Source: Sphingomonas caseinilytica
GTDB lineage: Bacteria; Pseudomonadota; Alphaproteobacteria; Sphingomonadales; Sphingomonadaceae
NCBI RefSeq assembly: GCF_023516455.1
Contig: NZ_JAMGBA010000001.1
Span: 496,001-560,000, forward strand
DNA length: 64,000 nucleotides
Direction of reading: 5' to 3'
Below, piece after piece: positions 1 through 64,000 of this stretch. The position numbers were made by a program, and so were the translations under genes. How positions within the stretch are numbered: the stretch's first letter is position 1; each line of letters begins with the position of its first letter. Below the pieces are notes generated by a model. It had not been told where the DNA came from. It saw nothing but the letters and a program-made list of their open reading frames with translations, and ran no database searches.

Positions 1-116
1 GGGGTTGGGTGCCGTCCCTCTAACGAAGCTGGCGGCCTCTGGCTCCCCCTAATCTGCCCCTGATTGGGCGCCGATCTTGCCCACCCCAGACGACGGTCGT
101 AACACTTGCGCATTGA

Positions 117-132
117 AGCGGGAAAACCCGCT
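117..132. other. Short perfect hairpin in the leader of the first gene
   Basis: AGCGGG and CCCGCT flank an AAAA loop, a perfect 6-bp stem ending about 17 bases before the first start codon and just ahead of the GGGGG ribosome-binding stretch. It has no U-tract, so it is not a standard intrinsic terminator. It could be a leader structure or the end of an upstream transcript. Confidence 0.35.
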
Positions 133-149
133 AGTTCGAGGGGGGAAGC

Positions 150-710
150 ATGGGAAAGATACTCGAAAACTTGAACCTGACGCTGCTGGTCGGCATCTTC
201 ATCGCGATCGCGCTGATGATGGCGCCCTATTATGCGCCGGTGACTATCGCGATCGGCCTGTTGCAATGGCTGCACGTCTTCTTCGGCGTGATGTGGATCG
301 GCCTGCTCTACTATTTCAACTTCGTGCAGATCCCGACGATGCCAGAGATTCCGGCGGAGCTGAAGCCGGGCGTTTCCAAGCATATCGCACCGAAGGCGCT
401 GTTCTACTTTCGCTGGGGCGCTGCCTTCACGGTGCTTACCGGCCTGATCCTTGCCTATCTCTATGGCGAGGAGAAATCGCTGATGCTCAACGACCCGTCG
501 ACGCGGCTGATCGGCATCGGCATGTGGCTGGCCCTCATCATGGCGTTCAACGTCTGGTTCATCATCTGGCCGAACCAGAAGAAGGCGCTGGGCCTGGTCG
601 AAGCCGATGACGCCACCAAGGCGAAGTCGGCACGCACCGCGATGCTGACGAGCCGCATCAATGTGCTGCTATCGATTCCGATGCTGCTGGCAATGACCAA
701 CGCTCGCTAG
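150..710 (+). CDS. Urate-oxidase-N / PuuD-like (DUF989) membrane protein
   Basis: A 186-residue integral membrane protein. Hydrophobic spans lie near residues 10-30, 35-57, 90-107, 120-140 and 168-184. The segment with HVFFGVMWIGLLYYFNF and later YFRWGA resembles the membrane domain of PuuD-type urate hydroxylases (Urate_ox_N family), with histidines in spans that could bind haem. The C-terminal cytochrome c domain of full-length PuuD is absent, so this is the short form common in alphaproteobacteria, whose substrate is not established. The ATG is preceded by a strong GGGGG stretch, and a good terminator follows, so it looks monocistronic. A urate role is inferred from family only. Confidence 0.7.
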   Translation: MGKILENLNLTLLVGIFIAIALMMAPYYAPVTIAIGLLQWLHVFFGVMWIGLLYYFNFVQIPTMPEIPAELKPGVSKHIAPKALFYFRWGAAFTVLTGLILAYLYGEEKSLMLNDPSTRLIGIGMWLALIMAFNVWFIIWPNQKKALGLVEADDATKAKSARTAMLTSRINVLLSIPMLLAMTNAR

Positions 711-727
711 GCATTGGCTTTCAAGAC

Positions 728-763
728 GGGCTCGCCGCGCCAATAGGTCGGCGGGCCCTTTTT
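728..763 (+). terminator. Intrinsic terminator after the PuuD-like gene
   Basis: GGGCTCGCCG and CGGCGGGCCC form a 10-bp stem with one G-U pair around an 11-base loop, followed at once by TTTTT. It lies 17 bases past the stop and separates this gene from the opposite-strand gene that ends at 777. Confidence 0.85.
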
Positions 764-776
764 CTTTGCGCTTATG

Positions 777-1031
777 TCAGCGGTGAGGACAGCCCGGCCA
801 GCAGCAAGGGCGCCGCTTGCCGTCGCTCAGATTTTCGCGGCCCCAATCGATGCGTTTGAGCCTGGTCTCGGCCTTCTTCGCGGAGTCGACCCAGCAAATC
901 CATTCATTGCGGGCGAGCGGCGTGATGTCTTCCCACGTCGCCAGCGCCTTTGGATCAAGCTTCAGCGCGTCCTCAAGATCCTTGGGAAGATCGTGAACCA
1001 CGCCGCCGGGAAGGTGTCGATTGTCGCTCAT
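777..1031 (-). CDS. YdeI/OmpD-associated (OmdA-type) small protein
   Basis: About 84 residues from the ATG at 1031. The body (LPKDLEDALKLDP, then LARNEWICWVDSAKKAETRLKRI) matches the OmdA domain: a helical segment, a central W-x-x-x-A-K-x-x-E-T-R-x-x-R-I signature and a basic end. The family is named after YdeI, which has been linked to bacteriocin tolerance, but its biochemical role is unknown. A TTG at 1070 in the same frame would overlap the regulator upstream by 29 bases. The ATG, 10 bases past the regulator's stop, is preferred, although no clear ribosome-binding site is visible. It is probably co-transcribed with the GntR regulator. Confidence 0.72.
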   Translation of the reverse strand: MSDNRHLPGGVVHDLPKDLEDALKLDPKALATWEDITPLARNEWICWVDSAKKAETRLKRIDWGRENLSDGKRRPCCWPGCPHR

Positions 1032-1041
1032 GGAGGCGAGC

Positions 1042-1692
1042 TTATGCTTGGGGAGTCCCCTCGATGGCAACCAGGATTACCGCCAATCCGCGCCGCCAAT
1101 GCGCCTCGATGGCATCGGCCGCGAGTGCGGGGCTCTCGTCCAACAGGCTGGCAATATGCTCATGTTCTTCGATCGACTGATCGCAAGGGCCGGCGGCGTC
1201 CATATAGGCATGCTCGTATCGGGCGATGGAGGCCTTCGCCCCTTCCAGCATGGCGGCTAGTCGTTGATTGCCGCTCACCGAGATCAAACAGCGATGCCAA
1301 TCGGCATCGATCTGTTTCCGTTCCTGTGGCGTGGTGGCGGATTCGAGGTTTCGGTTGAGTCCCCGAAGCTTCGCAATCAGGTCGGGTGAGACCTCGGTTA
1401 CGTCGCTTAGAGCCAGTCTCTCCAGGCTCCAGACAATCGGATAGAGCTGGCGCGCTTCCTCCGCGGAAAGCGGCAGGACCACGAAACCCCTGCCCGGGAC
1501 GGCCTTCACAAAGCCATCGCGCTCCAGGCCCAGCAGCGTTTCGCGCACCGGCGTGCGGCTGACACCAAGCTCCGACGCCAAGGCGTTCTCCCCGATCGAT
1601 TGGTTCGCGGGCAACCGTTGGCGCACGATCCGGTCCCGGATCGCCTCTCCCAGCTGGTCGCGAAGGTGCCGTCTCTCGATGATCTCCAACAT
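1042..1692 (-). CDS. GntR-family (FCD subfamily) transcriptional regulator
   Basis: The N-terminal winged helix-turn-helix spans about residues 5-70 (ENALASELGVSRTPVRETLLGLERDGFV), followed by an all-helical FCD ligand domain with the expected D-x-x-x-H (DADWHRCL) and later His residues (EEHEHIA, EAHWRR) that bind a metal or carboxylate ligand in this family. It therefore likely senses a small organic acid. Two starts are possible, ATG at 1716 and ATG at 1692. A palindrome typical of FCD operators lies at 1703-1710, inside the longer frame, so the shorter start is favoured. Neither has a Shine-Dalgarno sequence, and the message may be leaderless. The OmdA-type gene follows 10 bases downstream. 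Confidence 0.82.
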   Translation of the reverse strand: MLEIIERRHLRDQLGEAIRDRIVRQRLPANQSIGENALASELGVSRTPVRETLLGLERDGFVKAVPGRGFVVLPLSAEEARQLYPIVWSLERLALSDVTEVSPDLIAKLRGLNRNLESATTPQERKQIDADWHRCLISVSGNQRLAAMLEGAKASIARYEHAYMDAAGPCDQSIEEHEHIASLLDESPALAADAIEAHWRRGLAVILVAIEGTPQA

Positions 1693-1700
1693 GATTGCAT

Positions 1701-1712
1701 AATGTATACAAT
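1701..1712. promoter_or_regulatory. Predicted GntR/FCD operator overlapping the regulator's own promoter
   Basis: TGTATACA at 1703-1710 is a perfect 8-bp palindrome. With flanks it reads AATGTATACAAT, one base off the ATTGTATACAAT type used by FCD regulators. On the minus strand TATACA also resembles a -10 element, with TTGTTC about 15 bases upstream as a weak -35. Binding here would block transcription of the regulator, suggesting autorepression. The divergent gene at 1777 could share control. Confidence 0.5.
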
Positions 1713-1776
1713 CCATGTAATTTGAACAAGTCAGGGCATTAACCGCGTACTTCGAACTTATTGTCGCGAGGTGGCC

Positions 1777-2751
1777 ATGAAGAACCGATCCCCTGCCCGC
1801 TCCCTGCCCGTTTACGCTGCAAAATGGTCGCGCCCGTTGATCGCATTGGGGCTTGGGGTAAGCTTGGCTGCCGCCACCAAAGCGCCGCCGCCAACGAGCG
1901 GTGAGAAGAACGCGATCATCGTCCAGGGTGAGAGATTGTCAGAGGGTGCGCTGGAGGAGCGAGCTTCCGAATTCGTTCGGGCGACCGGTGTGGCATCCGG
2001 AAAAGTTCCTGCCGCTCGCTGGATCGACCCGGTATGCGTGCAGGTTCAAGGCCTTGAAGCAGCCGGAAAGCGCGCAGCCGAGGCAAAGATGCGGAGCATT
2101 GCGGCATCGGCCGGCATCGAGGTCGCATCGGAATCGTGCCGCCCGAACATCGTCGTCAACTTCACTGCCGATGGAGCGGGGCTGGCGCAGGAAATCCAAC
2201 GTCGCGACCCCCGCCGCATCGGCCAGCTTACCCCGCGTGCCCGTGACAGCATCCTGACAAGTTCGGCGCCTATCCGTTGGATTTACTCCACGGAATTGCG
2301 CGGACGCGACGGCCAGATAGTGAACGCGGACGGCGGTGCGGGCCAGACTGCGCCCGCCACTCATGACGGCTCCGGTGCCGGATCGGCGCTCGGCGGCGAC
2401 ATGACGATGATGCATTATGAAAACAGCATCGTCAGCACGCTGACGAACCGCATCCTGACGAGCGCGATCGTCATCATCGACACCGACCATGCGATGGGAC
2501 GGAAGCTGGACTCGCTTGCCGCCTATGCGGCGCTCGTGGCGTTCGCGGAAATTCGCAACCCCGATGCGGCACCAGACGGATCGATCCTCGGCATGTTCGC
2601 ATCCAGCACCCCGCCGCGCGGCCTAACACCGCAGGACACGGCCTTCTTGCGTGCGCTTTACCGCATCCCGCTCGACCGTGAGGCGATGCGGCACCGCGGC
2701 CAGCTAGTCCATGAAATCACCCGCGAACTGGCCGCAAACCACGCCCTTTAA
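1777..2751 (+). CDS. Conserved-looking exported protein of unknown function
   Basis: 324 residues from the ATG, which has GAGG five bases upstream; a GTG two codons earlier overlaps that site and is less likely. An N-terminal basic then hydrophobic stretch (RPLIALGLGVSLAAATKA) looks like a signal peptide. The mature part contains RWIDPVCVQVQGL and a second cysteine in ASESCRPNIVVNF, a possible disulfide pair, and then a loop rich in Gly, Ala and Asp near residues 185-210. The C-terminal half has IVIIDTDHAMG and an alpha-helical end. I do not recognise a named domain. It is divergent from the GntR regulator across about 60 bases, so shared control is possible. Confidence 0.6.
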   Translation: MKNRSPARSLPVYAAKWSRPLIALGLGVSLAAATKAPPPTSGEKNAIIVQGERLSEGALEERASEFVRATGVASGKVPAARWIDPVCVQVQGLEAAGKRAAEAKMRSIAASAGIEVASESCRPNIVVNFTADGAGLAQEIQRRDPRRIGQLTPRARDSILTSSAPIRWIYSTELRGRDGQIVNADGGAGQTAPATHDGSGAGSALGGDMTMMHYENSIVSTLTNRILTSAIVIIDTDHAMGRKLDSLAAYAALVAFAEIRNPDAAPDGSILGMFASSTPPRGLTPQDTAFLRALYRIPLDREAMRHRGQLVHEITRELAANHAL

Positions 2752-2783
2752 CGAGTGGCGCGCAATTCCGAGGGCCTGTCCCG

Positions 2784-3836
2784 CTAGTTGCTGACCGCCA
2801 ACTGGTGACGCTTCATGGCGTGGCGTAGCTGATCATAGCTTAGGCCCAAGGCGGTGGCCGTTGTCCGCTGGTTGAAACGATGCTTGGCCAAGGCCTCTTC
2901 CAACAGCGCCTTCTCATACGCATTGACCGCGCCGCGCAAATCATTGGTCGAAGATGGCGACGCGATCGGCGCCGCTACAGCTGGGTCCACTTGAGCAGCA
3001 GACTGCGAATGGGCGCCGTACGCAGCAACCTCGACCGCACCCGCAGGATCGGGACTCAAAATCCAAGGTGAGGCAAACGGGTCGAACTGGATCTCGTCGA
3101 TCGCGCGCTCCGGATCCTCCGCGCGATAGACCGCCCGCTCGATGACGTTCCGAAGCTCGCGGACGTTGCCCGGCCAGCTATAGACTTCGAGCTCCGCCAC
3201 CGCGCGGTCCGAGAATCCTGGCCAGTTGGGCCAGTCTAGCTCCACGGCCATCCGCCGCCCGAAATGCTCGGCAAGTAGTGCGATGTCGCCCTTCCGGGCA
3301 CGAAGCGGCGGCAAAGTCACAACTTCGAAGGAAAGCCGGTCGAGCAGGTCGGCGCGGAATCGTCCCTCCAGAACCAGCTTCGGCAGATGCTCATTGGTCG
3401 CGGCCACAATGCGCACGTCGACCTGGATCGGCTTGGAAGCACCAATGCGCGTCACCTCGCCATATTCCACGGCGCGGAGCAGCCTGTCCTGCGCGGGTGA
3501 GGACAAGGTCGCCAGCTCGTCGAGGAAAAGCGTTCCGCCATCCGCCTCTTCGAAACGCCCGTGACGCGTCTTCGCGGCTCCGGTGAAGCTTCCCGCCTCA
3601 TGGCCGAACAGCTCAGCCTCGATCAGATTCTCCGGCAGTGCCGCGCAGTTCATGGTCACCAGCGGGCCAGCCCAGCGTGACGACAGGTGATGCAGACGTT
3701 CGGCAATCAATTCCTTGCCCGTGCCGCGCTCGCCAATAACAAGCACGGGCCGGTTGAGCGGCGCGGCACGGCTCGCGCGCTCGACAGAGTCGAGAAACGC
3801 CAGGCTTTGCCCCACGAATTGATTGGCCCGTTCCAT
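2784..3836 (-). CDS. pspF: Phage-shock sigma-54 activator PspF
   Basis: 350 residues. It is an AAA+ enhancer-binding protein without an N-terminal receiver, as in PspF. Walker A is GERGTGKE (residues 35-42), the sigma-54 contact loop is GSFTGA (82-87; usually GAFTGA), Walker B is GGTLFLDE (about 99-106), and a Fis-type helix-turn-helix lies at the C-terminus (about 305-345). PspF drives sigma-54 transcription of psp genes and is held inactive by PspA. It is divergent from pspA with a sigma-54 promoter between them, the classic arrangement. The region between AAA+ and HTH (about 255-300) is long and low-complexity. The Ser in the GAFTGA loop deviates from consensus. Confidence 0.93.
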   Translation of the reverse strand: MERANQFVGQSLAFLDSVERASRAAPLNRPVLVIGERGTGKELIAERLHHLSSRWAGPLVTMNCAALPENLIEAELFGHEAGSFTGAAKTRHGRFEEADGGTLFLDELATLSSPAQDRLLRAVEYGEVTRIGASKPIQVDVRIVAATNEHLPKLVLEGRFRADLLDRLSFEVVTLPPLRARKGDIALLAEHFGRRMAVELDWPNWPGFSDRAVAELEVYSWPGNVRELRNVIERAVYRAEDPERAIDEIQFDPFASPWILSPDPAGAVEVAAYGAHSQSAAQVDPAVAAPIASPSSTNDLRGAVNAYEKALLEEALAKHRFNQRTTATALGLSYDQLRHAMKRHQLAVSN

Positions 3837-3864
3837 CCACTAATATGTGGTGTTAAATCCCACC
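3837..3864. promoter_or_regulatory. Interlocked inverted repeats, candidate PspF upstream activating site
   Basis: CCAC-TAATAT-GTGG (3837-3850) and GGTG-N8-CACC (3849-3864) overlap immediately upstream of the pspF start and about 75-100 bases before the sigma-54 promoter of pspA. The position suits an enhancer for PspF. The match to a known PspF site is not strong, so the assignment rests on position and symmetry. Confidence 0.35.
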
Positions 3865-3939
3865 AAGTAGCAAGATATTTCGCACAGTCGTTGGTCGAAA
3901 ATTGGCGGTTTTTGCGGATTTACTGGAGAAGTTAATTTC

Positions 3940-3955
3940 TGGCACAAAGCGTGCA
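3940..3955 (+). promoter_or_regulatory. Sigma-54 promoter of the psp operon
   Basis: TGGCAC, five bases, then GTGCA gives the -24 GG (3941-3942) and -12 GC (3953-3954) doublets ten bases apart, one base off the TGGCAC-N5-TTGCA consensus. Transcription would start near 3966, about 29 bases before the pspA ATG. It lies between pspF and pspA, as expected for a PspF target. Confidence 0.82.
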
Positions 3956-3994
3956 AGAGCATTTGTGATTGGACATTATTATCTGGAGTGCTCG

Positions 3995-4663
3995 ATGGGC
4001 ATTTTTTCCCGGACCCGGGATATTTTCGCAGCCAATATGACAGAGCTGCTGGATCGCGCCGAAGATCCGGCGCGGATGATCCGCATGATCATCCTCGAAA
4101 TGGAAGAGACACTGGTCGAGGTTCGCGCTTCGGCCGCGCGTTCGATCGCCGACAGCAAGGAAATGAAGCGGGCGCTCGTTCGGCTCGACGAGCTGCAGTC
4201 GAGCTGGACCGAGAAGGCCGAACTTGCCCTGTCCAAGGATCGCGACGATCTCGCCAAGGCGGCCCTCATCGAACGCCAGAAAGCGGCGGACATGGCTGAG
4301 GGACTTCGGCTGGAGCTGGGCTCGATCGAGGAAACGCTGAAAGGCTATGAGGCCGATATCGCCAAGCTGCAGGGCAAGCTTCGCGAAGCACGTGCCCGCC
4401 AGAACGCCATCGCCAACCGGATCGAGAGCGCAGTCACCCGCGCCCGAACCAGCGAGATGCTGAACGGCAGCCGCACCGAAGATGCCTTCTCGCGCTTCGA
4501 ACAGCTTGAACGCCGTGCGGACTTCGCCGAAGGCCGCGCGGATGCGTTGGGAATGACCGGGCCGAAGAGCCTGGAAGAGGAAATTGCGGAGCTCAGGGCA
4601 ACCGACAAGGTCGATGCGGAGCTCGAAGCAATGAAGGCAGCAATGAAGGCCAAGGGGGCGTAA
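3995..4663 (+). CDS. pspA: Phage-shock protein A (membrane-repair ESCRT-III-like)
   Basis: 222 residues, the same length as the E. coli protein as I recall it. It begins MGIFSRTRDIF, the amphipathic helix that binds stressed membrane, followed by long coiled coils (DRAEDPARMIRMIILEMEE, later RARQNAIANRIESAVTRAR). PspA inhibits PspF and assembles on damaged inner membrane. The start has GGAG six bases upstream. An in-frame ATG at 3902 is rejected because it precedes the sigma-54 promoter. The stop is directly followed by the GTG of pspB. Confidence 0.95.
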   Translation: MGIFSRTRDIFAANMTELLDRAEDPARMIRMIILEMEETLVEVRASAARSIADSKEMKRALVRLDELQSSWTEKAELALSKDRDDLAKAALIERQKAADMAEGLRLELGSIEETLKGYEADIAKLQGKLREARARQNAIANRIESAVTRARTSEMLNGSRTEDAFSRFEQLERRADFAEGRADALGMTGPKSLEEEIAELRATDKVDAELEAMKAAMKAKGA

Positions 4664-4930
4664 GTGGACGAATTTATTCCGGTAATTGCTATAGTCACGC
4701 TGTTCATTGGCCTGCCGTGGCTGGTTTTTCACTACATCACTCGCTGGAAGACGGCGGCCACGCTGTCCGGATCCGACGAGAAGCTGCTCGATGAATTGCA
4801 CGATGCAGCGCGGCGGCTCGACGATCGGTTGAACACGATCGAGCGGATCATGACCGCCGAGAATCCGAGCTGGCGCCAGCAGAGCCTGCCCGAGCCGGGC
4901 CGCCAACGGCTCCTGTCCGACGGAGAGTAA
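4664..4930 (+). CDS. pspB: Phage-shock protein B
   Basis: 88 residues, starting at a GTG directly after the pspA stop, with AAGGGGG inside the pspA end as ribosome-binding site. One N-terminal span (FIPVIAIVTLFIGLPWLVFHYI) is followed by a cytoplasmic helix with the PspB signature RLNTIERIMTAENPSWRQQ, close to the family's R-x-x-x-L-E-x-I-L-x-x-E-x-P-x-W-R. PspB works with PspC in the inner membrane to relieve PspA inhibition of PspF. It is slightly longer than usual because of a 15-residue C-terminal extension. Confidence 0.9.
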   Translation: MDEFIPVIAIVTLFIGLPWLVFHYITRWKTAATLSGSDEKLLDELHDAARRLDDRLNTIERIMTAENPSWRQQSLPEPGRQRLLSDGE

Positions 4931-4932
4931 CC

Positions 4933-5319
4933 ATGACCCAGCCTCCGAGCAGAACGAGGTTCTATCTCGACAAGCGCAACGGAAAGGTGATGGGCGTTTG
5001 CGCCGGCATCGCCGACTACACGGGTCTCGATGTCACGCTGGTCAGGATCATGTTCGTCAGTGCCGTACTGATGAGCGGATTCAGCGTCCTGCCGCTCTAC
5101 TTCGTCGCCGGGTTCATGGCTGACGATCAGCCGCGCGAACTGGCGCTGGAAGACAAGGAAGAGCAAAGGTTCTGGCAGGGCGTCCGCGCCTCGCCGACGC
5201 GGACCGCCCGCGATATCCGCGGTCGGCTGCGCGATATCGACCGGCGCCTTGCTGACATCGAAAGCTATGTCACGACCGAGAACCGCAGCCTGGCGCGGGA
5301 AATCGAAGACCTGCGCTAA
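4933..5319 (+). CDS. pspC: Phage-shock protein C with a PspB-like tail
   Basis: 128 residues. The N-terminal PspC domain reads RFYLDKRNGKVMGVCAGIADYTGLDVTLVRI, followed by a hydrophobic span (about 38-65). PspC senses membrane stress with PspB and recruits PspA. The last 25 residues (RLADIESYVTTENRSLAREI and so on) match the C-terminal tail of the four small proteins that follow, suggesting the tail is a shared interaction module. The gene starts two bases after the pspB stop, so translation is probably coupled. Confidence 0.9.
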   Translation: MTQPPSRTRFYLDKRNGKVMGVCAGIADYTGLDVTLVRIMFVSAVLMSGFSVLPLYFVAGFMADDQPRELALEDKEEQRFWQGVRASPTRTARDIRGRLRDIDRRLADIESYVTTENRSLAREIEDLR

Positions 5320-5346
5320 ACCACGATCAAGACCAGGGGATGATGA

Positions 5347-5634
5347 ATGAGCTTTGGGGGTCCAGCTTTCGTTCTTGCGCTTGTCGCCATGAGCATGTTG
5401 GCGTGGGTCATCACTACCGCCATCCGCGCCAAACATGGCTATCCGCTAACCGATGACTGGGGGAACACGATGCACCGCCGTGATCCCAATGACGACACCA
5501 CCAAGGAATTGGCGGCCGAAAACGAGCGACTGAAGGCCACTGTCGGCCGGCTCGAGGAGCGGCTGAAGGTACTCGAGCGGATCGCCACCGATCCATCTCG
5601 CCAACTCGCCGATGAAATTGAGAAACTGCGCTAG
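5347..5634 (+). CDS. PspB-like single-span membrane protein, copy 1
   Basis: 95 residues with one N-terminal membrane helix (FVLALVAMSMLAWVITTAI). The motif KHGYPLTDDWGNTMH follows the span, and then a charged coiled coil (KELAAENERLKATVGRLEERLKVLERI) ends in TDPSRQLADEIEKLR. The topology and the R-L-x-x-L-E-x-I core resemble PspB, but the W-R end of PspB is replaced by an extended acidic/leucine tail. The ATG has AGGGGA seven bases upstream. It is closely related to the next protein. The function is unknown; partnership with PspB/PspC is inferred from the operon. Confidence 0.8.
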   Translation: MSFGGPAFVLALVAMSMLAWVITTAIRAKHGYPLTDDWGNTMHRRDPNDDTTKELAAENERLKATVGRLEERLKVLERIATDPSRQLADEIEKLR

Positions 5635-5646
5635 GGGGTTACTTAC

Positions 5647-5991
5647 ATGGATGCTGACAAGGCAATATTGCTGTCCCAATTAACCGACGTGTTTCCGTAC
5701 ATATTGGCCATCACAGCCGTGGCGGTCGGGGGCTGGGTCATCACCACCTGGCTTCGCATCAAGCATGGCTATCCGCTTGAGAACAGCTGGGGCCGCGCGA
5801 TCCATCCGCACACCGACAAGGAATCGCAGGAGCGCATCAAGCTCCTGACCACCGAGAACGCCCAGCTCCGCGCCGAACTTGGCTCAGTCAAGGACCGGCT
5901 GGAAACGATCGAACGCATCGTCACCGACCAGCCGCTTCGCCTCGCCAAGGAGATCGACCAGCTGGCGCTCGATAAAGGAGGGCATGCATGA
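5647..5991 (+). CDS. PspB-like single-span membrane protein, copy 2
   Basis: 114 residues. The membrane helix (about 14-33: ILAITAVAVGGWVITTWL) is followed by IKHGYPLENSWGRAIH, which repeats the W-V-I-T-T...K-H-G-Y-P-L...H pattern of copy 1, so the two are recent paralogs. A coiled coil (LLTTENAQLRAELGSVKDRL) leads to ETIERIVTDQPLRLAKEI. It starts 12 bases after copy 1, with AGGGGG in the gap. Its stop overlaps the next start as ATGA. The function is not known. Confidence 0.8.
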   Translation: MDADKAILLSQLTDVFPYILAITAVAVGGWVITTWLRIKHGYPLENSWGRAIHPHTDKESQERIKLLTTENAQLRAELGSVKDRLETIERIVTDQPLRLAKEIDQLALDKGGHA

Positions 5992-6272
5992 TGGGTCCCG
6001 GCGAAGTGATGATCGCACTGATCGTCATCGGCCTGCCGACGATGATGCTTTTTTACGGTTTCCACCGTTTCTTCCGATTTCGCGAGAAGAAGCTCGAAGC
6101 CGATACTCTCCTGGCCGCCGAAAAGGCCGCGCAATATGCTGCATCGAACGCAGAGCTTGAAGCGCGGGTCAGAGTGCTGGAAAAGATCGTGACGGACGGC
6201 GGACTCGAAACCGCCGCGCAGATCGAGGCGTTGCGCACGCCGCGGCTCGCAAAAGGAGACAAGGTCCAGTGA
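5988..6272 (+). CDS. PspB-like single-span membrane protein, copy 3
   Basis: 94 residues. The start overlaps the previous stop by four bases, with a very strong AAAGGAGGG upstream. The membrane helix is at about 5-26 (EVMIALIVIGLPTMMLFYGF), followed by a basic stretch RFFRFREKK typical of the cytoplasmic flank in PspB. The coiled coil ends in RVRVLEKIVTDGGLETAAQI, the same tail pattern as copies 1 and 2 but without the K-H-G-Y-P-L motif. Its span (IGLPTMMLFYGFHRF) resembles the span of the true PspB here (IGLPWLVFHY), so it may descend from pspB itself. Confidence 0.78.
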   Translation: MMGPGEVMIALIVIGLPTMMLFYGFHRFFRFREKKLEADTLLAAEKAAQYAASNAELEARVRVLEKIVTDGGLETAAQIEALRTPRLAKGDKVQ

Positions 6273-6514
6273 ATCCCTTTGAGATGGTGGCGATCATCGT
6301 GGTCGCAGTGATGATCGCTTCGGTATTGCGTGCAAAATACGGCCATCGCCATCGGGGCGACGGCAATGAGGTTTCCGTACAGGAGCGCGCGGAAACCCGC
6401 CGGCTGCAGGACGAAGTGAAACAGCTCAAGGAACGGATCCACGTCCTCGAACGCATCGCCGTGGAGAAGGAAGACACGCTGTCGCGGCAGATCGAGGAAT
6501 TGCGCGACCGCTGA
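6269..6514 (+). CDS. PspB-like single-span membrane protein, copy 4
   Basis: 81 residues from a GTG that overlaps the stop of copy 3 by four bases, with AAGGAG upstream. A short membrane helix (EMVAIIVVAVMIASVL) is followed by RAKYGHRHRG, a worn version of the K-H-G-Y motif. The coiled coil is RRLQDEVKQLKERI, then HVLERIAVEKEDTLSRQIEE. It is the last gene of the psp-like series, and a GC-rich hairpin follows. All couplings point to a single transcript starting at the sigma-54 promoter. Confidence 0.78.
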   Translation: MNPFEMVAIIVVAVMIASVLRAKYGHRHRGDGNEVSVQERAETRRLQDEVKQLKERIHVLERIAVEKEDTLSRQIEELRDR

Positions 6515-6517
6515 ATT

Positions 6518-6542
6518 CTCCCCTCCCTAGATGGGAGGGGAG
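6518..6542. terminator. GC-rich hairpin ending the psp-like operon
   Basis: CTCCCCTCCC and GGGAGGGGAG form a perfect 10-bp stem around TAGAT, beginning four bases after the last psp-like stop. There is only TT after it, so it is a poor intrinsic terminator. It may attenuate read-through into sufE or protect the 3' end. Confidence 0.5.
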
Positions 6543-6562
6543 TTACGCACTAAGTGGCAGGT

Positions 6563-6982
6563 ATGACCGCCCTCCCCGCCCTTTCCGATATCGCCGATGA
6601 ATATGAATTCCTCGACAGCGAGGATCGTTACCGCTTGCTGATCGAACTTGGCCGGCAGCTGGAACCTATGCCCGACGCTCTGAAGACCGACGCCACAAAA
6701 GTGCGCGGATGTTCTTCGTCGACCTGGGTATATCCCACCCGCCTGCCCGACGGCCGGCTTCATTTCCTTGCCGACAGCAACGCGGCGATCACAAAGGGCG
6801 TCGTGGCCTTGATCCTGTCGGCTGTGCAGGATCGGCATCCGTCAGAAGTCGCTGCGTTGGACATCCGGGAGCTTCTCGAACCGTTCAATCTGACCCGGGA
6901 GCTTTCGTCCAATCGGACCCAGGGCGTTCCCAACATGATTGCGCTCGTCCAGGAAACCGCGGCACGACTGGCGGCAGCATGA
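6563..6982 (+). CDS. sufE: SufE sulfur-acceptor protein
   Basis: 139 residues from the ATG at 6563; an in-frame GTG at 6554 gives three more. The acceptor cysteine is in VRGCSSSTWV (Cys50 from the ATG), preceded by the helical start DIADEYEFLDSEDRYRLLIELG typical of SufE. The protein takes persulfide from the SufS cysteine desulfurase and passes it to the Fe-S scaffold. No suf operon is in the window. The stop overlaps the next start as ATGA, so it is coupled to the thioesterase. Confidence 0.93.
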   Translation: MTALPALSDIADEYEFLDSEDRYRLLIELGRQLEPMPDALKTDATKVRGCSSSTWVYPTRLPDGRLHFLADSNAAITKGVVALILSAVQDRHPSEVAALDIRELLEPFNLTRELSSNRTQGVPNMIALVQETAARLAAA

Positions 6983-7428
6983 GCGACTCCGAGGCCTTCG
7001 ATCCACGGGTCGGCGCGTTCGATCCTGAGCGGTTCTTCGCCATGGCCCGCAATTACGGCCATGGCCGCGCGCTTGGACTTGAGTACAGGCAATCGGCCGA
7101 GGATTGGATCGAACTGGCCCTCCCCTGGCGCGAGGAACTGGTTGGAATTCCGGATCAAGGCATCCTGGCTTCCGGAGCGATCGTCAGCCTGCTCGATACG
7201 TGCGGCGGGGCTTCGGTGTGGATGGCGCTGGGGCACTTCCAGCCGCTCGTCACCATCGACCTCAGGCTCGACTATCTTCGGCCCGCATTGAAAGGTGAAA
7301 CGGTCATTGCCCGGTGCAAATGCTACAAGCTGACGCGCCAGGTCGCGTTCGTTCGCGGACTGGCCCACGGCGAGGACCCCGATAAGCCAATTGCACAGGC
7401 CGCCGGCACCTTCATGCTCAATCCCTAG
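6979..7428 (+). CDS. PaaI-type hotdog-fold thioesterase
   Basis: 149 residues overlapping the sufE stop by four bases. The fold signature is GILASGAIVSLLDTCGGASVWMAL, where the D of the central helix region is the usual catalytic acid of PaaI-like acyl-CoA thioesterases, followed by VTIDLRLDYLRPALKGETV and a strand-rich C-terminus ending AQAAGTFML. The substrate is probably an aryl- or acyl-CoA and cannot be specified. The final codons overlap the opposite-strand J-domain gene by four bases. Confidence 0.85.
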   Translation: MSDSEAFDPRVGAFDPERFFAMARNYGHGRALGLEYRQSAEDWIELALPWREELVGIPDQGILASGAIVSLLDTCGGASVWMALGHFQPLVTIDLRLDYLRPALKGETVIARCKCYKLTRQVAFVRGLAHGEDPDKPIAQAAGTFMLNP

Positions 7429-7964
7429 AGCTTGGCGCCGGTCTTTCGTTCCTCGGCCCGCTTCAACACATCATAAGCGGCCTGGATGGCGTGAAAGCGT
7501 TTGGCCGCCTCCTTTTCGCCCTTGTGGCGATCAGGGTGATGTTCTTTTGCGAGGCGGCGATAGGCCGACTTCACCGCCTTGAAATCGGCATCCGACTCCA
7601 GCTCCAACGTATCCAGCGCGCGCATCTCATCGCGGCTGCGGGTGCCATCTCCCGGCCCGCCCCAGGCGTAGTGGGCACTGCTTCGGAAGGCTGAAGCTCC
7701 GCTCTCCTCTTCCGCTGCACGGCGGGCGGCCTCTTCGGCGGTCAATCCGGCGAAGTAATTCCAGTTCTTGTTGTACTCGGCTGCATGCGTCTCGCAGAAC
7801 ATCCAGCGCTCTGGATTGTTCGGCGCCTTGGGCGCCGGCCGGTCGCCCACTTCGTTACAGCCATCGCGATCGCACAGGCGGACGCGCGCTGCCGCACGGC
7901 CCTTCGCGCCGTAGGCCCGCCAGCGGGGAAATCCCCAATCGTCCGATCGCGTCGGTTTCGCCAT
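7425..7964 (-). CDS. J-domain protein with an N-terminal Cys/His cluster
   Basis: 179 residues. The C-terminal J domain (about 118-175) contains YRRLAKEHHPDRHKG with the essential HPD, so it should stimulate a DnaK-type chaperone. The N-terminal half is not the DnaJ G/F or zinc-finger region. It has LCDRDGCNEVG, then MFCETHAAEYNKNWNYF, a possible C-x4-C...C-x2-H metal site. This two-part layout is seen in alphaproteobacterial DnaJ-like proteins. The client is unknown. It converges on the thioesterase gene with a four-base overlap. Confidence 0.85.
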   Translation of the reverse strand: MAKPTRSDDWGFPRWRAYGAKGRAAARVRLCDRDGCNEVGDRPAPKAPNNPERWMFCETHAAEYNKNWNYFAGLTAEEAARRAAEEESGASAFRSSAHYAWGGPGDGTRSRDEMRALDTLELESDADFKAVKSAYRRLAKEHHPDRHKGEKEAAKRFHAIQAAYDVLKRAEERKTGAKL

Positions 7965-7984
7965 TTCCGTCCTTCATACGAAAT

Positions 7985-8355
7985 GCCAGGGGACCTGTAA
8001 GCCGGGTTCTGTTCACTCCCGAAGGAGATCGGCGACCATTCCTCTAGGACGAAGGTTGCCCTCCGCCTCAAGCGACCAACCCGGGCGACGAGCCGGAACA
8101 GGCCCATATGCCGCCCCTATTCGGTCTTGCACCCGGTGGGGTTTACCGTGCCGCGTCCGTTGCCGGACGCGCGGTGCGCTCTTGCCGCACCCTTTCGACC
8201 TTACCCGCCCAAAGGCAGGCGGTATGCTTTCTGTGGCACTTTCCCTAATTCCCGCCGAAGCGAAAACCGCCGGGCGTTACCCGGCACCGTTGTTCCGTGG
8301 AGCCCGGACTTTCCTCGCCCCGCTTGCGCGAGCCGCGGCCGCCCGGTCCCCTGGC
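7985..8355 (-). ncRNA. rnpB: RNase P RNA component
   Basis: On the minus strand the conserved 5' segment GAGGAAAGTCCGGGCTCC lies at 8316-8299 and the conserved 3' segment ACAGAACCCGGCTTACAGG at 8012-7994. The ends GCCAGGGGACC (8355-8345) and GGTCCCCTGGC (7995-7985) pair perfectly as the P1 helix, which sets both boundaries and a length near 371 nt, normal for bacterial type A. It forms the catalytic RNA that matures tRNA 5' ends. It starts only about 15 bases after the amidase stop, so its promoter lies inside that gene or the two are co-transcribed. Confidence 0.95.
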
Positions 8356-8370
8356 GGGTGCCGATATGGT

Positions 8371-9051
8371 CTATTGAGGCCGGGGCAGCAAGAGCGCGAG
8401 CAGCTTGGCGCGGCATTCGCCGTCGATGATCCCGTCAATAAGGTCGGGTCGAAAACGGCGTTGGAAGGCGATGACCGCCTTTTGTGTATCGGTCACTTCA
8501 TAGCCGAACCGCTCCAGCGCGAGCAGGAAGCCGGCGTCGGTCCAGTAAGGGTCCATAAGGTCGCGTGACGGGCTTGGCAGCGCCAGCCGCCGCTTCGCCA
8601 GTTCCCACCAGGGGAAGAGCTCGCCTGGATCCTCCTTGCGCGCCGGAGCTACGTCGCTATGCCCTACGACATTGCCTCGGCCAATTCCGTGCCGCTCCTT
8701 GATGTCGGCGACGAGCGGGATCACCGAAGCCATCTGTTCATCCGGAAACGGTCGGTAGCCGAACTCATGGCCGGGATTGACGATCTCGATGCCGACGCTG
8801 GCCGAATTGACGTCTGTGATGCCGCGCCAATAGCTTCGTCCTGAATGCCAGGCGCGTTTTTCTTCGTCGACCAGCTGGAAGACTTCGCCTTGCTCATCCA
8901 CCAGATAATGGGCGGAAACCTTGGCCTCCGGCGACCTCAGGCGATTGAGCGCGCCTTCGGCATCCGGCATTCCCGTGTAGTGCAGGACGATCATGGAAAC
9001 GGGCAGCTGTCGCTCGTCGAAATTCGGCGATGGGCAGCGCGTTATGTCCAT
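8371..9051 (-). CDS. N-acetylmuramoyl-L-alanine amidase, AmpD/AmiD type, with peptidoglycan-binding domain
   Basis: 226 residues from the ATG at 9051; a TTG three codons upstream is possible. The Amidase_2 domain carries the zinc ligands in VLHYTGMP and GHSDVAPARKEDPG, with HYLVDEQGEVFQLVDE between. The C-terminal 60 residues (WTDAGFLLALERFGYEV...QKAVIAFQRRFRP) form a peptidoglycan-binding helix bundle. It cleaves the amide between MurNAc and L-Ala in wall fragments. No signal peptide is visible, so it is probably a cytoplasmic recycling enzyme (AmpD-like) rather than the AmiD lipoprotein. The stop lies 15 bases before the RNase P RNA. Confidence 0.88.
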   Translation of the reverse strand: MDITRCPSPNFDERQLPVSMIVLHYTGMPDAEGALNRLRSPEAKVSAHYLVDEQGEVFQLVDEEKRAWHSGRSYWRGITDVNSASVGIEIVNPGHEFGYRPFPDEQMASVIPLVADIKERHGIGRGNVVGHSDVAPARKEDPGELFPWWELAKRRLALPSPSRDLMDPYWTDAGFLLALERFGYEVTDTQKAVIAFQRRFRPDLIDGIIDGECRAKLLALLLPRPQ

Positions 9052-9361
9052 GACCAGCAATGGCGCACACTAGTGGGCCTCAGGTCAAGCCAGAACGGTT
9101 GTGGCTGCCGAACGAAACGGCGCGGTAAAGCGGGACAAATTGCCAGCCTGACTCGATTTTCTTTAATCCTTACCAGAACTATATTGTTGCGTTAAAGAAT
9201 TTCGTTGATAATTCTGAGACTTGCATACGCGCAGTTTGTGCGCCGGTGCCAGTTTAACTTGGGGGAACTCATTCAGTCGTTGCGACAATGGCGAGGGCAA
9301 CCCGCTCCCGCAAATCATCGACTGCCTGAAATTCCCTTGATCGATTTGTGCGGAGTCCTGA
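9052..9361. other. Divergent intergenic region upstream of the RTX gene
   Basis: 310 bases without a convincing gene. It becomes AT-richer towards 9160-9230 and should hold the promoter of the RTX gene. TATATT at 9180-9185 could be a -10 element, but no good -35 is spaced correctly. The RTX start has GGAG six bases upstream at 9352-9355. Confidence 0.5.
9196..9215. promoter_or_regulatory. AT-rich inverted repeat, possible operator
   Basis: AGAATT and AATTCT are perfect inverted arms separated by eight bases, within the AT-rich part of the leader and close to a TATATT box. The symmetry suits a dimeric repressor or activator of the RTX gene. There is no match to a known regulator. Confidence 0.3.
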
Positions 9362-12300
9362 ATGCCGACGATTAACGGAACTTCCGGTAATGACACGCTC
9401 GACGGTACGGTAACCGATGACGTCATCAGCGGGCTTGACGGCGATGACATTTTGCGTGGCTTGGGCGGCAATGATCAACTGAACGGCGGTGAGGGCGACG
9501 ACACGCTTGACGGCGGAGCGGGCAATGATGTCCTCGATGGCGGCGCAGGAATCGATACTGCGGACTATTCCAATGGTGCCGGAGAAACCCGGATCGACCT
9601 CAATTGGACCGTACCCCAGAACACCGGCAGTTCCGGCAACGATACACTGATCGGAATCGAAAATGTCATCGGCTCGAACTACGGCGATTTTCTAACAGGT
9701 AATGCGAGCGCCAACGCCCTGTACGGCGGAAATGGCATGGATCGCCTGACCGGCGGCGGAGGAGATGACCTCCTTGATGGCGGACCCGGTATGGACACTC
9801 TGATCGGCGGCACCGGCAATGACATCTACATATCGAATGGTGATGAAGTCGTCGAGAATGCGGACGAAGGTATCGACGAAATTCAAGCTTCCTCGTCCTA
9901 CACCCTACCCGCCAACGTCGAGAACCTCTGGTTGGGCGGGGTTGCGAGCTACGGCGCCGGCAACGAACTCGCGAATGCAATCCAGGGCAACGATCAGTCC
10001 AATCATCTCTTGGGGCTAGGCGGCGATGACATGCTCAGCGGGAGCCTGGGCGACGACACTCTCGATGGCGGCACCGGCAACGACACGATGCTGGGCGGGT
10101 GGGGCAATGATATTTACTACGTCGACACCGCCCTGGACGTCGTTATCGAGTCAGACACGGACAACGGGACCGATACGGTTCGCAGCACCGCCGCAAGTTT
10201 CACCTTACCGGGAAACGTCGAAAATCTCGAGCTGCTGGGCAACTCGTTCCTGACTGGCAGCGGTAATGCCTTGGATAACTTGATCACCGGCAACTCGGGC
10301 AACAATCGGCTTTTCGGAGGGGCAGGCAACGATACGCTATTCGGTAATGATGGTGACGACCTGCTTCACGGAGGCGAAGGCACTGACACGCTGAACGGCG
10401 GTTCAGGAAATGACACGGCAAGCTACAGCAATTCATTTTTGGGAGTCACTGTAAACCTCTCGATTGCCGGGCCGCAGAATGTTCTTTGGGACAATATCGA
10501 CACGCTCGTAAGCATCGAAAGCATAATCGGCTCGATTAGCGGCAATGATACGCTTGTTGGTGATGGCGGATCAAACCGTCTCGATGGCATGGGTGGCAAC
10601 GACACCCTTCGAGGCGGTGAGGGCGATGACTTTCTGAACGGAGGCGCCGGCAACGACACGCTCCTCGGAGAGGGCGGCGACGACGTCATAACTGATAGCG
10701 ACGCTGGAAATGACATCCTGGACGGCGGAGCCGGCAACGATTTCATATCCCTGTATCGCCTTGATTCGAGCCTGAACGAGGCGGTGACGATCCGGGGCGG
10801 AGACGGCAACGACATGATTACCGCCTGGAGCTACGCTTCTGGCAGTGTTGTGATCGATGCGGGAGCCGGCGACGATTCCGTATCACTCGTCACATCGAAC
10901 AATTCGCAACAAATCACGCTCGGGACCGGACGCGATGTCCTCAATCTCGATCTCTTCCAGCCGATTCAGGGGGCGGGGCAGACCAGCCGCATTGTGACCG
11001 ATTTCCAGACCGGTGCGGTCGGCGACAGTGTTTTGATGCACCAGCTGCTGAGTCGCTACGGCGAATGGGACGGCCAATCCAATCCATTCGAAGCCGGCGT
11101 AATCCGGCTCGTCCAGCGTGGGGCAGATGCGGTCCTACAGATGAGCGGAATCGCGGGCGTAAGCGATTTCCAGGACGTCGTCATATTTCAGAACGTCAGC
11201 ACCGGGAGTTTCGTTGCCGAGAATTTTGGGGGGTTCTCACCCAATGGCGTGCCTGCAGCCCCCACCAACCTCACGGGAGATGGCGCCGATAACACGCTCA
11301 ATGGTGGATATGGCGAAGACATCATCAACGGGCTGGGTGGCGATGACACCATCGACGGCTCGACTGGAAACGACATCCTTCGAGGCGGCGACGGGTACGA
11401 TACGATTCGGCCGGGGCAAGGGAACGATGTTGTAGAAGGCGGCGCAGGTAACGATTTCATCGATCTATATCATGATGGCGGCTCGGACTCGGTCGACGCT
11501 GGAACCGGCAACGACTGGATCAGGGTTTATCGGACGTTTCGCGACGTCTCTGAAGACCTCACCATCATTGCGGGCGATGGCGACGATCAACTTACCTACC
11601 AGAATTTCGATCGCGGAACGCTGACTGCCTCCCTTGGCAGCGGAGCAGATCTCTTCATCATCCTTGGCGCTCGCCAGGACATCAAGCTGACGCTGGGCGC
11701 GAACGCCGACATCATTGATCTATCCCAAAACGACCCCACGCTCATTGGCGAAATGCTGATCACAATTGCCGACTATGTTCCCGGTGAAGATCATATCGAG
11801 TGGGGCTATTATCTACAGAACCAGCTGATCGGATGGGATGGTCAATCAAATCCATTCACCTCGGGATACCTGCAGCTTGAGCAGCAGGCTGGAAAGGTTG
11901 TGCTCTCCATCGACCGCGATGGATCCAGCGACAGCACTTACGCCGCCGCCCCGTTCCTCGTCCTTGAGAATGTCTCCCTGAGCTCGCTTTCGTCGGCGGA
12001 CTTCGCAGGCCATTCGCCTGCCAGCGACGCCCGCAACGACTTCAACGGCGATGGGCGCAGCGATATTTTGTGGCGCAACGACAATGGGCAGATGACCAAC
12101 TGGCTGGGCGAGGCCGATGGCGGCTTTGCCTACAACGATGCCAATGCCGCCAACGTCATCGCTACCGACTGGCGCATTGCCGGGGTTGGCGACTTCAACG
12201 GTGACGGCCGCGACGACATTTTGTGGCGCCGGGACAATGGGCAGATGACCAACTGGCTGGGCGAGGCCGATGGCGGCTTTGCCTACAACGATGCCAACGC

Positions 12301-12664
12301 CGCCAACGTCATCGCCACCGACTGGCACATTGCCGGGGTTGGCGACTTCAACGGCGACGGCCGCGACGACATATTGTGGCGCCGGGACAATGGGCAGATG
12401 ACCAACTGGCTGGGCGAGGCCGATGGCGGCTTTGCCTACAACGATGCCAATGCCGCCAACGTCATCGCTACCGACTGGCGCATTGCCGGGGTTGGCGACT
12501 TCAACGGCGACGGCCGCGACGACATATTGTGGCGCCGGGACAATGGGCAGATGACCAACTGGCTGGGTGAGGCCGATGGCGGCTTTGCCTACAACGATGC
12601 CAATGCCGCCAACGTCATCGCCACCGACTGGCACGTACAGCCATCCGAAATCCTGTGGATGTGA
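9362..12664 (+). CDS. RTX calcium-binding protein with C-terminal FG-GAP/VCBS repeats
   Basis: 1100 residues. Clusters of GGxGxDxL nonapeptides (for example [20 protein letters not shown] near residues 40-60, and again near 120-145, 220-245, 320-350, 405-445 and 640-690) form calcium-filled beta-rolls of the hemolysin type. Between them lie domains with N-V-E-N-L-x-L-x-G. From residue 893 there are four 51-residue FG-GAP/VCBS units, D-F-N-G-D-G-R-x-D-I-L-W. There is no Sec signal peptide, as expected for type I secretion, but no ABC exporter is nearby, and the C-terminus (QPSEILWM) is not a classic RTX secretion tail. It is likely a secreted or surface adhesin-like protein; an enzymatic domain is not evident. 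Confidence 0.88.
12038..12637 (+). repeat. Four near-identical 153-bp tandem repeats inside the RTX gene
   Basis: Units start at 12038, 12191, 12344 and 12497, each beginning GACTTCAACGG, and the last is truncated after about 141 bases. Base differences between copies are few and mostly silent, and units 1 and 3 or 2 and 4 share small variants such as WRI versus WHI. This points to recent duplication or ongoing gene conversion, and the copy number may vary among strains. Confidence 0.93.
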
Positions 12665-12719
12665 GGGTGTCGAGGAGACAATTTGTTATGCTTGTCGACT
12701 CGTGGACGTGCCTACCAAG

Positions 12720-13568
12720 TCAAGCCCCAACGGCGATTTGCGGCAAATCCGTGCCTGTCCGCCGATAGAGTCCGCGCGCCTCGGAATCCGCCTCGAACCG
12801 GCGCGTCTGGCCGATTACAGTTTCGCCCGCGCCAAGCATCAGCCAACCGTCCGGCACCATCGCATCGGCAATGCGGTCGAATACCACGCCGCGCCGCTCT
12901 GAGTTCAGGTAGAGCAGCACATTACGGCAAAGGACGATGTCGAACTTGCCGGGATGGGGCGCCGGTTCAAGCAGGTTCTGTACCTGGAACCGGACCGTCC
13001 GGCGGAGCGGCTCGACGGCCCGCCATCCATTTTCGGTTTCCTCGAACCAGCGGATCATCTGGTTGATGCCAAGGCCGCGCTGGACCTCAAACTGGCTATA
13101 TTGTCCTTCCCGCGCGCGCCGCACCACCGCCTCGCTGACATCCGTCCCCAATATGTCGATGGTCCAGCCTGCCCATTTCACCGGGTCTTCGGCGAACAGC
13201 ATTGCAAGGGAATAGGCTTCCTGCCCGGTTGAGCAGCCGGCCGACCAGATCGTCAGACGCTTGGTAGCGGCACGCCGCTGCATCAGCTTTGGAAGTGCCG
13301 ACCGCGACAGCAGGTCGAATGGAGCCCGGTCACGAAAGAAATAGGTTTCGTTATTGAGAAGTGCCTCGACGACCTGGGTAGCAAGGCTAGGTTCGCGCCC
13401 CATCACGAGGATGGTGATCAGCTCGTCGAGGCTCGGGATCCCCCGTTCGCGGAGCAGCGCGGCAAGTGCCGTCTCGATCCGCCAGCGACGGCTCATCGTC
13501 AGCTGTTGACCGGTACGAGCTTCGAGGAGTCCAGCCAGAATTCGACTGGAACTGTCGCTTACTTGCAC
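12720..13568 (-). CDS. cheR: Chemotaxis protein methyltransferase CheR
   Basis: 282 residues from a GTG that overlaps the cheB end by ten bases; the longer open frame upstream is antisense-type read-through of cheB. The N-terminal helical domain is followed by NETYFFRDRAPFDLL and the SAM site IWSAGCSTGQEAYSLAM, then DILGTDVSEAVVRRAREGQY and FDIVLCRNVLLYL, all CheR signatures. It methylates glutamates of chemoreceptors. It is last in the cheA-W-Y-B-R operon. Confidence 0.93.
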   Translation of the reverse strand: MQVSDSSSRILAGLLEARTGQQLTMSRRWRIETALAALLRERGIPSLDELITILVMGREPSLATQVVEALLNNETYFFRDRAPFDLLSRSALPKLMQRRAATKRLTIWSAGCSTGQEAYSLAMLFAEDPVKWAGWTIDILGTDVSEAVVRRAREGQYSQFEVQRGLGINQMIRWFEETENGWRAVEPLRRTVRFQVQNLLEPAPHPGKFDIVLCRNVLLYLNSERRGVVFDRIADAMVPDGWLMLGAGETVIGQTRRFEADSEARGLYRRTGTDLPQIAVGA

Positions 13569-14668
13569 GGGCCCTCCTCGGCACGCGACCCCACCCGGCG
13601 AGCCAGCTTGTCGGGCGAGAGTACAGCACAGGCCAAGCCCAGCTCGGCTACGGCACGCGGCATTCCCCACACCGCGGACGTGGATTCGTCCTGTGCCATG
13701 ACCGAGCCGCCCGCTTCGATAAGCTTGCGTGCGCCTTCCGCTCCGTCGCGACCCATTCCGGTCAGGACGATACCAAGCGCGCCCCCGCCAAGTACGGCAC
13801 CTGCCGACGCCAGCATGGGATCGACCGAAGGCATGCAACCGCTGGAGACTTTGGTCTTTAGTAGGCGAGCGATCAGCAAGCCGTTGACCTCGTCGACGAG
13901 CATGTGAGCCTCGCCAGGAGCGATGACGATGCAGTCGGGAAGCAACTGGGTCCCGTCCTGTGCGACAACGGCCTCCCTTCCCGCTGCGACCGACAATTGC
14001 CGCGCGAAGACCGTCATGAAGGCGGGTGGCAAATGCTGCGTCACGAGGATCGGAACGCCGATGCGCGCCGGAAGCGCGGCAAAAAAGGCGCCCAGCGCCT
14101 GGATGCCTCCGGTCGAGGCGCCGATTGCTACCAGCCTCAATGCTTGGCTGCTTTGCGGGCGGATGACCTGCGGCAACGATGCCGGTTGGCTGGGCCGGAC
14201 CGAGCTCCGGTCCGCATAACCAAGGCCGCGAAGCTTGCTGAGTAGCACTTCGGAGAAGCGGCCGTTGAAACGACCCGTCCCGGGCTTGGGCAGCGTGTCA
14301 GCAGCGCCGAGCGCCAGTGCAGCCACCGTTTCCTCCGCCCCCTCTTCGGCAAGCGACGAGACGATCAACACCTTCGCGCCCTTTGCGGCCTCGAGAATTC
14401 TGGGAAGCGCCTTCAGCCCGCCCACGCCGGGCATTTCCAGGTCCAGGACGACGATATCAACCATCACCTGACCCAGCGCTTCGATTGCGTCTTCGGCCGT
14501 CCCGGCGATTCCGGCGATCTCGAAATTGCCGTCCGCGTCGATCATCCGGCTGAGCACCGCGCGCGCGACCATCGAATCGTCGACGATCATCAGCTTGATC
14601 GGCCGGCGTGATTCTCGGTCGGGCCCCGCCCGATGGCTGGCCCGGGAAGTGGCGAGCGCGCCGCTCAT
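13559..14668 (-). CDS. cheB: Chemotaxis glutamate methylesterase CheB
   Basis: 369 residues. The receiver domain (about 24-140) has the phospho-acceptor Asp76 in VVLDLEMPG. The esterase domain (about 178-360) has the catalytic Ser185 in GASTGG, His212 in TQHLPPAF and the Asp in MGRDGAEG. It demethylates and deamidates chemoreceptors when phosphorylated by CheA. The ATG is seven bases after the cheY stop, with TGAGG as ribosome-binding site. A proline/serine linker joins the domains (155-175). Confidence 0.95.
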   Translation of the reverse strand: MSGALATSRASHRAGPDRESRRPIKLMIVDDSMVARAVLSRMIDADGNFEIAGIAGTAEDAIEALGQVMVDIVVLDLEMPGVGGLKALPRILEAAKGAKVLIVSSLAEEGAEETVAALALGAADTLPKPGTGRFNGRFSEVLLSKLRGLGYADRSSVRPSQPASLPQVIRPQSSQALRLVAIGASTGGIQALGAFFAALPARIGVPILVTQHLPPAFMTVFARQLSVAAGREAVVAQDGTQLLPDCIVIAPGEAHMLVDEVNGLLIARLLKTKVSSGCMPSVDPMLASAGAVLGGGALGIVLTGMGRDGAEGARKLIEAGGSVMAQDESTSAVWGMPRAVAELGLACAVLSPDKLARRVGSRAEEGPCK

Positions 14669-14675
14669 GAGAGCC

Positions 14676-15041
14676 TCAGGCGACGCCGACGAGTTGTAGC
14701 TTGATGTGAAGCGTTTCGCGATCGAACGGCTTCATCACATATTCGTCCGCTCCGGCCTCCAGTGCCGCGCGGATGTGCGCCATGTCGTTTTCCGTCGTGC
14801 AGAAAACGACCTTGGGCTGGTCGGAATGACCGCGCTGCCGAAGCAGCTTCAGGAATTCCATGCCGCTCATCACGGGCATGTTCCAGTCGAGCAGGACGAC
14901 ATCCGGCATTTTTGCCTCGCAGCGATCGAGCGCTTCACGGCCGTCGCCGGCTTCCTCGACCTGGAATTCCAGGGTCTCGAGGATGTGGCGCGCGACCTTG
15001 CGGATCACCTTGCTGTCGTCGACGATGAGGCAGGTTTTCAT
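14676..15041 (-). CDS. cheY: Single-domain response regulator, CheY type
   Basis: 121 residues, a bare receiver. The acidic pair is at DD8-9, the phospho-acceptor is Asp52 (LLDWNMPVMSG), the Thr switch is in CTTEN and the Lys is at 104 in MKPFD. By position in the che operon it is the motor-output or phosphate-sink regulator for CheA. DivK-type cell-cycle regulators look similar, but the operon favours CheY. Confidence 0.85.
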   Translation of the reverse strand: MKTCLIVDDSKVIRKVARHILETLEFQVEEAGDGREALDRCEAKMPDVVLLDWNMPVMSGMEFLKLLRQRGHSDQPKVVFCTTENDMAHIRAALEAGADEYVMKPFDRETLHIKLQLVGVA

Positions 15042-15095
15042 ATGTCTTCCCGTGCGTTTGACGAGTTTATGTAAGCGATAAGGGTAACGAACATC

Positions 15096-15545
15096 TTAAG
15101 CCGCGCGCGCTTCAGCGCCTGGGCCGGCAATCAAGGCCGCGACATCGACCAGGAGCAGCGGCCCCTCTTCCGTTTCGACCATTCCCAGCGAGACGCGTTC
15201 CCACCCTTCTCCCATGGCAGCCCGGATCGCGGCCGGCTCGGACAGCGCTTCGACGACGTCTTCGACCGCATCGACCGTCAGCGCATAATTATGACCGTCC
15301 AGCTCGACGACCGCCGCTTCATGGATGTTGCCGTCGGAAAGGTCGGTCGCTCCCAACTCCAGCGATCGCTGGCAGTCGATCACGGTGAGGACGCGGCTGC
15401 GAAGCGCGGACAGGCCGGCGAGATGGGCCGGAGCGCGAGGCACCGGGATCAGCGTATCCAGTTCGACCACGCTTTCCACCGCCGCGGCAGGCATCGCCAC
15501 ACGGCTTCCGGCTATCGAAACGATCAGCAGCAACTCGTTCATCAA
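15096..15545 (-). CDS. cheW: Chemotaxis coupling protein CheW
   Basis: 149 residues with the CheW fold: LLIVSIAGSRVAMPAAAVESVVEL at the start, VPRAPAHLAGLSALRSRVLTVID in the middle and NYALTVDAVEDVVE after it. It links receptors to CheA. The start overlaps the cheA stop by four bases, so the two are translationally coupled and likely made in fixed ratio. Confidence 0.92.
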   Translation of the reverse strand: MMNELLLIVSIAGSRVAMPAAAVESVVELDTLIPVPRAPAHLAGLSALRSRVLTVIDCQRSLELGATDLSDGNIHEAAVVELDGHNYALTVDAVEDVVEALSEPAAIRAAMGEGWERVSLGMVETEEGPLLLVDVAALIAGPGAEARAA

Positions 15546-17893
15546 CGCCTCCCCGCGCTTGCGGCCTTGAGCGCGATCAGCAGGCCTGTGCGGTCATATC
15601 GGTAGACACTGTCCAAACCGTCTGCGGCGTCAGGGTCGGTCGCCAGTCGCAGCACCCGCCCGCCTTGTTCGGCCGCGATTTCGCGGTCCTGCGAGACGAT
15701 CGTGATGTCCGCGCTAAGCTCGTCCTTCTCGCCGATGACCAAATAGCCGGCAGCCTCGATGATGGGGCGGAGCATATTCTGCATCCAGGCGTCATTCTCC
15801 GGCAGTCGGCAGACCAGTTGCGCGGCAGGCCGCGTCGCCGCCACGCCAAGATACTCGGCGAAGATCCAGTGGGCGTCGATCAGTTCGGCGGGCTCGCCTT
15901 CGATCAGCGTGACGCCGCCGACATCACCGGGTGCATCTGCGGGAATCACGTCGCGATCCAGGCTCTTGAGGTCGATCACCTCGCGGAAGGCATAGCCGAT
16001 CTCGTGGCTGCCATCGTTAAGGCGGAAAACGCGAACCTTGCCTTCGAGGGCATCGGGTTGGTCAACGCCGGCAAGCGGCAAGATCGCATCGCCCAGCTGG
16101 ACCCGAAGCTGCCCGGCGCTGTGGCGAATGGCATCCTTCGCTTCCACTTCCTCGATGCGATCGACCACGCCGAGGCGAAGTGCGCGCCGCGCGCCGTCGA
16201 GCCCGCGGAAGAGCAGGACCGGGATCTCATTCGAATTGGCAGCGGCCGGTGCTTCCGCAGCGCGTCCGCCGCGTTCCAGCGTTTCGAGGCGCACCCCGCC
16301 AACCTGGGCAAGACCGGCCGGATCGAACAGCAGGATCGGACTTCCGTCGTCGGCCAAGGTGGTGCCGGCATAAAGGCCGGTCGCCATCACCGCTGGTGCG
16401 GCGGGCTTAACCACCAGTTCTTCATGGTCATGGATGCGGTCGACAGCCAGTGCATAAACATCCCCGCCCGACGGCCTCAGTACGACCAGCGTGCGTTCGT
16501 CGTCGCTCATCGTGTTGGGCAGACCCAGCACATCGGCGAGGGCGACCTCAGGCACACGGCGGCCGCGAATGGTCGCGACCCCTGCCCCGCCGATCGTTTC
16601 CAGCGTGACGCTGGCGCCATTGGCGCGGACGATCTCTTCGATCGCCGAACGCGGAATTGCGAAATGCTGCTTGCCGATCGACACGGTGAGCGCCGGAATG
16701 ATCGTCAGGGTGAGCGGAACGCGAAGCGTCATCCGCGTTCCCTTGCCGGGTAAGGAATCGACCTCGACGACACCGCCGATACGTTCGACGTTCGAACGGA
16801 CGACATCCATTCCGACACCACGTCCGGAAATGGCGGTGACTTCCTTTGCGGTCGAAAGGCCCGCTTCGAAAATCAGGGCCAGCTGCTCGCCCTTCGACAG
16901 CCGCTGCGCGACATCGCGCTCGATGACGCCGTTGGCCAGCGCCTTCTCTACCAGCTTGGAGCCGTCGATGCCTTTGCCGTCGTCGGCGATTTCGATCAGG
17001 ATCTGATTGCCCGACTGGCGCGCCGAGACGGAAAGCAGGCCAATTTCGCGCTTCCCGGCCTTCAACCGGTCAGCCGGCGGCTCGATCCCATGATCGACCG
17101 CGTTGCGGATGATGTGGGTCAGCGGATCGCGGATCATTTCGATCATCTCGCGGTCCAGCTCGACATCGCCGCCGTCGATATCCACCAGCACCTGCTTGCC
17201 GAGTTCCGATGACAGGTCGCGCACCATGCGCGGCAGGGCTACGAACAGATTTTCGATCCGCTGCATGCGCGTCCGGGTAATCGCGTCGCGCATCTCGGCG
17301 ATAATCCCCGACAAGCGCTCGAACGCTCCGCCGACTTCGACTTCGCCTGGCGCTTCGCGGAGGCGGCGGGCAAGTTCGTTGCGGGCGAGCACCATGTCGG
17401 ACACGCCGGACATCACCCGGTCCAGTAGCTCCACCGAAAGCCGGATCGTGCGCGGCGTCGCGTTGCTGCCCTTTGCGCCATTGTCGGCAACGACGGTAGC
17501 GACTGCCGGTGCCGCCGCACCTTCAGCACCGGGCGCGAGCGCGTCGATCAAACCGCTGTCATCGCCCGACGGAAGTTCCTCGCCGGCATCGATCGCGGCA
17601 ATCATTTCGCCGATACGATCGATGATTGCGAGGACAGCACTGACGAGCGCCCCGTCCGGAACCCTGCGGCCGGAGCGGCAGTCTGCAAGCGCGTCCTCGG
17701 CAGCGTGGCTCAGGGCCTCGAGGCGGGGAAAATCGAAGAAGCCGCAATTGCCCTTCACCGTGTGGACAAAGCGGAAGATGCTGTCGAGGCGGCTTCGATC
17801 GTCGGGATTTGCTTCCCAGGCGACGATTTCGCCGCCCAGCGATTCGAGCATTTCCCGGCACTCGGCCACGAAATCGGCAATGAGGTCGTCCAT
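15542..17893 (-). CDS. cheA: Chemotaxis histidine kinase CheA with extra C-terminal domains
   Basis: 783 residues. The P1 HPt domain carries the phospho-His44 (RFVHTVKGNCGFFDF). The dimerisation domain lies at about 148-215, and the ATPase at about 220-395 with N265 (IIRNAVDHG), DDGKGID 304-310 and GRGVGMD 357-363. A first CheW domain covers about 396-535. After it comes a second CheW-like segment (about 556-680) and then a receiver-like fold (about 690-783) in which the usual phospho-Asp strand reads ADITIVSQD and the acidic pocket is not evident. No P2 domain is obvious. It phosphorylates CheY and CheB. First gene of the che operon. Confidence 0.93.
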   Translation of the reverse strand: MDDLIADFVAECREMLESLGGEIVAWEANPDDRSRLDSIFRFVHTVKGNCGFFDFPRLEALSHAAEDALADCRSGRRVPDGALVSAVLAIIDRIGEMIAAIDAGEELPSGDDSGLIDALAPGAEGAAAPAVATVVADNGAKGSNATPRTIRLSVELLDRVMSGVSDMVLARNELARRLREAPGEVEVGGAFERLSGIIAEMRDAITRTRMQRIENLFVALPRMVRDLSSELGKQVLVDIDGGDVELDREMIEMIRDPLTHIIRNAVDHGIEPPADRLKAGKREIGLLSVSARQSGNQILIEIADDGKGIDGSKLVEKALANGVIERDVAQRLSKGEQLALIFEAGLSTAKEVTAISGRGVGMDVVRSNVERIGGVVEVDSLPGKGTRMTLRVPLTLTIIPALTVSIGKQHFAIPRSAIEEIVRANGASVTLETIGGAGVATIRGRRVPEVALADVLGLPNTMSDDERTLVVLRPSGGDVYALAVDRIHDHEELVVKPAAPAVMATGLYAGTTLADDGSPILLFDPAGLAQVGGVRLETLERGGRAAEAPAAANSNEIPVLLFRGLDGARRALRLGVVDRIEEVEAKDAIRHSAGQLRVQLGDAILPLAGVDQPDALEGKVRVFRLNDGSHEIGYAFREVIDLKSLDRDVIPADAPGDVGGVTLIEGEPAELIDAHWIFAEYLGVAATRPAAQLVCRLPENDAWMQNMLRPIIEAAGYLVIGEKDELSADITIVSQDREIAAEQGGRVLRLATDPDAADGLDSVYRYDRTGLLIALKAASAGRR

Positions 17894-17949
17894 CGGAGGC
17901 GAAGCCCTACCCAGCTAAAGTTGCTTGGGTCCTCTATGCCGCCAAGGTG

Positions 17950-17965
17950 TTAACGCCTCGTTAGC
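17950..17965. promoter_or_regulatory. Candidate CtrA box upstream of cheA
   Basis: TTAA, seven bases, TTAGC is one base off the alphaproteobacterial CtrA consensus TTAA-N7-TTAAC. It lies about 57 bases upstream of the cheA start and overlaps the chpT stop codon. Control of chemotaxis by the CckA-ChpT-CtrA relay would be consistent with alphaproteobacterial practice. The short motif could also occur by chance. Confidence 0.35.
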
Positions 17966-18614
17966 CCTGTCCCGACCCTAAATTCGGGAGGGTAACGCCA
18001 ATCAGCAGCGTCTGGTCTTCCGGATCGCTGAGCTGGATCGAGCCCCCGGCCTCCTTTGCCAACGTATGTGCCAACCAGGCACCCGCGGCACGCGGCTCAA
18101 CTTCGCCGCCCGAATGTCCTTGCGCGATCGTTTCGCGAAGCTTGGGATCGAGCAGGATCCGCGGACCTTCTGCCCGGATCACCATTTCAAGCGCACCGTT
18201 CCGCCGCTCCGCCCCGACATCGAGCCGCCCGCCGCGAACCAGCGCATCGCCGGCAATCATCGCCAGGTTGAGCAGGAGTTTTACCGCTCCCTTGGGCAGC
18301 TTGTCGTCAGCCACCATCCAGCCGAGCTCGGTCCGCTTGTCTGCGCCATAAAGGCCCTCGAGAGCAGTCCTCGCCTCGCGCGTATCGATCTCATCACCGA
18401 AGCCACCGCCAGCGCCAAATGCCAGGCGGAAGAATTTCAACTTGTTGGCGGTCGCCCGGGCGCTTTCCGCAAGCAGTTCCAGGCAGCGCTCGCGCATGTC
18501 CGGGTCCTGCTCGTCCGCGAGCAATTCGATTCCGTTGTTGAGCGCTCCGACCGGCGACAGGAGATCGTGGCAAAGACGGGAGCAGAGAAGGCTGGCAAGT
18601 TCGACTGAATTCAT
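17961..18614 (-). CDS. chpT: Histidine phosphotransferase ChpT
   Basis: 217 residues from the ATG; a TTG two codons upstream is possible. The helical start MNSVELASLLCSRLCHDLLSPVGALNNGIELL holds the phospho-relay His16 in LCHDLLSPVGA, the ChpT signature. The second half is a degenerate HATPase fold (LLNLAMIAGDALVRGG). In alphaproteobacteria ChpT carries phosphate from CckA to CtrA and CpdR, and a CckA homolog lies 15 kb away in this window. It directly precedes the cheA operon on the same strand. Confidence 0.88.
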   Translation of the reverse strand: MNSVELASLLCSRLCHDLLSPVGALNNGIELLADEQDPDMRERCLELLAESARATANKLKFFRLAFGAGGGFGDEIDTREARTALEGLYGADKRTELGWMVADDKLPKGAVKLLLNLAMIAGDALVRGGRLDVGAERRNGALEMVIRAEGPRILLDPKLRETIAQGHSGGEVEPRAAGAWLAHTLAKEAGGSIQLSDPEDQTLLIGVTLPNLGSGQG

Positions 18615-18698
18615 GGCCAAGTGAATAGCGGGACTTTAACCTGAAGCAAGCATTTGCCCCCATTGAATCCTACAAGCCCAATTCCCAGATTGGGATCA

Positions 18699-19652
18699 AT
18701 GACCGGGGGGTATAGCGAAGTCGAAATAGCGCTCGACGCCAGCCATGCAGGCTGGCGGCTCGATCGCGCACTCGCTGCCACGGTTCCGAGCCTTTCGCGC
18801 GAGCGGCTGAAGGTGCTGACCAAGGCCGGCGCGCTGACCCGCGATGGCAACGCTGTCCGCGACCCGGCGATCAAGGTTAAGGGCGACGAGCGCTTCATCT
18901 TGGCGATCCCGGCACCGGAGCCGGCCCATAACGAGCCGCAGGAAATACCGCTGCCCATCGTTTATGAAGATGAGCATCTGTTGGTGGTCGACAAACCGGC
19001 CGGTCTGGTGGTCCATCCGGCGGCCGGAAACCGCGACGGAACGCTGGTCAACGCACTGCTTCATCATTGCGGCGGGTCGCTTAGCGGCATCGGCGGCGTA
19101 GCGCGGCCGGGCATCGTACATCGGATCGACAAGGATACCTCTGGCCTGCTGGTCATCGCCAAGCATGACAAGGCTCATGAAGGATTGGCCAAGCAATTTG
19201 CGGATCACTCGATCGACCGGCGCTACCTGGCGATCGTCTCCGGCGTTCCGCGGCAGGCCGACGGTTCGGTCGACGCACCTCTCGCCCGTTCGCCGCAGAA
19301 CCGCAAGAAGATCGCGATTGTCTCTGCCGGCAAGGGTAAGCGGGCCGTCACACACTGGAAGCGGCTGGAATTGCTCAACGATGCTGCGCTGGTCGAATGC
19401 CGCCTGGAGACGGGCCGGACCCACCAGGTCCGGGTGCATATGGCCTCGATCGGCCATCCGCTGGTCGGCGATCCGGTCTACGGGCGCGGAAAAGCCGTTC
19501 ACAGAAAGTTACTTAATCAATTGGACTTCAAGCGGCAGGCGCTGCACGCTGCGCACTTGGGGTTCATTCATCCGGTGACGAAAGGTCGTTTGTCGTTTGA
19601 CAGTGCCCTTCCGTCGGACATGCAGGAACTGTTCACCGCACTTGGTGTATAG
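18699..19652 (+). CDS. rluD: 23S rRNA pseudouridine synthase, RluD/RluA family
   Basis: 317 residues from the ATG at 18699; a TTG at 18654 is in frame but less likely. The S4 RNA-binding domain is at about 15-65 (WRLDRALAATVPSLSRERLKVL). The catalytic Asp is in GIVHRIDKDTSGLLVIAK, followed by RRYLAIVSG and ETGRTHQVRVHM. By family it makes the pseudouridines of 23S rRNA helix 69; RluC-type specificity cannot be excluded. It is followed by rpoH, 50 bases on. Confidence 0.88.
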   Translation: MTGGYSEVEIALDASHAGWRLDRALAATVPSLSRERLKVLTKAGALTRDGNAVRDPAIKVKGDERFILAIPAPEPAHNEPQEIPLPIVYEDEHLLVVDKPAGLVVHPAAGNRDGTLVNALLHHCGGSLSGIGGVARPGIVHRIDKDTSGLLVIAKHDKAHEGLAKQFADHSIDRRYLAIVSGVPRQADGSVDAPLARSPQNRKKIAIVSAGKGKRAVTHWKRLELLNDAALVECRLETGRTHQVRVHMASIGHPLVGDPVYGRGKAVHRKLLNQLDFKRQALHAAHLGFIHPVTKGRLSFDSALPSDMQELFTALGV

Positions 19653-19702
19653 AAATAAAACAGCTAAGGGGCGTGCCCCCTGGCGAGGGAGTGAACGAAA
19701 CG

Positions 19703-20608
19703 ATGGCTAATGCGACCCGCGTTGTGTCGATTCCCGCCTCTGGCGGCGAAGCCGGACTCAACCGCTACCTCAGCGAGATCAAGAAATTTCCGATCCTTGC
19801 TCCTGAGGAAGAATATATGCTTGCCAAGCGGTGGCGCGAACATGGCGACACCGACGCAGCCGCGCGCCTCGTCAACTCGCATCTCCGCCTCGTTGCAAAG
19901 ATCGCCATGGGCTATCGCGGATATGGCCTGCCGGTCAGCGAGCTGATCAGCGAAGGCAACATCGGCCTGATGCAGGGCGTGAAGAAGTTCGAGCCGGAGC
20001 GGGGCTTCCGCCTCGCCACCTATGCGATGTGGTGGATCCGCGCCTCGATTCAGGAATTCATCCTGCGCTCGTGGAGCCTCGTCAAAATGGGTACCACCGC
20101 GGCGCAGAAGAAGCTGTTCTTCAACCTCCGCCGGATGAAGAACCAGATCGATGCGTTCGAGGAAGGCGATCTGAAGCCGGAAGCGGTCAGAAAGATCGCC
20201 AACGACCTTGGCGTGACCGAGGAAGAAGTCGTCTCGATGAACCGTCGCATGGGCATGGGCGGCGACACCAGCCTCAATGCTCCGCTGCGCGACACGGACG
20301 GCGAAGGCCAGTGGCAGGATTTCCTGGTCGACAACGGGCCGCTTCAGGACGAGATCCTGGCGGACGATGAAGAGCGCCAGGTTCGGCATGAGCTTCTGGT
20401 CGAGGCGATGGAAAGCCTCAACGACCGCGAGAAGCACATCCTGACCGAGCGCCGCCTGATCGACGAGCCCAAGACGCTCGAAGACCTCTCGCAGGTCTAC
20501 GGCGTCAGCCGCGAGCGCATCCGCCAGATCGAGGTCCGCGCGTTCGAGAAGCTGCAGGCCGCGCTGATCCGCTTGGCCGGCGAGCAAAGGCTGCTCCCGG
20601 CTGCTTAA
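19703..20608 (+). CDS. rpoH: Heat-shock sigma factor RpoH (sigma-32)
   Basis: 301 residues from the ATG (MANATRVVSIPASGG). Region 2 reads ELISEGNIGLMQGVKKFEPERGFRLATYAMWWIRASIQEFI. The RpoH box QKKLFFNLR, which distinguishes sigma-32 from other group members, is present, and region 4 is TLEDLSQVYGVSRERIRQIEVRAFEKL. It directs RNA polymerase to heat-shock promoters. The leader contains GAGGGAG, though it is about 11 bases from the ATG, a wide spacing. Temperature or protein-level control, usual for RpoH, cannot be judged here. Confidence 0.95.
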   Translation: MANATRVVSIPASGGEAGLNRYLSEIKKFPILAPEEEYMLAKRWREHGDTDAAARLVNSHLRLVAKIAMGYRGYGLPVSELISEGNIGLMQGVKKFEPERGFRLATYAMWWIRASIQEFILRSWSLVKMGTTAAQKKLFFNLRRMKNQIDAFEEGDLKPEAVRKIANDLGVTEEEVVSMNRRMGMGGDTSLNAPLRDTDGEGQWQDFLVDNGPLQDEILADDEERQVRHELLVEAMESLNDREKHILTERRLIDEPKTLEDLSQVYGVSRERIRQIEVRAFEKLQAALIRLAGEQRLLPAA

Positions 20609-20631
20609 GGATCAACTCCGATTGTCGGCGG

Positions 20632-21450
20632 TCAGTGCCTTTTCCTGACGAGAACAGCGTCCTGATTCCTGCCGATGCCCTCTGCAGAGATGGACAATAC
20701 ATCAAAGTATTTTGACCATCTGCGTCGAATATACGCATGGGTATGATAGCTGGTTTGATAGAAATCAGGCAAACCATCCGTGCCTGATCCGGTTGAGTAG
20801 TAGAATCCACGAGAATTAATTTCGCTCAGCCCAGCCTTGGGAAGCTTGCTGTAGTGATTCTCACCATGGGTTGTGAAGAGGCCGATGCCGCCTGGCTTCA
20901 GGATCCGCGACAACTCCGCCAGCCAAGCGTTTTGCATTTTCTCAGGGAGGTGCGTGAAGACGCTGATGCTGAAAATGAAATCAAACTTGCCGTCGGGATA
21001 CTTCGTCGGGACCTTCACGCGGTTCACATCAACGTCCTGGAATGACGGGTAATGAGCGTTTAGCCAACGAATGGGCTTGATATCTATGTCTGTCCCGGAA
21101 ATCCTCCCGGGAGGAACCATGAATCCAAGCGGAATCATTAATCGACCGCAGCCGCATCCAAAATCTAGAATATTATCAAACTTGAACAGTGACTGCCCGT
21201 TGCTTTGCAATATCCGCTCGATATCGTCTAACATTCTCTGGCCGCTAATGAAAAACTTATCGTTATAAGTGCCGGCGACGCGAATTTGTAAATGCTTCGG
21301 CGGTACGGAAATAGATTTATCCTTGAGATTCAGAAGTGAAATGAATTGACTCAACTCAATCTGAATATCTGAATATTTTGTCTCAATTTTTTTGAGACGT
21401 GAGAAGACATTGATTGAACTAATAAACTGCTTAATGCTATCTATCAGCAT
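20632..21450 (-). CDS. Class I SAM-dependent methyltransferase, probably acquired
   Basis: 272 residues. An N-terminal helical part (SIKQFISSINVFSRLKKIETKYSDIQIEL) precedes a Rossmann methyltransferase with the SAM motif ILDFGCGCGRLMIPLG, then TDIDIKPIRWLN, FDFIFSISVFTHLPE and LSRILKPGGIGLFTTHG. It resembles methyltransferases found in surface-polysaccharide or glycan loci, but the substrate is unknown. Base composition is clearly AT-richer than both neighbours, with codons such as ATA, TTA and AAT common, suggesting transfer. No transposase or tRNA flanks it. It ends convergently 23 bases from rpoH. Confidence 0.82.
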   Translation of the reverse strand: MLIDSIKQFISSINVFSRLKKIETKYSDIQIELSQFISLLNLKDKSISVPPKHLQIRVAGTYNDKFFISGQRMLDDIERILQSNGQSLFKFDNILDFGCGCGRLMIPLGFMVPPGRISGTDIDIKPIRWLNAHYPSFQDVDVNRVKVPTKYPDGKFDFIFSISVFTHLPEKMQNAWLAELSRILKPGGIGLFTTHGENHYSKLPKAGLSEINSRGFYYSTGSGTDGLPDFYQTSYHTHAYIRRRWSKYFDVLSISAEGIGRNQDAVLVRKRH

Positions 21451-21694
21451 TCATTCACCCGCTTAAATCGAATTGAAAATGCCCGTCATACCTGAAGTTC
21501 GATCAGGCGACGTGCTGGGATATCCCGCAAGCTGTAATTCGCAATGTGGGTTGGCAACAGGACCGATCTCACACCTGAAAAAGATTGTGATCTCACTGCC
21601 CGTTGGCATCGTGTGGCCAGCCTAGCCAGCGATAATGTTGCTCAGCGTCGCTTCGGGAAGGACGAACGGCATAGGCGATTGAGCGAGGGGTAGT
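21451..21694. other. Gene-free spacer beside the acquired methyltransferase
   Basis: 244 bases with composition returning to the GC-rich norm. I see no gene, tRNA or terminal repeat; it probably contains the methyltransferase promoter and perhaps a relic of the insertion junction. Confidence 0.4.
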
Positions 21695-22747
21695 TTACTC
21701 CCCGCGACCGGAGGCAGCCTGATCGTCGTCCGGAGGAGGCGGGCCCGCTTCCGCCAGACTTGGTCCTCTTTCGGACAGACCGGCGTCCTTCACCCCAGCG
21801 ACGTGATCGGCGACCCACGCGCCGCGCTCGCCGAGCGGCTCGGCGCGGCCGGTGGTGCTGTCCATGGAAGTTTGGTGCTCAAGCTCGGCATTAAGCTCCG
21901 CGCCGAACAGGAAGGCGTAGGCGGACAGGTACATCCACGTCAGCAGCATGACGATCGCCGCGATCGAACCATAGGTCGCGCTATAGTCGGTCAGCCGGGT
22001 GACATAGAAACTGAAACCCGTCGCCAGCAGCAACCAGACAATCGAAGTGAAGATCGACCCCGGTGTCAGCCACTGCCAGCGCGCATCCTCACGCGAGGGA
22101 CCAAGGCGATAGAGCGCCGCTGCCATCCCGGCCGCCAACAAGGCCATGCCGACATAAAGGCCGATCCGCCCGGCGACGAGCAAGGCGGCTGTTGCCCTCG
22201 GCAAAATTCGCTCCAACTCCCCAATTGCCGCCATCGCAGCCAAGGCGATCAGCGCAATCAAGGTCGCGCCCACCGTGATGACGATCGCAATCCCGTAGAA
22301 GCGGAACAGGCTGCGCTTTTCCTTTTCTTCATAGGCAATGTTCAGTGCGCTCATCACCGCGCCCGCGCCATTGCTGCCGGCGTAAAGTGCGACTCCGAGT
22401 GCGGCCAGGATTCCGAAACCGCTCGATTGCTCCGAGGCATGGACGGCGTTCATCAGCAACTGGCCCAGCAGCTTCACCACATCGGGTGGAAGGAAGCGGA
22501 CCAGCGTCGTAACATGGTCGATCACCGTCGTCGGCTGGGCGAACATGCCGTAGCTCAGGACCAGGATTCCAAGCAGCGGCACCAGCGCCAGGAAGCCGTA
22601 GAATGCGACACCTGCGGCAACCAGTCCGATATTATCGAGCCAGCTCTGGTTCCACACGCGAACCGCAACGTCCTTCCAGGCGCGCAGCGGTATTTGCCAG
22701 GGGGTGATGGCGTTGCGGCCGTGCCGGTCCCGAGGAGCTTTCGTCAT
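21695..22747 (-). CDS. YihY/BrkB-family inner-membrane protein
   Basis: 350 residues from the ATG at 22747 (MTKAPRDRHGRN). The longer frame upstream runs into the divergent gene's leader. The family features are the N-terminal WNQSWLDNIGLVAAGVAFYGFLALVPLLG, the mid segment SNGAGAVMSALNIAYE and the final spans ending GSIAAIVMLLTWMYLSAYAFLFGAELNAELE. Six or seven membrane helices are visible, followed by a 60-residue hydrophilic tail rich in acidic and proline residues. The old annotation as RNase BN is obsolete; the function is not established. Confidence 0.88.
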   Translation of the reverse strand: MTKAPRDRHGRNAITPWQIPLRAWKDVAVRVWNQSWLDNIGLVAAGVAFYGFLALVPLLGILVLSYGMFAQPTTVIDHVTTLVRFLPPDVVKLLGQLLMNAVHASEQSSGFGILAALGVALYAGSNGAGAVMSALNIAYEEKEKRSLFRFYGIAIVITVGATLIALIALAAMAAIGELERILPRATAALLVAGRIGLYVGMALLAAGMAAALYRLGPSREDARWQWLTPGSIFTSIVWLLLATGFSFYVTRLTDYSATYGSIAAIVMLLTWMYLSAYAFLFGAELNAELEHQTSMDSTTGRAEPLGERGAWVADHVAGVKDAGLSERGPSLAEAGPPPPDDDQAASGRGE

Positions 22748-22890
22748 GCGGATCTTCAAGCGCGGGAGAAGCGACGTCGTTCCGCCACTTGCCATTCGCG
22801 CGAAAGAGTCCGACGCTGTTCCTTTGGAGAGCGCCTGCCGCTCGACATGCGACTCGGCGCCCCCGCCAACACCGGAGGAAGGAGAGTCGC

Positions 22891-24918
22891 ATGCCCGGAG
22901 CAACCAATGGCACGAGGTTAATCGCGCTGGTCGGACCGGCCGGCGCGGGCAAGACTAGCCTGGCGGAAGCATTTCTGTTCGCCAGCGGAACTACCGACAG
23001 GCAGGGTTCGGTCGCAAACAAGTCGAGCATCGGTGACAGCAGCGAGGAATCGCGCTCCCGCGGCGGATCGACCGAAACCAATCTCTACAATTTCACCTAC
23101 CTCGGCGACAAATACGCTATCATCGACGCGCCCGGATCGATCGGCTTTTCCGCCGATGCCGCGCGCGGCCTGGCGGTTGCCGATGTCGCCATTGTCGTCG
23201 TTGATCCGGACCCGGCGCGTGCCGCCCTTGCCGCCCCTGCCCTTCGGATGCTCGACGAGCTTGGCATTCCCCACCTCATTTTCGTCAACCGCATCGACCA
23301 GGCCCATGGCCGGATCCGCGACCTGCTGACCTCACTGCAGCCGATGAGCGTGTCGCCGCTGATCGCGCGCCAGCTTCCCATCCGTGAAGGAGAAAAGGTT
23401 ACCGGCTTCATCGATATCGCGCTGGAGCGCGCCTATCATTATGTGCCCGGCAAGCCGTCTGAGCCGATCGCGCTTCCCGACGAACTGGCGGAGCGCGAAG
23501 CGCAGGCCAGGACCCAGTTGCTGGAGCAGCTGGCCGACCACGACGACAATTTGCTAGAGCAATTGCTAATGGACCAGGTGCCGGAACCGGGCACTATTTT
23601 CGCGGACCTGAAGCGCGAAACGAGCGACAACCTTGGCGTGTCGGTTCTGTTCGGTTCGGCCCAGAACGGCTGGGGCGTACGGCGATTGCTGAAGGCCCTG
23701 CGCCACGAGGCGCCGGGTCCGGAATCGACCGCAGCCAGGCTGGGGGTCGATGCTCCCGCCGTCTATGCGTTCAAGATCTTTCACGGGGGATCGGTCGGGC
23801 GGCTGGCGCTGGCGCGTGCGCTTGGCGGCGGTGTTCATGAAAACACCGATTTCAAGAACTCGAACGACGAGCACGGCCGGCTGGGTGCGCTCTTCTCGGT
23901 CCAGGGCGAGAAGACCGCAAAGATCGCCGACGCGGCCAATGGCGATGTCATTGCAGTAGCAAAGGTAGACGGAGTGAAGTCGGGCGACTGGCTCGGGGCC
24001 GGCAAATTGCCTCCGAAGGTAGACATCGATTTCCCATCGCGTAATTGCGCACTCGCAATCCATCCGGCCGATCGCAAGGACGATGTGAAACTGTCCGGCG
24101 CGCTAGCCCGAATCCTCGAGGAGGATCCAAGCCTCACGCTCGAACAGGATGAGGCCAGCCATGAGATGCGACTTCGCGGCGTCAATGACGAGCATCTGAA
24201 GACGACCTTGGCGAAGCTGAAACGCCGGTACGGCGTCGAAGTCAGCCACCACGCGCCATCGATCGGCTATCGGGAATCCATCCGGAAACCGTCGCAGCAG
24301 CGCGGCCGTCACAAGAAGCAATCCGGGGGTCACGGACAGTATGGCGACGTGATCATCGAGATCAGGCCGCTTGGGCGCGGCGACGGCTTCCATTTCGAGG
24401 AGAAGATCCACGGCGGGGCAATTCCCAAGCAGTGGATCCCGGCAGTGGAACAGGGCGTCAAGGACGCGATGGCAAAGGGGCCGCTTGGCTTTCCGGTTGT
24501 CGATGTCGCAGTGACGTTGTTGGACGGCAGCTACCATAGCGTGGATTCCAGCGAACTTGCGTTCCGCCTGGCCGGGCGGATCGCGATGCAGGACGCGTTG
24601 GCCGAGGCAGTACCGCACCTTCTGGAACCGGTTCAGAAACTGGTCGTGGTAACACCCGCCGTGTCCACCAGCCGGGTCTCGTCGGCAGTCGCCAGCAGGC
24701 GCGGCCAGATGCTCGGCATGGGTCCGCGCGAAGGCTGGACCGGTTGGGACCGGATCGAAGCGCTGATCCCGGAAGCGGAGCTGACCGGCCTTGAAGCGGA
24801 ACTTCGGTCGATGAGCCAGGGACTTGCCAGCTACGAAGCGGAGTTCGACCATCTGGCCGAGCTAAGCGGTCACCTGGCCGATAAGGTGGTCCAGCAGCAT
24901 GAGGCGGAACCCGCCTAG
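22891..24918 (+). CDS. EF-G-like GTPase with degenerate G motifs
   Basis: 675 residues from the ATG with GGAAGGAGAG upstream. It has the EF-G domain order: G domain (1-260), domain II (about 290-380), then domains III-V, including YRESIRKPSQQRGRHKKQSGGHGQYGDV and RGQMLGMGPREG. The GTP motifs are altered relative to true EF-G: G1 is GPAGAGKTS (15-23), G3 is DAPG (79-82) instead of DTPG, and G4 is NRID (133-136) instead of NKxD. It is therefore a paralog and not the main translocase. Such EF-G-like proteins are widespread and their role is unclear. It overlaps the HAD gene by four bases at its end. Confidence 0.85.
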   Translation: MPGATNGTRLIALVGPAGAGKTSLAEAFLFASGTTDRQGSVANKSSIGDSSEESRSRGGSTETNLYNFTYLGDKYAIIDAPGSIGFSADAARGLAVADVAIVVVDPDPARAALAAPALRMLDELGIPHLIFVNRIDQAHGRIRDLLTSLQPMSVSPLIARQLPIREGEKVTGFIDIALERAYHYVPGKPSEPIALPDELAEREAQARTQLLEQLADHDDNLLEQLLMDQVPEPGTIFADLKRETSDNLGVSVLFGSAQNGWGVRRLLKALRHEAPGPESTAARLGVDAPAVYAFKIFHGGSVGRLALARALGGGVHENTDFKNSNDEHGRLGALFSVQGEKTAKIADAANGDVIAVAKVDGVKSGDWLGAGKLPPKVDIDFPSRNCALAIHPADRKDDVKLSGALARILEEDPSLTLEQDEASHEMRLRGVNDEHLKTTLAKLKRRYGVEVSHHAPSIGYRESIRKPSQQRGRHKKQSGGHGQYGDVIIEIRPLGRGDGFHFEEKIHGGAIPKQWIPAVEQGVKDAMAKGPLGFPVVDVAVTLLDGSYHSVDSSELAFRLAGRIAMQDALAEAVPHLLEPVQKLVVVTPAVSTSRVSSAVASRRGQMLGMGPREGWTGWDRIEALIPEAELTGLEAELRSMSQGLASYEAEFDHLAELSGHLADKVVQQHEAEPA

Positions 24919-25715
24919 GCGAGACCTTCGACGGTCAGGATCGGATGCCAGTCGCCGAGCCGGTGCGTTGACGCGAAATCGTCAGGCACTGGCTCGCCGG
25001 CATGGATGCCGTGACTGACATAGACCGCATCGATTCCATATTTGGCGGCCCCTAAAATGTCGGTCGGCAGGCCATCGCCGATCGCCACCATTTCTTCGAG
25101 CGGCGGGTTGCCAGCCAGCGAGCGGGCATAGTCGTAGATCGGCCCGTGCGGCTTCCCATACCATAAGACGTGGCCGCCCATGGCTTCGTAGATATCGGCC
25201 AGCGCCCCGGCGCACGCTTCCCGCCTGCCACGATGAATGACGACCCGATCCGGGTTGAGACAGTGCATGACGACCCCCGATTGCGCGAGGCCCGCAAGCA
25301 TGTCGCGATACTGTTCGGGGTCGTCATATCGATCGTTGAGTCCGGTGCAGGCAAGCTCGGCATAGTTGCTTGAGATGATCGTAACGCCGCGCGATCGCAG
25401 GTCCTCGCGATCGTCCTCCAGTCCAAGAAAGCCCACCGGTCGAGGCGGATGGGTGAGCGCGGAGATTCCCGCCTCCCCGCTAGTCGAAATCGCATCATAG
25501 CTGTCGCGGGAGAGGCCCAGCCGATCGAGAGCGCGCTGTACCGACGACGCTGGCCGCGGCGCATTGGTGAGAAGGATGATGTGACGGCTTTCATCCTTCC
25601 ATTTGAGAAGCCGTTCCTGCGCGCCGGGAAACAGGTGCCCACCATCATGCACGACACCCCAGATGTCGCAGAGAATGACGCGGTACTTGGGATCGAGATC
25701 GTCGAGAGAATCCAT
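24915..25715 (-). CDS. HAD-superfamily class IIA hydrolase (NagD-like)
   Basis: 266 residues. The nucleophile motif is DIWGVVHDGG (motif I; DxWG type of the TIGR01459 subgroup), motif II is LLTNAPRPAS, Lys is in WYGKPHGPIYDYA and motif IV is AIGDGLPTDILGA. The cap lies between motifs II and III. It is probably a phosphatase of a small metabolite; the substrate is unknown. The first 110 bases of the divergent symporter's longest frame lie inside this gene, so that symporter is assigned a later start. Confidence 0.88.
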   Translation of the reverse strand: MDSLDDLDPKYRVILCDIWGVVHDGGHLFPGAQERLLKWKDESRHIILLTNAPRPASSVQRALDRLGLSRDSYDAISTSGEAGISALTHPPRPVGFLGLEDDREDLRSRGVTIISSNYAELACTGLNDRYDDPEQYRDMLAGLAQSGVVMHCLNPDRVVIHRGRREACAGALADIYEAMGGHVLWYGKPHGPIYDYARSLAGNPPLEEMVAIGDGLPTDILGAAKYGIDAVYVSHGIHAGEPVPDDFASTHRLGDWHPILTVEGLA

Positions 25716-25812
25716 GAGCTCGCGATGCCCTGCCGCTCAGATCGTGACAAGCTGCCTTGACGCGACACCAGCCAGCGGCTTGGGTGCGCGGCAAATCGAG
25801 AGGGGAGCACAC

Positions 25813-27153
25813 GTGGCCAAACGCCTGACTTATTATATTCTCGGGGGCCTGGTGCTCGGCATCCTCGTCGGATGGGTCCTGAATGGGACCATCCAGGATG
25901 GGACGCCAGAGGCTACAGCGAAGCTTGAGCAGATCGCGCACTATTTCTCGATCCTGACCACCGTCTTCCTTCACCTCATCAAGATGATCATCGCGCCGCT
26001 GGTGCTTTCGACCCTGGTGGTTGGGATTGCGCATATGGGTGACACGTCGGCACTGGGCCGGGTTGGCATAAAGGCCGTTGGCTGGTTCCTGTGCGCCAGC
26101 ATCGTCTCGCTCACCCTCGGCCTCGTCCTCGTCAACATGCTGCAGCCGGGGGTCGGCGTCGGCCTTCCGCTGCCGCCCGAGACTGCAACCAGCGGCGTTG
26201 ACCGATCCGCCTTCGACTTTGCCAAGTTCGTCACGCACATCTTCCCTGAATCGATGATCGAGGCGATGGCGGAGAACCAGATCCTCCAGATCGTCGTCTT
26301 CTCCCTGTTCCTCGGCGTCGCCATCACCGCCGTCGGCGAGCCCGCCCGCCCGCTGGTTCGCGCGATGGAAGCGCTGGTGAAGGTGATGTTGCAGGTCACC
26401 GACTATGTGATGCGCTTCGCTCCTGTCGCGGTGTTCGCGGCAGTCACGGCAACGATTGCCGAGCGGGGCCCTGGCATCCTCGGCACCTATGGCTACTTCA
26501 TGGGCAGCTTCTACCTGGGCCTGATCCTGCTTTGGGTACTGCTGTTGGGAGTCTGTTTCCTCATTGTCGGCAAGCGCACCCGCCAACTGATGCGCTACAT
26601 CCGCGACCCGATCGTCCTGGCCTTCTCGACCGCATCTTCCGAGGCCGCTTTCCCCCGCACCTTGGAAGCGCTGGACCGCTTCGGTGTGCCGCCGCGCATC
26701 GCCAGCTTTGTCCTGCCGCTCGGCTATTCGTTCAATCTCGACGGTTCGATGATGTACATGACCTTCGCCGCGATTTTCATCGCGCAGGCCTATGGCATCG
26801 ACCTGACTCTCGGCCAGGAGATCGCGATGCTCCTGACCCTGATGGTGACGTCAAAGGGTATTGCCGGCGTACCGCGCGCCAGCCTGGTGGTCATCACCGC
26901 TACGCTATCGCAATTCAACATCCCCGAAGCCGGCATCCTGCTCGTGCTGGCGATCGACCATTTCCTCGACATGGGCCGTTCTGCGACCAACGTCGTCGGC
27001 AATGCCGTCGCGAGCGTGGTGGTCGCCAAGTGGGAAGGAAATCTCGATCCTATCGAGCCAGCCGACATCGAGCCGCCTCATGCCCCGTCCAGTCACAGTC
27101 TGCTGCATGCGCCGGACGGCGAAGCGGCCAAGGGGCCTGATTCCTTCAGGTAG
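25813..27153 (+). CDS. Dicarboxylate/amino acid:cation symporter (DAACS family)
   Basis: 446 residues from a GTG with GAGAGGGGAG upstream. It has eight membrane helices and two hairpins: the serine-rich loop VLAFSTASSEAAFPRTLEAL and the unwound helix SFNLDGSMMYMTFAAIFIAQA, where transporters of this family carry N-M-D-G-T. The last helix contains DMGRSATNVVGNAVAS, with the Asp and Asn that coordinate substrate and sodium. It probably imports a C4-dicarboxylate or acidic amino acid with Na+ or H+. It converges on a second family member with an eight-base overlap. Confidence 0.9.
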   Translation: MAKRLTYYILGGLVLGILVGWVLNGTIQDGTPEATAKLEQIAHYFSILTTVFLHLIKMIIAPLVLSTLVVGIAHMGDTSALGRVGIKAVGWFLCASIVSLTLGLVLVNMLQPGVGVGLPLPPETATSGVDRSAFDFAKFVTHIFPESMIEAMAENQILQIVVFSLFLGVAITAVGEPARPLVRAMEALVKVMLQVTDYVMRFAPVAVFAAVTATIAERGPGILGTYGYFMGSFYLGLILLWVLLLGVCFLIVGKRTRQLMRYIRDPIVLAFSTASSEAAFPRTLEALDRFGVPPRIASFVLPLGYSFNLDGSMMYMTFAAIFIAQAYGIDLTLGQEIAMLLTLMVTSKGIAGVPRASLVVITATLSQFNIPEAGILLVLAIDHFLDMGRSATNVVGNAVASVVVAKWEGNLDPIEPADIEPPHAPSSHSLLHAPDGEAAKGPDSFR

Positions 27154-28447
27154 CGGGCGCGGGAACGACGCGGTCGTCGGCTGGCTCGCCCCGGCTGACA
27201 ACCGTCGCGCAGGTCAGGTCTCCGGTGACGTTGAGCGTCGTCCGACACATGTCGAGGAAGCGGTCGACGCCCAAGACCAGGCCGATGCCTTCGGGCGGAA
27301 CGCCGATCAGGCCTAGGATAAGCGCCACGACCGGCAATGACCCGGCGGGAACGCCGGCAGTTCCGATCCCACCAAGGATGCAGATGAACAGCACGACCGC
27401 CTGCTGACCAAGGCTCAGCTCCACGCCGAAGAACTGGGCGAGGAACAGGACGGTTACGCCTTCGAAGATCGCCGTTCCATTTTGATTGGCGGTCGCGCCG
27501 ATCGTAAGCACGAAGCGCGCGACCCGGCGCGGCAGACCCAGCTTCTCCTCGGCAACGCGCATCGCGGTTGGAAGGGTGGCGTTGGACGATGCCGTCGAGA
27601 ACGCCATGACCATCGCCTCCTGGCTTTGGCGGAAGAACCACAGCGGGGATACGCCGCCCGCGAACTTCAGCAGCAGCGGATAAGTCACGAACATGTGAAC
27701 ACCGAGCGCCAGCAGGACCACGCCGACATAGGCGCCGAGCTTCACCAAAAGGTCCCAGCCGAACAGCGACGCCAGGTTGAACATGAAACAGGCGATGGCG
27801 ATCGGCGCGAGACGGATGATCAGGCCCATGAGCCGCATGGAAACCTGGAAGATGGCTTCGAAGATATTGAGGAGCAGCGCGGTCTGCGGCGTCGCCGTCA
27901 GCAGCATCCCGATGCCGAAGATCAGCGCAAAAACCATGACCGCGAGAATGTCGCTGGTCGACATGGCGGTGACGATATTGCTGGGGATGATCGCCAGGAC
28001 CGCGTCAACACCCGTCGGTTTTTCGGCCTGTCCGGAAAGGATAGCTCCCGCTCCCTGCCGCGCACTGTCCAGCATCTCTTGCGCCTGGGCGTGGTCCACG
28101 CCGACGCCGGGCTGGAAATAGTTGGTGACGGCCAGTGCCAGCACGACGGCGATGCCCGAAACCACCACCGTAAAGGCAAGCGTTTTAAGGCCGACGCGCT
28201 TCAGGGCGCGGATATCCCCCATTTCCGCAATCCCGACGATCAGTGCGGAGATGAGCAAGGGGATGACCATCATGAAGATCAGGCGGAGGAATATCTGCCC
28301 GATCGGACCCGTCACATAAGTGGAAATCCACTCAGCCCATGCCGGCTCCGCCGCCGCATTCGCAATCAGCCCAAGCGTGAGGCCGACCAGGAATCCAATG
28401 AGCATCTGCCATTGCAGGGAAATGCTCCGGCGCTCTGCGGTGGCCAT
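27146..28447 (-). CDS. Second dicarboxylate/amino acid:cation symporter (DAACS family)
   Basis: 433 residues. The same fold has AFSTASSNATLPTAMRVAEE and the unwound helix GATANQNGTAIFEGVTVLFLAQ (N-Q-N-G-T), with the last helix DRFLDMCRTTLNVTGDLTCA. It differs from the convergent neighbour at nearly every specificity position, so this is not a recent tandem duplicate. The loop near residues 120-155 (HAQAQEMLDSARQGAGAILSG) is an insertion seen in the gltP/gltT subgroup. The substrate cannot be stated with confidence; acidic amino acids are likely. Confidence 0.9.
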   Translation of the reverse strand: MATAERRSISLQWQMLIGFLVGLTLGLIANAAAEPAWAEWISTYVTGPIGQIFLRLIFMMVIPLLISALIVGIAEMGDIRALKRVGLKTLAFTVVVSGIAVVLALAVTNYFQPGVGVDHAQAQEMLDSARQGAGAILSGQAEKPTGVDAVLAIIPSNIVTAMSTSDILAVMVFALIFGIGMLLTATPQTALLLNIFEAIFQVSMRLMGLIIRLAPIAIACFMFNLASLFGWDLLVKLGAYVGVVLLALGVHMFVTYPLLLKFAGGVSPLWFFRQSQEAMVMAFSTASSNATLPTAMRVAEEKLGLPRRVARFVLTIGATANQNGTAIFEGVTVLFLAQFFGVELSLGQQAVVLFICILGGIGTAGVPAGSLPVVALILGLIGVPPEGIGLVLGVDRFLDMCRTTLNVTGDLTCATVVSRGEPADDRVVPAPAT

Positions 28448-28491
28448 TCGCTAGCCTTTCTCCTCCGCCGGCCATTACGGAGGCGGTTGGG

Positions 28492-29760
28492 TCAGCTAAC
28501 GCCTGAGTGGCCGATCGGTTCTTCAAGGGACTTGGGCGGGACGCTGAACCATTTCGGACCGGCGGCCGTCATGTAGAAGCAATCCTCCAACCGGATCCCG
28601 AATTTGCCGGGGAGGTAAATGCCGGGCTCGTTCGAGAAACACATGCCGGGCGCCAGGGCTGTCATCTCGCCGTGGACCAGGTTGATCGGTTCATGGCCCT
28701 CCATGCCGATGCCGTGGCCGGTGCGATGCGACAGTCCCGGCAATTTGTAGCCCGGGCCATAGCCCCAGCTTTCGTAGGCACGGCGGACGGCATCATCGAC
28801 GCTGCCCGCAGGAGCGCCGACCTTCGCGGCCTGGTTGGCGATCTGCTGTCCACGCGCCATCTGGTCCCAGACCTTGCGCTGCTCGGGGGTCGGATCGGCT
28901 CCCCAAACGAAGCTGCGCGATATGTCGGACTTGTAGCCGCGCACGTCGCATCCGCAGTCGAACAGGACGTTGATGCCCCGCTCCACTACCTGCGGCTTGC
29001 GCGTTCCATGAGGATAGGCCGTCCCCTCGCCCAGCAGGACGAGCCCGCCGTCATAAGAGCCGCCCATGGCTCGTGTCGCCTGGCCGATGATGGCGTCGAT
29101 GTCGGCGACGGTCATGCCCGCCTTCAGTTGGGGCCAGGTATAGGCGAATGCGGCGAGCGTGATGTCCGACGCCGCCTGCATCAAGGCCAATTCCGGAGCG
29201 GTCTTGATCATCCGGCAGCCGCGAACGACGGGATTGGCGCTGACGACCCGTGCACCAGGCAAATGCTGGTTCAGCTTGTCGAGGATGAAGAAGCGGTTGG
29301 TTTCTTCCATGCCGATCGGCGACGAAGCCAGGCCACGCTCCCGGAGAAAGTCCGCTACCAGTTTCAGCGGTTCGACGTCTTCGTGCCAGGTTCGGACTTC
29401 GGCTGGGATGCCGAGGCTTTCCTCGATCGACGGCTTCTCGAAGAAGGGTGTGACGATGATCGGGTCACCAGTGGCGGGAATGACCGTCCCCGTCAGCCGT
29501 TCCGATCTCCACCATTGGACGCCGGTGAAATAATCGAGGCTTGCGCCGGATTCGACGATGATCGCACCGATGCCGTTGGCCTGCATCAGCGCCTGCGCAC
29601 GCGCCAATCTGGCAAGCCGTTCTGGCCTGCCGATCGCCGGGGGAATTGCGAACTTCTTTAGCTCGGCGGCCTGCGCCGTTGCGCTGCGGGCCAATCCGGT
29701 CATCGATGCGGCTGCAAGCAGCCCTCCCCCGGCTAGAAGCTGGCGGCGACCAATTCGCAT
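28492..29760 (-). CDS. Exported Xaa-Pro-type aminopeptidase (M24B)
   Basis: 422 residues. The start MRIGRRQLLAGGGLLAAASMTGLARSATA is a Tat-type signal (twin Arg, hydrophobic core, A-x-A), so it is probably exported folded. The creatinase N domain is followed by the pita-bread catalytic domain: the metal ligands are in FDCGCDVRGYKSDISR, HRTGHGIGMEGHEP, SNEPGIYLPGKFGIRLED. It removes N-terminal residues from peptides with proline at position 2, or is a related dipeptidase. A longer start at 29838 would overlap the divergent MFS gene and is rejected. Confidence 0.87.
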   Translation of the reverse strand: MRIGRRQLLAGGGLLAAASMTGLARSATAQAAELKKFAIPPAIGRPERLARLARAQALMQANGIGAIIVESGASLDYFTGVQWWRSERLTGTVIPATGDPIIVTPFFEKPSIEESLGIPAEVRTWHEDVEPLKLVADFLRERGLASSPIGMEETNRFFILDKLNQHLPGARVVSANPVVRGCRMIKTAPELALMQAASDITLAAFAYTWPQLKAGMTVADIDAIIGQATRAMGGSYDGGLVLLGEGTAYPHGTRKPQVVERGINVLFDCGCDVRGYKSDISRSFVWGADPTPEQRKVWDQMARGQQIANQAAKVGAPAGSVDDAVRRAYESWGYGPGYKLPGLSHRTGHGIGMEGHEPINLVHGEMTALAPGMCFSNEPGIYLPGKFGIRLEDCFYMTAAGPKWFSVPPKSLEEPIGHSGVS

Positions 29761-29836
29761 ATATTCCCCCACTATCGTCGGATGGTTGGGCCCATCTGTT
29801 GCATGATGGCGTTCAATAGGCCAGCTACGCCGATCC

Positions 29837-31123
29837 ATGCCTATCGCCCTGCCCTATTCGACCGGAGCACGCCGCCCCGGGCCCAAGGAGACCGTCGCGC
29901 TTCTCGCCGGGCTGATGGCGCTGAATGCGTTCGCCATCGATGCGATGATTCCTGCCCTGCCCGATATTGGGGCGGACCTCGGCGTCGGCACCGAGAATAT
30001 GCGGCAGCTGGTGGTGATCGCCTATTTCTTCGGTTTCGGCGTCGGGCAGATTATTTGGGGACCGCTTGCGGACCGGTTCGGGCGCAAGCCGATCCTGGCA
30101 GTCGGGGTCGCCCTCTACGCGGGCTTTGGGCTGCTTTGCGGAATCGCTGGAAGCTTCGAGTTGTTGATCGCGGGGCGCATCGCCATGGGCGCCTCGGCCG
30201 CGGTTACCCGCGTGCTTGTCACGGCCATGGTCCGGGACCTGTTCGAGGGCGAGGAAATGGCCCGGGTCATGAGCCTCGTCTTCATGGTGTTCATGCTGGT
30301 GCCGATGCTGGCGCCCAATATTGGCCAGGCGATCCTGCTGGTTGCCGACTGGCGGGCGATCTTCCTGGTCTTGGCCGGGTACGGCGCGATCATGTGGCTA
30401 TGGGGGTTCATCAGGCTTCCCGAGACGCTTCACCCGGAATTTCGGCGTGCTCTCAATGCAGGCGAAATCTGGTCCGGCGTGAAGGTTGCGGCGTCCGACC
30501 GGCTGTCCATCGGTTACACATTGGCGCTGACGGCGGTCTTCGGTGTGCTGACCGGCTATATCTCCTCGATCCAGCAGATCGTCTTCGACGTTTTCGATTC
30601 CGGTGAACTGATCGGCATCGTGTTCGCAGCAATCGCCGGGCCGATGGTCTTCGCAAGCTGGGGTAACAGCCGCGTCGTTGGCCGTTTCGGCCTTCGCAGG
30701 ACTGGCCATTGCGGCCTGATCGCGATCGTGACGATGACGGCGATCCATGCGATCGTTGCGGAATCCATGGACGAACCCTTGTGGCTGTTCATCCTGCTGA
30801 TGCAGCTCACCTTCGTCAGCTTCTCCTTCACGACATCGAACTTCGGAACCTTGGCGATGACCAACATGGCTCCGATCGCTGGCACGGCCTCCTCTTTCCA
30901 GGGAGTGACGGGCACGATCGGTGGTGCGCTTCTTGGTCTCGCCATCGGCCAATCGTTCGACGGAACGCAGCTGCCGTTCCTGATCGGCTGCGCGATGTGC
31001 GGAACTCTGGGCCTCGCCATCGTGTTCTGGACCGAGCGCGGGAAATTGTTCGCGGCAATTGGCAAGCCGGAAGAGGAAGAAGAAAGGGCGGAGACAACGC
31101 CCCCGCCCGATCCCGACTATTGA
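29837..31123 (+). CDS. MFS exporter, Bcr/CflA-type drug resistance family
   Basis: 428 residues with about 12 membrane helices. The N-terminal motif ALNAFAIDAMIPALPDIGADLGV and the motif A loop GPLADRFGRKPILAVG identify Bcr/CflA-type drug exporters, and GRIAMGASAAVTRVLVTAMVRDLF follows. The tail is acidic (EEEEERAETTPPPDPDY). It would expel small toxic compounds with proton exchange; the substrate is unknown. It converges with recA, 15 bases apart. Confidence 0.88.
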   Translation: MPIALPYSTGARRPGPKETVALLAGLMALNAFAIDAMIPALPDIGADLGVGTENMRQLVVIAYFFGFGVGQIIWGPLADRFGRKPILAVGVALYAGFGLLCGIAGSFELLIAGRIAMGASAAVTRVLVTAMVRDLFEGEEMARVMSLVFMVFMLVPMLAPNIGQAILLVADWRAIFLVLAGYGAIMWLWGFIRLPETLHPEFRRALNAGEIWSGVKVAASDRLSIGYTLALTAVFGVLTGYISSIQQIVFDVFDSGELIGIVFAAIAGPMVFASWGNSRVVGRFGLRRTGHCGLIAIVTMTAIHAIVAESMDEPLWLFILLMQLTFVSFSFTTSNFGTLAMTNMAPIAGTASSFQGVTGTIGGALLGLAIGQSFDGTQLPFLIGCAMCGTLGLAIVFWTERGKLFAAIGKPEEEEERAETTPPPDPDY

Positions 31124-31138
31124 TGTTGCAAAAGCAGC

Positions 31139-32218
<1,080 letters not shown>

Positions 32219-32293
32219 GGCCTTCATTCCCTCGTCAATCGGGCGGCTCGTTACCCCCCTTGAAGGCCATTTCGTATCCTATTTGTTCCATAA

Positions 32294-32308
32294 GAACAAG
32301 ATAGGAAC
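32294..32308 (-). promoter_or_regulatory. LexA (SOS) box of recA
   Basis: GAAC, seven bases, GAAC on the plus strand is GTTC-N7-GTTC read towards recA, the alphaproteobacterial LexA site. It lies 76 bases upstream of the recA start, with the AT-rich promoter region between. A third half-site GTTC lies at 32285-32288 in inverted orientation. Confidence 0.88.
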
Positions 32309-32310
32309 AA

Positions 32311-33156
32311 TTACATTGATTTCTTCTTTGAAACTATCAGGAAATAGGCTTCGCGCATCGCTTCTTCAAACGAAGTTCGGCCATAAATATCATTGTGCCC
32401 CGCCCCCTTGATCGTTCGGTCGTAAATGAGGTTCGGAACTTGAGGGCGCAGGGCCGCGGTTCGAATTGGGCGGATGATCTCATCGCGCTCGGCCGCGACC
32501 AGCGCGACCGGGACCGGATTGCCCTTCAAAGCGCCGGCGGAGTTCATCTCATGCTCGAAGAAGGGACCGACCGGCAGCCAGGGAAACAGGTCGGACGCCG
32601 CGGCCTTCAACGAATCGAACGGTGTCACAAGGATCAATCCATCGAGCCTTCGCTTCCCCGCCAAATGGGCCGCGACCCCGCTGCCGATGCTAAATCCGGC
32701 AGCAATAACCTTCCTCGCCTTGGTGTGTTCGACCGCGGCATCATAAACTGTTGGCGCGTCGGCAATCAGAGCCTCGGACGACGGGCTGCCCGTCGAGGGT
32801 CGATACCCCCGATAGTGAAATGCCACGACATGTGCGTCGGGGAACAGGCGGTTGAGTTCTACCGCGACATGCTGGCCATTCCAGGCATTTCCGCCGAAGC
32901 CAAGAACCAGCGGATCGTCGCCTTCATTGCGAGGCCGAAGGTAAACGCCGTGGAGCCGCACGCCGCCGGACGCTTCGATTTCAAGCTTTTCCGCACCAGC
33001 AGGCAGCGGTCCCGCAGCCGGAACCGCGTCCGTCGGGAACAGCATCTGGGTTTGAAAGAAACTCATCATCAGAAGCACTGCACCCATAGCGCCGAGCGCC
33101 ACGATAAGCAGCCTGCCGGCAATTCCGATACGTCTAGCTGGCGAATGCCGCTTCAA
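32311..33156 (-). CDS. Membrane-anchored alpha/beta hydrolase
   Basis: 281 residues. An N-terminal anchor helix (LLIVALGAMGAVLLMMSFFQTQML) is followed by a typical BEM46/ABHD13-like alpha/beta fold: GFGGNAWNG as oxyanion loop, HYRGYRPSTGSPS, the nucleophile elbow AAGFSIGSGVAAHLA (G-F-S-I-G), the acid in VAAERDEIIRP and the His in GAGHNDIYG. It is probably a lipase or peptidase-like hydrolase facing the periplasm; the substrate is unknown. The start overlaps the upstream receiver gene by 23 bases, and the stop lies two bases before the recA LexA box. Confidence 0.82.
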   Translation of the reverse strand: MKRHSPARRIGIAGRLLIVALGAMGAVLLMMSFFQTQMLFPTDAVPAAGPLPAGAEKLEIEASGGVRLHGVYLRPRNEGDDPLVLGFGGNAWNGQHVAVELNRLFPDAHVVAFHYRGYRPSTGSPSSEALIADAPTVYDAAVEHTKARKVIAAGFSIGSGVAAHLAGKRRLDGLILVTPFDSLKAAASDLFPWLPVGPFFEHEMNSAGALKGNPVPVALVAAERDEIIRPIRTAALRPQVPNLIYDRTIKGAGHNDIYGRTSFEEAMREAYFLIVSKKKSM

Positions 33157-33490
33157 TGATCGGTGTGACCCGGTCGATCGTGTAAGGTTTTTCGATCATC
33201 GGGGCGTTCTTGAATTCAGCCGGGGGCGGATCGACATGCCCGCCGCTGGCTAGCACGAAGGGCGTGCCCTTTTCGCGCAAGGCCGTGGCAACCGGCCAGA
33301 CATTCTCGCCCTTCAGATTGACGTCGAGGATCGCCAGATCGAAGTCGATCTTCTCTACGGCTTCCAATGCGGAGCTGACACTGTCGCAACTGCCACTCAC
33401 CTCATGCCCCAATGAATGGAGGAAATCCTCCAGCATCATGGCAATCAGCGGCTCGTCCTCGACGATTAGGATGGAACGCGAACCCGACAT
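33134..33490 (-). CDS. Single-domain response regulator
   Basis: 118 residues forming a lone receiver: acidic pair EDE near residues 11-13, phospho-acceptor in LAILDVNLKGENVWPV, the switch residue in LASGG and the Lys in IEKPYT. The loop GENVWPVATALREKGTPFVLASG is the FixJ-independent, FAT-GUY-like pattern often seen in alphaproteobacterial receivers. It lies 39 bases after cckA and could act as an extra output or phosphate sink, which is inferred from position. Its 3' end overlaps the hydrolase start, so the two are coupled. Confidence 0.83.
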   Translation of the reverse strand: MSGSRSILIVEDEPLIAMMLEDFLHSLGHEVSGSCDSVSSALEAVEKIDFDLAILDVNLKGENVWPVATALREKGTPFVLASGGHVDPPPAEFKNAPMIEKPYTIDRVTPIIEAAFAS

Positions 33491-33529
33491 AGACCTAGGA
33501 AATAGCAGCCGTTTCGCCGGAGGAAAGGA

Positions 33530-35923
33530 TTAATTGCCGGACAACACTTTACGGACGGCTTCCGCAAGTTCCTGAACCGAAAAGGGCTTGGGCAGGAAGG
33601 CGACATTGGCGATGTCGATCGACTTTCTGAGCTGCTCCTCGGCATAGCCGGACATGAACAGGATCGGCAGTTCCGGCCGGGTCTTGCGCGCCTCGCGGAC
33701 CATGGTCGGCCCGTCCATCAGCGGCATGACCACGTCGGAGATGAGCAGGGCGATCTCATCGCCGCGGTCGATGATCTCCAGCGCTTCCTCGCCATTGTTG
33801 GCGGTCAGCACCTTGTAGCCGTGCCGGGTGAGCGCCCGTTCCGCGACTGTGCGGACCATCGGCTCGTCCTCGACCAGCAAGATGGTGCCAGTGCCCCAAA
33901 GCTCGTTTTCGCTCTCCTGCTTCTTCGATTTGCGCCCGCCCTTCTTCTCTTCCTCAACCTGGTGAACCGGCAGGTAGATGGTGAAGCGGGTACCGTCGCC
34001 GACCTTGGAATCGGCAAAGATATAGCCGCCCGACTGCTTGACGATGCCGTAGACGGTCGAAAGCCCAAGGCCCGTGCCCTTCCCGACTTCCTTGGTGGTG
34101 AAGAAGGGTTCGAACACCTTGCTCAGGATCGCCGCCGGAATGCCGGTCCCCGTGTCGGCGATCGACAGCGCCGAATAATCGGCGATGGGCAGGATCTCGC
34201 TGCCGAGGTCGGCGACCTGATTCGCCTTTACCGAATAGGTCTGGATGGTCAGCGTGCCGCCGCCCTTGGTGGCCATTGCATCGCGTGCATTGACGGACAG
34301 GTTGACGATCACCTGTTCAAGCTGCCCCGGATCGGCGCGGACCGGGCCAAGGTCGCGGCCGTGCTTCACCACGAGCTGGACGGTCTCGCCGAGCAGCCGC
34401 TTCAATAGGTGCGACACTTCACTGATGACGTCGGGCAGCTGAAGGATCTGGGGCCGCAGTGTTTGTTGGCGAGAGAAGGCGAGCAGCTGCCGGGTCAAGC
34501 CGGCGGCGCGGTTGGAATTGGATTTGATCTGCTGAAGGTCATCATAATCGGTGTCGCCGGGCGTGTGCCGCATCAGCATCAGGTCGCAGTGGCCGATGAT
34601 CGCCGTCAGGATATTGTTGAAGTCGTGGGCGACACCGCCGGCCAGCTGCCCGACGGCTTGCATCTTGGTCGCCTGCGCGATCTGGCGCTTAAGCTTCGCC
34701 TCTTCGCTATTGTCCTTGAGCAGCAGGAGCACCGCCGCATCGCCAAGCCCGCGAAGACCCGCCACGGTCAGTGCGACCGGCTCCGTCGGCTGGTGCTTCA
34801 GCCGGACCGGCAAGTCGCCCGACATGGACGGCCCGCGGGCGTTTCGGCGCACGGCATCGGCCACCGCCGCCTTATCCTCCTTGACCACCAGGTCGCCGGG
34901 ATAGGACGGCATGTCGCTCCCTGGAATTCCGCCGGCCTGGCGGAACGCCTTGTTCACCGTCAGGAAGCGGCCATCGCGATCGACCAATGCCAGACCGATC
35001 GGCAGCATTTCCAGCAGCACCTGGACATTGGTGGAGCTTGCAAGGCTTGGCCCCTGGTCGGCATCGAACAAGAGCAGGGTCGCCGCCGATTCCGCGTGAC
35101 CGATTTCGATCGGAACGGTGACGACGCGCATTGGTCGTGCATCCGGACCTTCCGCCATCAGCTTCACGGAGCCATCGCCGGCCGGCTCGATCAGGTCGGT
35201 GAACAATGGCGGCTGTTTGGTCGAGACCGTTCCGTCGAGCGCTCGATCCGAAAACAGGGCGTTCGCAGCCACCAGGCGGCCGTTGCCATCGACAAGGACG
35301 GCAAGCACGCCGGCGGCGGCCAGTCGTTCGCCGGTCTGCCCAGCAATTTGATTGGCGGCCGAATCCAGCGGATCTTCCCGAGATTCGCTAGTGAACCGCC
35401 AGAGAAGCAGGTCACGACCAATGCCGATCCGGCTAACCTCGACCCTGGCTTCGGCACCGCCCAAGACGGCGATATCGGACGATCCTTCGCCATCGCGCAG
35501 CGCCGCGTCCTTCAGCCGAACGAGCTTGGTTGATGCCGCCTTGTTGCGACCAACTTCGATCGGAGCAGGTGTTCCGTCGAACCGATCCTTGTACGCAATA
35601 TTGATGGCCTTCAGAGCGCCTTCGACGTCGGTAATTGCCGCCGGGTCGCTTGAAAGGTTGAGCGCCGAACCGGCCAAGGCCAGATCGGGGAGTACGATCG
35701 GTTCCACCTCGACCCGTCCGGCACTCCTCCGATCGATGACGAAGGCGGCGACCAGCATCCCGACAAAACCGGCCAGGAAGAGCCCGCCGTAAATCGGTTG
35801 GCCGATCAGGAAGAACAGCAGTGCCCCGCTGATGGCAGCGGCGGCAACCAGACCCGGCACAAGCCATTTGAAGCCGCCGTCCAGCGGCTCGACTTCACCA
35901 AGGTCTAGCTGCTCGTAAAGCAT
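33530..35923 (-). CDS. cckA: Cell-cycle hybrid histidine kinase CckA
   Basis: 797 residues. Two N-terminal membrane helices lie at about 20-40 and 45-64. Two PAS-like regions follow (about 190-290 and 300-405), with PLGLALVDRDGRFLTVNKAF-type sequence in the second. The HisKA phosphoacceptor is His433 in QLAGGVAHDFNNILTAI, typical of CckA. The HATPase has NLSVNARDAM and DTGTGIP, and the C-terminal receiver has Asp near 729 (LISDVVMPLMDG). CckA feeds phosphate through ChpT to CtrA and CpdR. It also starts one base after the next gene's stop in the same direction. A ctrA gene is not in this window. Confidence 0.93.
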   Translation of the reverse strand: MLYEQLDLGEVEPLDGGFKWLVPGLVAAAAISGALLFFLIGQPIYGGLFLAGFVGMLVAAFVIDRRSAGRVEVEPIVLPDLALAGSALNLSSDPAAITDVEGALKAINIAYKDRFDGTPAPIEVGRNKAASTKLVRLKDAALRDGEGSSDIAVLGGAEARVEVSRIGIGRDLLLWRFTSESREDPLDSAANQIAGQTGERLAAAGVLAVLVDGNGRLVAANALFSDRALDGTVSTKQPPLFTDLIEPAGDGSVKLMAEGPDARPMRVVTVPIEIGHAESAATLLLFDADQGPSLASSTNVQVLLEMLPIGLALVDRDGRFLTVNKAFRQAGGIPGSDMPSYPGDLVVKEDKAAVADAVRRNARGPSMSGDLPVRLKHQPTEPVALTVAGLRGLGDAAVLLLLKDNSEEAKLKRQIAQATKMQAVGQLAGGVAHDFNNILTAIIGHCDLMLMRHTPGDTDYDDLQQIKSNSNRAAGLTRQLLAFSRQQTLRPQILQLPDVISEVSHLLKRLLGETVQLVVKHGRDLGPVRADPGQLEQVIVNLSVNARDAMATKGGGTLTIQTYSVKANQVADLGSEILPIADYSALSIADTGTGIPAAILSKVFEPFFTTKEVGKGTGLGLSTVYGIVKQSGGYIFADSKVGDGTRFTIYLPVHQVEEEKKGGRKSKKQESENELWGTGTILLVEDEPMVRTVAERALTRHGYKVLTANNGEEALEIIDRGDEIALLISDVVMPLMDGPTMVREARKTRPELPILFMSGYAEEQLRKSIDIANVAFLPKPFSVQELAEAVRKVLSGN

Positions 35924-37993
35924 CTACCAGATACGTACCCGTTGCTCCGGCGACAAATACAGCTTCTGCCCCGGCTGGACATTGAAGGCGGGATACCATG
36001 GGTCGAGGTTGCGCACCACGGCGGCGCGCTGTTCCGATGGCGAGTGCGGGTCGGTGATCAGCCGCTGGCGAAGATTCGCCTCGCGATAGTTGCGCCGCCA
36101 CACCTGCGCCCAGCCGAGATAGAAGCGCTGGTCGCCGGTGAAGCCGTCGATCACCGGAGCTTCCGCGCCGCCCAGCGAATGCATCCAGGCGTCGTGGGCG
36201 ATGGTAAGGCCGGCCAGATCGCCGATATTCTCGCCCAGGGTCAAAGCGCCCTTCACATTGGCATCGGGGAAGATCTGGTAGGCATCATATTGCGCGATCA
36301 GCGCCTTGCCAGCCGCTTCGAACGCCTTTCGGTCGGCCTCGGTCCACCATTCGTTGAGACGGCCGTTCTCGTCATATTTCGCGCCCTGGTCGTCGAAATG
36401 GTGGCTGATCTCATGGCCGATCACCGCGCCGATGCCGCCATAGTTGAGCGCCGGATCGGCATTGGGATCGAAGAAGGGCGGTTGCAGGATGGCGGCCGGG
36501 AAGACGATCTCCTGCATGCCGAAATTGGCATAGGCGTTGATCGTCATCGGGGTCATACCCCACTCCCAACGGCGGATCGGCTCGCCGAGACGGGTGATGT
36601 TGTCGTTATGCGACCATTCGGCCGCGCGCATCGCATTGCCAAGCGGGTCGTCGCGGCGGATCTCCAGCGCCGAATAATTCTTCCATTGGGACGGATAGCC
36701 GATCTTGGTCCGGAAATTGGCCAGCTTGGCCTTGGCGCGGACCTTGGTTTCGGGCGCCATCCACGTCAGGCTGTCGATGCGCCGGCCCATGGCCGCAACC
36801 ACGTTACGGACCAGCTCGTCGGCCGCCGCCTTGGTTTCCGGCGGGAAGTGCCGCTCAACATAGATCTGGCTGACGTCGTCAGACAGGGAACCGGTGGTGA
36901 AGGTCACTGCCCGCTTCCACCGCTCCTCCTGCTGCGGCGTGCCCGACAGGGTCGTGCCGTAGAAGCTGAAAGCCTCCTTATCGAACGCGCTGGGCAGTAC
37001 GGCCGCAAACTGGTCGAGCGAACGGACCAGCAGCTGATCCTTCAGCACCTGCAGCGGTGCCCGCGACAATAGCCGGGCGATCCCGTTGACCGCGCTCGGC
37101 TGCGCGACGTTGATCTCGGTCGCAGCGCTCAGCCCGCTGTCACGCAGGAAGGTCGCCCAGTCGAAGCCCTTCGCGTCGGCCTGCACCTTCGCCAGCGGCA
37201 TGAGGTTATAGGTCTTAGTCGCGTCGCGGCTGTCGACCTGGGTCCAATGAACCTTGGCGACCTCCGTCTCGAAGTCGAGCACGGCCTTGGCCCGCGCGGC
37301 AGCATTAAGCTCACCCGCCAGGTTCAAGACATTGGTCATGTGCTGAAGATATGTCGCGCGGATGCCCTTCATCCGCTCGTCCTGGAGCAGATAATAGTCG
37401 CGGTCGGGCATGCCGATGCCGGACTGGAACATCTGCGTTACGTAGCGATCGGGGCTTTTGTCGTCCTGACCGACGTACAGGCCGAACGGAATGCCGATGC
37501 CATAGCGGCCCGCCTTGGCGGCCAGTGCGGCGTAGCCTGAGCGGTTGCTCAGGCCCTTGATCTCGCCGAGCCATGGCTGGATCGGGGCTAGGCCCTTGGC
37601 CTCGATCGCGGCGGTATCGAGGTAGCTGTTATAGACATTGCCGATCTTGCTGTTGGAGTCCCTGGCCGCTTCCTCGATGATGACCCGGGTGCGGTCCTTC
37701 GACAGGTCGTCCAGCTTGGTGAACATGCCATAGTTGGACTTGTCGGCGGGGATCGGCGTGTTCTTCGCCCAGGTCCCGTTCGAGAACATGTAGAAATTGT
37801 CGCCGGCCTGGACCGAGCGATCCATGCCGGCGGTGTCGAAGCCGAAGGTGCCGAGCTCGGGCTTCGGTGCCGGGGCCGGCGGCGGCGGCGGGGCCTCGGC
37901 TGGAGCTGCGGGAGCGGCCATTTCGGGCGGTGGGGTCGTCGTGCAGGCCGCAAGGGCGGTGGTTGCTGCGAGAAGGATAACCAAACGCTTCAT
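35924..37993 (-). CDS. Exported M13-family zinc metallopeptidase (lipoprotein)
   Basis: 689 residues from the ATG at 37993 (MKRLVILLAATTALAACTTT). It has a lipobox LAAC with the lipidated Cys at 16, followed by a proline/alanine-rich spacer. The neprilysin-type catalytic site is VIGHEISHHFDDQGA, with the third zinc ligand in GENIGDLAGL, and the conserved C-terminal W-R-(N)-Y region (WRRNYREANLRQRLITDPHSPSEQR). It cleaves peptides in the periplasm. A longer start upstream would overlap the DUF2062 gene and is rejected. Confidence 0.9.
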   Translation of the reverse strand: MKRLVILLAATTALAACTTTPPPEMAAPAAPAEAPPPPPAPAPKPELGTFGFDTAGMDRSVQAGDNFYMFSNGTWAKNTPIPADKSNYGMFTKLDDLSKDRTRVIIEEAARDSNSKIGNVYNSYLDTAAIEAKGLAPIQPWLGEIKGLSNRSGYAALAAKAGRYGIGIPFGLYVGQDDKSPDRYVTQMFQSGIGMPDRDYYLLQDERMKGIRATYLQHMTNVLNLAGELNAAARAKAVLDFETEVAKVHWTQVDSRDATKTYNLMPLAKVQADAKGFDWATFLRDSGLSAATEINVAQPSAVNGIARLLSRAPLQVLKDQLLVRSLDQFAAVLPSAFDKEAFSFYGTTLSGTPQQEERWKRAVTFTTGSLSDDVSQIYVERHFPPETKAAADELVRNVVAAMGRRIDSLTWMAPETKVRAKAKLANFRTKIGYPSQWKNYSALEIRRDDPLGNAMRAAEWSHNDNITRLGEPIRRWEWGMTPMTINAYANFGMQEIVFPAAILQPPFFDPNADPALNYGGIGAVIGHEISHHFDDQGAKYDENGRLNEWWTEADRKAFEAAGKALIAQYDAYQIFPDANVKGALTLGENIGDLAGLTIAHDAWMHSLGGAEAPVIDGFTGDQRFYLGWAQVWRRNYREANLRQRLITDPHSPSEQRAAVVRNLDPWYPAFNVQPGQKLYLSPEQRVRIW

Positions 37994-38030
37994 TACTCTC
38001 TCCCCAATTCCGATCGCCCCTTGACCGGGC

Positions 38031-38582
38031 TCACTCAGCGGTGGCGAAACGCCGGCGCCACTTGCGACCGACCCACCAGCGCCAAACGACAAGCGACACG
38101 ATATAACCGACAAGCGCAACCCCGAGGCCGATCAGGAACAGGCCCGATACCAGCGCCGGGGCGGCGTCCGAAAACAACCATTGCATCCACGTGCTGACGC
38201 TTTCGCCGCGCAGGGCCATGAAGCTCGCCAGGTCGGTGTGGAACCCGATCCTCCCGCCAACGTCGATCGCGGCAAGAAGGAAAAACGGAGTAGTCAGCGG
38301 ATTGGACAGGAAGGTCATCGCCGCCGCGATCGGGATGTTGGCCCGAAGCGGCATCGCGAGCAGCGCCGCGCCGACGATCTGAAGTCCCGGCACCATCAGG
38401 AAGATGCCAATGAACAGTCCCGCGAAAACAGCTCGGGGAACCGACCGGCGCGTAAAGCGCCAGAGCTCCGAATGCGCGATCCGTTGACCGAAAGGCTTCA
38501 GCCAGGGGCTCGCCAGCACCTCGTCGCGCGACGGCGTGTTCTTGTGCAGAAGTCGCTGAAAATAATTGATTGGCCCGCTCAT
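38031..38582 (-). CDS. DUF2062 membrane protein
   Basis: 183 residues from the ATG at 38582, two bases after the smpB stop. The DUF2062 signature is FAGLFIGIFLMVPGLQIVGAALLAMPLRANIPIAAAMTFLSNPLTTP, followed by a second hydrophobic pair near residues 135-165 and a basic C-terminus (RWWVGRKWRRRFATAE). The family is found next to envelope and glycosyltransferase genes, but its molecular role is unknown. The coupling to smpB is tight. Confidence 0.86.
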   Translation of the reverse strand: MSGPINYFQRLLHKNTPSRDEVLASPWLKPFGQRIAHSELWRFTRRSVPRAVFAGLFIGIFLMVPGLQIVGAALLAMPLRANIPIAAAMTFLSNPLTTPFFLLAAIDVGGRIGFHTDLASFMALRGESVSTWMQWLFSDAAPALVSGLFLIGLGVALVGYIVSLVVWRWWVGRKWRRRFATAE

Positions 38583-38584
38583 TA

Positions 38585-39067
38585 TTATCCGTTTTGCCTC
38601 AACAGCCGGCCCTGTTCCCGCTTCCAGTCCCGCTCTTTGATCGTTTCCCGCTTGTCGTGGGCCTTCTTGCCCCGCGCCAGTGCCAGTTCGACCTTCGCGC
38701 GCCCCCGCGTATTGAAATAGATGGAAAGCGGCACGAGCGTTAGCCCCTGACGCGTGATCGAGCCATGCAGTTTGTCGATTTGTTTGGCTCGCAGCAGAAG
38801 TTTCCGGCGGCGGCGAGGCTCGTGGTTCATCCAGCTGCCGGCGCCATATTGCGGAATATGGCTGTTGATCAGCCACACTTCCTCGCCCTCGACCGTGGCA
38901 TAGGCTTCCGCGATTGAGCCTTCGCCCGTCCTGAGCGCCTTTACCTCTGTGCCCTGCAGTTCGATCCCCGCCTCGAACCGATCTTCGACGAAATAGTCGA
39001 AGCGTGCGCGCCGGTTCTCGGCGACGACCTTCGCTTTGTCGAATTCAGTGATCGGGGCCTTGGACAC
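38585..39067 (-). CDS. smpB: SsrA-binding protein SmpB
   Basis: 160 residues. The OB-fold core is [41 protein letters not shown], followed by [36 protein letters not shown] and [27 protein letters not shown]. The basic C-terminal tail enters the empty mRNA channel. It delivers tmRNA to stalled ribosomes. No ssrA gene was seen nearby in this window. Confidence 0.96.
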
Positions 39068-39109
39068 GGGCGGAGCCTTAGACGGGTGACTGCTGCAATG
39101 CCAAGTGGC

Positions 39110-39676
39110 CTAGGCGCCGATGGCAACCGGCGCCACCTGGACGGCATAGGCAAAACAGACAAGCAGCAGGGCGACGATGTGAAACGGCCGCCAGCGAACG
39201 AACATCAGGCTGATATAGGTCCCAAGAAGGAAAAGCCCAAGGAACAGGGAATTGTTGATCGGCTCATGGCCCGGTGCGTAAAAGATGTAGCGATAGCCGG
39301 TGAACAGGATGAGCCCGGCAACCAGCGCTCCGTAGGTAACCTTTCGCGACGCCATATAATGGTCCCGCAGGTCGACCTGTCCGCTCTCGGGTGGCTCGGG
39401 TAGCGCAGCCGCGGCAACGACATAGACGGCCAAGAGCTTCAGGACCTGCAGCAGGCTTTGCGGGACCGTCACCTCAACGAGGTCGCGGTCGTGCCACTGG
39501 TCGACCCAGACGAATACGACGATCATCACGACTAGCGCCCCCTGGAGCAGCGGCTCGATCGCCCAGCGGACCCGCGAACCCGCCCGCAACAGTTGCTGAA
39601 AGCTATTGGCAAGCTGCGTCAGCGCCAAGGCCAGGATGACCGAGGTGAGCCCGAAGAACAGCTCGAAGGGCGTCAT
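39110..39676 (-). CDS. Multi-span membrane protein of unknown function
   Basis: 188 residues with five or six hydrophobic spans (about 5-25, 42-60, 80-95, 115-133, 145-163, 166-185). The segment FELFFGLTSVILALALTQLANSFQQLL and a central HYMASRKVTYGALVAGLILFTGYRYIFYAPGHEPINNS are distinctive, and I do not recognise a named domain. Its stop lies about 40 bases after the smpB start, and it begins two bases after the dapA stop, so it is probably in the same transcript as dapA. Confidence 0.7.
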   Translation of the reverse strand: MTPFELFFGLTSVILALALTQLANSFQQLLRAGSRVRWAIEPLLQGALVVMIVVFVWVDQWHDRDLVEVTVPQSLLQVLKLLAVYVVAAAALPEPPESGQVDLRDHYMASRKVTYGALVAGLILFTGYRYIFYAPGHEPINNSLFLGLFLLGTYISLMFVRWRPFHIVALLLVCFAYAVQVAPVAIGA

Positions 39677-39679
39677 CCC

Positions 39680-40552
39680 CTAGATGAGCCCCGCGTGGGC
39701 CAGTGCCGCATCGACCGCCTTCCGCGAAGCATCGGACGGCTCCGTCATCGGTGCGCGAAGCTCGATAGAAAAGCCGGGGCGAACCCGCGACATCGCATAT
39801 TTGACCGGTCCGGGCGACGCGTCGGTGAACAGGGCAGTGTGGAGCGGATAGAGCCGGTCCTGAAGTACCAGCGCTTCGTCCCACCGACCCTCGCGCATCG
39901 CTTCCTGGAACTCGGCACAGAGGCGCGGCGCGACATTTGCCGAGACGGAGATGCAGCCGACGCCGCCCATCGCATTGAAAGCCAATGCGGTCTCGTCATT
40001 GCCGCTCAGCTGAACAAACTGTTCTCCGCAGGCCCGGCGCTGGTCGGAAACCCGCCCAAGATTACCGGTGGCATCCTTGACCGCGATCACGTTCGGCAGA
40101 CGTGAAAGCCGCGCCATTGTCTCGACCGCGATGTCAGTGATGGTGCGAGCCGGCACATTATAGAGGACGACCGAGATGCCGAGGTCTGCGACCGCCGCAA
40201 GGTGATTGTAGATCCCGTCCTGGTTCGGCCGATTGTAATAGGGCGGCACATGCAGCACGGCGTCGGCGCCGGCCGCTTTGGCGGAACTGGTGAGCTCGAT
40301 CGCATGGGCGGTGTTGTTCGAACCGCAACCGGCGATCACCGGCACCCTGCCCCGCGCCACTTCGACCGTGATCTCGATGAGCCGCCGATGCTCCTCGGTC
40401 GTTAGCGTCGCCGCCTCGCCAGTAGTGCCGCAGGGCACCAGCCCGTTCGACCCCTCGTCGATCTGCCACTCGACCAATTCACGGAACGCCGCTTCATTGA
40501 CTCGGCCCGCCGCAAAAGGAGTCACCAGTGCTGGTATCGACCCGAAAAACAT
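39680..40552 (-). CDS. dapA: 4-hydroxy-tetrahydrodipicolinate synthase DapA
   Basis: 290 residues, the normal length. The Schiff-base lysine is Lys159 in VIAVKDATGN, the catalytic tyrosine is Tyr131 in VVLYNVPART, and the GTTGE motif covers 42-46. It condenses pyruvate with aspartate semialdehyde in the lysine and diaminopimelate pathway, which supplies the cell wall. It is divergent from slt across about 93 bases. Confidence 0.95.
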   Translation of the reverse strand: MFFGSIPALVTPFAAGRVNEAAFRELVEWQIDEGSNGLVPCGTTGEAATLTTEEHRRLIEITVEVARGRVPVIAGCGSNNTAHAIELTSSAKAAGADAVLHVPPYYNRPNQDGIYNHLAAVADLGISVVLYNVPARTITDIAVETMARLSRLPNVIAVKDATGNLGRVSDQRRACGEQFVQLSGNDETALAFNAMGGVGCISVSANVAPRLCAEFQEAMREGRWDEALVLQDRLYPLHTALFTDASPGPVKYAMSRVRPGFSIELRAPMTEPSDASRKAVDAALAHAGLI

Positions 40553-40645
40553 GAATATTTTCCTTTGCTTGAACTTGCAGCGGCGTTCGGCGTTCGCAAA
40601 ATTGAAGCCAGTTGTTCAGCGGCTGATAAGGACTCGGGGGTGATA

Positions 40646-42634
40646 ATGTCCAGTATGAGGAGCGTGGGTCTATTCAGTTCGATTCTGTTGTCGTCCGTGG
40701 CCGTCGCCTCGGTCCAGCAGACCGGTACAACGCCGGCGGCCGCAACCGCTGCAGCGCAGGCAAGCAGCCAATCCTCCGCTTACGAGATTAATTATGCCCT
40801 GGCCGACTGGCGCCGGCTTCGTCAGAGCAGCGGCTATTCCTTCGCCGACTATGCGCGCTTCGTGAATGCCAATCCCGGCTGGCCGGGCGAAAGCGGTCTC
40901 CGCAGGAGCGCGGAAAAGCAGATGCGCCCGGGCGAAAATGCCAACACGGTCCTCGCATTCTACCGCACCAGCGAACCGCAAAGCGGCAACGGCTGGGCGC
41001 GCCTCGCCGAAGCCTATCAGGCGACCGGCAAGCCCGCCGAAGCACTGGCGGCAGCCCGAGGAGCCTGGGTATCCGGCGACCTCAGCCAATATGACGAGCA
41101 ACTGCTCTTCTCGCGGTTCAGCTCGCAACTCACGGCCGCTGATCACGACAGACGCATCGACGCGCTTCTGTTCGACAAGAAGACGACCGACGCTTACCGG
41201 ATGCTGCCCTATTCAAGCCCTGGACGGCGCGCGGCGCTTTCGGCTCGCATCGCAATGCTGTCCCGGACGGCCGATGCCGAGCAGCGATACCAAGCGGTCA
41301 TCAACCAGGTGACCACCGATGCAGGCCTGATGATGGATCGCGCCCGCTATCTTCGTGATGGCGGCTACACGGTTGCGGCGCGCCAGCTATTCGCCCGGCA
41401 GCATAATTTCACCCAAAAGCCCGCCGACGTCGACCGTTTCCTCGACATGATGGTCCTCCTGTCGAAGGAGGCCGCTTCTGACCGGCAGTGGCAGATTGCC
41501 TACGACATCACCCGGCAAGTTGACGACGTGTTCGGACCCGGTGTCGACATCAGCCTCAAGGATTATGGGATCCGCGACAAATATACGACGCTGACCTGGA
41601 CTGGCGGGACCGTCGCGCTGGAGCGGATGAACCGTGGCCGTGACGCGATCGCTCTGTTCGACAAATATGCAGGCGCCGGGCGTTCGCTGCAGGTCAAGAC
41701 CAAGGGCTGGTACTGGGCAGGCCGGGCTTCCTCTCAATCTGGCGATGCCTTGCGCGGCCGTAGCTACTTCGAACGCGCAGCCGCGACACCTGAACTTTTC
41801 TACGGACAGCTTGCGCTTGAGCGCCTGGGCCGGATCGTTCCTGCACCGGCGGCCAATCCGGCGGTGGCAGTCACCGACGTCCAGCGCCAGGCATTCAACC
41901 AGAAGCGGTTGGTCCGCGCCGTCCGCCTCCTCGGTCAGCAGCGCCTCTACAGCGAGCAGAGCCTGTTCGTTCGTGCCTTGTCGGAAGACATCGCGACTGA
42001 TGCCGATCGCCTGCTTGCCGTCGAACTTGGAACGCAGCTCTGGCGCCCGGACCTGGCCGTCTGGACGGCCCGGTCCGCTCGAAATGCCGGCAGCGCTTTC
42101 TACTACAAGGCAAGCTACCCCACCCACTCCGCCAGCGTGCCGTCAGGCCGTGCCTGGTCGTTGGTCCATGGCATCACCCGCCAGGAATCGAGCTTCGACA
42201 AGGCTGCTGTCAGCCATGCCGGCGCGCGCGGGATGATGCAGTTGATGCCCGGCACGGCGCGAGAGCAGGCGGGCAAGATGGGCTACGGCTATGACTATGG
42301 GCGGCTGACGACCGATCCCAGCTATAACGTCATGCTGGGCAGCGCCTACTTCCAGCGGCTCGTGAACATGTGGGACGGCAACTATCCGCTCGCGGTTGCC
42401 AGCTATAACGCCGGTGCCGGCAACGTCCGCAAATGGGTCAACAGCTATGGCGATCCACGCGGCAACGTCGACATCGTCAGCTGGATCGAGAAGATCCCGT
42501 TCGAGGAGACCCGCGGCTACGTCCAGCGCGTACTGGAGAACAGCGTGGTCTATGACCGGCTGAACCCGACGCTGCCGGGCCCGCAGCCTGTCCATATCTC
42601 TGCCTATCTCGGCAAGTCGTCGCGTCCGGGCTGA
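40646..42634 (+). CDS. slt: Soluble lytic murein transglycosylase Slt
   Basis: 662 residues from the ATG (MSSMRSVGLFSSILLSSVAVA), a signal peptide. The long helical superhelix with TPR-like repeats (WRLRQSSGYSFADYARFVN; GNGWARLAEAYQATGKPAEALAAA) precedes the C-terminal SLT domain, with the catalytic Glu in HGITRQESSFDKAAVSHAGARGMMQLMPGTA and the conserved YNAGAGNVRKW. It cuts the glycan chains of peptidoglycan to leave anhydro-ends. It is divergent from dapA. Confidence 0.93.
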   Translation: MSSMRSVGLFSSILLSSVAVASVQQTGTTPAAATAAAQASSQSSAYEINYALADWRRLRQSSGYSFADYARFVNANPGWPGESGLRRSAEKQMRPGENANTVLAFYRTSEPQSGNGWARLAEAYQATGKPAEALAAARGAWVSGDLSQYDEQLLFSRFSSQLTAADHDRRIDALLFDKKTTDAYRMLPYSSPGRRAALSARIAMLSRTADAEQRYQAVINQVTTDAGLMMDRARYLRDGGYTVAARQLFARQHNFTQKPADVDRFLDMMVLLSKEAASDRQWQIAYDITRQVDDVFGPGVDISLKDYGIRDKYTTLTWTGGTVALERMNRGRDAIALFDKYAGAGRSLQVKTKGWYWAGRASSQSGDALRGRSYFERAAATPELFYGQLALERLGRIVPAPAANPAVAVTDVQRQAFNQKRLVRAVRLLGQQRLYSEQSLFVRALSEDIATDADRLLAVELGTQLWRPDLAVWTARSARNAGSAFYYKASYPTHSASVPSGRAWSLVHGITRQESSFDKAAVSHAGARGMMQLMPGTAREQAGKMGYGYDYGRLTTDPSYNVMLGSAYFQRLVNMWDGNYPLAVASYNAGAGNVRKWVNSYGDPRGNVDIVSWIEKIPFEETRGYVQRVLENSVVYDRLNPTLPGPQPVHISAYLGKSSRPG

Positions 42635-42645
42635 TCCAAGCATTT

Positions 42646-42720
42646 GTCATTGCGAGCCGTCGTAGACGGCGCGGCAATCCAACACGCTCGACTGGATTGC
42701 TTCGCCTTGCTCGCAATGAC
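42646..42720. repeat. Dispersed palindromic repeat, copy A
   Basis: GTCATTGCGAG at the left and CTCGCAATGAC at the right are perfect 11-bp inverted ends around a core with TGGATTGCTTCGCC. The same element occurs at 56692-56756. It lies between slt and greB and resembles the REP-like repeats scattered through sphingomonad genomes. It may act as a transcript-end structure. Confidence 0.8.
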
Positions 42721-42731
42721 AGAGAGTTGAG

Positions 42732-43223
42732 GTGACCGACCGCCCTCCCAGATTCATTACGCCGCAGGGTTTCGCGCGCATCCGCGCCGAATATGAAGAG
42801 CTATTCTCGGTCGAACGGCCCAAGATCGTCGAAACCGTGTCCTGGGCCGCGTCGCTCGGCGACCGATCCGAGAATGCGGACTATCTCTATGGCAAGAAAC
42901 GCCTGCGCGAGATCGACCGGCGGCTTTCCTACCTGGCCAAGGTGATGAAGACGGCCAAGGTTGTCGATCCTGCCCGCCAGGAGCAGCGCGATACGGTGCG
43001 TTTCGGCGCCACGGTCGAGCTGGCCGATGAGGAGGATGACCGCCGCGTCATCACGCTGGTGGGCGAAGACGAATCCGACGCTTCGTCAGGACAGGTCAGT
43101 TGGGCAGCGCCGATCGCAAGAGCATTGGTGGGCGCGAAAGTCGGCGACGAGCGCATCGTTCGCCTTCCATCGGGCGAGAAAAGCTACGAGATCATGAAGA
43201 TCAGCTATCCTTCACAGGCGTAG
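42732..43223 (+). CDS. greB: Transcription elongation factor GreB
   Basis: 163 residues from a GTG. The coiled-coil N-terminal part reads ITPQGFARIRAEYEELFSVERPKIVETVSWAASLGDRSENADYLYGKKRLREIDRRLSYL, in which the D-R-S-E-N-A-D-Y tip carries the acidic residues that reach the polymerase active site. The C-terminal FKBP-like domain follows (VRFGATVELADEEDDRRVITLVGEDE). It rescues backtracked RNA polymerase. The arrangement Y-G-K-K-R-L-R-E-I-D matches GreB more than GreA. Confidence 0.93.
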   Translation: MTDRPPRFITPQGFARIRAEYEELFSVERPKIVETVSWAASLGDRSENADYLYGKKRLREIDRRLSYLAKVMKTAKVVDPARQEQRDTVRFGATVELADEEDDRRVITLVGEDESDASSGQVSWAAPIARALVGAKVGDERIVRLPSGEKSYEIMKISYPSQA

Positions 43224-43248
43224 GCCATCCGGGATTGAGCATGGGGCG

Positions 43249-44034
43249 CTAAGCGCGGGACGGCTCGCTGGTCTTGGGCTGGCGGAACTGGACGACCTTC
43301 TCGCCCACTTCGGGCGGTTCAGCCGGCATCGCCTTCTGGTAGATATCGGCAATCGCCGTCAGCGCGGAAATCGTCCCGCTGGTCATGTCATTGCCGTCGA
43401 TCACCGTCCATGGCGCCCAGCGCGTGTCGGTGTTCCGGAACGTTTCGTGGACGACTTCCGCGATGCGGTCGCGATGCCCCAGCCCGGAGACATCTTCCTG
43501 GGTCAGCAGATGCTGTTCCCAAGGGTCCTCCCGGCGTTCGTTCAGCCGCTCAAGCTGGCGCTCGGCCGACACATGGAAGAAAAGCTTCACGACCAGCGTG
43601 CCATGGTCACGTTGCTGCGCCTCGAATTCGTTGACCTCGTCGCAGGCCCGCGCCCACACCTTGTCGTTGGCCTTGCCAAACACCCGCTGTTCGATGATCC
43701 GTCGATACCAGCTGCGGAAGAAAATGGTCGTGTCGCCGGCCGCCGGGAGTCTGCTCCAGAATGGTGCCAGCCAATGGCGCTCATCGTCCCCTTCATCAGC
43801 CCCGCCGACCGTATGAACGCTGTAATGGCTAGGATCCCAGGCGCCCGCCAAACGCCTTAGTGCGGTGCGCTTGCCCGAAGCGATCCAGCCTTCAAGCAGG
43901 ATGATCGCCCGCTTGCGATGAACGATCTGCGACGTTTGCAGGCGCGCCAACCGGTCTTGCAGCGAAGCGATCGCTGCATCGGCATCACCATTGAACGGTT
44001 CCCCCCGTTCAAATTCTGTTAACTCGATCGGCAC
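43249..44034 (-). CDS. Polyphosphate kinase 2 (PPK2)-like protein
   Basis: 261 residues. The PPK2 core is recognisable: a Walker A-type EGWIASGKRTALRRL, where the family usually has E-G-R-D-A-A-G-K-G, then FFRSWYRRIIEQRVFG (usually F-N-R-S-W-Y-N-R), KLFFHVSAERQLERLNERREDPWEQHLL and WTVIDGNDM. PPK2 enzymes move phosphate between polyphosphate and nucleotides. The altered P-loop suggests changed or reduced activity. A ppk/ppx pair lies 4 kb away, supporting a polyphosphate link. Confidence 0.82.
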   Translation of the reverse strand: MPIELTEFERGEPFNGDADAAIASLQDRLARLQTSQIVHRKRAIILLEGWIASGKRTALRRLAGAWDPSHYSVHTVGGADEGDDERHWLAPFWSRLPAAGDTTIFFRSWYRRIIEQRVFGKANDKVWARACDEVNEFEAQQRDHGTLVVKLFFHVSAERQLERLNERREDPWEQHLLTQEDVSGLGHRDRIAEVVHETFRNTDTRWAPWTVIDGNDMTSGTISALTAIADIYQKAMPAEPPEVGEKVVQFRQPKTSEPSRA

Positions 44035-44039
44035 GCGCG

Positions 44040-44135
44040 ATGGCTATCGTAAAGGTTAAGCCGCCGCAATTACCTTTCGTCGATCCGTCGACGGCCGAAG
44101 CGTCCCGCCGTGGCACGAACGCCGTGAGCTGTTGA
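44040..44135 (+). CDS. Possible small protein, 31 residues
   Basis: An ATG-started frame encodes MAIVKVKPPQLPFVDPS, then a short polar end, in the 106-base gap between the PPK2-like gene and aspS. No convincing ribosome-binding site is visible, and it covers a palindromic CGTCGA-TCCG-TCGACG. It may be a chance frame. Confidence 0.2.
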   Translation: MAIVKVKPPQLPFVDPSTAEASRRGTNAVSC

Positions 44136-44140
44136 AAGGT

Positions 44141-45931
44141 TTACTGATTTTTGGGCGCGCCATCTGCCACGATGCGGATCGACAGCTCTTTCAGCTGCTT
44201 GTCCATCACCGGCGCCGGCGCGTTCATCATCAGGTCTTCGGCTTTCTGGTTCATCGGGAATACGATGACCTCGCGGATGTTCGGCTCGTCGGCCAGCAAC
44301 ATGACGATGCGATCGATTCCCGGCGCCGATCCGCCGTGCGGCGGCGCGCCGAACTTGAACGCACCGATCATGCCCGGGAAGCCGCTGTCGACTTCTTCAC
44401 GCGTATAGCCCGCGATTTCGAACGCCTTGTACATGATGTCCGGGCGGTGGTTCCGGATGGCGCCGCTACTCAGCTCCACGCCGTTGCAGACGATGTCATA
44501 CTGCCAGGCGAGGATATCGAGCGGATCCTTGGTTTCCAGCGCTTCCATCCCGCCCTGCGGCATGGAGAAGGGATTGTGGCTGAAGTCGATCTTCTTCTGC
44601 TCGTCATTATATTCGAACATCGGGAAATCGACGATCCAGCAGAAGCGGTATGCGCCCTGTTCAATCAGGTCGAGCTGCTCGGCAACGCGGGTCCGCGCAA
44701 TGCCGGCGAGCTTGGCCGCCTCGTCTTCCTTGCCAGCGGCGAAGAAGATGCCGTCGTCGGGGCCAAGGCCCATCGCCTCGGCCAGCTTGTCCATACCCTC
44801 GGCACCATGGTTCTTGGCGATCGGACCGCCCCACTCGCCGCCCTTGCGGGTGGCGTAACCAAGGCCTGCGAAGCCCTCGCCCCGGGCCCATTCGTTCATG
44901 TCGTCGAAGAATTTTCGGCTCTTTTCGGCGGTATTCGGCGCTGCAACGGCGCGCACGACCATGCCCTTTTCGACTAGGCCGGCGAACAGGCCGAAGCCCG
45001 ATCCCCGGAAATGCTCGCCTACGTCGCTGATCAGCAGCGGGTTGCGAAGGTCAGGCTTGTCGCTGCCATACTTGAGCAACGCTTCCTTGTAGGGAATGCG
45101 GGGATACTCTCCCGCTGGTGTGACGAACTTGTCCTCGCCGAACTCGGCGAACACGCCTGACAGCACCGGTTCGATCGCTGCGAACACATCGTCCTGCGTG
45201 ACGAAGCTCATTTCGAAGTCGAGCTGGTAGAATTCGCCTGGGCTACGGTCAGCGCGCGCATCCTCGTCGCGGAAGCAGGGCGCAATCTGGAAGTAGCGAT
45301 CGAACCCGGCAACCATCAGCAGCTGCTTGAACATCTGCGGTGCCTGCGGAAGCGCGTAGAACTTGCCGGGATGGACGCGGCTCGGAACCAGATAGTCGCG
45401 CGCACCCTCGGGCGAGGAAGCCGTCAGGATCGGCGTCTGAAACTCGGTGAACCCCTGGTCGATCATCCGCCGGCGGATCGAGGCGATGACCTTGGAACGC
45501 AGGATGATGTTGGCGTGCAGCCGGTCGCGCCTCAGGTCGAGGTAGCGGTACTTGAGACGGATATCCTCGGGATATTCCGCTTCTCCAGCGACCGGCATCG
45601 GGAGTTCGGCGGCCGAGGACTGGACCTCGACCTGCTTTGCGACAACCTCGATCTCGCCGGTGGCGAGCTTCGGGTTCACCGCTCCGCCTTCGCGCATCAC
45701 AACCTCGCCGGTGATCGTCACCACCGATTCGGCGCGCTGGTGGTCGAGCAGCTTCAGCGTTTCGCTTCCCGCGGCGCACACGACCTGCGTCAAACCGTAA
45801 TGGTCGCGAAGGTCGATGAACAGCACTCCGCCATGATCGCGCTTGCGGTGGATCCAACCGGACAAGCGGACGGTTGAGCCGACGTCGCTCGAACGAAGAT
45901 CGGCGCATGTGTGAGTACGATAGGCGTGCAT
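44141..45931 (-). CDS. aspS: Aspartyl-tRNA synthetase
   Basis: 596 residues from [12 protein letters not shown]; two ATGs upstream (45937 and 45949) are possible. The OB-fold anticodon domain is at about 1-110 ([23 protein letters not shown]). Class II motif 2 is [25 protein letters not shown], motif 3 is [13 protein letters not shown], and the bacterial GAD insertion covers about 285-420. It charges tRNA-Asp, and possibly tRNA-Asn where transamidation is used, as is common in alphaproteobacteria. It is divergent from rnd across about 130 bases. Confidence 0.95.
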
Positions 45932-46063
45932 GGTCATGGTCTCATACAAAAGCAGGCAGACCCCGGCTGGACGCTGGGGTAACGAGTGATCGAAGTTGCG
46001 GGCGCTTCACCTTCGCATCGCGCCTTTGTCAAGGCGCGAGCATCTCGCTATGGCGCGCCGCAG

Positions 46064-47251
46064 ATGAAAATTCACCCGCTAATCAAGACCAGCAAAGAGC
46101 TTGCCGCCCTCGTAACCCGCATGAGCGCCCATGACTTCGTCGTGGTCGACACCGAATTCATGCGCGAGAACACCTATTGGCCGGACCTCTGCCTGCTGCA
46201 GGTCGCCACCGAAGAGGAAGCGGCGGCGATCGATCCCAAGGCTGAGGGAATCGACCTCACCCCCCTGCTAGATCTGCTCGTCGAAAATCACGACGTGCTG
46301 AAGGTTTTCCATGCGGGCGGGCAGGACCTGGAAATCATCCATAACCTGACCGGCAAAGTCCCGAACCCGTTGTTCGATACGCAGATCGCGGCGATGGCGC
46401 TCGGTTACGGCGAGCAGGTCGGTTATTCGAACCTGGTCGAAAGCATGCTTGGTCATGCGCTCGACAAGGGCGCACGCTTCACCGACTGGTCGCGCCGACC
46501 GCTCGACAAGAGGCAGATCGACTATGCGATCGCCGACGTCACCCACCTTGCGGAAATTTTCCCGAAGCTGGTCAAGAAATTGATCAAGACCGGACGCGGC
46601 GAATGGCTTGACGAGGAAATGGAGCGGCTGGCCGATCCGTCCAGCTTCGCGTTCGAACCCGAAGATGCCTGGAAACGCCTGAAGCTCCCCAGCCGCAACC
46701 CGGCCATTCTCGGCCGCTTGAAGGCGCTCGCCGGCTGGCGCGAGACGGAAGCCAGGTCCAAGAACCTGCCGCGCGGGCGCATCGTCAAGGACGACACGCT
46801 GAACGAACTCGCGAGCCATCCGCCAAAGACGCAGGACGATCTCGCCAAGGTCCGCGGCCTGTCGTCGGGCTGGAAGAGCAACGACATCGGCGCCCGGCTG
46901 ATGGCAGCGCTTGCCCAGGCCAAGCCGCTGGAAGGCGACGAACTGCCAAAGCGCGAGCCCACCCGCCCCGGCCTCACCAAGGATGCGGCACTGGTCAGCG
47001 ATTTGTTGAAGCTGCTCCTCAAGATCCGCGCCAAGGAGGCTGGAGTAGCCGCCAAGCTGATCGCTCGTTCCGACGAGCTGGAGGCATTGGCAGCGGGAGT
47101 CCGCAACGGCCTCAACATCCTGTCCGGTTGGCGGTTCAGCGAATTCGGCAGCGACGCGCTGGACCTGGTGGAAGGACGTCTCGCCTTCGCCACCGAGAAC
47201 GGGAAGTTGAAAATGAGCCGGATCGATTCAGGAACCGATCAGGCCGCCTAG
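46064..47251 (+). CDS. rnd: Ribonuclease D
   Basis: 395 residues from MKIHPLIKTSKELAAL. DEDD exonuclease motifs are VVVDTEFMRENTYWPDLCLLQVAT (DxE), VFHAGGQDLEIIHN and DYAIADVTHL (Y-x3-D). The HRDC domain follows (about 210-290, LKALAGWRETEARSKNLPRGRIVKDDTLNELA) and a second HRDC-like region lies near the end. It trims 3' ends of tRNA and other stable RNA. A longer start to 45986 lacks a ribosome-binding site and family support. Confidence 0.92.
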   Translation: MKIHPLIKTSKELAALVTRMSAHDFVVVDTEFMRENTYWPDLCLLQVATEEEAAAIDPKAEGIDLTPLLDLLVENHDVLKVFHAGGQDLEIIHNLTGKVPNPLFDTQIAAMALGYGEQVGYSNLVESMLGHALDKGARFTDWSRRPLDKRQIDYAIADVTHLAEIFPKLVKKLIKTGRGEWLDEEMERLADPSSFAFEPEDAWKRLKLPSRNPAILGRLKALAGWRETEARSKNLPRGRIVKDDTLNELASHPPKTQDDLAKVRGLSSGWKSNDIGARLMAALAQAKPLEGDELPKREPTRPGLTKDAALVSDLLKLLLKIRAKEAGVAAKLIARSDELEALAAGVRNGLNILSGWRFSEFGSDALDLVEGRLAFATENGKLKMSRIDSGTDQAA

Positions 47252-47287
47252 CGCTTCATTCCGCCGATCATCGCGTGGAGATTGGAA

Positions 47288-47578
47288 ATGCACCTGTTAA
47301 CCGCCGGCGCCGCCGCATTCGCGCTTGCCGCCTGCACGATCGCCGAATCGGACCCTGGTCCCGGCTTGCCTCAGGGTAATTGCCGCAGCGAACCTCTCGC
47401 CCAGTTCATTGGCCAGCCCGCCAGTCAGGACCTGGGCGCACGAATGCTGTCGGCTTCGGGCGCGCGCATCATCCGTTGGGTGCCAAAGGGCGGCGTGGTC
47501 ACGATGGATTTCAGCCCGAACCGGCTGACGGTGCAGCTCGACGAATCCAATCGGGTCGAAACCGCCAACTGCGGCTAG
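47288..47578 (+). CDS. I78-family peptidase-inhibitor-like lipoprotein
   Basis: 96 residues from the ATG. The signal is MHLLTAGAAAFALAACTIAE, with a lipobox LAAC, so it is a small lipoprotein. The mature part has CRSEPLAQFIGQPAS, then ARIIRWVPKGGVVTMDFSPNRLTVQLDES and a final NCG, matching the I78 inhibitor pattern with paired cysteines. It likely protects the envelope against a secreted or periplasmic protease. The last four bases overlap the convergent ppx gene. Confidence 0.82.
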   Translation: MHLLTAGAAAFALAACTIAESDPGPGLPQGNCRSEPLAQFIGQPASQDLGARMLSASGARIIRWVPKGGVVTMDFSPNRLTVQLDESNRVETANCG

Positions 47579-49038
47579 TTAAACGTCACTTCGGGACGGC
47601 GGTCCATCGAGCGCGCCAGCTGTAGCAATCGCCGCTCCACCGCCTCGGAGTAGAGCGCCCGGTACTTTTCCGGGATCGAAAGGATGACCTTGCCGGGCTT
47701 CAGGCCGATGCTGGTCTTCCGCAGGAGCGCCTCCGTGCCGCCACTCAAGCGCTGTGCGAGACGAAGCGCGCGTCCCCACGAAATCAGTCGCTCGACCTCG
47801 CCCGGTTTCAGCAGCGCCGCCACGTCCGCGCTGAAGCCGCCATCGCCACCGAATGCGCTGCACAGCGCCCGGCCCAGAACCGCCCGGCCATGCGAATTGA
47901 TGCCGACCCAGTTGCCGTGCAGCGCCATGTCCACGGCGCGCTCCGCACGGAAATCGGGGTGAGCGTTCCAGGCAATGTCTGCCAATAGGCAGGCCGCCAG
48001 CCTCAGCCGCTGCAGATCGCCCGGTTCGTCCGGGAACAACGGGTCCATCCACATGTCGAGTACTGTGCCATGGTCGCCGAAACGGCCCAGTCGCTCCCCA
48101 ACCTCCAGCGCCGCAGCCAGAAGCGGATCCTCTGCCCGGGTCAGCGCGTCGAGGTCGCGATAGAGCAGCCCCTCGCGAAGACCGAACGCCGAAACGCAAA
48201 TCTTCCTAGGCCCCAGCACCGAGATCATCGTTTCAAGCAAGGTGACCACGGCAGGCAGGGTTGGAATGCGTGCCCCGCTGATCTGCGTGTGCGCCTTCAA
48301 TTCTTCATTGTTCATGCTTGCGAGCGCGCGCCGCAGGTCCGGCAGCCGATCGGGCTGGATGCGGTGACTGTGAACAATCGGCAGCGGGTGCCCTGCCGTC
48401 TTCATGTCGAGCAGGGCCAGCGCACGAAAGGAACCGCCGACGAGATAGAGGTTACCGCCCCTTGCCGCATCCTTGAGCCTGGAATTCTTGATGCCGTTGC
48501 GAATGATGTGGGCAATGTCACCCCTCTGAGGATCCGGCCCAAGCCTCAACACGCCCAGCGGCAAGGTCGCTGCACTTCCGACCGCTCCGCGAGCGACCCC
48601 GATCAGTTCAAGGCTTCCGCCGCCAAGGTCGGCTACGATGCCCTTGGCCTGGGGCATCGCGGAGATGACGCCCAGTCCAGCCAATTCGGCCTCTTCGTCG
48701 CCACTGATCAACCTGGGTTTCAGGCCCAGTTCTGCGATTTCTTTCAGGAAGATCTTGCCGTTGGTCGCGTCGCGAACAGCGGCCGTGGCAACGGTATGCA
48801 ACCGCTTCAGCCCCATTTCCTTGCCCAGCTGACGAAAGCGCGCGAGCGCTCGCAAGGTCAGATCCATGGCCTGCTCGTCGAGCTTCCCGTTCTTGGCAAC
48901 TCCTCGACCGAGAGCGGCCATAAGCTTCTCGTTGAACAGCACCGAAGGAACGCGCTCGGTGCCGCCATAAGCGACAAAGCGAACGCTGTTGGAACCGATG
49001 TCGATGATGCCGACGGGACCGAACCGTTTGACTGGCAT
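47575..49038 (-). CDS. ppx: Exopolyphosphatase / GppA-like phosphatase
   Basis: 487 residues. The ASKHA fold begins GIIDIGSNSVRFVAYGG (phosphate 1), the second phosphate loop is GIVADLGGGSLELIGV, and the family's VATAAVRDATNG and LISGDEEAELAGLG follow. The helical C-terminal half (from about 310) carries HD-like residues (RLRLAACLLADIAWNAHPDFRAE). It removes terminal phosphates from polyphosphate, and perhaps pppGpp. The stop/start of ppk overlaps its ATG by one base, so ppk, ppx form one operon. Confidence 0.92.
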   Translation of the reverse strand: MPVKRFGPVGIIDIGSNSVRFVAYGGTERVPSVLFNEKLMAALGRGVAKNGKLDEQAMDLTLRALARFRQLGKEMGLKRLHTVATAAVRDATNGKIFLKEIAELGLKPRLISGDEEAELAGLGVISAMPQAKGIVADLGGGSLELIGVARGAVGSAATLPLGVLRLGPDPQRGDIAHIIRNGIKNSRLKDAARGGNLYLVGGSFRALALLDMKTAGHPLPIVHSHRIQPDRLPDLRRALASMNNEELKAHTQISGARIPTLPAVVTLLETMISVLGPRKICVSAFGLREGLLYRDLDALTRAEDPLLAAALEVGERLGRFGDHGTVLDMWMDPLFPDEPGDLQRLRLAACLLADIAWNAHPDFRAERAVDMALHGNWVGINSHGRAVLGRALCSAFGGDGGFSADVAALLKPGEVERLISWGRALRLAQRLSGGTEALLRKTSIGLKPGKVILSIPEKYRALYSEAVERRLLQLARSMDRRPEVTFN

Positions 49039-51164
49039 CAGCCCCTCTGCGTCAGCCGCAGCTTGGGAACGGCCTTGCCGGCCAGCGACTGCCCTCGCCC
49101 GGACAGCGAGGGGTTGGTCATGAAGTAGCGATGCAGGTTGAAGTGCCGCTTACCGGGCTTCATCCGCGTGTAACTTCCGTCGGCATTCAAGACCCAGCTC
49201 TGCTCATTGTCGATCAAATTGGCGATCATCACCTGGTCCAGCACCTGTGCGTGAACCGTGGGATTTTCGACCGGCATCATATACTCGACCCGCCGGTCGA
49301 AGTTCCGGGGCATCCAGTCGGCGGAGCTGATGTAGACCTTGGCTTTGCGATGCGGCAGGCGCGCCCCGTTGGCGAACACGAAGATCCGGCTGTGCTCCAG
49401 GAAACGGCCGACGATCGATTTCACCCGAATGTTCGTCGACATGCCGGGCACCCCCGGCCTCAGGCAGCAGACACCGCGAACGATCAGCTCGATCGACACT
49501 CCTGCCTCGCTTGCCTGGTAGAGCTTTTCGATCACCCTTTGATCGACCAGGCTGTTCATCTTCGCCCAGACCGCCGACGGCATTCCCGCCTTCGCATTGG
49601 CGATTTCGGCATCGATCAGGACCAATATCTTATCGCGCAGGCCTGCTGGGCTCAGCGTCAGCAGCTCCAGGTTCTTCGGAGGGACATAACCGGTCGTGAG
49701 GTTGAACAGCTTGGCCGCATCGCGAGCCGCCCGACGGGACGCCGTGAAGTAGCTGAGGTCGGTGTAAATCTTGGCCGTTGTCGGATGATAATTGCCGGTA
49801 CCGAAGTGGCAGTAGGTACGCATCACGCTGCCTTCGCGGCGGATGACCATCGACACTTTGGCGTGGGTCTTCCACTCGACGAAGCCGTAGATCACCTGGA
49901 CCCCGGCCCGCTCGAGCCTGCTCGCCCAGAGCAAATTCTGCTCCTCGTCGAACCGCGCCTTCAATTCGACGACCGCGGTTACCGACTTCCCGGCCTCCGC
50001 CGCCGCCACCAGCGCGTCGATGATCGCCGACTGCTTGCCCGCCCGGTACAGCGTCTGCTTGATCGCCACGACATCCGGGTCCTCGGCCGCCTGCCGAAGG
50101 AAGGCGACGACCACGTCGAAGCTTTCGTAGGGATGATGGACAATGAAGTCCTTGGCTCGGATCGCGGCGAAGCAATCGCCGTCATGCTCCAGGATTCGCT
50201 CTGGAAATCGCGGTGTATAGGGCGGGAACTTGAGGTCAAGACGATCGGCGTCGACCAGCTGGCCCAAATCGGCGATACCGATGAAGCCCGCGCTTTCAGC
50301 AACCAGGGCCGTATCGGCGCTCAAGCCTTCGCGGACCATCCCCTCCAGTTCCGGCGGCGTATCGGCGGCGAACTCCAGGCGGATGACCCGGCCTCGCCGC
50401 CGCCGCTTGATGGCACTCCTGAAGTAGCGGACCAGGTCCTCCGCCTCTTCCTGAACTTCAATATCGCTGTCGCGGATAAGGCGGAACGCCCCAGCGCCGA
50501 TCTTCTCGAATCCCGGAAACAGCTGATCAAAATTGCCTCGGATTACATTCTCGATCGCGATGAACCGCAAATCGGTGCCGGGAAGCCTTATAAACCGTGG
50601 CAAGGTCGATGGGATCATCAGCAATTCGACCACCGGCTCCTGCGTCTTGCCGCGTCGAAGGTCGAACACCAAGCTGAACCCGCCATTGGGAATGAACGGG
50701 AATGGATGCGAAGGGTCGATCGCCTGCGGGGTCAGGACGGGCAGAATCTGTTCGCGGAAATGATCCGCCAGCCATTGAAGTTCGGCCGGCTTCAGATCCT
50801 CTTCGTTCAGCACCTCAAGGTCTTCGTCCGCCAGCGCCTGACGAAGGATGATCCATTCGGCCTGCTGCGCGACCACCAGGGAGTCGGCTTCCTCGGCGAT
50901 GTCTCCCAACTGCTGGGTCGCGGTCATTCCGTCCGCGCTCAAATCCTCGATACCCTGCAGCTGGTAGCCCTTGAGGCCAGCGACGCGGACCATGAAGAAT
51001 TCGTCGAGGTTGGTGCCGGAAATGGACAGGAACCGTAGCCGCTCCAGCAGCGGGTGTGCCGGGTTTGTGGCTTCTTCAAGCACGCGCCGGTTGAAGGCGA
51101 GCCAGCTGAGCTCGCGATTGAACAATCGTGCCGGAGCTTTCGTCAGATCTGGGCGAACATTCAT
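49038..51164 (-). CDS. ppk: Polyphosphate kinase 1
   Basis: 708 residues, usual length. It starts with RELSWLAFNRRVLEEATNPAHPLLERLRFLSISGTNLDEFFMVR, the PPK1 N-terminal domain. The phospho-histidine pair lies in the catalytic domains, with RTYCHFGTGNYHP and later SADWMPRNFDRRVEYM. It polymerises the gamma phosphate of ATP into polyphosphate. It follows hdaA with a four-base overlap and leads into ppx. Confidence 0.96.
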   Translation of the reverse strand: MNVRPDLTKAPARLFNRELSWLAFNRRVLEEATNPAHPLLERLRFLSISGTNLDEFFMVRVAGLKGYQLQGIEDLSADGMTATQQLGDIAEEADSLVVAQQAEWIILRQALADEDLEVLNEEDLKPAELQWLADHFREQILPVLTPQAIDPSHPFPFIPNGGFSLVFDLRRGKTQEPVVELLMIPSTLPRFIRLPGTDLRFIAIENVIRGNFDQLFPGFEKIGAGAFRLIRDSDIEVQEEAEDLVRYFRSAIKRRRRGRVIRLEFAADTPPELEGMVREGLSADTALVAESAGFIGIADLGQLVDADRLDLKFPPYTPRFPERILEHDGDCFAAIRAKDFIVHHPYESFDVVVAFLRQAAEDPDVVAIKQTLYRAGKQSAIIDALVAAAEAGKSVTAVVELKARFDEEQNLLWASRLERAGVQVIYGFVEWKTHAKVSMVIRREGSVMRTYCHFGTGNYHPTTAKIYTDLSYFTASRRAARDAAKLFNLTTGYVPPKNLELLTLSPAGLRDKILVLIDAEIANAKAGMPSAVWAKMNSLVDQRVIEKLYQASEAGVSIELIVRGVCCLRPGVPGMSTNIRVKSIVGRFLEHSRIFVFANGARLPHRKAKVYISSADWMPRNFDRRVEYMMPVENPTVHAQVLDQVMIANLIDNEQSWVLNADGSYTRMKPGKRHFNLHRYFMTNPSLSGRGQSLAGKAVPKLRLTQRG

Positions 51165-51790
51165 GCCGCGCCTCGCGTATCGATGATCCCGCCCTCGCCC
51201 AGCGCCCGCCGGATCGTTGGCAGGGTCAGCCGAGAGCGCTCTGCGATCGCGAAACGGTCGATGGCCTCCACCACCCGCTCCGCCATCCAGTAGCTGCGCT
51301 CGACCCTATCGCCGATATATTTCAATGCTTCGTCTGGGATGTGCATGCCCCGATCCGCGAACAGCAATTGGATGATCGCCTTGAACAATGCATCGTCCGG
51401 CTGCTCGATCCGGGCAATCGGGGTTATTGCCAGTCTGGTTCGCAAGTCCGGCAAATTGATCTGCCAGGCCGGCGGCACCTCATCGACGATCAGTACAATG
51501 GGCTTTCCGCTGTCCTGTGCGGCATTCCAGGCGTGGAAAAGCTCTTCCTCATCATGGCGATCCGCATTCTCGAACAGGCGGCCTCCAACGCGGTCGATGA
51601 AGGTACGCGCGAGGAGCGAGCGCCCGGACCGGCGCGGCCCGGTCAGCAACGACGCCTTGACCGGCCAAAGGCTCCAGTTCCGAAAATGTTCGAAAGCCGC
51701 GCGGTTCGCCTCGGACAGGATGAAGCGGCTTTCGTCCTGTGCCTGGGGCCAGTCGAGCGGAAGCGCGATCTGGTCCTTGCTCTTGGTCAT
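51161..51790 (-). CDS. hdaA: Regulatory DnaA-inactivating protein HdaA
   Basis: 209 residues of DnaA-like AAA+ ATPase. The clamp-binding motif QIALPL sits at residues 7-12, as in Hda, letting it dock on the DNA sliding clamp. The P-loop is TGPRRSGRS and the Walker B is VLIVDEVPP. It stimulates DnaA-ATP hydrolysis and so limits replication initiation. The Walker A ends in G-R-S rather than the usual G-K-S/T, a possible ATP-binding change. Overlaps on both sides (with ppk and the DUF2066-like gene) make it part of one transcript. Confidence 0.85.
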   Translation of the reverse strand: MTKSKDQIALPLDWPQAQDESRFILSEANRAAFEHFRNWSLWPVKASLLTGPRRSGRSLLARTFIDRVGGRLFENADRHDEEELFHAWNAAQDSGKPIVLIVDEVPPAWQINLPDLRTRLAITPIARIEQPDDALFKAIIQLLFADRGMHIPDEALKYIGDRVERSYWMAERVVEAIDRFAIAERSRLTLPTIRRALGEGGIIDTRGAA

Positions 51791-53058
51791 GGCTGGGCGG
51801 GCGAAGGCGCCGGCGCGACGCCGGGAGCGGCGCCTCTTGTTACGTAGAGGACGCCGCCACGGTTGGTGACTGCCCAGCCGCGCGATGAGAGCGCCGATCC
51901 AAGCGATGTCGCATCGCCTCGGAAATTGACCGAGAGATTGGCATTGCCGTTGGGCAGGGCGGCCTGGGTGACCCAGACCACGCCAGCCAGTCCCCGGATC
52001 TGGGCGACAGACTGGGCAACCGCGTTGGCGTCACCCTTTTCGATCACCAGCACTTGCACCACGGTGGCCGGCACGAGCGCCACGGCCGGACCTGCCTCTT
52101 CCACCAACTCCACTTCTTCGGGCGGCGGCGGCTGGATGATCAGGTCGGGATCGCCGCGGACAAGGCCGGCGGAATGGGCCTGGACGAACAGCTCATCCAT
52201 TTTCCGCACGCCCTCGGACATCATCCGGGGCAGGTCATTGCTGTTCCGCGCGACCAGTTCGAAGCTTCCGAGGATCGTGCCGTCCGGACCGAATCGCCCG
52301 ACGAATTGCGCCTTCGCCGGTCCGCCCGGATAAAGCCGGTCCACCCTGACTTCTGCGACCAGGATATTGGCGGCGCCATAAAGGTCGAGCACGTTCCTCC
52401 ACCAGCCGCGGCCGGGCCGCCGGGTCTGCGCGGCGTTGACCAGCAGCGGATCGACTCCGAGCCCGCTGACACGCACATAGTCGATCGGGCTTTGCGACGT
52501 GCGGAATTGGGCCCAGGCCCGCTGCCACGGATTACGGAGTTCAACGCTCGTTGGGGTGCCGCCCGAGATCATCACCGGAATCAGCAGCATCGGCGCCGAA
52601 CGTCGGATTTCACCCGCGACTCCAAGTAGCTCCGCCGAACGCGCCCGATCGAACAAGACGCCTAGCGTTGCGATATAGCGGTTGGGGCCGATCTGCTCAT
52701 TCTCGACCACGATCGAGCTTACGAGCCCGTCCAGCACCGAATCCGTGAGATTCGGGGCCTGGCTGATTGGCCGCTTCGTCGTTTGCGCCCAAAGTGCCTT
52801 GAAACCTTCGCGCTGGGCCATGCGCCATCCGGCATAGCGCGCGGTATCGGCGTCCTTGCCGCCGACATCGACCTTGATTCCGGTGATCTCCAGGGTCCCG
52901 GAGCTGTCGATAGGAAGGATTCCACGTTCGCCGCTCTCCATTTGAGCGACTAGCGCCCCGCCCAATCCGGCGAGGACGAGGAACAGGGCGGACAGGAGAA
53001 CGGCAGGCCGGCGCAACAGCATCAGGGGGCTTTTGGCGACAATGGCGTGGAATTCCAA
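51787..53058 (-). CDS. DUF2066-like membrane-anchored protein
   Basis: 423 residues. A hydrophobic N-terminus (LLRRPAVLLSALFLVLAGLGGALVAQM) is a signal or anchor; a start at MLLRRP (residue 12) is also possible. The mature part fits the DUF2066 pattern: DTARYAGWRMAQREGFKALWAQ, then NRYIATLGVLFDRARSAELLG. An acidic/proline linker near 320 leads to a small domain (VLVIEKGDANAVAQSVAQIRGLAGVVWV), which resembles a heavy-metal-associated ferredoxin fold without the C-x-x-C. Function is unknown. As I recall, gammaproteobacteria also keep it between purM and hda. Confidence 0.7.
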   Translation of the reverse strand: MEFHAIVAKSPLMLLRRPAVLLSALFLVLAGLGGALVAQMESGERGILPIDSSGTLEITGIKVDVGGKDADTARYAGWRMAQREGFKALWAQTTKRPISQAPNLTDSVLDGLVSSIVVENEQIGPNRYIATLGVLFDRARSAELLGVAGEIRRSAPMLLIPVMISGGTPTSVELRNPWQRAWAQFRTSQSPIDYVRVSGLGVDPLLVNAAQTRRPGRGWWRNVLDLYGAANILVAEVRVDRLYPGGPAKAQFVGRFGPDGTILGSFELVARNSNDLPRMMSEGVRKMDELFVQAHSAGLVRGDPDLIIQPPPPEEVELVEEAGPAVALVPATVVQVLVIEKGDANAVAQSVAQIRGLAGVVWVTQAALPNGNANLSVNFRGDATSLGSALSSRGWAVTNRGGVLYVTRGAAPGVAPAPSPAQP

Positions 53059-53085
53059 GCGCGATATGGCTAGGCGGCTGGCGAT

Positions 53086-54189
53086 ATGAGCAATGATTTG
53101 TCGAAAAAGCCGCTGACCTATGCCGATGCAGGCGTTTCAATCGCCGCCGGCAATGCGCTGGTGAAGGCCATTGGCCCCCTCGCCAAATCGACCGCTCGCC
53201 CCGGCGCCAATGCCGAACTGGGCGGATTCGGCGGCTTCTTCGACCTGAAAGCCGCCGGTTACGAAGATCCGCTGCTGGTTGCGGCCAACGACGGCGTCGG
53301 CACCAAGCTCAAGCTCGCCATCGATACCGGAAAGCATGACGGCGTCGGAATCGATCTCGTCGCGATGTGCGTCAACGACCTCGTCGTGCAGGGCGCGGAG
53401 CCTCTGTTCTTCCTCGACTATTATGCGACCGGGAAACTCGACAACGAGGCCGCGACAGCGGTCGTCGCATCGATCGCGGAAGGTTGCCGACAGGCCGGCT
53501 GCGCCTTGATCGGCGGCGAAACGGCCGAGATGCCGGGCATGTATTCGGCAGGGGATTACGACCTCGCCGGTTTTTGCGTCGGCGCGGTCGATCGAGCCAA
53601 GGCACTGACCGGAAACCGCGTTGCGCCCGGCGACATTGTCCTCGGGTTGGCAAGCTCAGGCGTACACAGCAACGGTTTCTCGCTCGTCCGCCGCCTGATC
53701 GAGGTCAACGGGTGGAAGCTCGATCGCCCCGCCCTGTTCGACCAGGATCGGCTGCTCGCCGACATCCTGCTCGAACCGACGCGCATCTATGTGAAAAGCC
53801 TCCTGCCGCTGGTCCGGGAGGGCAAGATCAAGGCCCTGGCCCATATCACCGGCGGCGGCCTGCTGGAGAATATTCCGAGGGTTCTTCCGGAAGGCGCTCA
53901 CGCCGTGATCGACGCGGACAGCTGGCCCCTTCCCCGCCTGTTCGCCTTCCTGCAGGCCGGTGGGTCGATCGAACCGGCTGAGCTGGCGCGCACCTTCAAT
54001 TGCGGTATCGGGATGGTCGCCATCGTTCGCGAGGACGAAGCGGCGCAAATCATCGAACGGCTCGAAGCTGCCGGAGAGACCGTATTCCGGATCGGCATTG
54101 TCGAGGCAGGCGAGACTGGATGCACGGTAAGCGGCAGCGCGGACACCTGGAGCGCCCGCGAGTCCTGGACCGCGACCCATCATGGCTGA
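53086..54189 (+). CDS. purM: Phosphoribosylformylglycinamidine cyclo-ligase PurM
   Basis: 367 residues. Family signatures are [60 protein letters not shown], then [25 protein letters not shown] and [11 protein letters not shown]. It closes the imidazole ring to give AIR in purine synthesis. It is divergent from the DUF2066-like gene across 27 bases, and its end overlaps purN by eight bases. Confidence 0.96.
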
Positions 54190-55144
54190 GCGAAGCCGGA
54201 TCGCGATCCTCATTTCGGGCCGCGGCTCGAACATGGCGGCGCTGATCTACGCTTCCCGCGCCGACGGCTGCTCATATGAGGTCGCGCTGGTGACCGGCGA
54301 CAAGCCGCAGGCGCATGGCCTGGAAGTCGCCGTGGCGGAGAGCATTGCGGTCGAAGCCCTGGACGCAAAGGCCCTTGGCCCCGCTTATTGGGACAAGCTG
54401 CATGAAGTCCTGAAAGCGGCCGATGTCGACCTGATCGCTCTGGCCGGTTTCATGCGCATCATTCCAGACGATTTCCTGGCTCGCTGGGACGGCCGCGTCG
54501 TCAATATTCACCCCTCACTGCTGCCGAAGCACAAGGGCCTGGCCACGCACGAAGCCTGCCTTGCGGCCCGCGACAAGGTGACCGGTGCGACGGTGCACCT
54601 GGTCACGCCCGATCTCGATAGCGGTGAGATACTAGGCCAGGTCGAGGTCGCGGTCCTCTCCGACGATACAGCCGAAGCACTCGCGGAACGGGTGCTCATC
54701 GCCGAGCATCAGCTCTATCCGCATATCGTCAGCCAATTTCTCGGCCGCACCAACGACTTCGACTGGATTACGGAGAAGGTCGGCGAGCTGGCATTGGCGC
54801 TACAGGAAACGACCTTCCAGACGAGCCACGGCTCGCCCGGGTGGAAGGTCGGCAGCAAGAGCGGAAGCAAATTCTTCGCCATCATGTGGAATCGCCACCA
54901 CGGCGAGGAATCGATCGGCGTGCTGGTCAAATGCAGCGGCCAGGATGAAATGGCGCAGCTGATCGAGGCGGAACCGGACATCTATTTCCGGCCGGCCTAT
55001 TATGGCCCGTCCGACTGGATTGGAATTGCGCTTGATCGGCCGCGAGTCGACTGGGATCACGTGTCCAACTGGCTGCATCGGAGCTGGCTGGCCATGGCCC
55101 CGCCGCGCCTTACCAAGTTGATGCGGGCCGCCGAAGAATTCTAA
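54182..55144 (+). CDS. purN: GAR transformylase PurN fused to an MmcQ/YjbR-like domain
   Basis: 320 residues, about 110-130 longer than usual PurN. Residues 1-190 are the transformylase, with Asn108 and His110 in [10 protein letters not shown] and Asp146 in LDSGE, the catalytic set. Residues 193-320 are an added domain: [25 protein letters not shown], then [18 protein letters not shown] and [18 protein letters not shown], ending with W-D-H-V...SW-L-A-M-A-P-P. This fits the MmcQ/YjbR (DUF419) family, a double-wing DNA-binding-like fold of unknown role. No stop or frameshift separates the parts. Confidence 0.9.
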
Positions 55145-55158
55145 CACACGGCTCGTCG

Positions 55159-55213
55159 CCCCAGCGCAGGCTGGGGCCCATGTCATGGATGCCAGCCTTC
55201 GCTGGCATGACGG
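55159..55213. repeat. Dispersed palindromic repeat, second type
   Basis: CCCCAGC-GCAG-GCTGGGG (with one extra base in the loop) is followed by GTCATGGATGCCAGC-CTTC-GCTGGCATGAC, a longer imperfect stem. It lies just after the purN stop. It is a different sequence from the repeats at 42646 and 56692 and resembles intergenic repeats frequent in GC-rich alphaproteobacteria. It could end the purMN transcript. Confidence 0.65.
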
Positions 55214-55258
55214 GAAAAAGAGGTTCGACTTCCGTTAGGCCAACAGGAGGGATCGACG

Positions 55259-55696
55259 ATGATCGCTTTGCTCATGCTGTTCCACGCAACGACCACACCC
55301 CAGGCCATGCCCGCTTTCCTGTCAGGCTGCTGGGAACAGCGCAGCGACGACGGCCGCTGGACCGAGGAATGCTGGACCAGCGCTCGCGGTGGCCTGATGA
55401 TCGGCTCGGGGCGCGATGGCAAGGGCGACAAGGTCGGCCATTGGGAATGGATGCGGATCGAGCGCGGCGCCGACGGCTTGCTGACATTCTACGGGTCGCC
55501 AAAGGGAGCGACAGCCGTCGGGTTCAAGGCGATCGAGGCCGACGCCAAATCGATCACATTCGCCAATCCGGGCCACGATTACCCGCAGCGCGTTCGCTAT
55601 GTCGTGACGGACACCGGGCTCGACGCGGAAGTTTCGCTGGCCGACGGAAGCAAACCCAATCGCTGGAGCTATCGCAGGCCCGCGAGCGGACAATGA
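55259..55696 (+). CDS. DUF6265-like exported protein
   Basis: 145 residues. A short hydrophobic start (MIALLMLFHATTTPQAMPA) is probably a signal peptide. The conserved pattern is FLSGCWEQRSDDGRWTEECWTSARGGLMIGSGR, then WEWMRIERG, FYGSPKG and FANPGHDYPQRVRYV, matching the DUF6265 (lipocalin-like) family. Function is unknown. It is followed by an opposite-strand terminator from ndk. Confidence 0.8.
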   Translation: MIALLMLFHATTTPQAMPAFLSGCWEQRSDDGRWTEECWTSARGGLMIGSGRDGKGDKVGHWEWMRIERGADGLLTFYGSPKGATAVGFKAIEADAKSITFANPGHDYPQRVRYVVTDTGLDAEVSLADGSKPNRWSYRRPASGQ

Positions 55697-55724
55697 AAAG
55701 GCCGCCGGGTCGCCCCAACGGCCT
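55695..55724 (-). terminator. Intrinsic terminator of ndk
   Basis: Read on the minus strand, AGGCCG-TT-GGG-GCGA-CCC-GG-CGGCCT forms a two-part stem followed by TTTTC. It begins about 27 bases past the ndk stop and overlaps the end of the DUF6265 gene's trailer. Confidence 0.75.
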
Positions 55725-55750
55725 CTACATTCTGTCGAATTCGTCAGCTG

Positions 55751-56173
55751 TTAGCCGACGATTTCTTCCGGCTTGAAGAAGAAGGCGATTTCGATCGCGG
55801 CATTCTCGTCGCTGTCCGAACCATGGACCGAGTTGGCTTCGATCGATTCAGCGAAAAGCTTGCGGATGGTGCCCTCGGCGGCGTCGGCCGGGTTGGTCGC
55901 GCCCATCACGTCGCGGTTGAGCTTCACGGCATCCTCGCCCTCGAGGACCTGAACTACGACCGGTCCGGACGTCATGAAGGCGCACAGGTCGTTGTAGAAG
56001 GGACGCTCCTTGTGGACCGCGTAGAAACCGCCAGCCTGCTCGTTGGTCATGTGGATGCGCTTCGATGCGACGACGCGAAGGCCGGCATCTTCCAGCGCCT
56101 TGGTGACCGCGCCGGTCAGGTTGCGGCGGGTGGCGTCGGGCTTGATGATCGAAAAGGTGCGGGTAACCGCCAT
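55751..56173 (-). CDS. ndk: Nucleoside diphosphate kinase
   Basis: 140 residues, normal length. The phospho-acceptor His117 is in [17 protein letters not shown], and [13 protein letters not shown] is at the N-terminus. It balances nucleoside triphosphate pools by phosphate exchange. A terminator follows, and a 70-base gap separates it from holC, so it is likely transcribed alone. Confidence 0.97.
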
Positions 56174-56244
56174 TTGAATGCTCCGGATTTCCAGGGGTTG
56201 GGATTGGCCGCGCCCCTAGCGGCCCAGCGTGACAAGGGCAAGGC

Positions 56245-56682
56245 TCAGGCCTTCTTCACCCATTTCCCATCTTCCTGCGCCCAATAGTTGCGCTCCACCC
56301 CTTCGCGGCCGGCGAGCAATTTCCAGGAAAGTCGCGCCCCTTCCAGCGTCTCCTCATCGAACAGGTAGAACGCCCGTTCATAAGCCAATGCCGAATCGCG
56401 CCATTCGCCGTCGGCGATGAGAATATTGCGGGCGAGATTCGGAGCGTCGGCACCGGTCGACAGCAAGATTGGCTGCGCAGTGTCATCAGCGCCGCCTGCC
56501 AGCCCGTGCGGGAGGAAACTGGTAGCGCCCTGATCCCACAGCAACCGGTCGAGCCGCGCGAGGAGCGCCTCGTCCGATGCGACAACCAGCAACCGCTGCT
56601 CTTCACCGAGCAACCGCCCGGCGATCGCGGCAATCACACTGTCAGGCTGGGCGCCGCCGAGCTGGTAGAAATCGACCCTCAT
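56245..56682 (-). CDS. holC: DNA polymerase III chi subunit
   Basis: 145 residues. The chi pattern is VDFYQLGG at the start, LLGEEQRLLVVASDEALLARLDRLLWDQGATSFLPHGLAGG in the middle, then PILLSTG and FYLFDEETLEGARLSWKLL. Chi links the clamp loader to SSB during replication. It follows pepA on the same strand, with a palindromic repeat between them. Confidence 0.9.
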   Translation of the reverse strand: MRVDFYQLGGAQPDSVIAAIAGRLLGEEQRLLVVASDEALLARLDRLLWDQGATSFLPHGLAGGADDTAQPILLSTGADAPNLARNILIADGEWRDSALAYERAFYLFDEETLEGARLSWKLLAGREGVERNYWAQEDGKWVKKA

Positions 56683-56691
56683 AAGCCCTGC

Positions 56692-56756
56692 GTCATCGCG
56701 AGCAGCGTAGCGGCGTGGCGATCCAGCCTGGATTGCTTCGCTTTGCTCGCAATGAC
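56692..56756. repeat. Dispersed palindromic repeat, copy B
   Basis: GTCATCGCGAG and CTCGCAATGAC flank a core with CTGGATTGCTTCGC, the same element as at 42646-42720 but ten bases shorter, with one mismatch in the left end. It lies between pepA and holC. Confidence 0.8.
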
Positions 56757-56762
56757 AGTTCC

Positions 56763-58232
56763 TTAGGCCTCGGCCGTGTCAGCGATGAACTTGTCGAGAA
56801 GCCGCACGCCGTATCCGGTGGCGCCCTTCTCGGCCGTGGCGGACGCCTTGTCGGCCCAGGCCATGCCGGCGATGTCGAGGTGAGCCCAGGGGGTGTTGTC
56901 CTCGACATAGCGAAGCAGGAACTGCGCCGCGGTGATCGATCCGGCCTCGCGCGGTCCGACATTCTTCATATCCGCGATCGGCGAGTCGATCAGCCGGTCA
57001 TAGGCATCGCCCATCGGCTGACGCCAAAGCTTGTCGCCGCTTTCGTCGGCGGCCTTGATCAGCTGTCCGGCGAGCGTCTCGTCGTTCGAGAAGATGCCGG
57101 CATATTCATGGCCCAGGGTGATGACCATCGCGCCGGTCAGGGTCGCCAGGTCGATCATCGACTTCGGCTTGAAGGTGCGCTGTGTCCAGGTCATCGCGTC
57201 GCACAGGACCAGACGGCCCTCAGCGTCGGTGTTGATGACCTCAACGGTCTGGCCCGACATCGTCGTCACGACGTCGCCCGGACGCTGCGCGTTGCCGTCC
57301 GGCATATTCTCAACCAGTCCGCAAACCCCGACCACATTGGCCTTGGCCTTGCGTCCGGCGATCGCCTTCATCGCTCCGGCAACGGCGCCGGCACCGCCCA
57401 TGTCCCACTTCATGGCTTCCATGTTCTGGGCAGGCTTGATCGAGATGCCGCCGGTATCGAAGGTCACGCCCTTGCCGATCAGTGCAACCGGCGCCTCGCC
57501 GGCCTTCCCGCCATTCCACTTCATGACGAGCATTCTCGGTTCGCGGACCGAGCCCTGGGAAACGCCAAGCAAGGCACCCATCCCGAGCTTTTCCATCGCG
57601 CCCCGGTCGAGCACCTGGATTTCAAGGCCGAGGCCCTTCACGCTTTCCGTGACGCGCTCGACGAAGCTTTCCGGATAGATGATGTTGGCTGGCTCCGTAA
57701 CCAGCTCGCGGGTGAGGGCAACGCCCTCGACGACCGCGGCGTAGCGCGTGGCATAACGCTCTTCAGCTGCCTGTCCGGCACCGACGATGGTGACCGTGGT
57801 CAGCGTCGCCTTCTGCTTTTCCTTGATGCGCGTCCGGTAACGGTCATAGCGCCAGCTACGAAGCGCGGCGGCGAACGCCACGCGGGCGGCGGCATCGGCA
57901 TCGAGCTTCAGACCCGTGAGGTCGATGACAGCATGCGTTTCACCCGAGGTCAGCAGGCGAGCGATCGCGGCGCCGGCGAACTTCTCCGCCGCATCGCCGT
58001 CATTGGCCTTGCTGCCCGTGCCGACAACAATGAGCCGGCGGCCGCCGTCGCCTTCCAGGAAAATTTCGACCGCCGAACCTGCATCGCCTTCGAAGCGGCT
58101 GCGCTTGAGAGCGGCGGCAACGCCGGCCTTTGCCGCACCAAGGCTGTCGAGGCCCGGCGAGGTCGAGCCGCTGGACGGAAGCACAAGTGCGAATTCGCCT
58201 GTCGGGCGGGCGTCGGCAAAGCGGATCTGCAT
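56763..58232 (-). CDS. pepA: Leucyl aminopeptidase (M17)
   Basis: 489 residues from the ATG with GAGGA six bases upstream; a TTG six codons earlier is unlikely. The M17 catalytic domain carries NTDAEGRLVLCDAMTW and the metal ligands in IGKGVTFDTGGISIKP, with KWDMGGAGAVAG following. It removes N-terminal residues from peptides, and E. coli PepA also binds DNA. It is divergent from lptD across 129 bases. Confidence 0.95.
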   Translation of the reverse strand: MQIRFADARPTGEFALVLPSSGSTSPGLDSLGAAKAGVAAALKRSRFEGDAGSAVEIFLEGDGGRRLIVVGTGSKANDGDAAEKFAGAAIARLLTSGETHAVIDLTGLKLDADAAARVAFAAALRSWRYDRYRTRIKEKQKATLTTVTIVGAGQAAEERYATRYAAVVEGVALTRELVTEPANIIYPESFVERVTESVKGLGLEIQVLDRGAMEKLGMGALLGVSQGSVREPRMLVMKWNGGKAGEAPVALIGKGVTFDTGGISIKPAQNMEAMKWDMGGAGAVAGAMKAIAGRKAKANVVGVCGLVENMPDGNAQRPGDVVTTMSGQTVEVINTDAEGRLVLCDAMTWTQRTFKPKSMIDLATLTGAMVITLGHEYAGIFSNDETLAGQLIKAADESGDKLWRQPMGDAYDRLIDSPIADMKNVGPREAGSITAAQFLLRYVEDNTPWAHLDIAGMAWADKASATAEKGATGYGVRLLDKFIADTAEA

Positions 58233-58361
58233 GAACTTCCTCAAATTCAAAAAAGGTCAGGGTTTGGGCCCTTTAAGCGGCAAGTCGCGCCATGGCAAAG
58301 GGGCGACTTGTCCGAAGCCGGATTGCCGCCTTCGGCTCAAGGTGCAATAGGCGGGCTTTCC

Positions 58362-60617
58362 ATGAGTATCGGACCGGACGGGACCTTGTTGCCAGCGCGA
58401 TTTACAGGCCTCTGCTTAACGGCGCTGCCGCTGGTGTTGTGCGTTCCCGTCGCGGCGCAGGCTGCGCAAGAGCCGGTAGCTGCCCCAGCCGCGCCTCCTG
58501 CTACCGAGCCGGTCATCGAATTCAGCGCCGACGAGGTCACCTATGAGAATGAGGTGGACCTGGTAACGGCCCAGGGACGCGTGCGCATGTCGCGCGACGG
58601 CAATTACCTGGCGGCGGACAAGGTCAGCTGGGATCGTCGCAGCGGCCGGGTCTTGGCCGAGGGCAATGTCGTGATCATGACGCCCCAGGGCGACAAGCTG
58701 GTCAGCGACAAGGTCGACCTTACCGATACGCTTCGCGACGGCGCGGTCGAGAACCTGCTCATCGTCCTTGAAGGCGGCGGCAGGATCGCGGCCGAGCGCG
58801 GGTCGCGAACCGGCGATGTCACGCAGCTGGAAAATGCGGTCTACACGGCCTGCCCCGTCGTGACGGCGGCAGGATGCCCGAAGAATCCCAGCTGGAAGAT
58901 CACGGCAACCCGGGTCACCCACGACAGGGCCAGCGGCCGGATTCGCTTCAATGGCGGACGGCTGACGGTTCTGGGGGTCCCCCTGCCACTGCTGCCCATC
59001 TTCAGCATCGGGGACGGGTCGGGCGAGGGTGGATTCAGCGGCGCGCTCGTGCCTGGCATCCGGGTCGACAGCAACAACGGGCTTGAGATCGATTTCCCCT
59101 ACTATTGGCGGATCGACAAGAACCGCGACCTGACGATCACGCCGCATATCTACACCGGCGCACTTCCGGCGCTTGAAACCCGCTGGCGCCACCTGACGTC
59201 CAAGGGTGCCTACCAGCTTGGGGCGTTTGTCACCTACGGCGACATTCCGGATCCCGACATGGTCGACCTCACCCCGGAAGATAAGGACGGCTTCCGCGGC
59301 TTCTTCGAAGGAAATGGCCGCTTCCAGCTCGACCCCTTCTGGACGGTGACCGGATCGCTTCGTGCCGCCACCGACAAGACGGTCGCCCGGCAATATGACC
59401 TGACCCGCGACGATCGACTGCGCAGCTTCGTCAGTGCGGAGCGGATCTCCCTCGACAGCTATGTCGCCATCGAAGGCTGGGCGTTCCAGGGCTTGCGCAG
59501 CACGGACAAGCAAGGCCGGATCCCGATCGCATTGCCCGCCGTGGATGCACGGGTGCGCCTGGACGATCCTGTGCTGGGCGGAAAAGTCGAACTGCAGGCC
59601 AACAGCCTCGCGATCCTTCGCCTCGACGGGCAGGATACGCAACGCGCCTTCGCCAGCGCTCGCTGGGACATGCGGCGCTTGACGCGAATGGGTCAGGAAC
59701 TGACCTTCACCGCTTTCGCCCGGGCCGACGCATATCACACCGATAATTCCGAAGAGACGGTAGTCGACATCTACCGCGGCCAGGATGGTTGGCAGTTCCG
59801 TGGAATCGGGGCTTTGGCGGCGGACCTCAAATGGCCCCTGATCGGCCAGCTTTGGGGAGGCTCGCAGCGGCTGACCCCCCGAGTCCAGCTGGTGCTGACC
59901 CCGCCGACCGAAAATCTGGACATCCCCAACGAGGATGCCCGCGCGGTCGATCTGGAGGACAGCAACCTTTTCGCCCTCAACCGCTTCCCCGGCTACGACC
60001 GGTGGGAGGACGGATCGCGCGTCACATACGGACTGGAATGGGCTTTCGACCGCCCGAAATTCTCGGTCGATGCGGTTATCGGGCAAAGCTATCGGCTGAC
60101 AAACGAGCCCGTGCTTTTTCCCGACGGAACGGGCCTTACCGACCGTTTCTCGGACATTGTCGGGCGGACCCGTATACGCTTCGGCCGGCTGGTCGATGTC
60201 ACTCACCGCTACCGCGTCGACAAGGATAATCTGGCGGTGCGACGGAATGAGCTGGATCTGACCGTCGGCACCGAGCTCACCTATGCCCAAGTCGGCTATC
60301 TGCGGCTCAACCGCGACATTTCCCCGACCGTTGAGGATCTGCGCGACAAGGAAGAGCTTCGGCTCGCGGGGCGATGGCAGATCCTGCCTTACTGGTCGGT
60401 ATTCGGTTCGACAGTGCTCGACCTGAGCGATGAAGAGGAAGATCCGCTGAACATCGCCGACGGATTCGAACCCGTTCGCCATCGCCTCGGCTTCACTTAC
60501 GAGGATGATTGTCTGGAGCTTGGCGTAGCGTGGAAGCGCGACTATGAGCGGATCGGGGAGTTCCGGAAGGGCAGTACTTTTTCCATCAACTTCGCGCTGA
60601 AGGGTATCGGCCGCTAA
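58362..60617 (+). CDS. lptD: LPS-assembly protein LptD
   Basis: 751 residues from the ATG (MSIGPDGTLLPAR), followed by a signal-like hydrophobic run to AAQAAQ. The periplasmic OstA-type beta-jellyroll is VIEFSADEVTYENEVDLVTAQGRVRMSRDGNYLAADKVSWDRRSGRVLAEGNVV, followed by the outer-membrane barrel. It inserts lipopolysaccharide into the outer leaflet. The gene heads the lptD-surA-pdxA-rsmA cluster, a long-conserved order. The open frame continues far upstream, but only as antisense of pepA. Confidence 0.93.
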   Translation: MSIGPDGTLLPARFTGLCLTALPLVLCVPVAAQAAQEPVAAPAAPPATEPVIEFSADEVTYENEVDLVTAQGRVRMSRDGNYLAADKVSWDRRSGRVLAEGNVVIMTPQGDKLVSDKVDLTDTLRDGAVENLLIVLEGGGRIAAERGSRTGDVTQLENAVYTACPVVTAAGCPKNPSWKITATRVTHDRASGRIRFNGGRLTVLGVPLPLLPIFSIGDGSGEGGFSGALVPGIRVDSNNGLEIDFPYYWRIDKNRDLTITPHIYTGALPALETRWRHLTSKGAYQLGAFVTYGDIPDPDMVDLTPEDKDGFRGFFEGNGRFQLDPFWTVTGSLRAATDKTVARQYDLTRDDRLRSFVSAERISLDSYVAIEGWAFQGLRSTDKQGRIPIALPAVDARVRLDDPVLGGKVELQANSLAILRLDGQDTQRAFASARWDMRRLTRMGQELTFTAFARADAYHTDNSEETVVDIYRGQDGWQFRGIGALAADLKWPLIGQLWGGSQRLTPRVQLVLTPPTENLDIPNEDARAVDLEDSNLFALNRFPGYDRWEDGSRVTYGLEWAFDRPKFSVDAVIGQSYRLTNEPVLFPDGTGLTDRFSDIVGRTRIRFGRLVDVTHRYRVDKDNLAVRRNELDLTVGTELTYAQVGYLRLNRDISPTVEDLRDKEELRLAGRWQILPYWSVFGSTVLDLSDEEEDPLNIADGFEPVRHRLGFTYEDDCLELGVAWKRDYERIGEFRKGSTFSINFALKGIGR

Positions 60618-60701
60618 GCTACGGTTCAGACCGGCTTGGTAAAGGCAGTTCACATAGCGTTGGCGATAAAGGGAATTTTGAGGGTGGTAGCGATTAAGAG
60701 C

Positions 60702-62063
60702 ATGGTTTCGATACCGCTGGTGCGCGGCGTTTCGCTGACTTTGGGACTGGCATTGGCAACAGCCGCCATCGCGCAGCAGGCCCAGACCGGCGGCCAGGCG
60801 CAACAGCCCGCTCAGCCGAGCTCTGCCGCGACTCTTAACCTGCCGCAGAATCCCGAGCTGTTCGGCAAATCCCTGCCGTCGGTGGTGAAGGCTACCGCAA
60901 TCGTCAACGGAGAGGTCATCACCCAGACCGACGTCGACCAGCGACTTGCCCTTCTTTCGATCGCCAACAACACGCCGATCCCCGCGGCGGAAATCGATCG
61001 TTTGCGTCAGCAGGTGCTCAGCAACCTCATCGACGAGACGCTGCAGATCCAGGCCGCGCGCAACGAAGAAATCGAAATCACCGACGCCGATGTCGACAAG
61101 ACGGTCGCCCGCGTCGCCACCAACGCAAAGCAGACCCCGGACCAGATGGCCGCCTATCTGAAGGCGCGCGGGTCCTCGATCCGCTCAATTCGCCGTCAGA
61201 TCACCGGTGAAATCGCCTGGCGCCGGCTGCAATCGAAGAAGATCGAAAGCTCGGTCAGCGTCGGCGACGAGGAAGTTCAGGCCGTCATCGACAAGATGAA
61301 TGCATCGAAGGGCGCCGAGGAATTCCGCGTCGGCGAAATCTTCATTTCCGCCAACAGCACCAACGAGCAGCAGGCGCTCGCCAATGCCGATCGGGTCTTC
61401 GCAGCCCTGCAGCAAGGCGGCTCCTTCGTCGGCTACGCCCGGCAGTTCTCCGAAGCGTCGACCGCGGCGGTGGGCGGCGATCTCGGCTGGGTACGGCCGG
61501 AGCAGATGCCCGACGCTCTCGCCCAGGCAATCCGGCAGATGCGCCCGGGCATGGTCTCGCGCCCGATCAAGGTGCAGGGCGGCTATTCGATCGTTGCCGT
61601 GCAGGACATCCGCAAGATCCTGACCGCTGATCCGCGCAATGCCGTTTTGAGCCTGAAGCAGGTCACCGTCAGCTTCCCGCAAGGCACCAACCGCGCGGCG
61701 GCAGAGCCGATCGTCGCCCGCTTCGCCACGGCCGCACAGAATATCGGCGGCTGCGGCGGTGCGGAGCGGATTGCCGGGGAATTGAACGCGGAAGTCGTCC
61801 AGTCGGACGACGTCAAGACGCGCGACCTTCCGCCAGCGCTGCAGGAAATGATCCTCGACATGCAGGTCGGTCAGGCGACGCGGCCATTCGGCTCGATCGA
61901 GGAAGGCGTCCGGGTACTGGTTCTTTGCGGCCGTGACGAGGCCGATCCGAGCGCACCCAGCTTCGACCAGGTCTATGCCCAGCTCAACGAAGAGCGCGTC
62001 AACCTTCGGTCGCGACGCTACCTGCGCGATCTCAGGCGCGACGCCATTATCGACTATCGCTAG
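60702..62063 (+). CDS. surA: Periplasmic chaperone/peptidyl-prolyl isomerase SurA
   Basis: 453 residues from the ATG (MVSIPLVRGVSLTLGLALATAAIAQQ), a signal peptide. The GTG at 60684 is an alternative start. The N-terminal chaperone domain (about 60-200) is NGEVITQTDVDQRLALLSIANNTPIPAAEIDRLRQQVLSNLIDETLQIQ. One parvulin domain is clear (GEIFISAN, GSFVGYARQFSEASTAAVGGDLGWV), and the second is weak. It helps outer-membrane proteins such as LptD to fold. It starts 85 bases after lptD. Confidence 0.92.
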   Translation: MVSIPLVRGVSLTLGLALATAAIAQQAQTGGQAQQPAQPSSAATLNLPQNPELFGKSLPSVVKATAIVNGEVITQTDVDQRLALLSIANNTPIPAAEIDRLRQQVLSNLIDETLQIQAARNEEIEITDADVDKTVARVATNAKQTPDQMAAYLKARGSSIRSIRRQITGEIAWRRLQSKKIESSVSVGDEEVQAVIDKMNASKGAEEFRVGEIFISANSTNEQQALANADRVFAALQQGGSFVGYARQFSEASTAAVGGDLGWVRPEQMPDALAQAIRQMRPGMVSRPIKVQGGYSIVAVQDIRKILTADPRNAVLSLKQVTVSFPQGTNRAAAEPIVARFATAAQNIGGCGGAERIAGELNAEVVQSDDVKTRDLPPALQEMILDMQVGQATRPFGSIEEGVRVLVLCGRDEADPSAPSFDQVYAQLNEERVNLRSRRYLRDLRRDAIIDYR

Positions 62064-62090
62064 GCCGGATATGGGTGCAAAACCCTGACG

Positions 62091-63095
62091 ATGGCAAATA
62101 GCTACAGGCCACTGGCGGTTTCGCTGGGCGATCCCGCCGGCATCGGCCCGGAGGTGGTCGGCAAATGCTGGGACCACCGCGACCGGTTCGGTTTGCCCCC
62201 ATTCGTGGCGATCGGCGACCCGCGCAGCCTCGCTGCCGTATGGGACGGTCCGCTGGCGACAGTCGACGATCCGCGGGAAGTCGACAGCGCCTTCGACGTC
62301 GGGCTCCCGATCCTGTCCATCGCATCGGTAGAGGCCGATCTTCCCGGCCATCCGACTGTTGCCGGGGCTCACTGCTCGCTTGACGCGCTGGAGCTGGCTG
62401 TCGGCCTGGCCCGATCGGGCTCGGCCTCTGCGGTTGTGACCGGCCCCGTCTCCAAGCAGCAGCTTTACGGGATCGGCTTTTCGCACCCGGGCCAGACCGA
62501 GTTCGTCGCCGAACGCTGCGGCGTTTCCCCCGGCAATGTCGCGATGATGCTGGCGGGGCCCACGCTTCGCACCGTGCCCGTCACGACGCATCTTCCGCTG
62601 GGCCATGTCGCCGCGGCGCTATCGCCGTCACTCATCGAGGCGCGCGGACGGGCGGCACTGCGCGGTCTCCAGCGCAACTTCGGCATTTCCGACCCCCGGC
62701 TGGCCGTTGCCGGCCTCAATCCGCATGCCGGCGAGGGCGGAGCGCTCGGCCGCGAAGAGATCGAGCTCATCATTCCAGCCATCGAGGCGCTTCGGACCGA
62801 AGGCTGGCGCGTGACGGGGCCTCACCCGGCGGACACGATGTTCCATGCCGGCGCACGCGCCCAATATGATGCCGCGCTCTGCATGTATCATGATCAGGCG
62901 CTGATTCCCTTGAAGGCCCTTCACTTCGAGGAGGGTGTGAACATCACGCTAGGCCTGCCGATCGTCCGGACGGCGCCCGATCATGGCACGGCGTTCGACA
63001 TTGCCGGCCAAGACCTCGCCGATCCGCGCGCCATGGCGGCGGCGATCCGGCTGGCTGCGGAATCCGCACTTCACCGCGCAACGCTTTCGGTCTGA
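62091..63095 (+). CDS. pdxA: 4-hydroxythreonine-4-phosphate dehydrogenase PdxA
   Basis: 334 residues. Signatures are [37 protein letters not shown] and the metal-binding [16 protein letters not shown], with [14 protein letters not shown] and [12 protein letters not shown]. It acts in the pyridoxal phosphate pathway. The stop overlaps rsmA's ATG by one base (TGATG). It follows surA after 27 bases. Confidence 0.95.
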
Positions 63096-63904
63096 TGCCC
63101 GAACCGCTGCGCGACGTCATTGCCCGCCATGGCCTGCAGGCAAGCAAGGCGCTTGGGCAGAATTTCATCCTGGACCGCCAGCTGCTGGCGCGGATCGCCG
63201 CCGTGCCCGGCCCGCTCGAGGGGACGAAAGTTTATGAGGTTGGCCCCGGCCCCGGCGGCCTGACGCGTGCACTGCTCGATACCGGGGCCGAAGTCGTCGC
63301 GGTCGAGCGGGATCGCCGGTGCCTTCCAGCGCTGGCAGAGCTTGACGCGGACTTTCCCGGAAAGCTGCGCATCATCTCCGGCGATGCGCTGAAGGTCGAT
63401 GAACGTGCGGAAGCCGGCGATGGCGCCCACATCGTCGCCAACCTGCCCTACAATGTCGGAACGGCGCTGCTCTTAAGCTGGCTGGAAGGGCCGTGGCCGC
63501 CATGGTGGTCGTCGCTCACCCTGATGTTCCAGCGCGAGGTTGCCGAGCGGATCGTCGCGAAGCCCGGCAGCGAACATTATGGCCGTCTGTCGGTGGCTGC
63601 CCAGTGGCGCTCCAGCCCACGGATTGCGATGCAGGTGCATCGCTCTGCATTCGTGCCGCCGCCAAAGGTGGCTTCGGCGGTGGTTCACATCGTCCCTGCG
63701 GCCGAACCGGCCGGCGTGCGGGCGGAGGTACTGGAGCAAATCACTGCAGCTGCATTCGGCCAGCGCCGAAAGATGATGCGATCCAGCCTGAAATCGGTTG
63801 CGGGCGCGCTCGACGCGCTGGCCGCCCTAGGGATCGACATCGAACGCCGCGCCGAAACAGTCAGCGTCGAGGAATTCGTCGCGCTTGCGCGCGCCCTGTC
63901 CTGA
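63095..63904 (+). CDS. rsmA: 16S rRNA dimethyladenosine transferase RsmA (KsgA)
   Basis: 269 residues. SAM motif I is [16 protein letters not shown], motif IV is [18 protein letters not shown], and the C-terminal substrate-binding part begins [14 protein letters not shown]. It dimethylates two adenines near the 3' end of 16S rRNA, a late ribosome assembly step. It is translationally coupled to pdxA. Confidence 0.96.
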
Positions 63905-63918
63905 GGCCGAACCCGGCG

Positions 63919-64000
63919 TCAGTTCTTCTTGGGAACCTCAGGCGTCTTGGCCGCGGCAAGCGCCGGACCACGGGCAATGGCGGTCGACAATGTCCCGACC
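63919..64000 (-). CDS. C-terminal end of a gene running off the window
   Basis: The minus strand reads on to the window edge, giving the last 26 residues of a protein, ...STAIARGPALAAAKTPEVPKKN, before a TGA at 63921-63919. Only 14 bases separate it from the rsmA stop, so the two converge. It is too short to assign; the alanine- and lysine-rich end is plausible protein but the call is provisional. Confidence 0.4.
   Translation of the reverse strand, partial: VGTLSTAIARGPALAAAKTPEVPKKN

Follow-up and report, generated by a model that had tools for sequence, protein, structure and literature searches.

What do four small genes contribute to a sphingomonad psp operon in which pspA, pspB and pspC are all present? 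Among membrane-stress systems the Psp response is a classic, in which it is unsettled how PspB and PspC sense the stress and how PspA is handed over. In the window analysed here (the whole stretch of 64,000 nucleotides from Sphingomonas caseinilytica) pspC is followed by a row of four short genes, here called D, E, F and G. Extra genes of this kind are already known, since 'PspB duplicates' in psp operons are mentioned in one clause by Ravi et al. 2024 (PMC11237479); unlike the account given below, that clause provides no families, tail, copy number or distribution. The same paper presents ANW39986.1, a divergent PspB domain fused to PspC, which fits a motif common to PspB, PspC and D-G; there the PspB-like C-terminal part lies inside PspC, whereas here separate membrane proteins carry the module. 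In the open-licence literature, no printed account was found of the D-G families and the end they have in common, of their occurrence in nearly all sphingomonads, of the stand-alone relatives or of the split PspC proteins described below. The sphingomonads are a large, environmentally important group, which thus emerges with a conserved set of unnamed Psp operon partners, and the analysis defines families whose members are now annotated as hypothetical proteins.

The window contains a complete PspFABC set, comprising a divergent pspF, a sigma-54 site, pspA, pspB and pspC (Table 1), and the four proteins each score above the respective NCBIfam equivalog cut-off. PspB is single-copy (one PF06667 match in the whole genome), and a profile of D and E finds four places in the same genome, all within the psp operon. 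The first-pass annotation had described a tight row of genes behind a sigma-54 promoter, and this is borne out by the ORFs, by the overlaps of 4 bases each at E/F and F/G, by the short gaps (27 bases between pspC and D, 12 between D and E) and by an exact promoter match. The exact pattern, TGGCACAAAGCGTGCA, occurs once in the window, the pattern with one mismatch is not enriched there (2 found vs 7.6 expected), and the genome encodes RpoN. Five named relatives (L090, L094, L098, L100 and L127) have a similar site, at -51 to -55. When 250 bases were scanned at 79 loci, five scored 10/11 and four scored 9, against 0.1 and 1.0 expected from shuffles, and most of the remaining loci have no site within these 250 bases; the site appears convincing only close to the window's genus. 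No sigma-70 pattern was detected at 2700-7500, and no RNA family reached its gathering score at 2000-8000. The hairpin that follows G has a predicted energy of -22.6 kcal/mol (z -4.3), equalled by none of 200 shuffles.

Table 1. Features of the psp locus, in positions of the window
Feature	Positions	Strand	Evidence or remark
pspF, divergent sigma-54 activator	2784-3836	-	TIGR02974 E=6.5e-146, above cut-off
Sigma-54 promoter-like site TGGCACAAAGCGTGCA	3940-3955	+	exact pattern match; 55 to 40 bases upstream of pspA
pspA	3995-4663	+	TIGR02977 258 bits, cut-off 243
pspB	4664-4930	+	PF06667 89 bits, cut-off 25.6
pspC	4933-5319	+	TIGR02978 129.9 bits, cut-off 104
PspC C-terminal tail RLADIESYVTTENRSLAREIEDLR	5245-5316	+	ungapped alignment to the end of E. 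coli PspC, V105 included
Gene D, 95 aa, single span, KHGYPL..WG juxtamembrane motif	5347-5634	+	
D tail RLKVLERIATDPSRQLADEIEKLR	5560-5631	+	alignment
Gene E, 114 aa, single span, KHGYPL..WG juxtamembrane motif	5647-5991	+	
E tail	5896-5988	+	alignment
Gene F, 94 aa, single span, AEKAAQYA segment preceding the tail	5988-6272	+	
F tail	6165-6269	+	alignment
Gene G, 81 aa, single span, nearest to PspB among D-G, last gene of the row	6269-6514	+	
G tail	6434-6511	+	alignment
Perfect 10-pair hairpin, candidate transcript end	6518-6542	+	directly 3' of the G stop; without a T run

The ORFs confirm one hydrophobic span near the N-terminus and a tail of the form R-h-x-x-[LI]-E-[RK]-I in every one of D-G, and also that the version of this tail in PspB runs on to P-S-W-R, both as initially proposed. 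PspB (PF06667, TIGR02976), a gene of the same operon, shares with them a short outer N-terminus, one span, a cytoplasmic coiled coil and the motif R-h-x-x-h-E-[RS]-I. As judged from hydropathy and charge counts, D-G have the single span, basic residues and cytoplasmic coiled coil typical of the PspB family, and in every group basic residues are commoner after the span than before it, as in PspB. One 48-residue D-type frame in locus L119 lacks the span. A structure model of E contains helices at 3-40 and 58-111 (mean pLDDT 74.6, pTM 0.31) and says little beyond these two helices, while searches of solved structures returned only weak matches, to prefoldin and coiled-coil chains.

No model of Pfam or NCBIfam covers D-G above its own cut-off, in keeping with the expectation of unannotated families. 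PF06667 (cut-off 25.6 bits) gives 21.7 bits for G and 13.6 for F, TIGR02976 (cut-off 51.7) gives 28.3 for G and 11.9 for D, and E matches neither of these models; PF06667 matches only 1/16 relatives of D and E (6.9e-4). The best Psp match of D and E from the window is to the PspC model (0.0032 and 6.8e-4, under cut-off), and the PspC domain PF04024 is absent from D-G. Spread of these genes on mobile elements was considered and rejected: in 72,556 plasmid records E has one match, in a large replicon with ordinary chromosomal genes, F has none, and E has no match in phages.

Conservation of the operon across sphingomonads, which had been put forward as a check, proved to be nearly complete. Among 60 relatives drawn, 36 are congeners, and D-G type genes follow pspC in 36/36 of them. 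We read 37 psp loci, of which 35 are complete and carry 2-6 such genes each, with G as the last one in 33; in the two loci cut by a contig end one such gene is visible. Two of the complete loci (L044 and L051) end in an apparently frameshifted G. Fusions of neighbouring genes were also seen, involving two F genes in L031 and one in L067. At the level of the order, the D/E profile matched 268/296 sampled genomes, and within the window's family 211/213, of which 188 at 1.1e-15 or better, a level that no genome from outside the family reaches. An F-type match (2.1e-9 or better) was seen in 18 of the remaining 23 family members, whose D/E matches are weaker, so that 206/213 genomes of the family are clear, five are weak and two (G291 and G294) have none. 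At the psp locus of G294, pspF, pspABC and x3 (a fifth small gene, see below) are kept and D-G are absent.

A scan of named genomes yielded at least 477 confirmed relatives, from which the best 80, selected for likeness to D/E, were kept; 73 of these are titled as sphingomonads and seven merely as 'Alphaproteobacteria' or 'Proteobacteria', and together they span at least four families (Sphingomonadaceae, Sphingopyxidaceae, Sphingobiaceae and Sphingosinicellaceae). Both pspA and pspC are present in 79/80 of these best loci, and 68 of the loci extend to sufE. In the 68 complete loci among the best 80, E occurs in 68, F in 66, G in 63, D in 53 and x3 in 54. The usual sphingomonad row is pspABC-D-E-F-G-x3-sufE, and the commonest order of the extra genes, D-E-F-G-x3, is found in 28 of these 68 loci; x3 is absent from those loci of the window's genus that were read. 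Divergent pspF was found in 75/75 loci with room for it (among 81 loci, including L089). In comparisons of D-G with three relatives, at dS values near saturation, dN/dS was 0.03-0.29 in nine cases (the tenth gave no estimate), compared with 0.06-0.14 for PspB and PspC, which indicates that selection on D-G is purifying. Because of the presence in all congeners, these dN/dS values and a tail register well above that in shuffled sequences (see below), D-G are more than products of chance.

How are these proteins related to PspB and PspC? Tested on PspB proteins of other families from operons without D-G type genes, the G profile matched 18/20, the F profile 13/20 and the D/E profile 8/20 (E<0.01), compared with 1/23, 0/23 and 0/23 PspC proteins of other families; none of the three matched any of 980 background frames, and PspA was unmatched. 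Since PspB proteins are matched far more often than PspC, the D-G family is PspB-like overall. In profile-profile comparisons D/E and G are linked at 3e-21 and G and F at 1e-14. Against PspB the values are 1.4e-7 for G, 1.8e-7 for D/E and 2e-8 for F, the last in an alignment of 69 columns including the span, through which F alone of the three profiles matches. Against PspC they are 3e-7 for D/E, 2e-5 for G and 8e-5 for F (PspB-PspC: 5e-4), i.e. about equal to PspB for D/E and weaker than PspB for G and F.

In a tree of 150 proteins PspB lies on one side of a 100/100 branch and all the extra genes on the other; E (98/96) and x3 (100/100) form single clades, unlike D, F and G. In the second tree (93 proteins, including stand-alone genes from other families), PspB (100/100), G (96/92) and x3 (100/99) are single clades, no such clade is seen for D, E, F or the stand-alone genes, and the latter fall near F. 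As both trees have few columns, a midpoint root and unsettled bootstrap values, firm conclusions from them are limited to the split of PspB and to x3. A recent duplication of PspB as the origin of D-G is ruled out by both trees. The first-pass annotation was right about a distant relation to PspB (for G, TIGR02976 1.6e-6 and PF06667 2.2e-4, both under cut-off, and the 18/20 profile matches), and its treatment of PspB as the parent version of the tail is not supported, because PspB is a separate clade and the end of D-G follows PspC. Apart from these differences in clade and score, D-G are distinguished from PspB by an additional C-terminal stretch, by the missing P-x-W-R end and by the presence of several genes per operon.

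The likeness to PspC (PF04024, TIGR02978) concerns the tail, which in PspC and D-G runs in the same ungapped register up to the last L or LR; PspC differs in having the PspC domain, which the single-span D-G lack. The register is the combination of L at +17 with a hydrophobic residue at +14, the glutamate of the motif being position 0, and we scored it on distinct ends. It is found in 104/104 ends of E, 117/120 of F, 53/73 of D and 63/114 of G, so that E and F share the end of PspC and D and G do so in part. PspC itself has it in 117/118 and 20/20 ends (137/138) with a broader anchor, a stricter anchor catching 80/119 PspC rows of the family, of which 66/67 distinct ends fit; PspB has it in 0/105 and 0/19 (0/124). 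Shuffled sequences gave 0.9-2.7 for the sets of D, E, F, G and family PspC, far below the observed numbers. The aromatic residue (W/F) at +10, which marks P-x-W-R, is present in 103/105 and 19/19 PspB ends and in none of D, E, F and G. A PspC-type end was found in 0/62 x3 sequences and in 12/12 stand-alone relatives. In G sequences inspected from other genera, the end is out of register owing to two or three additional residues. The idea that the tail was plainly inherited from PspC was dropped, as the D-G profiles match PspB more strongly, and for this reason we claim the likeness to PspC for the end of D-G only.

In enterobacteria the end of PspC matters for its contact with PspA. PspC of Yersinia no longer interacts with PspA once V125 is changed, and V105D, the corresponding change in E. 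coli, abolishes PspC-dependent signalling (PMC6003685); the C-terminal part of E. coli PspC together with the leucine zipper is required for the interaction with PspA, in a study that puts this part in the periplasm and weighs two topologies (PMC3068692). In the V105 column the window has V in PspC, E and F, A in D and G, and M in PspB. This position (+3) is not fixed across relatives, being V in 10/73 D and 9/114 G ends, and in 61/118 and 5/20 ends of PspC itself.

Outside the window's family the same kind of protein is encoded mostly elsewhere in the genome. Among 19 psp loci of other families, 17 have no D-G match after pspC, the exceptions being L078 and L086 of one family (f8). The D/E profile matched 57/83 sampled genomes of other families, at 1.4e-14 or weaker, and 12 of these 57 were opened at the level of genes: in nine of them the match is a lone short gene, of about 73-86 aa, at a distance from psp; two f8 genomes carry a copy at the psp locus plus another at a separate site, and the remaining one, an f8 genome with a cut contig, carries it at psp. 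The interpretation of these weaker matches as PspB or PspC was rejected; the twelve relatives are matched well by the G, F and D/E profiles and weakly or not at all by the PspB and PspC profiles, and the six stand-alone relatives searched pass no Pfam or NCBIfam cut-off. The surroundings of the stand-alone genes vary, as judged from 18 neighbours scanned: rpoD is found next to two of them and a GAF protein next to two, the other neighbours being unrelated. In the class sample, searched with the D/E profile only, 10/385 genomes were matched, five of them only weakly, the other five being the window's genome and four members of its family; because of the single profile used, distant relatives in the class are probably undercounted. 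Four of the weak matches are unrelated coiled coils (both strands read), and the fifth genome, G502 from another order, encodes two relatives, the better one matching the G profile at 2e-19, with no psp gene within 17 kb. These related genes outside psp point to recruitment, rather than duplication of PspB, as the probable origin of D-G.

Co-occurrence with Psp extends to genomes in which the genes are unlinked: outside the window's family PspB was found in 57/57 genomes with a D/E match, versus 10/18 listed without one (relatedness ignored). Within the family PspB is present in 214/229 genomes; of the 15 that lack it, 12 have no D/E-type match and all of these 12 lack PspA (some are incomplete, and relatedness is again ignored), in two (G734 and G741), which have the D/E-type genes, the contig ends before pspB, and the last one, G089, gives no PF06667 match at a rated completeness of 100%. 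The only PF04024 protein of G089 is a tail-less PspC of 88 residues, whose stop lies eight bases before the next gene; the two proteins encoded next are single-span and have full tails. The f8 genomes with L078 and L086 encode an additional PspC that lacks the tail and, after it, a single-span protein that has one; the arrangement recurs in G148. In the draft genome G005 (77% complete) PspC has an E-type end and E is absent from the locus; this fusion may be an assembly error. Two Novosphingobium loci (L110 and L119) have no pspB between pspA and pspC and keep genes of the F, E and G types. Such natural rearrangements suggest that the tail may be a detachable module.

The safest statement is that D-G belong to a wider family of single-span proteins, PspB-like with a PspC-like end, of which sphingomonads have a conserved branch that is linked to psp and multiplied. 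Beyond it, we tentatively propose, with a probability of about 0.45, that D-G are extra membrane docking modules for PspA, added to the PspBC complex. A family distinct from PspB, encoded in other families of the order by a single gene away from psp, would have been drawn into the psp operon in sphingomonads and multiplied there. PspF and sigma-54 would drive joint transcription of all seven genes, and D-G would assemble with PspB, PspC and one another via the span and the coiled coil, so as to add or vary docking sites for PspA at the membrane with their tails; docking of PspA would then free PspF and hold PspA at the damaged membrane, and the juxtamembrane segments (KHGYPL..WG in D/E, AEKAAQYA in F) might tune the timing of tail exposure. 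The proposal draws support from the register, the PspC mutations, the natural separations of the tail, the co-occurrence with Psp, the linkage to pspA and pspC and the charge pattern. We counted against it that the D-G profiles match PspB better, that almost every genome retains the tail on PspC itself, that V is infrequent at +3 in D and G, that x3 lacks the end and that D-G are absent from the G294 locus. A bolder version, which strikes us as doubtful, is that an order-wide single-span family was recruited and diversified, that the PspA-holding tail of PspC thereby became detachable and that the control of PspA can pass wholly from PspC/PspB to these proteins.

The better profile match to PspB, with the F alignment at E 2e-8 covering the span, is what would be expected if D-G were PspB-type subunits of heteromeric PspB/PspC sensors, which set the threshold and the input and do not hold PspA; the retention of F/E/G-type genes at the two Novosphingobium loci without pspB and in G089, a genome without PspB, agrees with it as well. 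Such subunits, however, would have an end that lacks P-x-W-R and follows PspC, and the presence of PspB in 214/229 family genomes implies that the extra genes do not usually replace it; we regard this explanation as unlikely. Position by itself argues against a general role in Psp, as nine of the 12 opened relatives lie away from psp and the G502 pair has no psp gene within 17 kb. The matches in other families turned out to be relatives located mainly away from psp, which lowers the odds for docking and raises those for a general membrane scaffold or effector family of its own, placed under PspF control in sphingomonads and making no contact with PspA. The G294 locus, the variation of the juxtamembrane motifs and the range of 2-6 genes per complete operon in the genus speak for it too; the PspC-register end, the tail-less PspC proteins adjoining separate tails and the co-occurrence with Psp even where unlinked speak against it, and we consider it improbable. 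Retention of redundant copies by chance would account for the variable gene number and order, the fusions in L031 and L067 and the apparent frameshifts in L044 and L051; it is already disfavoured by the dN/dS of 0.03-0.29, by the 206/213 clear genomes and by the recurrence of D-E-F-G-x3 in 28 of the 68 complete loci among the best 80, and we find it hardly credible.

If D-G dock PspA as we propose, several docking proteins might provide the cell with a means to tell membrane stresses apart. The genomes in which PspC has been taken apart offer ready-made variants for finding out which piece senses the stress and which one binds PspA. The layout in G089 could be a pointer to PspA control passing wholly to single-span proteins on a heteromeric membrane platform.

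Members of the family formed by the single-span coiled-coil genes D, E, F and G of the psp operon are also found in other settings (see the table). A pair of adjacent small single-span genes, akin to G, is present in a genome of another order (G502) and represents the D-G family in a different setting, with no homologues of PspA, PspB or PspC within the 17 kb read around it. In another family of the order to which S. caseinilytica belongs (f8), a stand-alone relative directly follows rpoD in both genomes read.

Two adjoining F genes of one genome correspond to a single gene in a near relative, which takes its start from the first F gene and its end from the second; the difference is an in-frame fusion of paralogues.

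The genome of S. caseinilytica (C1 and C2 in the table) contains three more matches to the PspC domain (PF04024) outside the psp operon. In family f8, where PspC of the psp operon is split, a conserved gene comes after the operon; judging from its HVAR...GTEGC motif, this gene may encode an L,D-transpeptidase.

Table. Coordinates of the features discussed
Location	Position	Strand	Feature
L241 (G502)	8227-8709	minus	gene pair akin to G
L232 (f8)	4896-5168		stand-alone relative
L239 (f8)	5005-5277		stand-alone relative
L031	3272-3811		two F genes
L067	3326-3599		single F gene
C2	434602		PspC-domain match
C1	1206591		PspC-domain match
C1	425287		PspC-domain match
L078 (f8)	3878-4430		conserved gene
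L086 (f8)	3800-4367		conserved gene
L110	5587-8124		G-to-sufE interval
window	9362-12664		large repeat ORF

One psp locus (L089) lies on an 880-kb S. parapaucimobilis record named 'plasmid unnamed1' (NZ_CP155749.1). Its ftsY, mtaB, psp and sufE-like genes have a chromosomal look, and the record may represent either a second chromosome or a wrongly labelled piece. In Novosphingobium sp. ST904, G is separated from sufE by ~2.5 kb, far more than at the other loci read.

Elsewhere in the window, a large ORF of 1100 aa comprises numerous GGxGxD-like repeats and, close to its C-terminus, near-identical repeats of ~50 residues; we take it to resemble a secreted calcium-binding repeat protein.
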